Origin: Taibaiella sp. KBW10
GTDB taxonomy: Bacteria; Bacteroidota; Bacteroidia; Chitinophagales; Chitinophagaceae
Assembly: GCF_003852495.1 (NCBI RefSeq)
Contig: NZ_QAJI01000001.1
Location: forward strand, 612,243 to 652,161
DNA length: 39,919 nucleotides
Direction: 5' to 3'
Each line of letters starts with the position of its first letter. Position 1 is the first letter of the stretch. The notes beneath the pieces are model-generated. The model worked only from the letters and a program-made list of their open reading frames with translations. It searched no databases and was not told the DNA's origin. The position numbers and the translations under genes were made by a program. Shown here piece by piece: positions 1 to 39,919 of the stretch.

Positions 1-14
1 CAGCCCTTGTTGTT

Positions 15-1256
15 TTATTTCTTCTTGGATTTTTTACTTTTTTTCGCTTCCAGTGCTTCATTTTCTTTTAATAAAGCCTTCCAGTTGCTATCATTGACCT
101 CTTCTGTAAAGAGAATCGTATCGGAATAGGTTTCGGGATCAATATCCAATACATTAATCTTGTTCCCCAAATACTGTTCAATCGTTTTTAACACAGGTAG
201 TTCATCCTTACTACAAAAAGAATACGCAATTCCTTTTTGCACCCCACGGCCGGTACGACCTACACGGTGTACATAATTTTCCGCTTCTTCGGGCAGGTCA
301 TAATTCACTACATAATCTACATTTGGTATATCTACGCCACGTGCATTGAGATCGGTTGTGATCAATAGTTTCACAATACCGTTCTTAAAGGAATCCATAA
401 TTTCGGCACGCTCGCTTTGGTCTTTTCCACTGTGCATGGTCAGTGCCTTGATTTGCACGCGCTCCATGGCTGATGCTACCCTTTCGGCACGCACTTTAGT
501 ACGTACAAAGATCAGTATTTTGGCTTCGGGATGCTCTGTAACTAAGCGCTCCAGAAAATAACGCTTATCGTCCATTTCTATATGTGCTACGAAATGCGTA
601 ATATTTTTAGAAATGGGATCTTGCGGAGAGATCTGGATACGAATCGGATTCCGCACAATGCCATAGGCAATTTCTTTGATCTCACTATTGATGGTTGCGG
701 AGAAGAAAAGCGTCTGCCGGTAATCGGGCAAAAACTTAATCACATCCTGTATATCTTTAATAAAGCCATAATCCAGCATAAGATCGGCTTCATCCAACAC
801 CAGGATTTCCGTTTTATTCAGGTCTAATTTCTTTTGATAGATCAGGTCAAACATCCTTCCGGGCGTCGCAATCAGCACATCGGTGCCGTTAGCCAGTTGT
901 TCGATCTGGTGTTCCTGCTCTACTCCACCCAATAAGGCAGTCGTTTTCAGCTTGGTATATTTACCAATCGTCCGGAATACTTTGGCAATCTGTATGGCCA
1001 GCTCCCTTGTGGGTACCATCACCAGGCATTTTGCTTCTCTTTGTTTCGGCGGATTTTTAATATACATCAGCTTATGCAAGACCGGAATCACGAAGGCTGC
1101 TGTCTTTCCGGTACCGGTTTGTGCTACGGCCAGTACGTCATTTCCCTGTAAAACCGGGCCAATAGCCTTAAACTGAATATCGGTAGGTTTTTTAAACCCT
1201 AATTCATCCAGACTTCTTTTAAGTTCTGTGGCAATGTGATATTGTTCAAATTTCAT
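15..1256 (-). CDS. rhlE: DEAD-box ATP-dependent RNA helicase (RhlE-like)
   Basis: A 413-residue cytoplasmic RNA helicase that would unwind structured RNA during ribosome assembly or mRNA turnover. All core motifs are visible: a Q-motif region with TDIQ near residue 25, Walker A AQTGTGKT at 45-52, PTRELA at 82-87, TPGR at 131-134, DEAD at 155-158, SAT at 186-188, and motif VI HRVGRTGR at 330-337. The C-terminus is a short lysine/serine-rich tail, as is common in RhlE-type proteins for RNA binding, and there is no long DbpA/CsdA-type RNA-binding domain. The start is supported by a -7 box about 50 nt upstream. Helicase identity is certain; the RhlE subfamily is inferred from length and tail. Confidence 0.92.
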   Translation of the reverse strand: MKFEQYHIATELKRSLDELGFKKPTDIQFKAIGPVLQGNDVLAVAQTGTGKTAAFVIPVLHKLMYIKNPPKQREAKCLVMVPTRELAIQIAKVFRTIGKYTKLKTTALLGGVEQEHQIEQLANGTDVLIATPGRMFDLIYQKKLDLNKTEILVLDEADLMLDYGFIKDIQDVIKFLPDYRQTLFFSATINSEIKEIAYGIVRNPIRIQISPQDPISKNITHFVAHIEMDDKRYFLERLVTEHPEAKILIFVRTKVRAERVASAMERVQIKALTMHSGKDQSERAEIMDSFKNGIVKLLITTDLNARGVDIPNVDYVVNYDLPEEAENYVHRVGRTGRGVQKGIAYSFCSKDELPVLKTIEQYLGNKINVLDIDPETYSDTILFTEEVNDSNWKALLKENEALEAKKSKKSKKK

Positions 1257-1307
1257 TTTATTTCAATCAAAAAGTCAAGGTCAGATAATAAATTGACTAT
1301 AATACGG

Positions 1308-1315
1308 CAAAGGTA
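1308..1315 (-). promoter_or_regulatory. Promoter -7 box of the DEAD-box helicase gene
   Basis: On the minus strand this reads TACCTTTG, an exact match to the Bacteroidota TAnnTTTG -7 consensus. It lies about 50 nt upstream of the helicase start. No clear -33 TTG is visible. Confidence 0.6.
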
Positions 1316-1330
1316 CTTTAATAAAAAGAT

Positions 1331-1360
1331 AAAAGCCTGAGGCTTTTACCTCAGGCTTTT
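1331..1360 (-). terminator. Rho-independent terminator of gapA
   Basis: A perfect 12-bp inverted repeat (1331-1342 with 1349-1360) with a 6-nt loop, flanked by A runs on the plus strand and so by T runs in the minus-strand transcript. It lies 20 nt past the gapA stop and ends transcription before the helicase promoter. Confidence 0.85.
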
Positions 1361-1379
1361 ATCAAAAGAATGAAACTTA

Positions 1380-2393
1380 TTATTTAGAGATCAGTTCCGC
1401 AAAATATTTTACGGTACGTACCAATTGAGATACATAGCTCATTTCATTATCATACCAACTTACGGTTTTGACCATTTGATAATCACCAACAGTCACTACT
1501 TTAGTTTGTGTTGCATCGAACAAAGAACCGAAAGAAGTACCAATAATATCGCTGGATACAATCTCGTCTTCGTTATATCCGAAAGACTCGTTAGCCGCAG
1601 CTTTCATTACCGCATTTACCTCTTCTACAGTTACTTTTTTACCCAAAACAGTCGTCAGTTCGGTTAAAGAACCTGTTACCGTAGGTACGCGTTGTGCACC
1701 ACCATCTAACAAACCTTTTAATGCCGGTAATACTAAACCAATTGCTTTAGCTGCTCCGGTAGAGTTTGGAATAATGTTTTCTGCAGCAGCACGGGCACGA
1801 CGCAAATCACCTTTGGCATGCGGTGCATCCAGGGTATTCTGATCGTTTGTGTACGCGTGAACAGTTGTCATCTGACCTACTTTGATTTCAAAGTTTTCGT
1901 GTAAGGCCTGCGCCATTGGTGCCAAACAGTTCGTAGTACAAGAAGCACAACTGATTACTGTTTCAGAACCATCAAGAATATTATGGTTTACATTGAATAC
2001 TACTGTTTTCAAATCGCCGGTAGCCGGAGCAGAGATCACTACTTTCTTTGCACCTGCAGTGATGTGTGCTTTTGCTTTATCAGCATCAGTAAAGAAGCCG
2101 GTACATTCCAATACAACATCTACTTCATGCTGACCCCAAGGAATATTTGCAGGATCTTTTTCTGCATATATCTTGATCTCATTACCGTTTACTGTAATCG
2201 CGTTATCAGAACTGGTCACGTCTTGGTTAAAACGGCCCTGAGCAGTGTCGTATTTTAATAAATGCGCCAATACATTAGGCTTGGTTAAATCGTTAATCGC
2301 AACAACCTCAATACCTTCTATGTTGAAAATTTGACGGAAAGCTAAACGTCCGATACGACCGAAACCATTAATGGCCACTTTTACTTTACTCAT
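1380..2393 (-). CDS. gapA: Type I glyceraldehyde-3-phosphate dehydrogenase
   Basis: Phosphorylating GAPDH of central glycolysis, converting glyceraldehyde-3-phosphate, NAD+ and phosphate to 1,3-bisphosphoglycerate in the cytoplasm. The product is 337 residues, the usual family length. Visible are the NAD-binding INGFGRIGR motif at residues 8-16, the catalytic SCTTNC motif with Cys152, the conserved partner His179 in [10 protein letters not shown], and the C-terminal SWYDNE motif. The reading frame is open 14 codons further upstream, but that start (2435) falls inside the -7 box, so the ATG at 2393 is chosen; it gives the classic [15 protein letters not shown] start. It is a single-gene unit with its own promoter and terminator. 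Confidence 0.97.
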
Positions 2394-2432
2394 TTTTATA
2401 AAATATTTTATGGGTGTGAATGAAAATTTGTG

Positions 2433-2440
2433 CAAAGGTA
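2433..2440 (-). promoter_or_regulatory. Promoter -7 box of gapA
   Basis: Minus-strand TACCTTTG, an exact TAnnTTTG match, about 40 nt upstream of the gapA ATG. It rules out the longer in-frame start at 2435. Confidence 0.65.
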
Positions 2441-2603
2441 TGCAAAATAAATATTATAGGCCTGAGAGAAAAGAAATGCTGCTGCTTGCTATAGCCGCCA
2501 AAACAAGAATATCTACAACAGCACCTATATAAAAGGGCAACATCATCCTTTAAAAATCGGTAAAATGCCCATACATTCAGTTACAAATACATACTATATA
2601 CCT

Positions 2604-2611
2604 TATATTTG
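2604..2611 (+). promoter_or_regulatory. Promoter -7 box of the short secreted protein gene
   Basis: Plus-strand TATATTTG, an exact TAnnTTTG match. The expected transcription start is near 2618, leaving only a 10-20 nt leader before the ATG at 2630 or 2639 and excluding the TTG at 2609 as the start. Confidence 0.55.
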
Positions 2612-2629
2612 TTGCCCGAATGCCTGCTT

Positions 2630-3292
2630 ATGCGCTTAATGATTTTATTACCAATTATTGCTTTCTTCTCCCATACCGCATCTGGCCAGAGCCGGTTTAC
2701 CTCTATTTCTTATAATAACCAACACACCTATATCCCCGGCACCTACGGTTTCCCCATCAGTATTTTTTCTTATATTTCTTTTCCTGATCCTGCATATAAA
2801 GCGATTATCTCCTGGGGAGACGGTCATAAAAGTTCGGTTAGTTTATCTCAGTCTTGTTTTATGGATGTGTATTACTATAAGCATCCCGGTATATACAACG
2901 TATCCATTGTGCTATATGACAAAACCTTAAACAAAGCACTAGACACAACCCAAATGCAGGTTATGGCCTTTTGTACCCATTTCAGCAGTAATATCTTTCA
3001 AAGCAATACGGGCAGTTGCACTTATAACGCAGCTACAGATGCCCTGATCCCTATCCCACTTAGGTTTATCGTCAAAAAAAACGGGGTACTTATTGATACT
3101 TTTAGTGCTCTCGGCGCCTTTAAGGAAGTCGTTCCGATGGCAGATCTGCAGGCCGTTTTTAGTGTAAGCCCCACCGGTATTCCACCCGGCTACCGGCTCG
3201 TTTGCCCGGCAGCGGGAAGTTATACCTTTAAGTTTGACACCCTGAGTTCTGCCAATAACATCTTTGATTTTAAGTTACAGCCATCGCGATAG
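2630..3292 (+). CDS. Secreted PKD-like protein, short paralog of the downstream gene
   Basis: About 220 residues with a signal peptide (hydrophobic stretch ending in ASGQ), then a PKD-like beta-sandwich region with the typical WGDG motif and the Y..PGIYNVSIVLYD strand, then a cysteine-containing module (CTHFSSNIFQSN..C). It is homologous along its whole length to the first ~220 residues of the next gene: shared features include ISWGDG/FAWGDG, IPPGYRLVCP/LPPGYMVSCP and FKFDTL. It stops where the longer protein continues, so it has neither the repeat domains nor the T9SS sorting tail. It may be a truncated duplicate or a free secreted single-module form; function is unknown. The start could also be the ATG at 2639. 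No terminator is obvious. Confidence 0.7.
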   Translation: MRLMILLPIIAFFSHTASGQSRFTSISYNNQHTYIPGTYGFPISIFSYISFPDPAYKAIISWGDGHKSSVSLSQSCFMDVYYYKHPGIYNVSIVLYDKTLNKALDTTQMQVMAFCTHFSSNIFQSNTGSCTYNAATDALIPIPLRFIVKKNGVLIDTFSALGAFKEVVPMADLQAVFSVSPTGIPPGYRLVCPAAGSYTFKFDTLSSANNIFDFKLQPSR

Positions 3293-3699
3293 GTATTCGT
3301 CCTATATGCAGCATAACTGAGCTCTACTTCTTTCTATAAATATTTATGGGTATATCTGTATCCAGCAAATAGTCCTGTCAAAAAGATACCGCAAACAAAT
3401 AAGCAATAGTCTATACGCAGGCCAAATGGGCTTTCAGGAATGCCAATATCTCCCTTCTTTCGCAATCATTTCTGCCAGTACATTTTTGTAGAATAAGCTC
3501 GAATAGTATATCTATTACAATGAATAGCAATAATATATGTGAAATTCCTTTTTTAATATAATTTTCATACATTTACTCAAACAAATCCCAATTATATGAA
3601 TAAATAAAAAACAACTATGATTGCTACGCCTTAAAGACTAGAATTGAAATGATACCCCTATATGAAAAATCATTTTTTAATCCCTAAATCAAAAAAAGT
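3293..3699 (+). other. Intergenic region between the two paralogous secreted proteins
   Basis: About 400 bp, AT-rich, with no open frame resembling the missing C-terminal half of the upstream gene and no clear hairpin. The promoter of the downstream gene is presumably here, but only imperfect -7 candidates are seen (for example TACATTTA near 3568). Confidence 0.4.
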
Positions 3700-5418
3700 A
3701 TGTTACGCAAAATCATTACCACCATTTGCCTCCTCTTATTGTCCGGTTTAGTATTCGGGCAAACCCTTACCAATATGTCCTACAACAGTTCCTTTGCTTG
3801 TACGACTCCTAGCCTACCCTTTTTCCCTGTAACAGTTACCGCTAGCGCTTTCCCTGCTAATCCCTCTCTTACCGCCGAATTTGCTTGGGGAGATGGCACA
3901 CCTGTCACTCCGGTACCCATCATGCAATCTTTTTTCACGAGTACACATAATTATAGCCTACCCGGTGTATATACGGTGACGATCGTCTTAAAAGATGGTG
4001 GCGGGATCATTTTAGACACCAAAACCATAACCGTAACGGCATTTTGTAATCTGATAAAAGGAAATATTTTCAAAAGCAATGATGCCAATTGTACTTATGA
4101 TGTCGGTGTAGATGAACCACTTAATTTACCCATCAACCTCGAGCTGTTCAGAGCAGGTACCCGTATTGATGCATTCACCCCAACCGGTTTCTTCTATAAT
4201 ATGGTTACGGGTGCTGATTTAGTCAATGTCTTCACACTTCAGCCGGCCGGCCTTCCTCCCGGATATATGGTGAGTTGCCCTCCCGGTGGCGTACATGCCT
4301 TCAAGTTTGACACCTTAAATAACGAAAACAACACCTTCAATTATGCCCTGGAATGCGATGGTTCTACTAATTTTGATCTTGAGATCCTGAGTATGCGTGG
4401 ATTATTCCGCCCGGTGGCCAATTCTTATATTTATCTTTATGTAGGTAATAGAGCTTGTTTGCCGACTAATGGAATCGTAACTATTGATATTGATCCTCAA
4501 TACACTTTCTCCTCTGCCAATATAGCCCCATTGAGCGTGGCCGGCAATACCGTGACCTGGATGATACCTGGCCTGAGCGGATCAAAAACCGAATTAATCC
4601 GGGTTGTTCTTGATCCGGTAGGTGCACCGCCAATCGGTGGTACGGTGACCACCAGAGCTGAAATCACTCCAAGAGGAGGTGATGTCAATCCAGCCAACAA
4701 TGAGTTGATCCAGGTGGATCCGATCGTTGGTTCGTTTGATCCGAATGAAAAAAGCGTGCTTCCTGCAGGCGATATCAGACCGGGAGAATTACTTACCTAT
4801 ACCATTAACTTTGAAAATTTAGGGAACGATACGGCTTTTAATATCCATGTATTAGATACCTTATCACCAGATCTTGATTTGGCCTCTTATCGCTTTATCA
4901 GCAGTTCTCATGCGGTTAGTACCTATTTCGCCCACAGCGTATCCGGCTTGAACATTATCAAATTCGATTTTGCGAATATACGTCTTGGAGACATTAATGA
5001 TCCGGAGCACAATAAGGGTTATGTTAAGTTTCAGATCAAGGCAAGAGGTGGCTTAGCCCCGGGTACGACCATCGGCAATACGGCACATATCTATTTTGAC
5101 ATTAATCCGGCTGTGGTCACAAATACAACCATAAATCAAATCCCTCAGATAAACGAGTTATCCGGAAAAACACATATCGGTACCCTATCCGGTATCAATA
5201 TTTACCCTAATCCGGCCAGTAATATCGTTTCTGTTGAAAACGGTTATAAACAATCGGTATCGCTTGATATCGTCAATACCATAGGTCAGGTAGTACGTAC
5301 CGCACATGCTCAACCGGGTCTTAGCCAGATCAATCTTAAAGGGCTCAGCAGCGGTACTTATTTTGTATATATAAAAGGCCTAAATAACGTTCAATTCCAA
5401 AAACTGGTTATTCAGTAA
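3700..5418 (+). CDS. T9SS-secreted cell-surface protein with PKD-like and DUF11-like domains
   Basis: A 572-residue exported protein. Order: signal peptide (about 1-20, ending in FGQ); PKD-like domain with WGDG; the cysteine module shared with the upstream paralog to about residue 225; an Ig-like region; then a conserved beta-sandwich beginning GSFDPNEKSVLPAG, with LTYTINFENLGNDTA and AHIYFDINPAVVTNT, a domain often found in Bacteroidota surface proteins. The last ~75 residues form a T9SS type A sorting domain (INIYPNPASN, SSGTYFVYI, QKLVIQ). It should therefore cross the outer membrane through the type IX system, of which PorQ is encoded 2 kb away. The exact role (adhesin or structural) is unknown. 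It is monocistronic, followed by a terminator. Confidence 0.88.
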   Translation: MLRKIITTICLLLLSGLVFGQTLTNMSYNSSFACTTPSLPFFPVTVTASAFPANPSLTAEFAWGDGTPVTPVPIMQSFFTSTHNYSLPGVYTVTIVLKDGGGIILDTKTITVTAFCNLIKGNIFKSNDANCTYDVGVDEPLNLPINLELFRAGTRIDAFTPTGFFYNMVTGADLVNVFTLQPAGLPPGYMVSCPPGGVHAFKFDTLNNENNTFNYALECDGSTNFDLEILSMRGLFRPVANSYIYLYVGNRACLPTNGIVTIDIDPQYTFSSANIAPLSVAGNTVTWMIPGLSGSKTELIRVVLDPVGAPPIGGTVTTRAEITPRGGDVNPANNELIQVDPIVGSFDPNEKSVLPAGDIRPGELLTYTINFENLGNDTAFNIHVLDTLSPDLDLASYRFISSSHAVSTYFAHSVSGLNIIKFDFANIRLGDINDPEHNKGYVKFQIKARGGLAPGTTIGNTAHIYFDINPAVVTNTTINQIPQINELSGKTHIGTLSGINIYPNPASNIVSVENGYKQSVSLDIVNTIGQVVRTAHAQPGLSQINLKGLSSGTYFVYIKGLNNVQFQKLVIQ

Positions 5419-5458
5419 TCGTTTGTTTGGCATAACAATATAGAATACTAAAAATTAC

Positions 5459-5521
5459 AAAGATCAATTCCAGATTAAGGTATCGTCTCTTTCGATAATC
5501 TTTAAAATGGAATTGATCTTT
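5459..5521 (+). terminator. Terminator of the T9SS cargo gene, probably bidirectional
   Basis: A 13-bp inverted repeat (5459-5471 with 5509-5521), a nested small hairpin at 5481-5497, and a T run immediately after on the plus strand. It lies between two convergent genes and is flanked by A/T runs on both sides. Confidence 0.75.
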
Positions 5522-5602
5522 TTTTATGCCGGTATACTGCTCCGATGAAGCGCTAATTTGATCGATTTACAGTAATTAGCTGTTAAGCCTATTTATATAT
5601 AG

Positions 5603-6247
5603 CTAAAACTGGAAAGCCAGGATCCGCGCATCAGTCAATAATTGATTGACCAGTTCATCATGTTTGGAACGCCTTCCCGATACCGCCCAATTGGTACTGA
5701 GCGATTCGTCTGTTTTCTTTTGTCCTTCCAAGGTAAAACGAAGACTGTATTGCTTAAAAAGCATTTCACAATAAGCAATATCTTCTATACGAGCCGTACT
5801 TACTTTGTAGGTACGCACCCGGTTACGATCATCAATTACTTTTTGCAGGGGATACAAAAAAGCCAGCACAACCAAAACGATTATTGTTCCTAAAAGGGCA
5901 AGGTAAAGATGATTAGAGCCCGTACACATACCCAAAGAAGCAGTTGCCCAAATCGTCGTTGCAGTAGTAATACCCCCTACTTTATTATCTTCTTTAAAAA
6001 TCACACCCGCACCCAAAAAACCGATACCGGTAATAATATTTGCCGCAATACGGTCGTAACTCTGTACCCCGATCTTAATAGATAAAATAGTAAAGATACA
6101 GGAGCCAAAAGACACCAGGATAAAGGTCCGCAAGCCTGCAGACTTCCCTCTATACTCCCGCTCTGCCCCAATCGCCAGACCAATGACGATCGACAGCATG
6201 ATCATGATAAATTCTTCGTAAAGAATACCTACCGATTGAAAATTCAT
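5603..6247 (-). CDS. MgtC/SapB family inner-membrane protein
   Basis: A 214-residue membrane protein of the MgtC/SapB family. The N-terminal ~135 residues hold four to five hydrophobic segments with family-typical motifs: GLAIGAEREYRGKSAGLRT, GIGFLGAGVIF and TTATTIWATASLGM. The C-terminal ~75 residues are soluble and resemble the ACT-like regulatory tail of the family. MgtC proteins are linked to growth in low Mg2+ and to restraint of the F-type ATP synthase in other bacteria; the role here is inferred by family only. It is preceded by the terminator of the MlaD gene, so it probably has its own promoter, though no exact -7 box was found. Confidence 0.88.
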   Translation of the reverse strand: MNFQSVGILYEEFIMIMLSIVIGLAIGAEREYRGKSAGLRTFILVSFGSCIFTILSIKIGVQSYDRIAANIITGIGFLGAGVIFKEDNKVGGITTATTIWATASLGMCTGSNHLYLALLGTIIVLVVLAFLYPLQKVIDDRNRVRTYKVSTARIEDIAYCEMLFKQYSLRFTLEGQKKTDESLSTNWAVSGRRSKHDELVNQLLTDARILAFQF

Positions 6248-6311
6248 ATAAGCCCTCTATTTAATTCTGACACTAAAATAATTCATTTTTCAAGTAATCT
6301 GCCCACAAAAA

Positions 6312-6340
6312 ATCCTGTATGGGTTAAAGCCATACAGGAT
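6312..6340 (-). terminator. Terminator after the MlaD-family gene
   Basis: An 11-bp perfect inverted repeat (6312-6322 with 6330-6340) followed, in minus-strand sense, by a run of T. It lies 20 nt past the MlaD stop codon. Confidence 0.8.
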
Positions 6341-6361
6341 ACAGTATCATATTTTTGATCC

Positions 6362-7345
6362 CTAGTCTTTTCTCGCTTTAGACGGAAATATGGATATATT
6401 GATATAACGGCCCGGATGTGCTTTAAGATCAGAAGATAATTCGCCAAGATCTTTCACCGTTTTGTTTACGTTTTCATACAATTTAGGATCATTCAGCAAC
6501 ATACCTACTGTACCATCTTTTGCATCCAGCTTGGTCATCAGTCCATTGAGCTTTTGTGTCGTCGCTTCCAGGTTATCGATGGTTTGCTGAATCTTGGCCT
6601 GAGATAATTGATTGGTTGCACTTTGTGCATTATCCAAAATGCTGTTGATTTTTGCATTATTATTAGCCAGGTTAGCCGTAAGGCTATTGGTATTTTTCAT
6701 GGTCACATTCGCGTTATTCATCAGCGCACTGATATTACCGGATTGTTGTGATAGTGCTCTTGATAAGACTTCCAGTTGCTTCATCGTTACTTCCAGCGAT
6801 GCCATACTTTGGTCGATATGTGCTGCAGTACCTTTCGTAACCACACCTTTCAGATTGGTCATCAGGGTATCTGCATTAGCCACTACACTATTGACATTCG
6901 TCAGTACAGAAGGCATGTTTTCATTCAGCTTATCCATCAAACCTGCAGAAGAAGTACCTATTAACACCGTACCTTCGGGCGCTTGTTGGGTACTGTTCCC
7001 TGAAATGACCTCGATATTCTTTACGTCCGAAAGCAAACCTGCAGAAAGTATCTGAACCTTAGAGCCCACGACCACTTTAAAGTCATCATTAATCGTCATT
7101 TTAACTTTAAACTTCTGATCAGGCATCATTTCAATATTCGTAACCTTGCCCACTTTATAGCCATTGACCATTACTTTACTACCGGTAGTTAACCCTTCAA
7201 CATTATCATAGTAAGTGAAGTATTCCATATCGGAATCAAACAGACTATTTCCCTTCAAAAAATTAAATCCTAGAAATAAAGCCAGTATGGCCGCTAAAGC
7301 CAATATCCCGATCTTTACTTCTTTATTTTTGTTACCTTCTGCCAT
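6362..7345 (-). CDS. MlaD family (MCE domain) lipid-transport protein
   Basis: A 327-residue periplasm-facing protein anchored by one N-terminal membrane helix (about residues 10-30, GILALAAILALFLGFNFLKG). A single MCE domain follows (about 37-117, with YDNVEGLTTGSKVMVNGYKVGKV). The rest is a long helical, Asn/Gln/Lys-rich region (about 130-310) likely to form coiled coils, as in MCE hexamer tunnels. Such proteins are substrate-binding components of ABC systems moving phospholipid between inner and outer membrane. The ATPase and permease partners are not adjacent, which is common in Bacteroidota. It sits 68 bp downstream of porQ on the same strand and may be cotranscribed. Confidence 0.88.
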   Translation of the reverse strand: MAEGNKNKEVKIGILALAAILALFLGFNFLKGNSLFDSDMEYFTYYDNVEGLTTGSKVMVNGYKVGKVTNIEMMPDQKFKVKMTINDDFKVVVGSKVQILSAGLLSDVKNIEVISGNSTQQAPEGTVLIGTSSAGLMDKLNENMPSVLTNVNSVVANADTLMTNLKGVVTKGTAAHIDQSMASLEVTMKQLEVLSRALSQQSGNISALMNNANVTMKNTNSLTANLANNNAKINSILDNAQSATNQLSQAKIQQTIDNLEATTQKLNGLMTKLDAKDGTVGMLLNDPKLYENVNKTVKDLGELSSDLKAHPGRYINISIFPSKARKD

Positions 7346-7413
7346 GTTTTTATTTTAATCTCCAAAAATAGCTAAATATCTATAATGATACCTAAAAATT
7401 CCTAATTGAGAGA

Positions 7414-8517
7414 TTACCAGTTATTATAATCATTATTCCAATGCCACGGTTCTGTTTTATCCCCTACTTTAAAAAGCTTGTCCAAAGCGATATTCAGCCC
7501 GAATTCATTGTAGGCACCTGCAGTAGCCATAAACGAACGGGCATAATGCACCTGAAATTTATTGAGGTATAAACCACCACCAAAGGAGAATCCGGCAAGC
7601 CCTTTCGTTTCCAGAGTACTTAACTCATTCCTACGCAAGTGGTTATAAGCTACAGTTACCGTCAAGCGTTTACCGATGGTCAATTCGCCACCCACAATTA
7701 CGTGCCGGAATAACTTGTCTGCAAAATGGCTTTTGGTATCGGCTACCGTATCAGCCCCAAAAATATTGGATTTTTTATCGGCCGGGTTGTTATAGCGGAT
7801 ATCCCACTGATACAAGTGATGGGCCACCACAAATAATTTGAGGGGTACATTTTTCAGCTGTTTGGTAAATCCGATGTTCAAATCGAAGGGTAGCGGTTCC
7901 GCAGGATTGGCAGGATTATACTTTTTAATCATAAAACCCATATTCTTGGCCACAATACCAATCGTAATATTATTAGCGGTATCAAAATAGACCACACCCA
8001 CATCGCCTAACAGCGCACTCGCGCTGCGATCAGCCAATACTGAATTTGCCCATTTTAAGGTTACCCCATAGCGCCAGTGTTCTTTATACTGACGGGAAGC
8101 AGACAGGCTCACCGCCATATCATTAGCCCTTACGTTACCCAAATAAGTACCATAGATATCTGCTGCTTGAAAAGTACCGTAATTAATACTCTGTAAGCCT
8201 ACACCAAAAGTGGTTTCCAACCTAGGGGAGTGATAGGCATATTGCAGGTTGGTGATCCCGATATCTGCGTAATACAGATTATGATTGGCAGATAATTGAT
8301 TATGAATACCGGGCCGGAACAAAGCCGGGTTTTGCAAGGCTAAAGAGACATCCTGTTCGGGATTGGCCGGGGCCAAACCTCCCAAAGCAGAAGTATGAGG
8401 ACTGTTGGACATATTCAAAAATTCGAATGCCCGCGTTCCCCCTACGACTTGTGCTTGTAAAGACAGAGCACAGCTTAATAAAACCACTGTGCTGTATATT
8501 TTGTATGTTATCTTCAT
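7414..8517 (-). CDS. porQ: Type IX secretion system protein PorQ
   Basis: A 367-residue outer-membrane beta-barrel protein with a signal peptide ending LQAQ, then the family-typical VGGTRAFEFLNMSNSPHTSALGG opening, QNPALF, and alternating beta-strand pattern to the C-terminus (YNEFGLNIALDKLF). PorQ belongs to the attachment-complex side of the type IX secretion system, which removes the sorting domain from cargo and links it to lipopolysaccharide in Porphyromonas. Two T9SS cargo proteins are encoded in this window (3700-5418 and 34738-35994). It is followed on the same strand by the MlaD gene and preceded by fabI. Confidence 0.88.
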   Translation of the reverse strand: MKITYKIYSTVVLLSCALSLQAQVVGGTRAFEFLNMSNSPHTSALGGLAPANPEQDVSLALQNPALFRPGIHNQLSANHNLYYADIGITNLQYAYHSPRLETTFGVGLQSINYGTFQAADIYGTYLGNVRANDMAVSLSASRQYKEHWRYGVTLKWANSVLADRSASALLGDVGVVYFDTANNITIGIVAKNMGFMIKKYNPANPAEPLPFDLNIGFTKQLKNVPLKLFVVAHHLYQWDIRYNNPADKKSNIFGADTVADTKSHFADKLFRHVIVGGELTIGKRLTVTVAYNHLRRNELSTLETKGLAGFSFGGGLYLNKFQVHYARSFMATAGAYNEFGLNIALDKLFKVGDKTEPWHWNNDYNNW

Positions 8518-8584
8518 ATTATCGGAACGAAAAACAGCACTAAAAATGTATGGTGCGCTTTTGTATAATTTTAGGCAATGGAAC

Positions 8585-9397
8585 TTATTTCATGTTTTCG
8601 ATGACCTGATCGCTCACTCCTGTAAAAGAAAAACCGCCGTCATGGAACAGGTTTTGCATCGTAACATAGCGGGTCAAATCGCTGAACATGGCAATACAAT
8701 AATTAGCACAATCTTCAGCAGGCGCATTACCCAAAGGAGACATCCTTTCTGCATAGGTAAAAAACTGATCGAATCCCGCAACCCCGCTTCCGGCAGTCGT
8801 GACGGTCGGCGATTGCGAAATCGTGTTTACGCGCACTTTTTTCTTTTGGCCATAAGCATAGCCAAAACTCCGGGCAATACTTTCCAATAAAGATTTAGCA
8901 TCGGCCATATCGTTATAGCCGGGAAAAGCGCGCTGTGCGGCAATATAGCTCAAGCCCAACACAGAAGCCCAATCGTTCAGCGCATCCAGTTTCATGGCGG
9001 TCTGCATTATTTTATGAAAAGACAAGGCAGATATATCCAGCGTTTTCATAAAATTGTCATAGTTGGTCGCCTCATAGGGAATGCTTTTACGCACATTGGG
9101 CGACATTCCTATAGAATGCAGTACAAAATCTATTTTACCCCCAAAATGGGTCATTGCCTGTTCATATAAGCGCTCAAGATCTTCCATATTCGTGGCATCT
9201 GCACCAATCACCGGGGCATTATTACACAAAGCAGCCAATTCATTTATTTTTCCCATACGCAACGCGATGGGCGCATTCGTCAAGACGATTTCCGCTCCTT
9301 CTGCCACCGCTTTCAAGGCTACTTGCCAGGCGATCGACCGCTCATCTAAAGCTCCAAAAATAATCCCCTTTTTACCTTGTAGTAATTGATATGACAT
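8585..9397 (-). CDS. fabI: Enoyl-[acyl-carrier-protein] reductase FabI
   Basis: NADH-dependent enoyl-ACP reductase, the last step of each fatty acid elongation cycle, cytoplasmic. The product is 270 residues, close to the usual FabI length. It opens with the Rossmann motif KKGIIFGALDERSIAWQ and carries the FabI-type YxxxxxxK catalytic pair in PGYNDMADAKSLLE, plus the typical RVNTISQSPTVT and GVSDQVIENM end. An upstream in-frame ATG at 9442 would add 15 hydrophobic residues not seen in FabI, so the ATG at 9397 is chosen. It is divergent from the 9522 gene. No exact -7 box was found; a TATTTTG sequence lies about 25 nt upstream. Confidence 0.95.
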   Translation of the reverse strand: MSYQLLQGKKGIIFGALDERSIAWQVALKAVAEGAEIVLTNAPIALRMGKINELAALCNNAPVIGADATNMEDLERLYEQAMTHFGGKIDFVLHSIGMSPNVRKSIPYEATNYDNFMKTLDISALSFHKIMQTAMKLDALNDWASVLGLSYIAAQRAFPGYNDMADAKSLLESIARSFGYAYGQKKKVRVNTISQSPTVTTAGSGVAGFDQFFTYAERMSPLGNAPAEDCANYCIAMFSDLTRYVTMQNLFHDGGFSFTGVSDQVIENMK

Positions 9398-9478
9398 CAC
9401 GTTGAAATTTGGGTAAAAATAACAAAATAGCATGAAAAGCATATTAATTTAGCTGATTATAAATTTATTTAACATCGT

Positions 9479-9486
9479 TAACTTTG
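9479..9486 (+). promoter_or_regulatory. Promoter -7 box of the exported unknown protein gene
   Basis: TAACTTTG, an exact TAnnTTTG match, 20-35 nt upstream of the candidate starts at 9507 and 9522. Confidence 0.6.
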
Positions 9487-9521
9487 TACTTTGTTCTGTA
9501 TTTTTAATGAAAATAGATTGT

Positions 9522-11000
9522 ATGAAAAAGATATTGCTGCTCTTCATGTTTTTAATCGGCAAACTGGGATCCTATGCGCAAACCATTAAGTATTCCGAAC
9601 CACAGGATTTCAATGTAGCCAAAGACTTGTTTGAAATCGGGGGCTGGGTGGATGATCGGCTGATGATTTTTTACACGCAAAAAAATGAATCTTTTATCGA
9701 TCTGTATGATCAGAATATGGTCAGAAAGGCGATTGTCTCTTTAAGCTTTATGCCGGAGAAACCAAAACAGATCAAATTAGTCCCTATGGACGATAAGATT
9801 ATGTTACTGTATAGCGCGATGACAGGCAGTAAGGAATTTTACTATGCTGCTTTACTGGACAAACAGGGTAAATTAATAGGGAAACCAAAAAACCTGGATG
9901 AACAGCAACAGAATTTTTTGGGATATACCAAAATCCGGTATCAGTTTGTAGTATCGGAACACAATCAGAAAATGGCTTTATTTGGCTACCAGATCAAGGA
10001 TAATAAATTACAATACCATATCAATATTGTTGACAACGATTTGAACATCAGCAGCTCTTCTTCGGGGAAAGTAGATTGTAAAAACGCCATGGAAGTGGAA
10101 CAGGCCCTGATCAAAGATGATGGTACACTGGTATTGAACATCAATGATCTCAATTCAAGCCATAATCAATCTATCGGTGAGGCGGCAATATACACGATTA
10201 AGCCAGTGGCCAAAAACAAATCTGAGGCGCAGGTATTCCCATTTGAATTGCAAGGTAAATTCCTCAGCGGATTATATATCAAAGACGATCTTGCAAAAGC
10301 CAACAATCTTTATTTTGCCGCCTTTTATATGAGCCGTAGCAATGGTATTATTGAAGGTTCCTATTTGGGCAATGTAGCTATTGATGGCAGTACCAACGGC
10401 TTAACCAACGGTGCCGCTACCCCATTCGATGTGAGCCTGCTCGAAAGCTATAAAGGAAAAGACCAAAAGCTATTGAATGACTACCGCATTAAGGATATTA
10501 TCGTTAAAAATGATGGCGGCGTCATCCTTGCGGCAGAAGCCTTTTACAGCTTTACCCGAACCACCAGCAATGGGATGTATAATGGTTACAGCAGTATGGG
10601 ATTCGGCGGCATGGGCATGAACAACAGCAGTTATACTGAATACAATTACGGCAATATATTAATCCTTGATTTTAAGCCCAACTATGAAACGAATTGGTTC
10701 AATATGATTAATAAAAACCAGCGCACGACTGATGACTATGGTACTTATTCCTCTTACAACATGCTGAACAGTGGCGCCCAATTGGTGTTTACGTATAACA
10801 ATATTCAACGCAATGGCATCAAACTGCAGGTGGCTGCCCTGGACATGGAAGGCAGTCTTACCGAAAAGGACATTGCCGCTACCATGAAAAGTAACGGGCT
10901 TTGGCTGCCGAAACTAAGTGTGCAAACTGATAATAAAGAACTGGTGATTCCTGTAGTAAAATCGAATAAGAAAATGTCTTTTGCCAAGCTGAGTTATTAG
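9522..11000 (+). CDS. Exported protein of unknown function
   Basis: About 492 residues with a clear signal peptide (MKKILLLFMFLIGK..SYAQ); no family recognised with confidence. The body is rich in predicted beta strands with repeating short hydrophobic stretches (LIKDDGTLVLNINDLN, KNDGGVILAAEAFYS, GAQLVFTYNN), which suggests a beta-propeller-like fold, but no repeat is regular enough to name. A Gly/Met/Ser/Tyr-rich loop (NGYSSMGFGGMGMNNSS) lies near residues 350-370. There is no T9SS tail and no lipobox, so it is probably periplasmic or outer-membrane associated. An in-frame ATG 15 nt upstream (9507) is possible; 9522 gives the better signal peptide. It is monocistronic, between its own promoter and terminator. 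Confidence 0.82.
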   Translation: MKKILLLFMFLIGKLGSYAQTIKYSEPQDFNVAKDLFEIGGWVDDRLMIFYTQKNESFIDLYDQNMVRKAIVSLSFMPEKPKQIKLVPMDDKIMLLYSAMTGSKEFYYAALLDKQGKLIGKPKNLDEQQQNFLGYTKIRYQFVVSEHNQKMALFGYQIKDNKLQYHINIVDNDLNISSSSSGKVDCKNAMEVEQALIKDDGTLVLNINDLNSSHNQSIGEAAIYTIKPVAKNKSEAQVFPFELQGKFLSGLYIKDDLAKANNLYFAAFYMSRSNGIIEGSYLGNVAIDGSTNGLTNGAATPFDVSLLESYKGKDQKLLNDYRIKDIIVKNDGGVILAAEAFYSFTRTTSNGMYNGYSSMGFGGMGMNNSSYTEYNYGNILILDFKPNYETNWFNMINKNQRTTDDYGTYSSYNMLNSGAQLVFTYNNIQRNGIKLQVAALDMEGSLTEKDIAATMKSNGLWLPKLSVQTDNKELVIPVVKSNKKMSFAKLSY

Positions 11001-11006
11001 TCCGGA

Positions 11007-11060
11007 AAATAAAAAAGTGAATCTGTCCAGTGTACATTGGATGGATTCACTTTTTTATTT
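11007..11060 (+). terminator. Bidirectional terminator between convergent genes
   Basis: Long hairpin: the A-rich run and GTGAATC..TCCA arm (11011-11028) pairs with TGGA..GATTCAC and a T run (11038-11056). It lies between the stop of the plus-strand exported protein and the stop of the minus-strand lipoprotein, with T runs in both directions. Confidence 0.85.
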
Positions 11061-11061
11061 G

Positions 11062-11625
11062 CTATTTGTGTAATAATGTTTCTAATTCCAAGTAATCTTC
11101 GAACCCACCAAACCCTCTTCCATTGGCGTAAACGCCCTGTATCTGGTGCGCCATACAATGGAAGCAGATTTTCGCCGTGCCGACAATCTTATCTTCTCTC
11201 TTAAAGACTAGGATATCACGATAAACATAAATACAGGCCATAGCAGCAGAGTCAGTACCCTTTTCTTTAGTCCTGAAAATACTATCGATTGACGGAAACA
11301 TAACACTATCAATAATACTTTTTCGATAACCAATTGATTCAAGTTTATCAATAAATGAAACATCCTGAATATTTTGGGGAGCATTCCCTACAATCACGAC
11401 ATATTTCAGAAAAGCTATTGGTGAACTATGTCTATTATTAATTAACGATCCAACATGTCGTTCATCGACATCATTAAAATAGTAGTCAATAGCATCATAA
11501 TCTAAAAAATATTTTTCCTTAAAAGGTTTTCCCGAGGCAGTTTTATCCCTTACTTCTTCGGGTGCTGTGTGACAGCTCTGTAATAACAGGATCAATATTA
11601 TCGGGAAAAATAAATATTTATTCAT
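11062..11625 (-). CDS. Putative lipoprotein of unknown function
   Basis: A 187-residue protein with a lipoprotein signal peptide: hydrophobic FFPIILILLLQSC with Cys18 as the likely lipidated residue. The mature part is soluble and charged, with a GNAPQNIQDVSFIDKLESIGY segment and a CxxC pair (KICFHCMAHQ) near residue 155. I do not recognise a family. It begins 12 nt after the murB stop on the same strand and ends at the shared terminator, so it is probably the last gene of the murB transcript. The DNA looks more AT-rich than murB. Confidence 0.75.
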   Translation of the reverse strand: MNKYLFFPIILILLLQSCHTAPEEVRDKTASGKPFKEKYFLDYDAIDYYFNDVDERHVGSLINNRHSSPIAFLKYVVIVGNAPQNIQDVSFIDKLESIGYRKSIIDSVMFPSIDSIFRTKEKGTDSAAMACIYVYRDILVFKREDKIVGTAKICFHCMAHQIQGVYANGRGFGGFEDYLELETLLHK

Positions 11626-11637
11626 TACAATACCGTA

Positions 11638-12654
11638 TTATACAATCTGTACTTCCCGCTCCAGACTGATGCCAAAGCGTTCTTGCACAGAAGCGATGAT
11701 CCGCGTCGACAGGTGAAAAATATCGGATCCTTTTGCCTGTGCATAATTGACCAATACCAGGGGCTGCTTTTGATGTACCCCAAAGTCACCCTCCCGAAAT
11801 CCCTTCCAGCCACATTGTTCAATGAGCCAGGCAGCCGGGATCTTCGTCACCTGCTCTGATATAGTATAACCGGGTATGGTGGGATAATCATCCTTCAAAC
11901 TCTGGTATATTGTATGTGGTACTTCCGGGTTTTTAAAGAAACTGCCGGCATTGCCGATTTCTTTAGGATTGGGTAATTTAGATTCACGGATATGCACCAC
12001 TGCGGCAGATACTGCTTTCAGGCTTAGGGTTGTGATGCCCATACGATCCAGTTCTTCCTGTATATTGCCGTAAGAGATATTAAAATTCGGTGTTTTGGAG
12101 AGTTTAAACACCACATGGGTCATCAAAAACTGTCCTTTAAGTTCATGCTTAAAAATACTGTTCCGGTAGCCGAAAAGGCAGGCGGCATTATCCAGCGTAA
12201 CCAAGGTTTCTTTATTAAAATCCCAAAAGGTTACGGTATCAATTAATTGCTTCACTTCTACCCCATATGCGCCGATATTTTGGATCGGTGCTGCGCCTAC
12301 GGTACCCGGAATCAGGGATAAATTTTCGACACCGGCATAATCATGTTGCACGCAATATTGTACAAAGTCATTCCATACTTCACCCGCACCTACTTCCAGC
12401 CATACCGAACCATCATCTTCTTTTAAAAGATGAATGCCCCTGATCTCATTTTTCAAAACCCAGGCTTGCGGATCTTGTGTAAAAAGAATATTACTTCCTC
12501 CACCTAAAGGCAGAATAGGCAAATGATTGGGAATATGTGCCTTGATATGAGCACAATCTGCTACCGTACGAATGACGGACAGAAAGGGCGCATTGACAGC
12601 CATTCCAAAAGTATTTAAGGGTAATAAGGGGATGTTTTTTTGTATGGTAAGCAT
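11638..12654 (-). CDS. murB: UDP-N-acetylenolpyruvoylglucosamine reductase MurB
   Basis: FAD- and NADPH-dependent reduction of UDP-GlcNAc-enolpyruvate to UDP-MurNAc, second committed step of peptidoglycan precursor synthesis, cytoplasmic. It is 338 residues from the ATG at 12654 and matches the E. coli-type (long) MurB. Visible are the NTFGM start, the FAD-binding LGGGSNILF motif, the IPGTVGAAPIQNIGAYG motif, GYRNSIFK, the catalytic-serine motif NAGSFFKNP, and the C-terminal LEREV containing the catalytic Glu. An ATG 15 nt upstream (12669) is also in frame. It is followed after 12 nt by the lipoprotein gene and preceded by an unknown gene 81 nt away. Confidence 0.95.
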   Translation of the reverse strand: MLTIQKNIPLLPLNTFGMAVNAPFLSVIRTVADCAHIKAHIPNHLPILPLGGGSNILFTQDPQAWVLKNEIRGIHLLKEDDGSVWLEVGAGEVWNDFVQYCVQHDYAGVENLSLIPGTVGAAPIQNIGAYGVEVKQLIDTVTFWDFNKETLVTLDNAACLFGYRNSIFKHELKGQFLMTHVVFKLSKTPNFNISYGNIQEELDRMGITTLSLKAVSAAVVHIRESKLPNPKEIGNAGSFFKNPEVPHTIYQSLKDDYPTIPGYTISEQVTKIPAAWLIEQCGWKGFREGDFGVHQKQPLVLVNYAQAKGSDIFHLSTRIIASVQERFGISLEREVQIV

Positions 12655-12735
12655 AGGTAAATGTATCAATTTTATAGGCCAATATCAATTTTATCCGAGG
12701 GAGTATCTTGCGTTGTAAAAATCCGCTTTCTGACA

Positions 12736-13104
12736 TTATTTTACGAGTCCGCCCACCAATAAGGTTAAAGAAGCATACTTGCCTCTAACCATACTAATTT
12801 CCTCCATGGTCTTATTCTTTGCATGATAATTCTTATACAAATGAAGCCCCCAACTGGGCAAAATTAAATATTGCCACAGTTTCACCTGCGTTCTGGAATA
12901 ATTTATTTCGGGTAGCTCTTTCAGGTAAAGTACAATTTCGGGTGCCGTAATATTGGCTGCAATATACTTTTTCAATTCTATTGAATATTTGGAAAAGGCC
13001 TCAATCGCCTCATCAGATTGTTCCCCTCCTAGTATTTTGTCCGACTGGGCCTGAATATCTTTAAGCTGCCGAAGCAGTAACCTTATTGCATGCTCTTGTT
13101 CCAT
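12736..13104 (-). CDS. Small cytoplasmic protein of unknown function
   Basis: A 122-residue protein, mostly helical and charged at the N-terminus (EQEHAIRLLLRQLKDIQ, SDEAIEAFSKYSIELKKYIAANI), then a more hydrophobic aromatic middle (QVKLWQYLILPSWGLHLYKNYH) and a hydrophobic end (LTLLVGGLVK). There is no signal peptide and no recognised domain. It lies on the minus strand between a putative 24-residue membrane peptide (26 nt upstream) and murB (81 nt downstream), so it may belong to one transcript with them. The codon pattern and consistent frame support a real gene. Confidence 0.65.
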   Translation of the reverse strand: MEQEHAIRLLLRQLKDIQAQSDKILGGEQSDEAIEAFSKYSIELKKYIAANITAPEIVLYLKELPEINYSRTQVKLWQYLILPSWGLHLYKNYHAKNKTMEEISMVRGKYASLTLLVGGLVK

Positions 13105-13130
13105 AAATTTCGGCTGAGAAGGGTCCTACC

Positions 13131-13205
13131 TTATCCCAGACAACAAAAATAAGCTATAGAAACAAAAGAAACCACTAGCAACCCAAATGTATATAGCATT
13201 TTCAT
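13131..13205 (-). CDS. Putative 24-residue single-pass membrane peptide
   Basis: A very short frame whose ATG overlaps the TGA stop of the upstream dehydrogenase gene by one base (TGATG), an arrangement typical of translational coupling. The product (MKMLYTFGLLVVSF then VSIAYFCCLG) is almost entirely one hydrophobic helix ending in a Cys-Cys pair. It ends 26 nt before the next gene on the same strand. Evidence is only position, coupling and composition; the overlap could be chance. Confidence 0.35.
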   Translation of the reverse strand: MKMLYTFGLLVVSFVSIAYFCCLG

Positions 13206-14293
13206 CAGATCATCGGAACGGAAAATTTATCGGAAAGGGTTTGCAGATCCGCAATCACTTCTTCATGCAGGGGAATACCTTTGACACGCCGCTCGGCTTC
13301 ATATTCCCGTTCCGGATCGCCCGGAATCAGTACTTTATCCTGACCGGGAACCGGAGTGGCTTCCCGGAAACGACTGATCCAAAGATCCATTTGTTCCAGA
13401 AAAGAATCTTCAGTTCTAAAAGCATCGACGCGCATAGCGCCGAAAAAATGGCCTAAACCTTCTCCGGGCATGTTTTCCGGTAAGGGTACATAAGCGGGGA
13501 AAGGCGGTGCCCAGGGACCAAAGGAAGCCCCACTCAAAACACCCGATAAAATATCGACAATACTACCCAGTGCATATCCTTTATGACTTCCATGCACCCG
13601 ATCTCCCCCAAGAGGCAATAAAGCCCCTTTTTGTTTTAAAATATTGGCATCCTGCGAAGGATTACCGTCTATATCCTGTACCCAACCGCTGGGTGTATTT
13701 TCTTTTTTGCGTTGTAAGATTTCCAGCTTTCCGTTCGCCGCCGTTGTGGTTGCAAAATCGGCCACAAAAGGTGGCTGATGCTTCGCCGGAATGGCATAAG
13801 CAATCGGATTGGTTCCCAACATACGCTCGGTGGAGAAAGTGGGTGCTACTAAAGCACTGGCATTGGTCATGGAGATACCAATCATCTTATGTTCCAAAGC
13901 CATCATCGCATGAATACCGGCAATGCCGTAATGGTTGCTGTTCTTAACCGCCACCCATCCTGTTCCGGCTTGTTTGGCTTTATCAATAGCCACTTGCATA
14001 GCATAAGGAGCTACCACCAGTCCTAAACCTTTATCGCCATCAATAACTGCTGTGGAGGGGCTTTCATGCACAATCCTGATCTGCGGATTGGCATTCACAC
14101 GGCCTACTTCCCATAGGCGTACGTAACCAATCAACCGGGCTATACCATGACTGTCTACGCCTCTAAGGTCTGCACTGAGCAATACTTTTGTGGCCGTATC
14201 GGCATCCGCATCAGGACAACCGATCTTTAGGAAAATGGCTTTAGCAAAATCAAATAGGCTTTGATAGGTGTAATTCATCGGAGCATCAATCAT
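13205..14293 (-). CDS. Malate/L-lactate-type (Ldh family) NAD(P)-dependent dehydrogenase
   Basis: A 362-residue cytoplasmic oxidoreductase of the Ldh/YiaK/ComC type, which reduces 2-keto acids such as pyruvate or oxaloacetate, or related substrates, with NAD(P)H. Family marks are ADLRGVDSHGIARL with the conserved His near residue 50, NSNHYGIAGIHAMMAL, MTNASALVAPTFSTERMLGTNP, DFATTTAANGK and GSHKGYALG. The substrate cannot be told from sequence. The start may be the ATG at 14293 or 14278 (MNYTYQSLF), the latter closer to relatives. It follows the DUF2480 gene by about 29 nt on the same strand and overlaps the tiny frame downstream by one base. Confidence 0.9.
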   Translation of the reverse strand: MIDAPMNYTYQSLFDFAKAIFLKIGCPDADADTATKVLLSADLRGVDSHGIARLIGYVRLWEVGRVNANPQIRIVHESPSTAVIDGDKGLGLVVAPYAMQVAIDKAKQAGTGWVAVKNSNHYGIAGIHAMMALEHKMIGISMTNASALVAPTFSTERMLGTNPIAYAIPAKHQPPFVADFATTTAANGKLEILQRKKENTPSGWVQDIDGNPSQDANILKQKGALLPLGGDRVHGSHKGYALGSIVDILSGVLSGASFGPWAPPFPAYVPLPENMPGEGLGHFFGAMRVDAFRTEDSFLEQMDLWISRFREATPVPGQDKVLIPGDPEREYEAERRVKGIPLHEEVIADLQTLSDKFSVPMI

Positions 14294-14322
14294 TTTATCA
14301 GCAACAGAAAACGGTTGCTTTC

Positions 14323-14829
14323 TTATTTCTTTTTATAAATAGGTACCGTAGAGCAGGGTTCGCCATACATCAGACTTTTCACAACCGGTAACACTTTCTG
14401 GCTTACTTTAAAATAAGCACTTTCGGGGATTTGAATATCACTACAACCCTTGATCACCAGACGACTGTCTGTATAGGTACTGATGTCTATCTGATCAATG
14501 GCTTGTAATAAAAGATGTTCCGTCAGCTGCGCCACCGTACCATAAAAAGGGGTTGCGCCGCATTTATATAAATAAGTTGCCAGCAGCATATAGGCCCACA
14601 TCGGGATAATGGCATCTGCAGAACAGAATACAGCGACCTGCTTGTTTTCAAAAGGCGTCCAATCCAGTTCCAACAAGGAGGTACGGAAGTCCTTTTCCCG
14701 TAAAATCATTCCCTTGAATAAAAAAGGAGCAATATCTAAAGAGGCGATTTGTTCCGGCTTGGGTAAGTATTGCTCTAAATTGAGGGTGACAATGCCACTC
14801 TCCGCTACTTTGTTTACAATCGTGTCCAT
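14323..14829 (-). CDS. DUF2480 family protein
   Basis: A 168-residue cytoplasmic protein of a Bacteroidota-restricted family of unknown function (DUF2480). Typical features are the IVNKVAESGIVTLNLEQYLP opening, FLFKGMILREKDFR, a DADAI-like VFCSADAIIPMWAYMLLATYL block, and the conserved GCSD motif. The upstream in-frame start at 14847 lies above the -7 box, so the ATG at 14829 is chosen; that leaves essentially no 5' leader. It is first gene of a probable minus-strand transcript running through the dehydrogenase toward murB. Confidence 0.82.
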   Translation of the reverse strand: MDTIVNKVAESGIVTLNLEQYLPKPEQIASLDIAPFLFKGMILREKDFRTSLLELDWTPFENKQVAVFCSADAIIPMWAYMLLATYLYKCGATPFYGTVAQLTEHLLLQAIDQIDISTYTDSRLVIKGCSDIQIPESAYFKVSQKVLPVVKSLMYGEPCSTVPIYKKK

Positions 14830-14833
14830 GCTG

Positions 14834-14841
14834 CAAAGATA
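14834..14841 (-). promoter_or_regulatory. Promoter -7 box abutting the DUF2480 start codon
   Basis: Minus-strand TATCTTTG, an exact TAnnTTTG match, ending only 4 nt before the ATG at 14829. The expected transcription start is at or within a few bases of the ATG, implying a leaderless or near-leaderless mRNA. Confidence 0.55.
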
Positions 14842-14868
14842 AGTCATCGTAAAACGCGGCGGTATAGA

Positions 14869-15663
14869 TTATTTCTTTTTGACCAAAGAGGATAAGGGAT
14901 AACGGATACCGCTATAGCTCATCATATCAACTTTGATACTACCGACCAGAATAGGACTGCTGATGCGCACGGGGATATGGTTATCATCATCGCTTACATA
15001 GATCTCCATCTTTTCGCCTCCTTTGAAAAGAGTGCCTTCTACAAGCAGGGGTTTTATCTTTATGGTATTAAACGTACCATACTTTGTGGTGATCTTTTCT
15101 TTTCCCATGTAGCGGATGTATAAATGAAAGACCTCCTCATCCAGAAACATATCGAAAGGAATTTTATCGCCTACATTATATTTGCTGTAATCTATGTTAC
15201 GTGCATAATACACGGCAGATAAAACATCTTGTATACATTCGGGTACCGTATAGACTTTATTATTGGTAAATGCTTTCTTCTGAGCGGGTAAAAAGCGTAC
15301 GTACTGGTATAATTTATGGCCGTCTTCATTGATGTCCCGTACGAATTTTACAGGAAGCATGGTAGCCGTATCAATATAGGTTTCGTATTTATCTTTTACA
15401 GAAAAGATCCAGTCGTAGGATTTGACGGTATTGCCTAACCCGATTACATGAAAGACGGGCTTGCCATCAAGCGTTTCCAATTTGGTGGTAAAGCTCGCTT
15501 TCGCAGCACCCACCCATACCGCACTGAGGTTGTAGTATACCGTAAAGTTGACCACCTCTCCCGATTTGACCACCCTGTTCTTTAACCCGCAAAAATTACT
15601 TTGTCCCCATGTGATACCTGCTGCTAAGCAGAGCAACAAGGCCATACTTATTTTTTTCCTCAT
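14869..15663 (-). CDS. DUF3108 domain-containing exported protein
   Basis: About 264 residues with a signal peptide (MRKKISMALLLCLAAGITWGQ) and a DUF3108 region covering most of the mature protein. Typical blocks are LKNRVVKSGEVVNFTVYYN, a SYDWIFSVKDKYETYID strand set, DVLSAVYYARNIDY, and the C-terminal VSDDDNHIPVRISSPILVGSIKVDM. DUF3108 proteins resemble periplasmic lipid- or LPS-binding beta folds, but the role is not established. It begins about 60 nt after the TPR gene on the same strand and may be cotranscribed. The ATG at 15678 is an alternative start. Confidence 0.85.
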   Translation of the reverse strand: MRKKISMALLLCLAAGITWGQSNFCGLKNRVVKSGEVVNFTVYYNLSAVWVGAAKASFTTKLETLDGKPVFHVIGLGNTVKSYDWIFSVKDKYETYIDTATMLPVKFVRDINEDGHKLYQYVRFLPAQKKAFTNNKVYTVPECIQDVLSAVYYARNIDYSKYNVGDKIPFDMFLDEEVFHLYIRYMGKEKITTKYGTFNTIKIKPLLVEGTLFKGGEKMEIYVSDDDNHIPVRISSPILVGSIKVDMMSYSGIRYPLSSLVKKK

Positions 15664-15723
15664 CTTCTTATCTTCCAAAATAGGTTTAGGATTAGACCCG
15701 ACCCCAGCACAAAAGTTTAGCGC

Positions 15724-17550
15724 TTAACTCTGCTTCGCCTTTAAAGCCTCATAATTCATTCTGGCTTGTTGTACAAAAGAGCTGCCGGGATAGTTCGTAA
15801 TCAGTTTTTCGTATTGTTCTATGGCCTTAGCCTTATCCTTAAGCTGCTGCTCATAGATGAGGGCCAATTGCATCGTTGCATCATCTCCCAAAACATCATC
15901 ACCATATTTTTCCTGAATGGTAGTTAAATAAATAATCGCTTTGTTATAATCTTGTCTTTTCATAGCGATCGATGCTCTTTGCATCTGTATATCATCCTGA
16001 AGATCGTTATCAGGATAAGCCGCAGATAGACTATCGAGCAAGGCATCGGCCTCCTCATATTTATGTTGAAATAGTAACAGATCGGCATAGGCAAATCTAC
16101 CCAACACGTGAAAATCTTTATCCTCAGGGGTATTTTCTGTAATAAGTACCGACAGGTATAGGGCATCATTGGCAATCAACTCTGAAGTAGAAGCCTTTAA
16201 CACCGATAATTGCCCCTGGGCATATTCAAAATCGCCGCGGTAATAAGAGAGTTTTGCATTGCGATAGCGGGCTTCTTCTCCTAAAATATCTTCTTTAAAG
16301 GTTTTATCGACCTGGGAATAGAGTAAAGCCGCATCCCATACTTTACCGGTAAGGATATAATAATCGCCTAAGGCCAGTTTCGCTTTGCCCTGTAGTTGTG
16401 GAGCAAGATAAGGTTGCGCCATCACCTCATTTAGGGTATCGATCGCTGCTTCGGGGCGATGGGCATATAAGGCTATGTTGCGGGTATAATCCAGGATCAG
16501 ATCACTGTTTTTATACTGTGGGTATTCTGTAAAAAAAGACTGGTAACTGCCTAATAACTGGTCGACAGATGCAGCTACAATAGGATAGGTATGTTCCAGT
16601 TTTTGCTGCATGATATCCAGGTAAATCTGCCGCGCCTTTAAATAGGAAGGATTGGTTTTACCCAGCTGAATCACATAACTGACGCCTTGCAAGGCCAATT
16701 CCAAGGATTCTTTCTGATATTGCTCTATGGCCCAGTTAAGCACTACCGCACCCATGCGTTGCTGGCTTTCATCCAGCTTTATGATTTCTTTCAGTTGTTC
16801 TGCTTTATCTCCTTTGCCCGATTGCAACCAGGTAAACAGCTCCCTCCAGAGATAATTATTGGGATCTTTCGTTAGCTTTTTGGTTAAGGCTTCTTCTGCC
16901 CGCTTTATCTTTTTGGGATTCCCATTGGTAATCCGTTCTAAAGATTGTTTTGCATTCTCCATAGAAAACGGCTGCACCGCTATAGATTCCAACAACAAAT
17001 CGATGGCTTTATCCGTTTCTCCTTTCTGATCGTAAAGTAAAGCCAGCTCATAACTAAAAATATAGGGATTTCGGGTTTTGTCCCGGAAAGTCTCCATGGT
17101 TTTCAACTCGTATTCAGGGATCTTATAATAGCGATAAGCCCCAACCAAACCCGTCGCCTGAAATTCATTGCCATTAAGACTGCTCAGGCTTTGCTCAAAA
17201 TATTGTTTTGCATTTTGCTTATCCCCTTTTAATTGGTAAACATTACCGATATCCACCAGAATCGACAAATCCTCTCTGCGTATTTTAGTCATAAACTGTC
17301 CTAAAGCGATAGCGGTATCGTAATTTTTGGTGGCTAATAAGGCAGATAAATAATTATCATAAAACTTTTTATCGAAGGGAGCCGAGACATACAGTTCCTT
17401 AAGCAATGGTAAAGCCTTGTCATATTGCTTTTCACTTAAGAATAACTGCGCATTGCGCTCTGCTTCTAAAGTGCTTTGTGCCTTTAATGCTTGCGGCAAT
17501 AAGGAAACAAAGGAAAGTAACAGGAAATATTTCAAAAAATCGGTTCTCAT
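15724..17550 (-). CDS. Exported tetratricopeptide-repeat protein
   Basis: A 608-residue protein with a signal peptide (LLLSFVSLLPQALKAQ, cleavage near residue 25) followed by helical TPR-type repeats through to the end. Clear examples are YDKALPLLKELYVSAPFDKKFYDNYLSALL, KQNAKQYFEQSLS and YNKAIIYLTTIQEKYGDDVLGDDATMQLALIYEQ, with a final KAIEQYEKLITNYPGSSFVQQARMNYEAL unit. The C-terminal repeats resemble those of YbgF/CpoB or BamD-type scaffolds. It is probably a periplasmic protein-interaction scaffold; the partner is unknown. It shares strand and spacing with the DUF3108 gene. Confidence 0.85.
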   Translation of the reverse strand: MRTDFLKYFLLLSFVSLLPQALKAQSTLEAERNAQLFLSEKQYDKALPLLKELYVSAPFDKKFYDNYLSALLATKNYDTAIALGQFMTKIRREDLSILVDIGNVYQLKGDKQNAKQYFEQSLSSLNGNEFQATGLVGAYRYYKIPEYELKTMETFRDKTRNPYIFSYELALLYDQKGETDKAIDLLLESIAVQPFSMENAKQSLERITNGNPKKIKRAEEALTKKLTKDPNNYLWRELFTWLQSGKGDKAEQLKEIIKLDESQQRMGAVVLNWAIEQYQKESLELALQGVSYVIQLGKTNPSYLKARQIYLDIMQQKLEHTYPIVAASVDQLLGSYQSFFTEYPQYKNSDLILDYTRNIALYAHRPEAAIDTLNEVMAQPYLAPQLQGKAKLALGDYYILTGKVWDAALLYSQVDKTFKEDILGEEARYRNAKLSYYRGDFEYAQGQLSVLKASTSELIANDALYLSVLITENTPEDKDFHVLGRFAYADLLLFQHKYEEADALLDSLSAAYPDNDLQDDIQMQRASIAMKRQDYNKAIIYLTTIQEKYGDDVLGDDATMQLALIYEQQLKDKAKAIEQYEKLITNYPGSSFVQQARMNYEALKAKQS

Positions 17551-17596
17551 TCTGATGCTAATATATAGAATCTAATCTTATCTAAACGGTAAAAAA

Positions 17597-17619
17597 AAGC
17601 GGAATATAATATTCCGCTT
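17597..17619 (-). terminator. Terminator of the TlpA-like thioredoxin gene
   Basis: An inverted repeat (AAGCGGAATA arm with its complement, 17597-17619) followed in minus-strand sense by eight T residues (17591-17598). It lies just after the TlpA-like stop codon. Confidence 0.8.
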
Positions 17620-17626
17620 GTGTATT

Positions 17627-19069
17627 TTATGATTTCTTATCGGTCTTTGTCCGTTTTTGTTCTTCAAATTCGATAACCTTTAAAATCGTAGAATGAGATA
17701 AACTTTTACCAATGAGCTTTTTGTCCTTATCCAGCAAATACACTTTAGGCGTGCTGTATACATCATATAAAGGTTTGTATTCTAGTGTACCATTGGCATC
17801 CACCAAAGTTCTCCATTCTGTAATCTTATGATCTGTATTAAATTTCAGCAGTTCAGAACGCTCTCCGCTTGTTGGTACAGAGATCACTTCTACGCCATAC
17901 TTCTTCAGATCGTTATAATAAAGGTCTATGATCTTAGGCATTTCTTCCATACAATGTCCGCAATCAGGCGACCAGAACATTAATAAGGTATAGGGTGCCT
18001 TTCCGCTTCTTACGCTTTCATTTTTCAAAGTAGTCAGGTCCTGCAATATTAATTCAGGAGCAGGATTGCCCAATACATTCGGGGCAATTTTCTTAGCTCT
18101 GTCCAGATAACGCGCTACACCGGCAGAATCCAACCAGTAGGCTTTTCCTTTGCCGAAATAATTTTCTACCAGGTACACAAAAGAGGCATCTACACCCATC
18201 ATTTTACTTTCTGCGGTATAATTACCCAACCAGTGTAAAATGTATTTATAGATTTCTTTAGCGTTTTCAGACTTTTTTAAAAGCTTATCCATCTCCGCAT
18301 TAATGGTATCGGGAATAGGATACACCAATTGAGAAAAATATTCATCTAAACGACCGTCCAGAATCGGTGTTTTCACCAAACGGTTATCGGTAAAGTCAAA
18401 CTTATCCCAGAAATGAGCTTTGTAATCATTTAAGGCGTACAGAGAGTCTACGGTCTTGCCATCGGCCAGATAATGCTTACCCTTATCAATATCCGGGGCA
18501 TTCATGGCATTGAAAATCTGGGTCAGCAGGCTTTTAGGATGGCTGGCCACATATTTTCTTCTATAGTCCTTATCTTCTTTTGATAATTTTTCAAACTGCT
18601 CCTGCAATTTGGTAGTATCTGATTTTGTTTTGGCAGTAGTTATCGTTTCCTGCAACTTTTTACGTTTGGCCATCTGCCCCACCATAAAGGTCTCATGGGC
18701 TTCAAAATCCTGGTTGATCTTATTTTGCGTAAAGTGTGCCCGATGCTCTTTTGTGATACCAGCCTCTACATTATAACCATTGTCGAGTAACAGCTGAAAG
18801 AAGGCTCCTTTATCATTGTACATTACGATATAAATACCGCCCAGAATACTATCTTTATGTTCAAAAGTAGCCGTATTCCCATTCACCACGGTGGCCGAAT
18901 CTGTTTTATAAATCGTCGGCAAGCCCTTACCAAAGTAATGCGCCAGATAAATGGTCTTATCTTTTATGGGTTCCGAAAAATTAACTTTTATCTTGTATCC
19001 GAATTGCTGTGCACCCGCTGTACCGGCTATCATCAGGATGGCCGTCAGCGCTAAGAGGATTTTTTTCAT
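17627..19069 (-). CDS. TlpA-like thioredoxin-fold protein with DUF4369/DUF5106-type N-terminal domains
   Basis: A 480-residue exported protein: signal peptide (about 1-20, ILMIAGTAGA), a beta-rich N-terminal DUF4369-like domain (about 25-105), a central charged helical DUF5106-like region (about 110-335), then a TlpA/ResA-type thioredoxin domain (about 335-470) with the CxxC active site C370-G-H-C373 in FWSPDCGHCMEEMPK and the cis-proline region STPKVYLLD near 441. Such proteins act as periplasmic thiol-disulfide reductases in Bacteroidota. An in-frame extension to 19147 overlaps the promoter, so the ATG at 19069 is chosen. It is monocistronic, between its own promoter and terminator, and divergent from rlmD. 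Confidence 0.9.
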   Translation of the reverse strand: MKKILLALTAILMIAGTAGAQQFGYKIKVNFSEPIKDKTIYLAHYFGKGLPTIYKTDSATVVNGNTATFEHKDSILGGIYIVMYNDKGAFFQLLLDNGYNVEAGITKEHRAHFTQNKINQDFEAHETFMVGQMAKRKKLQETITTAKTKSDTTKLQEQFEKLSKEDKDYRRKYVASHPKSLLTQIFNAMNAPDIDKGKHYLADGKTVDSLYALNDYKAHFWDKFDFTDNRLVKTPILDGRLDEYFSQLVYPIPDTINAEMDKLLKKSENAKEIYKYILHWLGNYTAESKMMGVDASFVYLVENYFGKGKAYWLDSAGVARYLDRAKKIAPNVLGNPAPELILQDLTTLKNESVRSGKAPYTLLMFWSPDCGHCMEEMPKIIDLYYNDLKKYGVEVISVPTSGERSELLKFNTDHKITEWRTLVDANGTLEYKPLYDVYSTPKVYLLDKDKKLIGKSLSHSTILKVIEFEEQKRTKTDKKS

Positions 19070-19114
19070 TATATAATTTGAACTTAAAGCGAATCGTTTA
19101 TTGTTAACGATTCC

Positions 19115-19122
19115 CAAATCTA
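19115..19122 (-). promoter_or_regulatory. Promoter -7 box of the TlpA-like gene
   Basis: Minus-strand TAGATTTG, an exact TAnnTTTG match, about 45 nt upstream of the ATG. A TTG lies 17 nt further upstream and could be the -33 box. Confidence 0.6.
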
Positions 19123-19156
19123 AAAAAACTAAATTTTCCCAAAGCAAAAATCAACC

Positions 19157-19164
19157 TAAATTTG
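19157..19164 (+). promoter_or_regulatory. Promoter -7 box of rlmD
   Basis: Plus-strand TAAATTTG, an exact TAnnTTTG match, about 28 nt before the proposed TTG start at 19192. It overlaps and so excludes the TTG at 19162 as start. Confidence 0.5.
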
Positions 19165-19191
19165 CAAAGGTTTAACTTACAAATATACATT

Positions 19192-20604
19192 TTGGGACGT
19201 AAAAATAAAAAGACAATACTTAGCGGCGTAAGGTTGGAAAAATATGCTGCAGAAGGCAAATCAATTGCTCATTTAGAAGATGGGAAAACATTGCTGGTAG
19301 AAGGTGGTGTACCCGGTGATGTGGCGCAGGTACTAGTACTTAAAAATAAAAAAAGCTATGCAGAAGGTAAAGTAATGAAGATAGAAGAACTATCTGCAGT
19401 ACGGGAGACGCCTTTCTGTGATCATTTTGGTGTGTGTGGTGGTTGTAAATGGCAAATGCTGCCCTACAACAAACAAATAGAATATAAACAACAACAGGTA
19501 GCGGATCAGTTGCGCAGGATCGGTAATATTGAATTGCCGGAGATGGAAACCATCTGTGGCAGCAATGAAACCCGGTTTTACCGGAACAAACTGGAATTTA
19601 CCTTCTCTACCCAACAATATTTAACTCAGGAAGCACTGGACAGGGCACAGGGAGAAGTGATCGAACGTAAACCTGCCTTAGGTTTTCACGCACCGGGCAT
19701 GTTTGACAAAGTGGTCGATATTGAGACCTGTTATTTACAACCCGATCCTTCTAATAAGATCAAAAACTGGGTGAGGAAATTAGCAGAGGAGCATGATCTG
19801 CCTTATTATGATTTCAAAAAACAAGAAGGCTGGTTACGTACCATGGTTGTACGGGTAGCCACTACCAAAGAGGTGATGGTAAACCTGGTTGTGCATCATG
19901 AGCGGCCAGAACTCTTTATGATATTGGATACTTTATTGGCAGAAGTTCCGGAGATCACGTCCCTGAATTATACGATCAACCCCAAGAAAAACGACACGAT
20001 CTACGATCTGCAGGTGGTGAATTATCACGGAAAGGCCTACATTGAAGAATATCTGGAAAGCTTCCGCTTTAAAATATCTCCTAAATCTTTTTTTCAAACC
20101 AATACCAAACAGGCGGAACGTTTGTACCAAATCACCAGAGATTTTGCCGGCCTGACGGGTTCAGAAGTTTTGTATGACCTGTATTGTGGTACGGGTAGTA
20201 TCGGTATTTTCTGTTCTAAGGGTGCGAAGCGCGTAATTGGGATTGAAGCAGTTGCAGATGCCATCGAAGATGCAAAGATCAACGCCGCCTGGAATAACCT
20301 GGAGCATTGTGATTTTTATGCCGGTGATGTTTCTGATATTGCGACCGATGCCTTTTTTGAGCAGCATGGCCGTCCGGATGTAATCATTACCGATCCGCCA
20401 AGAGCAGGGATGCATGAAAAGCTCATTCAACAATTATTACGGATGCGTGCCCCCAGAGTGGTCTATGTAAGCTGCAACCCGGCAACACAAGCCAGAGACC
20501 TGCAATTATTAGATGAGGCTTATGCGGTTATAAAAATCCAACCGGTAGATATGTTCCCTCATACTCATCATATTGAGAATGTGGTCTTGCTGGAATTAAA
20601 ATAA
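19192..20604 (+). CDS. rlmD: 23S rRNA (uracil-5-)-methyltransferase, RlmD/RumA type
   Basis: SAM-dependent methyltransferase that forms 5-methyluridine in 23S rRNA (U1939-type). Counting from the proposed start there are 470 residues: a TRAM-like RNA-binding domain (about 10-65), Fe-S cluster cysteines in CDHFGVCGGC (C76, C82, C85) with a later Cys in DIETCYL, then the Rossmann methyltransferase domain with LYDLYCGTGSIGIF, ITDPPRAGM and the catalytic-cysteine motif YVSCNPATQARDL. There is no ATG early enough: the first internal Met comes after the TRAM domain has begun. The TTG at 19192 gives MGRKNKKTIL, like the basic start of relatives. The exact uridine target is inferred. Confidence 0.92.
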   Translation: MGRKNKKTILSGVRLEKYAAEGKSIAHLEDGKTLLVEGGVPGDVAQVLVLKNKKSYAEGKVMKIEELSAVRETPFCDHFGVCGGCKWQMLPYNKQIEYKQQQVADQLRRIGNIELPEMETICGSNETRFYRNKLEFTFSTQQYLTQEALDRAQGEVIERKPALGFHAPGMFDKVVDIETCYLQPDPSNKIKNWVRKLAEEHDLPYYDFKKQEGWLRTMVVRVATTKEVMVNLVVHHERPELFMILDTLLAEVPEITSLNYTINPKKNDTIYDLQVVNYHGKAYIEEYLESFRFKISPKSFFQTNTKQAERLYQITRDFAGLTGSEVLYDLYCGTGSIGIFCSKGAKRVIGIEAVADAIEDAKINAAWNNLEHCDFYAGDVSDIATDAFFEQHGRPDVIITDPPRAGMHEKLIQQLLRMRAPRVVYVSCNPATQARDLQLLDEAYAVIKIQPVDMFPHTHHIENVVLLELK

Positions 20605-20624
20605 TCTATTAGCACATATACATG

Positions 20625-20670
20625 AAAACAAATGCTGTATTCAACTCCGATTGAATACAGCATTTGTTTT
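20625..20670 (+). terminator. Terminator of rlmD
   Basis: A 20-bp perfect inverted repeat (20625-20644 with 20651-20670), 6-nt loop, ending in a T run. It starts 20 nt past the rlmD stop. Confidence 0.88.
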
Positions 20671-20707
20671 TGTAATCCATGAATACCTTTTACGGAAAAT
20701 GGAATGT

Positions 20708-21604
20708 TTATTTAAGCATTAATCCAACTTTGGCACTAAGGTTTACGGTTTGAGCAACACTGTAATTGGCCTGTTGCGTTTTATATTGAAACGCTTGTGG
20801 CGTTCCCTGATAAGCATAATAACTAAGGAAGTAAAGTGACCTATTGGCCACGAAGTTAAAATCACCCTGCAAGCCATAAAATCCATAAATACGCGTTCCT
20901 TTAATCAATGGCTTTTTACCTTCTGAACCGAAATACAGAGATAACCTCATATTTTCAGGATTCATAATGCTATTCCTATTCAGCCCTTTACCGTATTGGT
21001 TTGTAAATGGAGCATAATAATGTACATTATTTATGACCTGCCATACGGCTGAATATTCATAGTTTTTATTCCCGGTAATTTTATTGGCATTAAAAGCCAT
21101 ACCCAGTCCCAATCTTACTTCATACCAACGCGAGGATGTTTTTTTTAGTTTAAATTGCTTTCCACCATAAAGCCCAAAATTCATTGTCTTTAATTTCTGT
21201 GTGTAGTTTAATACTACAGGGTCATGAACGGGTTTATTTTCGCCATAAAGAGCATCTGAATTGTAACTATACTGGACTTTTGTATGTGCAGTACGATAAT
21301 TAGCATCCACTCCAACATACCACCCGTTTTTTAGGTAAAATTCATATTCTAAACCGGCAGCAATGTTCAACGTATTAGGAATATTCAATGTTGCCGGGCG
21401 ATAATTGTATCCTTCAGGAACATTGAATTTCTGTTTATCCGCATTATATTTGATATAGGGAGATAAGTAAGTAATCCCAGGAGTATTAAAGCTATATACA
21501 GGACTAGCATATACTTTTAATCCTTTTGTCGTAAATCTCTTTTGGGCAATAGCCTTGCTCCATAAAAAGGTTAAGGCTATTGTTAATATGATTAGTGGTT
21601 TCAT
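20708..21604 (-). CDS. Outer-membrane beta-barrel-like protein of unknown function
   Basis: A 298-residue protein with a signal peptide (MKPLIILTIALTFLWSKAIAQ) and an alternating, aromatic-rich beta-strand pattern (AAGLEYEFYLKNGWYVGVDANYRT, TMNFGLYGGKQFKL, LGLGMAFNANKI, GFYGLQGDFNFVANRSLYFLSYY, VNLSAKVGLML) typical of small outer-membrane barrels of 10-12 strands. The function is not recognisable. Its ATG at 21604 overlaps the TAA stop of the preceding lipoprotein gene by one base (TAATG), so translation is probably coupled. Codon and base composition are AT-rich relative to rlmD and aat on either side. Confidence 0.75.
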   Translation of the reverse strand: MKPLIILTIALTFLWSKAIAQKRFTTKGLKVYASPVYSFNTPGITYLSPYIKYNADKQKFNVPEGYNYRPATLNIPNTLNIAAGLEYEFYLKNGWYVGVDANYRTAHTKVQYSYNSDALYGENKPVHDPVVLNYTQKLKTMNFGLYGGKQFKLKKTSSRWYEVRLGLGMAFNANKITGNKNYEYSAVWQVINNVHYYAPFTNQYGKGLNRNSIMNPENMRLSLYFGSEGKKPLIKGTRIYGFYGLQGDFNFVANRSLYFLSYYAYQGTPQAFQYKTQQANYSVAQTVNLSAKVGLMLK

Positions 21605-21828
21605 TATAGGCATTTAGGTAATTCCGAATTTAGTTCAATTTTTTCGTTCCCATAATAAGCATAATGATAGCTTTTTAAGTTTTTCGTGCTAAGGCTAAGC
21701 GTGCCATTTAATTTGTGGAGAGCAGGTTTGCTATCAAGTGTGGTTTCACGTTTCTTACACCCAGTATTAAAGATGAAGAAAGCAGCCGTTAACAGGCTTA
21801 ACCCTCCAATTTTGATTTTTTTGTTCAT
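21604..21828 (-). CDS. Small lipoprotein coupled to the barrel gene
   Basis: A 74-residue protein with a lipoprotein signal (GGLSLLTAAFFIFNTGC, Cys23 the likely lipidated residue) and a ~50-residue polar mature part with Ser/Leu/Lys-rich strands (KLNGTLSLSTKNLKSYHYAYYGNEKIEL) ending in Cys-Leu. No family is recognised. It has its own -7 box about 35 nt upstream and ends in a one-base stop/start overlap with the barrel gene; the two products may work together at the outer membrane. Confidence 0.7.
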   Translation of the reverse strand: MNKKIKIGGLSLLTAAFFIFNTGCKKRETTLDSKPALHKLNGTLSLSTKNLKSYHYAYYGNEKIELNSELPKCL

Positions 21829-21861
21829 AGTTAAATTGTTTTAGTGTGTCAAAAATGGGAG

Positions 21862-21869
21862 CAAATATA
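21862..21869 (-). promoter_or_regulatory. Promoter -7 box of the lipoprotein/barrel operon
   Basis: Minus-strand TATATTTG, an exact TAnnTTTG match, about 35 nt upstream of the lipoprotein ATG. Confidence 0.6.
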
Positions 21870-22051
21870 TTGTTAAATACATTAACATATGATGTTTTTA
21901 ATTTATTAACTAAAAATTAAAAGTCATTTAATTTTAAAGTATTGACAATTAGATCATTCAGTAAAAAGAAAAAACCTTTTCGTATTACAATTGGGAATTA
22001 TGGGGAATGGCTATTTTAATCCTCAAAAAAAGTTCAACCTATGTCCGGTCC

Positions 22052-22095
22052 AATAAGAAAGGCTTTCAAAATAAATTTTGAAAGCCTTTCTTATT
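22052..22095 (-). terminator. Hairpin terminator downstream of aat
   Basis: A perfect 20-bp inverted repeat (22052-22071 with 22076-22095) with a 4-nt loop. The distal arm is T-rich (CTTTCTTATT) on either strand. It lies 70 nt past the aat stop, and no plus-strand gene ends nearby. Confidence 0.7.
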
Positions 22096-22163
22096 TTAGT
22101 AATATGAATTTTTATCGATATGAATCGGGATCGAATAGATCATCAATAGTGTCAGATGATCCT

Positions 22164-22793
22164 TTATGCTTTAAGGTAAGCCGTATAATCGGCCCGGGGA
22201 ATCATGGTAGCGCCTAAACTCATCAGGTGGTCATTGGGTACCTGGCAGTCGATCAGGCGATATTCATGTTGTGTACAAAGCCAGATCAGCGCCGCTTTAG
22301 AAGCATTACTCCGCTTACTGAACATACTCTCTCCACAAAAAACATTATGGACGACTACGCCATATAGGCCACCCACCAGTTCCCCATCCTCCCATACTTC
22401 AACGGAATGTGCTTTACCCGTCTGGTGCAACAGCAGATAGGCTGCCTGCATTTCCGGTAGAATCCAGGTACCATCCTGATCCAGGCGTACTATTTCTGCA
22501 CATTGCAAGATCACCTGCTCAAAGGCCTGATCCATTGTAAGCTGAAAACGCCCGCTCCGAAGCAATGGTCGCATACTCTTACTGATCTTGATATGTTCAG
22601 GAAAGATCACGCAACGTGCGGGCGGGGCATACCAGCAGATGGGTTCCCCCTCGCTATACCAGGGAAAAATACCATTGTTATAAGCCTTTTGCAGGGTCTC
22701 GGGTTCAAGATTGCCGCCAATGGCCAGTAATCCATCCGGCTCGGCAAGTGTCACATCGGGAAAATGGGTAAAATGCTTGGATAAGAGAATCAT
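22164..22793 (-). CDS. aat: Leucyl/phenylalanyl-tRNA-protein transferase
   Basis: A 209-residue cytoplasmic enzyme that transfers Leu or Phe from aminoacyl-tRNA to the N-terminal Arg or Lys of proteins, marking them for the ClpS/ClpAP N-degron pathway. Family motifs are all present: FPDVTLAEPDGLLAIGGNLEPETLQKAYNNGIFPWY, WYAPPARCVI, GTWILPEM, AHSVEVWEDGELVGGLYGVV, FCGESMFS, ASKAAL and IDCQVPNDHLMSLGA. The length is usual. It is monocistronic with a -7 box about 30 nt upstream. Confidence 0.95.
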   Translation of the reverse strand: MILLSKHFTHFPDVTLAEPDGLLAIGGNLEPETLQKAYNNGIFPWYSEGEPICWYAPPARCVIFPEHIKISKSMRPLLRSGRFQLTMDQAFEQVILQCAEIVRLDQDGTWILPEMQAAYLLLHQTGKAHSVEVWEDGELVGGLYGVVVHNVFCGESMFSKRSNASKAALIWLCTQHEYRLIDCQVPNDHLMSLGATMIPRADYTAYLKA

Positions 22794-22822
22794 TCAGAGA
22801 AATATCGGGTACAAGAATAAGG

Positions 22823-22830
22823 CAAAGTTA
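22823..22830 (-). promoter_or_regulatory. Promoter -7 box of aat
   Basis: Minus-strand TAACTTTG, an exact TAnnTTTG match, 30 nt before the aat ATG. Confidence 0.55.
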
Positions 22831-23047
22831 TCTTCAATTCCTAAGATTCGAGGACACAATCTTGCAAGATATTAGTCCATACCTACTAAAGCCTATTGCT
22901 AAGATTCTTTGACCTTCGCTGAACCGGTATTACAAAATCCTGCTTCAGAATAACAGATTCTTGCAAAATTGCTATCCTGTAATAAAAGCAAAAGGCTGCT
23001 AAACAGTAACAAACGCAGATTTCTGCTACAATAGATGCGCCGTAAGT

Positions 23048-24538
23048 TTATTGCGTAAAATCCTTTACCGTTTGTGCAAGGATCGCAATACTGGCCTCCA
23101 TTTCTGCAAAGTTCAGGTTACCAAAGCCCAGCCGCATGGCTGTAATATCTTTGTTTTGATAGAGGAGCGTTTTGGGAATAAACAGGTTATTCCGTGCACA
23201 GGCTTTACTTAAACCGATAAGATTGAGGGGCTGTTCCCATTCCAGCCAAACCGCCAGGCCACCGGAAGGTTTTTGAAAAGTAACCCGATTCGCTAAATGA
23301 TGTATCAATAGCCGGGTATAATGATCTCTTCGTTCCTGGTATATTTTTATCGATTTTTTCAGGTAGCGATGTATCTCCCCTTCAGCAATCATTTCCCCCA
23401 GCACCTGTTCCATAAGGATATCCCCCTGCCGGTCAATGATACCCAGGTGTTTTCGCATTTCCACCATGAGGTTTTCCGGCGCTACGATAAAGCCGGTCCG
23501 AAAACCCGGTGCCAGCGACTTCCCGAAACTACCCACATAGACAACCATGCCATTGGTATCAGCACTGGCCAGCGGCAATACAGGACTTTTGTCATAATGA
23601 AAATCATAATCATAATCGTCTTCCAGAATAATAAAGCCATGTTTTTTGGCCAGCGCCAGTAAGGCTAATCGTCTTTGTGCACTCAAAGTGACCGTAGTCG
23701 GATAATGATGGTGTGGGGTAAGGTACAACATGCGTACCGGCTGTTCCCGGCAGATGCGCGCGACACTGTCCACATCAATCCCTTCTTCATCTATAGGAAT
23801 AGTCAGGATACGGGCACCCGATTTCTGAAAGATCATATTACTGGCAAAATAGCTCAGCGAACCGACCAGGACCACATCTCCCGCAGACAATAAGATCTCT
23901 GAGGCAATGTAAATGCTCATCTCCGTACTCCGGGTAATGAGTAGGTTATTTTTAGAAATATGTAAACCCCGGGACAGATTGAGGTAATTGGACAAGTGCT
24001 TCTTAAAAAACTCACTGCCGTCGTGATTATAATGCCCTAATATTTTACGGTTGCTTTTACGTTTGAGATTGGCACTATACCACCTCGAATGCTGGTCGAT
24101 CTGGGTAAGCCGGATATCCGGTACGCCATCATTAAAGACATAATCACAGTCGGAGTGTTCAAAAGGATTATCCAAAAGGTTAGATTGGCGAAATAAAAAA
24201 CCGGTTGTTTTAGGGTATTGCAGTAAGGCCTGTTCCGGAAGTACCGGTATTTTGGAAGGCCGTCCGGCAGGCTGTCCGATCACAAAAGTACCTTTATTGG
24301 GTTTTGACGCTACCCAGCCTTGCGCATGCAGTTCTTCATAAGCCGCCACAACAGTATTGCGGTGCAGCTGCAACAATATGCCAAGCGCGCGGGTTCCAGG
24401 CAATTTTGTACCCAAAGGTAAATATCCCCTTTGTACCGCATTGATTAACTGAGCAGCGACCTGCATATATATTGCAGACTCCGAGATACGATCTATTTGG
24501 ATAAAACTTTTGTAGGGAATACTAACCGGACTAGCCAT
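23048..24538 (-). CDS. MocR/PdxR-type GntR-family regulator with aminotransferase fold
   Basis: A 496-residue transcription factor: an N-terminal GntR winged helix-turn-helix (about 17-88; LPGTRALGILLQLHRNTVVAAYEELHAQGWV), a linker, and a fold-type I aminotransferase domain that binds PLP or an aminated effector instead of acting as an enzyme. The aminotransferase part shows EDDYDYDFHYD at 306-316 and the PLP lysine K340 in VGSFGKSLAPGFRTGF. MocR regulators often control an adjacent divergent gene, here the biotin operon 63 bp away, and bioF and bioA are themselves PLP enzymes. The upstream in-frame start at 24592 runs over the divergent promoter; 24538 is chosen. Regulation of bio genes is inferred. 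Confidence 0.9.
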   Translation of the reverse strand: MASPVSIPYKSFIQIDRISESAIYMQVAAQLINAVQRGYLPLGTKLPGTRALGILLQLHRNTVVAAYEELHAQGWVASKPNKGTFVIGQPAGRPSKIPVLPEQALLQYPKTTGFLFRQSNLLDNPFEHSDCDYVFNDGVPDIRLTQIDQHSRWYSANLKRKSNRKILGHYNHDGSEFFKKHLSNYLNLSRGLHISKNNLLITRSTEMSIYIASEILLSAGDVVLVGSLSYFASNMIFQKSGARILTIPIDEEGIDVDSVARICREQPVRMLYLTPHHHYPTTVTLSAQRRLALLALAKKHGFIILEDDYDYDFHYDKSPVLPLASADTNGMVVYVGSFGKSLAPGFRTGFIVAPENLMVEMRKHLGIIDRQGDILMEQVLGEMIAEGEIHRYLKKSIKIYQERRDHYTRLLIHHLANRVTFQKPSGGLAVWLEWEQPLNLIGLSKACARNNLFIPKTLLYQNKDITAMRLGFGNLNFAEMEASIAILAQTVKDFTQ

Positions 24539-24549
24539 AATATAAAAAC

Positions 24550-24591
24550 TGGCACATTTAAACAGACCGGCAATATAATACTTTTGTGCCA
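24550..24591. promoter_or_regulatory. Inverted repeat in the MocR/biotin operon intergenic region (candidate operator)
   Basis: TGGCACA at 24550-24556 and its exact complement TGTGCCA at 24585-24591, separated by 28 bp. The right half overlaps the -7 box of the biotin operon. MocR proteins usually bind paired sites near the divergent start, so this is a plausible operator; a 7-bp match alone could be chance. Confidence 0.4.
24579..24586 (+). promoter_or_regulatory. Promoter -7 box of the biotin operon
   Basis: Plus-strand TACTTTTG, an exact TAnnTTTG match, 15 nt before the ATG at 24602. It supports that ATG over upstream in-frame starts. Confidence 0.6.
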
Positions 24592-24601
24592 AAACAAGGG
24601 A

Positions 24602-25219
24602 ATGGATCTCTATAATACATTACAAGACATCGTACAACAAGCACCGGTACACAGCAAATGGCTGAATACTCTTTCTTATATGGAAAATGCCGGTGCCCGG
24701 AAAATTTCTGCCTGTGAACATACCGATAAGGTAAACCTGATCCAGTTAAAACATGCTGCGGAAGAACACCGGCATGCCTACTACCTTAAAAAACAAATTG
24801 GCAAAATAAACCCGGGTGCCTGCCTTACTTATCAGGCAGATGAATTGCTGGCGCCCATACATACCAAGCAGTATTTGCATCAACTTGATGTACAGGCTTG
24901 CCGATACCTAAAGCAGACCTTTGGCCTGCAAAAGGAAGCCCTTAAATATGCGGCTTATCTCTTTGTGACCTATGCGATTGAGGTACGTGCAGATGAACTC
25001 TATCCGGTGTACCAGGAAGTATTGACCGCCCAAAAACAGAAAGTGATGGTTAAGTCTATTATCCTGGAAGAGGAAGGGCATTTGGAAGAGATGATACAAC
25101 AGCTGCAGCACTTTGCACCGGACTGGCAAATACATGCCGCTAAAGTACAGGAAATAGAACATGCTTTGTTTACCCAATGGATGAGGGCTATACAAACTGC
25201 AACCCTGGCGCATGCATAA
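24602..25219 (+). CDS. Ferritin-like diiron protein, first gene of the biotin operon
   Basis: A 205-residue, almost all-helical protein with the ligand pattern of a ferritin-like diiron four-helix bundle: Glu28 in helix A, E55-x-x-H58 (AAEEHRHAYY) in helix B, Glu127 (TYAIEVRADELY) in helix C, and E157-x-x-H160 (ILEEEGHLEEM) in helix D. A short Cys-containing stretch (SACEH) lies near 38. The gene has the operon promoter and overlaps the bioF start by 8 nt, so it is translationally coupled to biotin synthesis. Known diiron proteins of this fold perform oxidations on fatty or aromatic substrates or store iron. A role in making or releasing the pimeloyl precursor, or in supplying oxidant or iron for BioB, is inference. 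Confidence 0.75.
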   Translation: MDLYNTLQDIVQQAPVHSKWLNTLSYMENAGARKISACEHTDKVNLIQLKHAAEEHRHAYYLKKQIGKINPGACLTYQADELLAPIHTKQYLHQLDVQACRYLKQTFGLQKEALKYAAYLFVTYAIEVRADELYPVYQEVLTAQKQKVMVKSIILEEEGHLEEMIQQLQHFAPDWQIHAAKVQEIEHALFTQWMRAIQTATLAHA

Positions 25220-26327
25220 ACAATTGCAAGATATGCAGGCAGCACTGCAGGCCAGAATAGACGCCGGCAACTACCGAGCACTCACGGCCCAACAAAAGGG
25301 TATTGATTTCTACTCGAACGATTATTTAGGACTCGCACAAAATCCCTTACTGCAATCTCACCTACTGAAAGCAGTACAAGCAAGGCCGGAAGTCCTTTCG
25401 GGGAGCACTGGTTCCCGTTTGATCAGCGGTAATCATCGGCTGGTCGCAGAAACGGAATCTTACATCGCTTCCCAACACGGCTACACATCGGCCTTGCTTT
25501 TTCCTTCAGGTTATACCGCCAATCTCGCACTTTGCAGCACATTGATGCACAGAGGAGACACCCTGATTGTAGATGAGTACATACACCGATCGGTGCATGA
25601 CGGCTGCCGCCTGAGCTATGCACATAAATTAAAATTCAAACACAATGACCTGACTAGTCTCGAAATGAGGTTGCAGAAAGCCATAGGCAATTGTTACGTT
25701 TTTATCGAGAGTTTATATTCTATGGATGGTGATTTTGCGCCGATACAAGCTATTGCAGCGTTAACCCGAAAATACGGAGCCGCCTTATTAGTTGATGAAG
25801 CGCATGCTTTTGGGGTACTGGGATCAGGACTGGTGGCACGTTATAATTTACAGGATTCGGTACTGGCTACTGTGGTAACCTACGGCAAAGCACTGGGTAC
25901 ACATGGTGCTGCCCTACTGTGCAATGATACACTCAAGCAATACCTGGTCAATTTTGCCAGCCCATTCATATACAGCACTGCCTGTGGCGCACTACAGGCC
26001 ATTAGTATTGAAGCAGGATACCGTTTTCTGAAAGATCACGAATCCTTAAGTACACAACTGCAGCAAAACATTGCGTTGTTCCGTTCCCAATACAGCAGCA
26101 CGCGCTCTGACCAAAACAGCCCGATACAAGTTGTATACCTTCCGGAGACCAGACGCCTGCAGGCTCTGCAACTGGCTTTGCAGGAGCAGCACCTGCTCAC
26201 CTATGCCGTATACAGCCCCACTGTCAAGGCAGGAACAGAACGCATACGCATTTGCTTGCACAGCTTCAATACCACAGCAGAAATCGGTGTACTCACACAG
26301 ATAATCAATCATTTTTCTCTTTCTTAA
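25212..26327 (+). CDS. bioF: 8-amino-7-oxononanoate synthase BioF
   Basis: PLP enzyme of the alpha-oxoamine synthase family that condenses pimeloyl-ACP or pimeloyl-CoA with L-alanine, the first committed ring-building step of biotin synthesis. The 371 residues include IDFYSNDYLGLA at 31-42, SGSTGSRLISGNH, DEYIHRSVHDGCRLS, DEAHAFGVLG at 195-204, and PLP lysine K226 in TYGKALGTHGAAL. The related enzymes KBL and serine palmitoyltransferase are possible by fold, but the neighbourhood settles it. The ATG overlaps the upstream ferritin-like gene by 8 nt; bioD begins 2 nt after the stop. Confidence 0.95.
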   Translation: MHKQLQDMQAALQARIDAGNYRALTAQQKGIDFYSNDYLGLAQNPLLQSHLLKAVQARPEVLSGSTGSRLISGNHRLVAETESYIASQHGYTSALLFPSGYTANLALCSTLMHRGDTLIVDEYIHRSVHDGCRLSYAHKLKFKHNDLTSLEMRLQKAIGNCYVFIESLYSMDGDFAPIQAIAALTRKYGAALLVDEAHAFGVLGSGLVARYNLQDSVLATVVTYGKALGTHGAALLCNDTLKQYLVNFASPFIYSTACGALQAISIEAGYRFLKDHESLSTQLQQNIALFRSQYSSTRSDQNSPIQVVYLPETRRLQALQLALQEQHLLTYAVYSPTVKAGTERIRICLHSFNTTAEIGVLTQIINHFSLS

Positions 26328-26329
26328 CT

Positions 26330-26935
26330 ATGCAGCAAAAACTTTTCCTCACCGGCATCGGTACGGATGTCGGCAAAACCATTTGTGCGGCTGTACTCAC
26401 CGCTTATTTCCAAGCCGAGTATTGGAAACCGGTACAAGCAGGCAGCCTCTCTTATACTGATAGCATGCGGGTACGGGAACTGACCGGCCACTATACTCAT
26501 CCGGAAGCATACCGGCTGCAACTGGCGGCCTCTCCTCATAACGCAGCAGCAAAAGAGCATATCCATATTAAACTCGATCATATCCAACTGCCCGATACAG
26601 ATCAGCAGCTGATCATAGAAGGCGCCGGAGGTCTCTTTGTGCCCTTATCTGATCAGGTATTTATGATCGACCTGATTGCACAATTTGCGATACCGGCCGC
26701 TTTGGTGGTACGAGACTACCTGGGTTGTATCAATCACAGCTTGCTTTCGATACAGGCCTTAAGGCAAAGAAAAATCCCCTTATCCTATTTAATTTTAAAT
26801 GGCACATTCGATCCGGATACCGAGAGGGTTATCTGTATGTATATCGGTCAGGAGACGCAAGTGATCCGTATTCCTGAGCTTGATGTGATCGACCGGGCCG
26901 CTATTCTTTCTATCAGTAAACAAACTTTAATTTAA
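26330..26935 (+). CDS. bioD: Dethiobiotin synthetase BioD
   Basis: A 201-residue ATP-dependent carboxylase that closes the ureido ring on 7,8-diaminopelargonic acid. The P-loop GIGTDVGKT at residues 9-17 opens the protein, followed by WKPVQAGS and the [12 protein letters not shown] block with the conserved Glu. The reading frame stays open upstream into bioF, but the ATG at 26330, two bases past the bioF stop, gives the family-typical start. bioB follows after 4 nt. Confidence 0.94.
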
Positions 26936-26939
26936 TACA

Positions 26940-27932
26940 ATGAACACCTCAATCAGAAACGATTGGACCAAAGAAGAGGTCCAGGCAATTTACGACCAAC
27001 CCTTAATGGCATTGATCTACCAGGCGGCTACGGTGCATCGTCAATGGCATGAAGCATCTGAAGTACAGGTTTGCACGCTGCTTTCGGTAAAGACAGGCGG
27101 ATGCCCTGAAGATTGTTCCTATTGCGGACAGGCGGCCCGATACCATACTGACATCAAGGTACAGGCCTTATTACCGACAGAAACGGTGCTCGCCCATGCC
27201 CGAAAAGCAAAAGAAACGGGATCTTCCCGATTTTGCATGGCAGCGGCCTGGCGCGAAGTAAGGGATAACCGTGATTTTGACCGGGTCATTGAGATGGTAA
27301 AAGGTGTAAATGAACTAGGTCTGGAAGTATGTTGCACTTTAGGGATGCTTACGGAAGAGCAAGCCATCAGACTACAGGATGCCGGTTTATATGCCTATAA
27401 TCACAACCTGGATACCTCTGAGCAGTATTATGATGAGATTATTTCTACACGCACATTTGACAACCGCATCAACACGATCAATAATGTGCGCAAAGCGGGC
27501 ATTACCGTTTGCTCCGGAGGGATTATAGGATTGGGAGAAACGGACCGGGACCGCATTTCTATGTTGCTGACTTTAGCCACGATGCCCAAACACCCGGAAT
27601 CGGTGCCGGTCAATGCACTGGCCAGGATAAAAGGTACTCCTTTGGAGCACAATCCAAAAGTGGATATATGGGAAATGGTGCGCATGATTGCCACGGCAAG
27701 GATCATTATGCCGACTGCGGTGGTCAGGCTTAGTGCCGGACGCATTGAAATGACGGAGCCGGAACAGGCCTGGTGTTTTATGGCGGGGGCTAATTCTATC
27801 TTTACCGGAGAGCGGGAAACCCTTTTAGTGACCCCTAATCCCGGTGTTTCAGAAGATATGGCGATGTTCCAAACTTTAGGATTAAAGCCTATGGCAAAAC
27901 GTGAAAAAGTAAAGACATGCCCCACAACTTAA
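26940..27932 (+). CDS. bioB: Biotin synthase BioB
   Basis: Radical SAM enzyme that inserts sulfur into dethiobiotin. The 330 residues carry the radical SAM cluster motif C55-PED-C59-SY-C62 with the following GQAARYHTD, then [32 protein letters not shown] (ligands of the auxiliary [2Fe-2S] cluster are among these Cys), the conserved Arg in [11 protein letters not shown], and GANSIFTGE. Its stop overlaps bioA by 16 nt. The diiron protein at the head of the operon is an interesting companion for this iron-sulfur enzyme. Confidence 0.97.
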
Positions 27933-29188
27933 GCAGCAGAGATGCCGCAGTAAACTGGCATCCTTATACCCAAATGCAAACAGCCGCCGATGCGATTGCC
28001 ATCGTTCGGGGATCGGGTGTGTATTTGTACGATGAACCGGGCAATCGCTATCTGGATGCGATTGCCTCCTGGTGGGTAACCCTTCATGGCCATGCCCATC
28101 CTTATATCGCTCAGAAAGTTTCGGAACAGTTGTACCAACTGGAACAGGTAATCTTTGCAGGCTTTACCCATGAGCCCGCAGTGCTGTTGTCGGAACGACT
28201 GCTGGCACTCCTGCCCTCAGCACAGCAAAAAGTATTTTATTCCGATAATGGCTCTACGGCGGTGGAGGTAGCACTTAAAATGTGTATCCAATATCGCTAT
28301 AACCAGGGCAAACCCAAAACAAAGATCCTGGCTTTTAAAAATGCCTACCACGGAGATACCTTTGGCGCAATGTCGGTCAGTAGCAGGGGTATATGGACAG
28401 AACCTTTTGGCAATATGCTTTTTGAAGTACAATTTATCGATCCACCCACCATCGACAACCTGGAAGCGCTTAAATCCTGTATAGATACCTATACTGATGA
28501 ACTGGCCTGTTTTATCTATGAGCCGCTGATACAAGGCGCCGCAGGTATGCTGATGCATGAGGCACCCGCCTTGAGTGCGCTGATGCAACATTGCCGGTCA
28601 AGAGGTATATTAATGATACAGGATGAGGTATTTGTAGGCTTTGGCAGAACCGGAAAACTCTTCGCGGCCAATCACCTATCGGAACAGCCCGATATTATGT
28701 GTTTTTCCAAAGGCCTCACGGGGGGAACCATGCCTATGGGCATCACGACTTGTTCTGCTCCGATTTTCGAAGCATTTTTATCAGACGATCAATACAAGAC
28801 CCTGTTTCACGGGCATTCTTTTACGGCCAATCCGCTGGCCTGTACTGCTGCACTGGCAAGCCTGGATTTACTCTTACAGGAAAGCACGCAAAATAGCATT
28901 CAGGAGCTCTCTGCAGCACATTGCAGGTTCGCCCGTTCTATAACCACACATCCCAAAGTAAAAGCGATACGCCATACGGGAACAATTCTGGCGATCGAAT
29001 GGCATACCACTCAGGACACTTCGTACTTTAACCATATCGGCACTCATTTATATCAATATTTCTTACAAAGAGGCATTCTCATACGTCCTCTGGGTAATAT
29101 TATATACCTGGTGCCTCCCTACTGTATGACGCAAGAAGAGTTACAGTATATTTACCAGGTTATTCTCGAAGCATTGGAAGAAGTGTAA
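27917..29188 (+). CDS. bioA: Adenosylmethionine-8-amino-7-oxononanoate aminotransferase BioA
   Basis: PLP aminotransferase that converts 8-amino-7-oxononanoate to 7,8-diaminopelargonate using S-adenosylmethionine as amino donor. The 423 residues show WHPYTQM at 14-20 (substrate pocket), [27 protein letters not shown] at 109-122, [13 protein letters not shown], the PLP-binding Asp236 in [12 protein letters not shown], and PLP lysine K265 in [13 protein letters not shown]. It is the last gene of the operon. No clear terminator follows, but a new promoter lies 70 nt downstream. Confidence 0.96.
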
Positions 29189-29256
29189 GGAGCCCGGCCG
29201 ATTTTATGCAAATATATGCTCCCTTAATCTTTACAAATTCCTTACAAAAGGGATCA

Positions 29257-29264
29257 TATCTTTG
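29257..29264 (+). promoter_or_regulatory. Promoter -7 box of the ChaN-like gene
   Basis: TATCTTTG, an exact TAnnTTTG match, 22 nt before the ATG at 29287. It excludes the longer in-frame start at 29206. Confidence 0.65.
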
Positions 29265-29286
29265 CGGGCAAAATCAATCCCGACAT

Positions 29287-30135
29287 ATGCGCTTCTTTAT
29301 CCATACTTTATGCCTTTTATGTGGTCTTTTCCTGACTTGCATGCTTTCTGCACAGACGCCGGAAGGACATTATAAAATATATGATACCCGCAACGGGCAG
29401 GAGCTCGATTACGCCACTATGATTCAGGAACTTTCTGTTGCTGATGCGGTATTTTTTGGAGAGGAGCATAACGATAGTATCGGGCACTTACTGGAAGGTG
29501 CTGTTTTAAAGAGCCTGTATGCGCTGCATAAGGATCAATTATCCCTGTCTATGGAAATGTTCGAAACAGATGTACAGGGCATTATGAATGAATACCTTGC
29601 AGGATGGATTAGCGAAAAGAATTTTAAAAAGGAAAGCCGCTCCTGGAATAATTACCCGGACTATCAGCCTTTGGTAAATTTTGCCAAGGAAAAAGGTATC
29701 GCGGTCATTTGTGCCAATGCCCCGGCACGGTATACGAATATGGTGACGAGAGGAACCTTAAAGGCGCTGGACCAATTACCCAAAGCAACCCGGAAGGCAT
29801 ATTTACCTCCCTTCCCTATTGACACCCTCAGTGGTGCGTATTATGACAAATTCCTGGAAACAATGGGTGGCCATACCATGCCGAATATGCATATCTACCA
29901 ATCACAAAACCTTTGGGATGCCACTATGGCCCACAATATACTGAAGGCAATGAAGCATAAAAAGGTATTTCATTTGAACGGCCGTTTTCACAGCGATAGT
30001 TATTTAGGTACGGCTTACCGGGTATTACAGCAAAAGAAAGGCAAGGTCAAAACCATTTCCTGTTTTTCCGAAACGGTTTATAAAGCGTCTGAACACAAAG
30101 GACTGGCTGATTTTGTAATTCTTACACAGCCTTAA
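29287..30135 (+). CDS. ChaN family (haem-binding/Tiki-fold) exported protein
   Basis: A 282-residue protein with a signal peptide ending in LSAQ (Cys18 does not fit a good lipobox) and a ChaN/PF04187-type domain. The family opening VFFGEEHNDSIGHLLE lies at about 56-71, followed by LSMEMFETDVQGIMNEYLAG, YPDYQPLVNFAKEKGIAVICANAPARY, a WDATMAHNIL helix and VFHLNGRFHSD near the end. Campylobacter ChaN binds haem and is linked to iron uptake; related EreA/Tiki folds act on other substrates. It is convergent with the DUF692/MNIO gene, the two stops being 12 nt apart, with no terminator between them. Confidence 0.85.
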   Translation: MRFFIHTLCLLCGLFLTCMLSAQTPEGHYKIYDTRNGQELDYATMIQELSVADAVFFGEEHNDSIGHLLEGAVLKSLYALHKDQLSLSMEMFETDVQGIMNEYLAGWISEKNFKKESRSWNNYPDYQPLVNFAKEKGIAVICANAPARYTNMVTRGTLKALDQLPKATRKAYLPPFPIDTLSGAYYDKFLETMGGHTMPNMHIYQSQNLWDATMAHNILKAMKHKKVFHLNGRFHSDSYLGTAYRVLQQKKGKVKTISCFSETVYKASEHKGLADFVILTQP

Positions 30136-30147
30136 TCAAACATCCTT

Positions 30148-31278
30148 CTATTTCCATTTTTGAGCAATACGCAGCGCAGCATCGATCATTTCCGGCTGCC
30201 AGTGTTCTATATCCCAGCTGCTTTGGCGCAGGGCTGTTTGTTGCATCTGATGCAAGGCATCTTCATGATCCTTTGCATGCTCCAGGATAAAAGACAGGAT
30301 TTGCTGCTCGGCATAAAGATATTCATCCTCTACAACCCTTGTGGTATCTAATGATCCGGAGGGCATAAAGGTATTGTGGGGTTGGTATACATGGCCTTCG
30401 TTGTACTGCATCACCAGGTATTCCATTTGCAGGAAATCGCGGTAAAACTGTAATCTGTCTGCTTCTGTTTGCAGGCCTATTCCCAGCTGCTCCATCACTA
30501 CATATTTCAGGTTGGGACATAAAGGCAGGGCCTTTTGCAAAAGTTCGAAAACCATTTGAGGTACGGCACCATCGTGGGTATCTCTCCGTATTTGCTTCTG
30601 CTCATTCACAATAGACTGTTGCCAACTGCCCCCGGAAATATGAATTTCCCGTACCCGGTCTAAGGGATATAAGGCAATCAGGGTATCAAACGGGATGTTG
30701 AAATTATGCAGCTGACAATAAAAATTGTGGAGATCCAGGATAATAAATCCATTCAACGGTTCGATCAGCTCATTTAAAAAATCGCCATGCTTTTTCACTT
30801 CTTCCAGTGAATAGGAAAACGCCAGGTTTTCCAAACCCACCGGGCATTGGCAAGCCTGTTGTATTCTGGAGAGGCGGTCTCTTCCAATCGCAACCGTACT
30901 TTTGGAATAGGGAATACTCATGGGTGCACCCTTATGAAAATCCGCTCCGGTCATAAAGCCAAAGTGCTCTGTAATATGATCGAAGGTGTATTGTTTGGAG
31001 ACGGTTTCCAGGTGTTGCAACCAGGTTTTCTGCTCGGGCAGCAGGCGTCCGGAAAATAAGGAGAAAAACACCCCGTGGCCAATTAACCTGTTGGCCTGGC
31101 TGTAGGTCTCTAATAATTCCTGAAACCATTCGGGCAGAATATGGTTTCTTTTAAACAGGGTATCAAAGGACCACTCTATAGCGGCTACTCTGCCCTCTTC
31201 TAATAAAGGTAAAGATGCCGACAATATATCGGCATCTAAATTGCAAGCAACTGTGGGTAAAATCTTTGGGGTATCCAT
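30148..31278 (-). CDS. DUF692 / MNIO multinuclear non-heme iron oxidative enzyme
   Basis: A 376-residue TIM-barrel enzyme of the DUF692 family, whose studied members (MbnB, TglH, ChrH) use two or three iron ions to modify cysteines or other residues of ribosomal peptides. The metal-ligand pattern is complete: H68 (IGHGVFF), D100-H101 with E104-H105 (FDHITEHFGF), E150-N151 (GLENLAF), D182 and H184-N185 (LDLHNFY), E211 and H213 (EIHISGG), D233/H235/D236 (RDTHDG), and E263 (VMEQ). Residues beyond ~290 form a helical extension not needed for the barrel. The start at 31278 lies 8 nt after the stop of a 57-residue peptide gene; the upstream in-frame ATG (31302) would overlap it. No separate partner gene is adjacent. 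Likely substrates are the two CxxCGxG peptides. Confidence 0.9.
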   Translation of the reverse strand: MDTPKILPTVACNLDADILSASLPLLEEGRVAAIEWSFDTLFKRNHILPEWFQELLETYSQANRLIGHGVFFSLFSGRLLPEQKTWLQHLETVSKQYTFDHITEHFGFMTGADFHKGAPMSIPYSKSTVAIGRDRLSRIQQACQCPVGLENLAFSYSLEEVKKHGDFLNELIEPLNGFIILDLHNFYCQLHNFNIPFDTLIALYPLDRVREIHISGGSWQQSIVNEQKQIRRDTHDGAVPQMVFELLQKALPLCPNLKYVVMEQLGIGLQTEADRLQFYRDFLQMEYLVMQYNEGHVYQPHNTFMPSGSLDTTRVVEDEYLYAEQQILSFILEHAKDHEDALHQMQQTALRQSSWDIEHWQPEMIDAALRIAQKWK

Positions 31279-31286
31279 ATGTTTCT

Positions 31287-31460
31287 TTAGCCCATTCCGC
31301 AAGCGGGACAGTCAAGGACCGGGTCGTGGTTTACCGGCTGTCCATTCTCCGCGTTAGGGGCTTTTTGTGGTTTAATCTCTTTTTTGTTACAGGAAGTTGT
31401 ACTTACCTGGATGGCAATGCCGACAACGATGGCGCCGATTAATTTTTTAGAAATTTTCAT
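31287..31460 (-). CDS. Putative RiPP precursor peptide 1 (C-terminal CPACGMG)
   Basis: A 57-residue gene directly upstream (8 nt) of the MNIO enzyme. The N-terminus is a lipoprotein-like signal: KK, a hydrophobic run (LIGAIVVGIAI) and a lipobox-like STTSC with Cys24. A short polar linker (residues 25-49) follows, then the last eight residues D-C-P-A-C-G-M-G with Cys51 and Cys54. Substrates of characterised MNIO enzymes are short peptides with Cys-rich cores encoded next to the enzyme, and I recall a similar C-terminal CxxCGxG in the Chryseobacterium precursor ChrA (from memory). The second peptide gene at 32286-32510 is a paralog. It probably shares a transcript with the lipoprotein gene 56 nt upstream. 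The precursor role is inferred. Confidence 0.8.
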   Translation of the reverse strand: MKISKKLIGAIVVGIAIQVSTTSCNKKEIKPQKAPNAENGQPVNHDPVLDCPACGMG

Positions 31461-31516
31461 GATGATAAATGTTTATATGTGATGAGAAACTTGGGTGATG
31501 GATTGGGTTTATACAC

Positions 31517-31921
31517 TTACATTCTTTTCAGCTTGTATATATCTATGGTATTCATGTTTTGCTGTTTGGATAGCACAATAGTATCTCCGTAACTTGTCAT
31601 TTCATAAGTTCCTTCCAGGATCAGCGACCAGTCAAAATCGGGTGCCCAGGTGCACGTATTCACAAAAGAAATTGTGCTACTGGTCATCATATAGGTGCCT
31701 TCACATAATGCCGGATATTTATTTATCGTTGAGCTACCGTGCCAATTACCGGCAGAGAAGTTCAGTGTTATTGCTGACCCCGCACTAGACGTAAGGTTCT
31801 GTCTTTGAAAAGTACCGGAATAGGTACCTTCTGAAAAATGTGGCATATTTCCGCCCATATCTGCTTTACTACAAGCAAAAAAAGTACAACACAATAATAG
31901 AAAGCCAACAATTTTATTCAT
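31517..31921 (-). CDS. Small lipoprotein, probably in the MNIO operon
   Basis: A 134-residue protein with a lipoprotein signal (FLLLCCTFFACSK, Cys17 the likely lipidated residue) and a beta-rich mature part of repeated Gly-Thr-Tyr strands (EGTYSGTFQ, CEGTYMMTSSTISF, LEGTYEMTSYGDTIVLSKQ) that resembles a small lipocalin-like or avidin-like barrel. Two cysteines in the mature part (ALCEG, VNTCTW) could form a disulfide. No named family is recognised. It lies 56 nt upstream of precursor peptide 1 on the same strand with no terminator between, so it may be cotranscribed with the peptide and the MNIO enzyme. Confidence 0.7.
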   Translation of the reverse strand: MNKIVGFLLLCCTFFACSKADMGGNMPHFSEGTYSGTFQRQNLTSSAGSAITLNFSAGNWHGSSTINKYPALCEGTYMMTSSTISFVNTCTWAPDFDWSLILEGTYEMTSYGDTIVLSKQQNMNTIDIYKLKRM

Positions 31922-32285
31922 GATTAAACACTTTTACGCAACGGGAGCATATCTGTTACTACTAAATTGCCCCTGATATTATATTAGACGTAAACTACAT
32001 TATTTTCCTTAGGCCGTTTATAAAAAAATATCATTCCCCATCTAATGCCAACAATTTATTCTATTCTGTTTTGATCCTTTTACGGGGCAACAAGTGTCTC
32101 AAAAATGTCCGTTTTTACCAGGAAGCTTGCTACACAACAATTTTGCGGCCTTGTATACTCCCTTGATTTCCGAGCCCTTAAGTGATGTAAACCGTACCGT
32201 AATGCCCCTATAAATGGTTATTGCGTTGATAAAAATAACAACCGGGCACAATCAGTCATCTTTGCGGCCGGATAATTGCTAAAAT
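31922..32285 (-). other. Non-coding stretch between precursor peptide 2 and the lipoprotein
   Basis: About 364 bp with no open frame longer than a dozen or so codons that looks real on either strand, and no strong hairpin or exact -7 box. It separates the two precursor-like genes and may hold the promoter of the lipoprotein-peptide-MNIO operon. Confidence 0.45.
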
Positions 32286-32510
32286 TTATCCTCGTCCGCA
32301 GGTAATACAGGGTTCTCTCAATACAGGTGCCGTTTCCGCAGTATCGATCAATACCATTGGCGGAGCCATAAAGCTATCTTGCCTTATGGTATCTATTCGG
32401 TTTATATTTCTTTTTTGAGGAATTGCAGTAGCCTCTTTACAAGCGGTGGCCGTAAGCCCACAGGTAATACCTAAAGCAATTGATTGGAGTAAAGCGGTAT
32501 TTATTTTCAT
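32286..32510 (-). CDS. Putative RiPP precursor peptide 2 (C-terminal CITCGRG)
   Basis: A 74-residue peptide gene paralogous to the one next to the MNIO enzyme. Residues 1-33 align without gaps to peptide 1 with about 12 identities, including MKI at 1-3, G14-I15, Cys24 of the lipobox-like site and PQK at 31-33. The C-terminus is E-P-C-I-T-C-G-R-G with Cys68 and Cys71, matching CxxCGxG. The middle (34-66) is longer and includes a Met/Pro stretch (DSFMAPPMVLID). The ATG at 32510 is chosen because the next upstream start (32555) lies in the probable promoter. It is separate from the MNIO operon but probably modified by the same enzyme. Confidence 0.75.
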   Translation of the reverse strand: MKINTALLQSIALGITCGLTATACKEATAIPQKRNINRIDTIRQDSFMAPPMVLIDTAETAPVLREPCITCGRG

Positions 32511-32554
32511 AACAAAACTGTTTCTATAAGGATGCCGGGGCACCACATATTCCA

Positions 32555-32562
32555 CAAATATC
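32555..32562 (-). promoter_or_regulatory. Candidate promoter -7 box of precursor peptide 2
   Basis: Minus-strand GATATTTG, matching TAnnTTTG at seven of eight defined or free positions. It lies about 45 nt upstream of the ATG at 32510 and just downstream of the atpDC terminator, so peptide 2 is likely an independent transcript. Confidence 0.4.
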
Positions 32563-32577
32563 CGGCAGGTTAAGCAT

Positions 32578-32614
32578 AAAAAAAGGAAACCCTGATGAGG
32601 GTTTCCTTTTTTTT
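32578..32614 (-). terminator. Terminator of the atpD-atpC operon
   Basis: A 13-bp or longer inverted repeat (32581-32593 with 32598-32610), 4-nt loop, flanked by long A and T runs, so it works in either direction. It lies 25 nt past the atpC stop. Confidence 0.9.
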
Positions 32615-32639
32615 ATGTGCTTATGAAGTAATCAGTTGC

Positions 32640-32891
32640 TTATGCAGTAACAGCGCCTTCCAATAAAACGGTTGCTTTATTGTTCAGTACTTCTACAAAG
32701 CCACCGGTAATCATAAATAATTCTGTATTGGTCTTATCTTTCAAAATTTTCATTTTACCTTCTCCCAATGCCGCTACCATAGCCGCATGGTTTTCCAGAA
32801 TTTCAAAAGAACCTTCTACACCAGGAAGTTGTACACCGTACACTTCTCCACTATATATTTTTTGCTCTGGTGTTAATATATCTAATTGCAT
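32640..32891 (-). CDS. atpC: ATP synthase F1 epsilon subunit (short form)
   Basis: An 83-residue epsilon subunit of F1Fo ATP synthase, part of the central rotor stalk. It has the N-terminal beta-sandwich only (MQLDILTPEQKIYSGEV, LPGVEGSFEILENHAAMVAAL, FVEVLNNKATVL) and lacks the C-terminal helical hairpin that latches the enzyme in E. coli, which is usual for Bacteroidota. It sits 36 nt downstream of atpD on the same strand and ends before a strong terminator. Confidence 0.95.
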   Translation of the reverse strand: MQLDILTPEQKIYSGEVYGVQLPGVEGSFEILENHAAMVAALGEGKMKILKDKTNTELFMITGGFVEVLNNKATVLLEGAVTA

Positions 32892-32927
32892 AGCGCAGAT
32901 TGAAGATTAAACGTTAAGAAATAAAGA

Positions 32928-34442
<1,515 letters not shown>

Positions 34443-34478
34443 TTATTTATTATGAATTGTAATCGTTCAATTTGGGTG

Positions 34479-34486
34479 CAAAAGTA
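34479..34486 (-). promoter_or_regulatory. Promoter -7 box of atpDC
   Basis: Minus-strand TACTTTTG, an exact TAnnTTTG match, about 45 nt upstream of the atpD ATG. Confidence 0.6.
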
Positions 34487-34687
34487 AAACTCTATTAGCA
34501 AAAAATAAAATTTTAATGCAATTTATTTGAAATATAGGACAAAGTATGTATAAGTATTTATTTTTATACTGCTTATCAGACAAAACAGGTCATCTGCTTT
34601 CCGGTCGAAAATGGTAAAGAGCAAGGATATGAAGGGTTTTCTTCGACAGATTGAAAAAACATAGGGGTTATTATTAAATATAAAATA

Positions 34688-34721
34688 GCCACTACCCTAT
34701 CCTTACGAATCCGGCAGTGGC
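34688..34721 (-). terminator. Probable terminator of the Ycf48-like gene
   Basis: An imperfect inverted repeat (GCCACTACC at 34688-34696 with GGCAGTGGC at 34713-34721), followed in minus-strand sense by ATTTTATATTTAATA. The long loop and weak T tract lower confidence. Confidence 0.5.
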
Positions 34722-34737
34722 ACTCCTTCATAGGTTA

Positions 34738-35994
34738 TTACTTTAACACTTGTATCTTTTCTATATAATTACCTGTTGCGGTTTGTATGGCTAAAAAATA
34801 GGTACCATTCGCCAAGTCCGGGAAAGTAAATGTGGTCCGTTCTGTATTTAAAACACGAGATACCCTGCCGGTAGCATCTATTAAGGTAAGCCGCTCTATT
34901 TTTATATTTTTTTCATTTTGTATACGAATATCGCCCAGACTGGGGTTCGGGTAGACCTTAAATCCGCCCTGAGCTGCCGGAAGCGTATTGACAGCAGTGG
35001 TTCCTCCGCCATTGGTCGTTTTGAACAATCCGTGTCCACTGGCAAATCCGGTCTGTTCGTCCAACATTTCTATTTCCATCATTAGCATATCTGCCGGGCT
35101 AGTCGCCTGTACGCTCCAGGTCTGTCCTCCGTTTAAGGTCTTATATATGCGCTGATTATAGACTACGTATCCGTTCTGTTCACTTATAAAATGAACATCC
35201 GTCAGTGAGAACCCGGCAAACATAGTCCCCGGCATCTGCGCCCATGTATTGCCGCCATCACTTGTCTTTAACATCTTACTTGGCGCGCCTGTGGTAATGG
35301 CGAAGCCTAGCTGACTGTTTACAAATTGCATTTGTGTGATGCCCCCATAAACAAATACCTGTTGTGTTTCCGGTATTTCACTATACACGGGAGTCCAAGT
35401 ATTGCCACAATCAATGGTTTTAAATATCATGTCCCGATAAGCTACATTGCCCTGCTGTACCAAGCTCACAAAACCGGTACTTTGATTGATAAAATGAATA
35501 TTTGTAATGTAATGGCTCTCCGGGATCAGTTCTTGTGTTGTAAAGGTATCACCTCCATTAATGGTTCTACCTAAGATACCCATACTGCTTACAAAGCCGG
35601 TGTCTTTATTCAGAAAATGGATGGTGCTGAAATAATCACCCCCACTGATAGTATAGTTCATCTGTTGCCAGGTTTGCCCGCAATCCAAGGTTTTGTAGCA
35701 GGTAGGCGCTGTGGCAAAGGCAGCATAAGCCGCTACGAAGCCTGTATGCTGGTCTGTAAAATGCACTTTGAAGGACGAGGCATTCGTAAAAGCAAGTGTA
35801 TCCCAATGCACACCGCCATCTACAGATTTAAGCACACCGTCTCCGTCTGTTGAGGTGGCAAACAGGGTATCTTTATTCAAAACATTAAGCTGCGTAATCG
35901 CTGCAGTGGGCGATGCGGAGCGCATGGCCCACTGTGCCCGGGCTTGCACAATGAGGGCACTGAAGCTCAGTACCAATAGGATGATCTTTTTCAT
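34738..35994 (-). CDS. Ycf48-like beta-propeller protein with T9SS sorting tail
   Basis: A 418-residue exported protein with a signal peptide (LVLSFSALIVQARAQ), then about seven sialidase/BNR-type beta-propeller repeats of the Ycf48 (photosystem II assembly factor-like) class. Each repeats a K-T-x-D-x-G-x-T-W motif (KTLDCGQTWQQM, KTIDCGNTWTPV, KTSDGGNTWAQM, KTLNGGQTWSVQ) and a HFxxxxTGFV strand. The last ~75 residues form a T9SS type A sorting domain (FKVYPNPSLGDIRI, GTYFLAIQTATGNYIEKIQVLK), predicting outer-surface delivery through the PorQ-containing system. The organism is not photosynthetic by any sign here; the propeller is a general surface-protein module. Confidence 0.9.
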   Translation of the reverse strand: MKKIILLVLSFSALIVQARAQWAMRSASPTAAITQLNVLNKDTLFATSTDGDGVLKSVDGGVHWDTLAFTNASSFKVHFTDQHTGFVAAYAAFATAPTCYKTLDCGQTWQQMNYTISGGDYFSTIHFLNKDTGFVSSMGILGRTINGGDTFTTQELIPESHYITNIHFINQSTGFVSLVQQGNVAYRDMIFKTIDCGNTWTPVYSEIPETQQVFVYGGITQMQFVNSQLGFAITTGAPSKMLKTSDGGNTWAQMPGTMFAGFSLTDVHFISEQNGYVVYNQRIYKTLNGGQTWSVQATSPADMLMMEIEMLDEQTGFASGHGLFKTTNGGGTTAVNTLPAAQGGFKVYPNPSLGDIRIQNEKNIKIERLTLIDATGRVSRVLNTERTTFTFPDLANGTYFLAIQTATGNYIEKIQVLK

Positions 35995-36096
35995 GATTAT
36001 TCAATTTACAGGGTGAATTATCCTACAAATCTCCATCATAATCATGCCATACTGTTTGCAAAAAGAGGTATTTATACTGCAAAAAAGGGAAATTCT

Positions 36097-36921
36097 TTAT
36101 ATTTTAAACTCCGAAGGGGTTACGCCGGCCTGCATTTTAAACCAATTGGTAAAGTGGGCGGCTTCTTTAAATCCAAGTTCCAGCGCAATTTCATTGATAT
36201 TATGATCTGAGGTGATCAGCAATTGTTTTGCTTCCTTTAAGATTCGATCCTGGACCAATTGCTTTACGGTTTGTCCGGATGCCTGTTTGATCCTGTTCTG
36301 TAAGGTTCTTGGCGCAACATGTAATAATGCCGCGTATTGCGATAAGGTCCAGTTTCGTTTGAAGTTTTTATGGATCAAAGAAATAATTTTCTGCAACAGC
36401 GGGTCATTGGTTTTTGGCGTGTGCGGAATGTGATGAAAGGAGGTGGCAATCTTCGTGAGCATTGCGCCGATTAATTGCAGCATATAAAGTTTATCCCCGG
36501 CGTTATCCTGCATTTCCCGAAAGATAAATGCAAATTTCTGCTGTTCTTCTTCATTCAATCTAATGATACGGGAATAGTCAAAAATATGCCGAAAGTCTAT
36601 TTCCGGGTTTATGGTCGCTAATTTATATAAAAACTGTTCCTTATATACGATTGCAAAACCACTGGATTGCATATGACGTTCCACCCAATGCAGGTCCCGC
36701 GCAGCAATCAGGTGTATCGAATTATCTTCTATATTGTAATGCTGAAAACTAATATTGTGGGTGCCTCCGCCTTTCAGAAAAACCATCACCTCATTATACT
36801 CATGGGCATGAAAATTATCGAAGGGATAACTTCCCGGATTATCTAATTGTACAAACCGGGCGATATTGCTTTTTACATCATCATCCGAATATTTGTAGGT
36901 CTGGTAAATATCTGCTTTCAT
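36097..36921 (-). CDS. AraC-family transcriptional regulator with cupin-like sensor domain
   Basis: A 274-residue regulator: an N-terminal cupin-like sensing domain (about 10-100; FDNFHAHEYNEVMVFLKGGGTHNISF, DNSIHLIAARDLHWVERHM) and a C-terminal pair of AraC helix-turn-helix motifs (about 175-274). These are WTLSQYAALLHVAPRTLQNRIKQASGQTVKQLVQDRIL and INEIALELGFKEAAHFTNWFKMQAGVTPSEF. The ligand and targets are unknown. It is monocistronic and divergent from an empty region, with no obvious operon partner. Confidence 0.9.
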   Translation of the reverse strand: MKADIYQTYKYSDDDVKSNIARFVQLDNPGSYPFDNFHAHEYNEVMVFLKGGGTHNISFQHYNIEDNSIHLIAARDLHWVERHMQSSGFAIVYKEQFLYKLATINPEIDFRHIFDYSRIIRLNEEEQQKFAFIFREMQDNAGDKLYMLQLIGAMLTKIATSFHHIPHTPKTNDPLLQKIISLIHKNFKRNWTLSQYAALLHVAPRTLQNRIKQASGQTVKQLVQDRILKEAKQLLITSDHNINEIALELGFKEAAHFTNWFKMQAGVTPSEFKI

Positions 36922-37528
36922 TTTCTATATTTTTAAATAACCGGCGCTTCAAATTATGAAAATAATCTTAATCATTAAGATCATTAAGCAGCAAAAAGCC
37001 GGACACTAAAACACTGTCTTTTGTACAATCCCCTTAACGCTATATTACACTTATCTTATCGCAAATAAAGCACATAATATGTTATCCTTCCTATCGAATA
37101 TAATAACATTAAAATTTATGATTAGCGAATATGAGAAAGCTACTATTCCTCTTTTCGTCATCCCGGCCGCACTAAAAAAATGTCCTTAAAGTATCATTTA
37201 ATATCATCATTACTGCCCTTGCCTTATAATAATCCAGGACGGGCAATTAGCGTATACAACGATACCGGCACTTAAATAAATACTTATGAAAACGAATTTA
37301 ATACTGAGCATTATCATGCCATAGTACCCTGCTGCCCCAAGTACCTTTAGTACTCAAAAATACACTATTAAAAACAGCAGAAATAAAACATGATAATCAT
37401 TGATAAGCGGTGGTGTTTTCAGTAGGATTAGGCTAATGATTATATAACCCGAAATAGTGGAAGCGGTAATGTTACCGCTGTTTTGTTATATACGACTTCA
37501 GGATAAGATTATCAAAACGCCTATAAAC
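36922..37528 (+). other. Long non-coding stretch upstream of the tRNA cluster
   Basis: About 600 bp with no convincing gene. A short plus-strand frame at 37286-37393 starts like a signal peptide (MKTNLILSIIMP) but is broken by a TAG after 12 codons. A hairpin with a T tract follows near 37462-37486. This may be a decayed gene or a small transcript. Confidence 0.4.
37462..37486 (+). terminator. Possible plus-strand terminator without a clear gene
   Basis: Inverted repeat AGCGGTAA / TTACCGCT (37462-37469 with 37472-37479) followed by GTTTTGTT on the plus strand. No annotated plus-strand gene precedes it. Confidence 0.4.
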
Positions 37529-37534
37529 AAAAAA

Positions 37535-37559
37535 TCCTCGCTATAAAAAATAGTGAGGA
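37535..37559 (-). terminator. Terminator of the tRNA operon
   Basis: Inverted repeat with one G-T pair (37535-37544 with 37550-37559), followed in minus-strand sense by ATTTTTTG. It lies just past the last tRNA-Val. Confidence 0.8.
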
Positions 37560-37569
37560 AAAATTTATG

Positions 37570-37644
37570 TGGAAGCACACGGATTCGAACCGCGGACCCT
37601 CTCGGTGTAAACGAGATGCTCTGAACCAGCTGAGCTATGCTTCC
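37570..37644 (-). tRNA. tRNA-Val (anticodon TAC), copy 3 in transcription order
   Basis: A 75-nt cloverleaf on the minus strand. The acceptor stem GGAAGCA pairs with TGCTTCC, the anticodon loop is TTTACAC with anticodon TAC (Val), and the T loop is GGTTCGAATCC. Discriminator A; CCA is not encoded. The tRNA sequence is identical to the two upstream copies. Confidence 0.96.
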
Positions 37645-37667
37645 AAAATAATATTAAAAGAACGATG

Positions 37668-37742
37668 TGGAAGCACACGGATTCGAACCGCGGACCCTCT
37701 CGGTGTAAACGAGATGCTCTGAACCAGCTGAGCTATGCTTCC
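37668..37742 (-). tRNA. tRNA-Val (anticodon TAC), copy 2
   Basis: 75 nt, the same sequence and structure as the neighbouring copies; anticodon TAC. The spacer to copy 3 is 23 nt and nearly identical to the spacer before it, so the unit was duplicated in tandem. Confidence 0.96.
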
Positions 37743-37763
37743 AAAAATATTAAAAGAACGATG

Positions 37764-37838
37764 TGGAAGCACACGGATTCGAACCGCGGACCCTCTCGGT
37801 GTAAACGAGATGCTCTGAACCAGCTGAGCTATGCTTCC
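37764..37838 (-). tRNA. tRNA-Val (anticodon TAC), copy 1
   Basis: 75 nt, identical to the other two copies; anticodon TAC. It lies 41 nt downstream of tRNA-Leu and is transcribed from the same promoter. Confidence 0.96.
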
Positions 37839-37879
37839 AAGTAATTTTCAAAAACCATGATTTACTGTTAAATCATTTT

Positions 37880-37966
37880 TGGTGCCCAGAACAGGAATCG
37901 AACCTGCACATCCTTGCGAATACAAGATTTTGAGTCTAGCGCGTCTACCAATTCCGCCATCTGGGC
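37880..37966 (-). tRNA. tRNA-Leu (anticodon CAA)
   Basis: 87 nt including an encoded CCA end, with the long variable arm of leucine tRNAs (TATTCGCAAGGATG region). The acceptor GCCCAGA pairs with TCTGGGC; the anticodon loop CTCAAAA gives anticodon CAA. The anticodon stem CTAGA / TCTTG has a T-T mismatch at the second pair (28-42). Confidence 0.95.
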
Positions 37967-37998
37967 CTCAATATCATCCGATTTTTTCGAATGGACAG

Positions 37999-38028
37999 CA
38001 AAGGTAAATCAGTTTTTCTAAAAAACAA
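37999..38028 (-). promoter_or_regulatory. Promoter of the tRNA-Leu/Val/Val/Val operon
   Basis: The clearest full promoter in the window: minus-strand TTG (38026-38028), a 19-nt spacer, and TACCTTTG (37999-38006), the Bacteroidota TTG/TAnnTTTG pair. It lies about 33 nt upstream of the tRNA-Leu 5' end. Confidence 0.8.
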
Positions 38029-38469
38029 AAAAAGATTAGAATATTTTATCCGGCATGCATCAAACCCTTTTACATCAAGGTTCTGAAGTAAATCATGGTA
38101 TCCTAAAGAGTACATATAATCTACCGGATGGCATTATGAAAAACTGGACGAAACAGAATTAAAAACAGAAGCACTCATAAATAAATCATCCGTACACCAT
38201 CTATTATATAAGTAATATAGTATCCATTATTTTTTATCATTTTACATATGCCCTTTCTGCAGGGCAAATATGATAGCCAATAGGCAAAAAAACAAGATAG
38301 CAACTAATCGATACCATCGCGCCAGCTCTATCTATCAGGCTTCATCTACAGTTTAAAACAACATTAAGCAGTCTTGTTTATTTGCTTTACTTCAGCGCTT
38401 AAAACATGGGCTGGAAGGTTAAAAAAGAATAAAAAAGAATAAATTATTATTTTTTCCAATATTTTTCCT
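38029..38469 (+). other. Non-coding stretch between the tRNA promoter and the cold-shock gene
   Basis: About 440 bp, AT-rich, with no convincing open frame on either strand. It contains the divergent tRNA promoter at one end and the cold-shock promoter at the other. Confidence 0.45.
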
Positions 38470-38477
38470 TATCTTTG
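38470..38477 (+). promoter_or_regulatory. Promoter -7 box of the cold-shock gene
   Basis: TATCTTTG, an exact TAnnTTTG match, 30 nt before the ATG at 38507. Confidence 0.65.
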
Positions 38478-38506
38478 TGCTTTATTAATTATTTCAATTT
38501 TATCAA

Positions 38507-38701
38507 ATGCAAGAAGGAACAGTAAAATTCTTCAACACAACCAAAGGATTTGGTTTTATCACACCAGCAGATGGAGGAACCGACCTTTTCGTTCACGCGA
38601 GCGGCCTTATCAGCAATGAAATCCGTGAAAATGACCGCGTGTCATACGATTTGAAGGACGGCCAAAAAGGTCCAAATGCAGTTAATGTAAGAGTTATCTA
38701 A
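38507..38701 (+). CDS. Cold-shock domain protein (CspA family)
   Basis: A 64-residue single cold-shock domain that binds single-stranded RNA or DNA and acts as an RNA chaperone. Both RNA-binding motifs are present: RNP1 KGFGFI at 13-18 and RNP2 LFVHAS at 27-32, followed by the G(Q)KGPNAVNV end. The cold-shock label is by family; many such proteins are constitutive. It is monocistronic, between its own promoter and a strong terminator. Confidence 0.95.
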   Translation: MQEGTVKFFNTTKGFGFITPADGGTDLFVHASGLISNEIRENDRVSYDLKDGQKGPNAVNVRVI

Positions 38702-38719
38702 CTTTCAATATATTAATTG

Positions 38720-38753
38720 AAAAGGGGCATGATATTTATATCATGCCCCTTTT
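38720..38753 (+). terminator. Bidirectional terminator between two cold-shock-domain genes
   Basis: A 15-bp perfect inverted repeat (38720-38734 with 38739-38753), 4-nt loop, ending in TTTT on both strands. It is placed between convergent stop codons. Confidence 0.88.
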
Positions 38754-38769
38754 AGTTTTGTATCGAAGT

Positions 38770-39225
38770 CTAGCGTGGTTGCTTCTTAACCATTACCGCC
38801 TGCATTCCTTTTTTACCTCTCACAATTTCAAAAGAAACTTTATCATTTTCTGATATCATTTCAGTAAGATCATTGCTGTGTGTAAAATAACTGTTGTTAG
38901 AATCTTTTTCTTTGATAAATCCATAACCCTTCCCGGTATCGAAAAATGTAACGGTACCATACTTTACTTTATCTGCCACCGGCAAATTATGCGGCGCTAC
39001 AGAGAAAGAAATATCTTCTACATTAACTTCTTTCTTTTTGCGCGGATCTGGCGGCTTAGAAGAAAGATTACCATTCTCATCAACATACGCAATCATATCC
39101 TCTAAGTCTTTACCCTTATTGGAATTTGCTAAACGCTGTTCTTTCTTTTCCGCTTTTTCAATTTGTTTTTCTCTTTTCTTTTTTGCAATTTCTTTTTTAT
39201 TGCTGGTTTCATTTGGTCTTGCCAT
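38770..39225 (-). CDS. Lysine-rich protein with C-terminal cold-shock domain
   Basis: A 151-residue protein: a highly charged Lys/Glu-rich N-terminal helix (about 8-40), an acidic linker, and a C-terminal cold-shock domain (about 86-150). The domain has GTVTFFDTGKGYGFIKEKDSNNSYFTHSNDL; RNP1 is KGYGFI, and RNP2 is YFTHS instead of VFVHF. This architecture, starting MARPNET, is common in Bacteroidota. It probably binds RNA, with the basic tail adding affinity. It converges with the small cold-shock gene at 38507. Confidence 0.9.
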   Translation of the reverse strand: MARPNETSNKKEIAKKKREKQIEKAEKKEQRLANSNKGKDLEDMIAYVDENGNLSSKPPDPRKKKEVNVEDISFSVAPHNLPVADKVKYGTVTFFDTGKGYGFIKEKDSNNSYFTHSNDLTEMISENDKVSFEIVRGKKGMQAVMVKKQPR

Positions 39226-39919
39226 AAATAAATTTAAAGTGATGAATCAGTCTCTCCCTGAGTATGAGTGGAGATAGAGGAGTAGAGACTTTGGCAATAA
39301 AAGAACCTTATTTCTAAGCGTATCAACAGTGGATGGAGGAATGGACCTTATATGCAAATATCGTATATTTTAGCGACACTACCTATTCCTTAATGATATC
39401 GGCTGCTTTTCAGGGTCTGTTTCCGCTAAAGCGGCCTTATTATATTAAAGCAGAAACCCCTCCCCTCTTGTATCACCTGAAGGCCATATGCGTCAAAGAC
39501 CGTTTAAGGCTTCCCGAAAAAATATTTCAAAAGGGCATCGCCTGCTATTCCGCCATGCTCAGGTAGCCGTAGCACTCTTGCACTACCCGGTCGTATAAAT
39601 ATACTTAGAAGCTACATATTTTCCTGAAACGGGCGGCCATAAACAAGCCATCTATTCTACAATTTATTCTGCCTGTTATAACCAAGCCGGAAAAGGAATC
39701 GTAAAAACGGAAGCATCAAAGCCAAAGCGCCAGCTGGCACTTATACGGTGATAACAGCCACATCAAAGCTAAGCCTGTACTTATTGGCAAGTAAAAATAC
39801 CTGTTTTAAAAAATGGGTATTTCTATCTGCTTTTTCACTATATCTGCCATCTAACTTTATCTAATTAAGGCACTCACTTACTATAATACATGAAATTATT
39901 ATAAATATAATGGGACTCA
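39226..39919 (+). other. Terminal stretch with no convincing gene
   Basis: About 690 bp. A 77-codon plus-strand frame at 39333-39566 has no recognisable features and is not called. Near 39718-39800 one frame reads SIKAKAPAGTYTVITATS, which resembles the repeat strands of Bacteroidota surface adhesins, but it is isolated, with no start, and soon runs into unrelated sequence. It may be a remnant. A weak hairpin lies near 39795-39822. Confidence 0.35.

Follow-up and report, generated by a model that had tools for sequence, protein, structure and literature searches.

A DybA/DybH-type RiPP-lipoprotein locus in Edaphocola with a probable second precursor peptide ending in CITCGRG

The locus analyzed here is best explained as a DybA/DybH-type RiPP-lipoprotein locus of Edaphocola, in which the C-terminal tail of one small peptide (peptide 1) would be ringed with a loss of 4 Da and the peptide exported and lipidated, and in which another peptide encoded further upstream (peptide 2) would most likely be a second substrate; we put the probability of this reading at roughly 0.88. 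By analogy with characterized relatives, the enzyme of the locus, an MNIO (DUF692) protein, very probably forms a ring in the cysteine-containing tail of a small lipoprotein. The window (that is, the whole 39,919-nucleotide stretch of DNA that was analyzed) sits in contig C1 of a 3.6-Mb genome deposited as Taibaiella sp. KBW10; the host is an Edaphocola species (Chitinophagaceae). Downstream of atpD and atpC, the minus strand carries, in this order, a hairpin, peptide 2, a 134-residue lipoprotein, peptide 1, and the MNIO gene. Listed by position, these features are:

30148..31278, minus strand: ChrH/DybH-type MNIO, 376 aa, with its ATG at 31278 and its stop at 30148
31287..31460, minus strand: precursor peptide 1, 57 aa, ending in CPACGMG, matched by NF050125
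31517..31921, minus strand: predicted lipoprotein, 134 aa, family not assigned, between the two peptides
32286..32510, minus strand: candidate precursor peptide 2, 74 aa counted from the ATG, ending in CITCGRG
32578..32613, minus strand: terminator-like hairpin after atpC, from the sequence (-20.9 kcal/mol, z -5.9)

A first-pass annotation made from the letters alone had singled out the enzyme, the CPACGMG peptide, whose gene ends 8 nt before the enzyme's ATG, and the CITCGRG peptide 0.8 kb upstream, and all three were confirmed; the 134-residue lipoprotein gene was not mentioned in it. It had rightly taken the locus for a DUF692/MNIO RiPP system with cysteine-containing tails.

PF05114 matches MNIO residues 53-257 with 102 bits (cut-off 25), and NF050165 (MNIO_ChrH), the model named for the Chryseobacterium maturase, matches residues 11-375, nearly the whole enzyme length, and reaches profile position 360 of 363. 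The score of the latter match, 381 bits, lies below the equivalog cut-off of 600, which we count against our best explanation; other MNIO models score far lower (BufB 84 bits, HvfB 72 bits). The nine iron ligands named for TglH (PMC10880893) have as their counterparts H68, H105, E150, D182, N185, H213, D233, H235, and E263, all of them unchanged across an alignment of 13 sequences that includes the window's, so that the full ligand set claimed for the enzyme at first pass is indeed there. The mapping was made by hand, seven positions through the TglH alignment and H68 and H105 through 3bww only, because the TglH alignment stops short of both. An AlphaFold2 model of the enzyme (mean pLDDT 89.8) has TglH (8hci/8hi7) and MbnB as its top Foldseek matches, and beyond the Pfam domain it places helices at 272-294, 319-334, 338-346, and 362-375; extra C-terminal helices of this kind mark the ChrH-like branch of MNIO enzymes (PMC12636315). 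The enzyme is thus predicted to be a TIM barrel with the full iron-ligand set and a C-terminal helical extension. A second MNIO is encoded elsewhere in the genome (L008, contig C5, 125314-126063), with a stronger PF05114 match (181 bits).

Peptide 1 has each of the features of a DybA-type precursor: a C-terminal CPxCGxG, a lipobox cysteine (STTSC, at Cys24), a gene adjacent to that of the MNIO, and a score over the cut-off with NF050125 (ChrA_rel_RiPP; 66.6 bits, cut-off 40), while with NF050124 it scores just 12.1 bits against a cut-off of 50. Together, the enzyme, peptide 1, and its lipoprotein leader are an Edaphocola example of an already published kind. A preprint of November 2025 (PMC12636315) describes the ChrH-like subfamily in Dyadobacter, Chitinophaga, Hymenobacter, and others: DybH, ChsH, and HymH give a product lighter by 4 Da at a C-terminal CPxCGxG, the DybA product contains a macrocycle and a hydantoin, the seven-residue tail alone is recognized (CPACGMG on GFP suffices), no partner protein is needed, and in E. 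coli DybA becomes a triacylated lipoprotein by way of its lipobox ('DAG-RiPPs'). Export of the product had been predicted correctly at first pass, but the idea that lipoprotein-type leaders might be new does not hold, since use of the DybA leader has already been demonstrated in E. coli (PMC12636315).

The chemistry is known for the Dyadobacter, Chitinophaga, and Hymenobacter enzymes and the lipidation for DybA, and by analogy the same steps would take place in Edaphocola. In the cytoplasm, the last seven residues of peptide 1 would be bound by the MNIO, which, using O2 and its multi-iron center, would remove four hydrogens from CPACGMG, such that the sulfur of the first cysteine would become linked to the second cysteine and the backbone after the second cysteine would be rebuilt into a hydantoin; the product would be 4 Da lighter and unmethylated, and no partner protein would be required. 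After export, Lgt, which is present in the genome, would put diacylglycerol on Cys24, and cleavage by signal peptidase II followed by N-acylation would yield a membrane-anchored peptide with a ringed tail. We infer a change of -4 rather than +10 Da because of the branch to which the enzyme belongs and because a ChrI gene was not found in this genome. We take ChrI to belong to PF08592 (formerly DUF1772), of which the whole genome held no ChrI-type member at E 0.01. This second argument is weakened by the finding that ChrI itself is dispensable, ChrH methylating without it (PMC12636315). An S-methylated (+10 Da) product as in chryseobasin would suit an enzyme that matches the ChrH model end to end, but the Chitinophaga, Hymenobacter, and Dyadobacter enzymes all gave unmethylated product (PMC12636315), and we regard this outcome as improbable.

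The link between enzyme and tail motif is conserved well beyond the window, as the first-pass annotation had expected. Among 294 family genomes searched for the enzyme, 20 contain a homologue, full length in 19 (the window's included) and a fragment in G162, and an ORF ending in CxxCGxG lies just upstream in 18 of the 19 other loci fetched, the G162 fragment being the exception. That fragment (L051) has no precursor in the 13 kb fetched and is apparently a decayed copy; the locus is retained in G085, G214, and G259, which belong to the same genus. From the 188 relatives found in a scan of genome contigs, the best 80 were examined, some of them from the same genomes as in the family search. At least one CxxCGxG-ending ORF (ATG start, at least 40 codons) is found in 79 of these best 80 of 188 loci, with one precursor in 67, two in 10, three in 2, and none in L147. 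The ORFs number 93 in the 80 loci (1.49 Mb), all on the strand of the enzyme, whereas three first-order shuffles yielded 0 each, which excludes chance as the source of the motif. L147, where a ChrH-like enzyme (5240-7818) on an 8-kb contig has no such ORF and the upstream gene lies on the opposite strand, counts against our explanation. A loose lipobox ([AGS]C) is present in 91 of the 93 precursors from the best 80 of 188 loci; a strict PROSITE-like pattern failed 28 of the 93, and the looser rule was used in its place. Two Saprospiraceae precursors (L150, L127) end in CGPCGMG, another natural departure from CPxCGxG.

Counts over whole genomes point the same way where the motif is specific enough. 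In 288 family genomes, CPxCGMG-(TRR) was matched in 19, the backwards control having 0 among the matches listed, and 17 of the 19 carry the full-length enzyme; in the other two, the G234 match ends in TGG with no stop, and the G271 match is 78 nt short of a contig end, so that any enzyme gene would lie beyond it. Two genomes with a full-length enzyme lack CPxCGMG and have CLACGMG (G149) or CPACGQG (G253) instead. Substrates at a distance were considered and rejected, since all 21 CPxCGMG-stop places in enzyme-bearing family genomes adjoin the enzyme gene. In the window's own 3.6-Mb genome, CxxCGxG-(TRR) occurs 3 times, in the two peptides and in a startless frame of 14 codons, and yields no third precursor candidate; the backwards control gives 2, so this count alone proves nothing.

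Peptide 2 is the less-described part of the locus, carrying a conserved tail variant that the NCBIfam model does not recognize. It has a lipobox-compatible TATAC at Cys24, but its CITCGRG tail falls outside CPxCGxG, with Ile in place of Pro, and departs twice from CPxCGMG, by the lack of Pro and by Arg for Met. NF050125 gives it 27.7 bits, below the cut-off of 40 and over residues 1-33 only; we rejected this match as proof of membership, for it covers the signal-peptide part alone, and the same search gives sub-cut-off matches in 9 of 14 control genomes. Its gene starts downstream of the hairpin and is therefore probably transcribed apart from the atp operon, although the hairpin is not among the terminators of a consensus scan whose promoter and terminator counts were near chance. 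A gap of 364 bp separates the peptide 2 gene from the next gene downstream, so that it and the enzyme are perhaps transcribed separately.

Searching 288 genomes for the exact CITCGRG-stop gave three with a match (the window's genome, G240, and G192), each in an MNIO locus of this genus and each with the peptide directly after atpC. Edaphocola is represented by 5 genomes in the set, with the enzyme in 5/5 and the CITCGRG peptide in 3/5; in E. aurantiacus and E. flava, only 166 bp separate atpC from the lipoprotein gene and peptide 2 is absent. In a tree of 89 rows whose bootstrap had not settled, these two species are nearest to the window (support 98/88; genus clade 100/92), and a single loss there is the simplest history. 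When counted by hand, the seven tail codons of peptide 2 differ from those of G240 at 7 bases and from those of G192 at 6, all of the differences being synonymous, and the remainder of the peptide is strongly divergent in both sequence and length across the three genomes.

Precursors ending in CxxCGRG are present in seven ChrH loci: CITCGRG in the window, G240 (the same as L158), and G192, CPPCGRG in G225 (the same as L097) and G101, CIACGRG in L119, and CPACGRG in L159. In six of the seven this peptide is an extra, upstream-most precursor; L159 has no other detected precursor. All five that were scored with NCBIfam (window, G240, G192, G101, G225) fall below the precursor cut-offs; a second precursor in G240, ending in CPACGMG, does so as well (37.7 bits against 40), so a low score is not special to the CGRG ending. 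The two departures of CITCGRG also occur singly in precursors that are the only ones detected at their loci (CLACGMG in L109 and CLSCGMG in L096; CPACGRG in L159), from which peptide 2 is, to judge by sequence, probably a second substrate of the same enzyme. If so, Ile-Thr would most likely lie inside the ring and Arg in the Met position.

A loose search for CxxCG(R/S)G-(TRR) gave matches in 98 of 288 genomes, which is the background rate, many of them ending in TGG or having Ser, and this count alone shows nothing. We therefore consider the places themselves: 20 CxxCG(R/S)G-stop places away from MNIO loci, chosen from the 98-genome list and including the four CGRG-stops in enzyme-bearing genomes (G085, G119, G253, and G259), CITCGSG in G062, and CPVCGRG in G277, all lie in frames of 9-47 codons, and none is plausible as a precursor, 18 being without any ATG frame of at least 10 codons. 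Real small exported peptides with a CGRG ending were thus seen nowhere but at MNIO loci. On the tree, from which duplicate sequences, the fragment in G162, and L119 (because its tblastn segment continued through an upstream stop) were left out, the CGRG loci show no more clustering than chance would give (5 changes, with 57 of 500 shuffles giving a number as low).

The alternative is that peptide 2 is a competitive ligand, a decoy, or a decaying paralogue, with Ile for Pro and Arg for Met stopping turnover. Its score below the family cut-off and its absence from the two nearest relatives, both of which we count against our own explanation, would fit this, as would the 364-bp gap and the recognition by DybH of a CPACGMG tail (PMC12636315). 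However, the tail changes only synonymously across three genomes in which the peptides are otherwise widely different, where plain decay would not retain it, and other loci show each departure by itself, in a precursor that is the only one detected there. We consider a non-substrate role for peptide 2 unlikely, if worth keeping in mind.

The suggestion of a new two-substrate arrangement stands in part. Two or three precursors occur in 12 of the best 80 of 188 loci, so that multiplicity as such is not unique to this locus, but neither the arrangement nor a CGRG ending is mentioned in the main text of PMC12636315, the supplements of which may list such peptides; its motif is given as CPxCGxG, with no test of Ile for Pro in that text, and a search of a literature library returned no paper on CITCGRG. 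The lipobox is absent from three of the seven CGRG peptides (L097, L158, and the G192 counterpart), the first two being the only ones of the 93 precursors without [AGS]C, and present as [AGS]C in those of the window, G101, L119, and L159; the counterparts of peptide 2 in the two sister species, without a lipobox, would be exported unlipidated. This leads to a tentative proposal that we hold to be possible rather than probable, namely, that ChrH/DybH enzymes have two regular kinds of substrate, lipid-anchored CPxCGMG peptides and a separate CxxCGRG class with Arg in the modified tail, sometimes Pro-less and about half of it exported unlipidated, so that one enzyme would supply the same ringed tail in two forms, one bound to the membrane and the other released and more cationic. 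If true, CxxCGRG is a class that current models miss.

The 134-residue lipoprotein between the two peptides belongs to no NCBIfam family, has no Pfam match above the cut-off, and does not end in CxxCGxG. A 50% identical homologue occupies the same position in E. aurantiacus and E. flava, none was found in the others of the 99 loci searched, and G240 and G192 have another CPACGMG peptide in its place; it is possibly an accessory protein, or merely a neighbor. A ChaN-family (PF04187) gene adjoins the locus, convergent with the MNIO gene. Together with the metallophores made by the same enzyme superfamily (PMC12636315), this neighbor might suggest that the products bind copper or iron, as bufferins and methanobactins do, and that the locus serves metal homeostasis. 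But a ChaN homologue adjoins the MNIO locus in only 7 of 99 loci searched, all in Edaphocola, and the DybA product, with a single free thiol in its tail, lacks the UV feature of the aromatic groups in methanobactins and bufferins (PMC12636315); we consider the metal-binding reading very improbable, and the metal-binding or redox role raised at first pass found no support here. Elsewhere in the window, three near-identical tandem tRNA-Val (tac) genes adjoin a tRNA-Leu (caa) gene (37569-37966, minus strand), and a YCF48/BNR-repeat protein with a secretion-system C-terminal sorting domain (34738-35994, minus strand) has homologues near the atp genes in the 4 other Edaphocola genomes.

These results add Edaphocola to a very recent RiPP-lipoprotein family and bring out CxxCGRG as an overlooked precursor variant, a natural experiment on the tolerance of the seven-residue recognition motif to substitution. 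If peptide 2 is a substrate, it would extend the recognition rule and hint at two product forms; the paired arrangement would then offer a handle on function, as its two products would carry different charges and might also be located differently.

Among known systems, bufferins, oxazolins, methanobactins, and pearlins share the MNIO fold and iron ligands with the window's enzyme but have other motifs and mostly require partner proteins (PMC12636315, PMC12452194), the latter paper mapping the MNIO families. Chryseobasin (ChrA/ChrH/ChrI; PMC10214503), proposed at first pass as the nearest described system, is a near relative with the same C-terminal CPACGMG and enzyme subfamily. Its precursor is longer, predicted to be exported through signal peptidase I, and S-methylated (PMC12636315), and its cluster has ChrI, ChrE, and ChrP, of which ChrI was not found in the window's genome. 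The nearest system is instead the DybA/DybH - ChsA/ChsH branch of PMC12636315, from Dyadobacter crusticola and Chitinophaga sancti, which resembles the window in having a ChrH-like MNIO with a C-terminal extension, no partner protein, and a short precursor just upstream with a lipobox cysteine and a C-terminal CPACGMG. Compared with these systems, the Edaphocola locus adds the CITCGRG peptide and the intervening lipoprotein gene.
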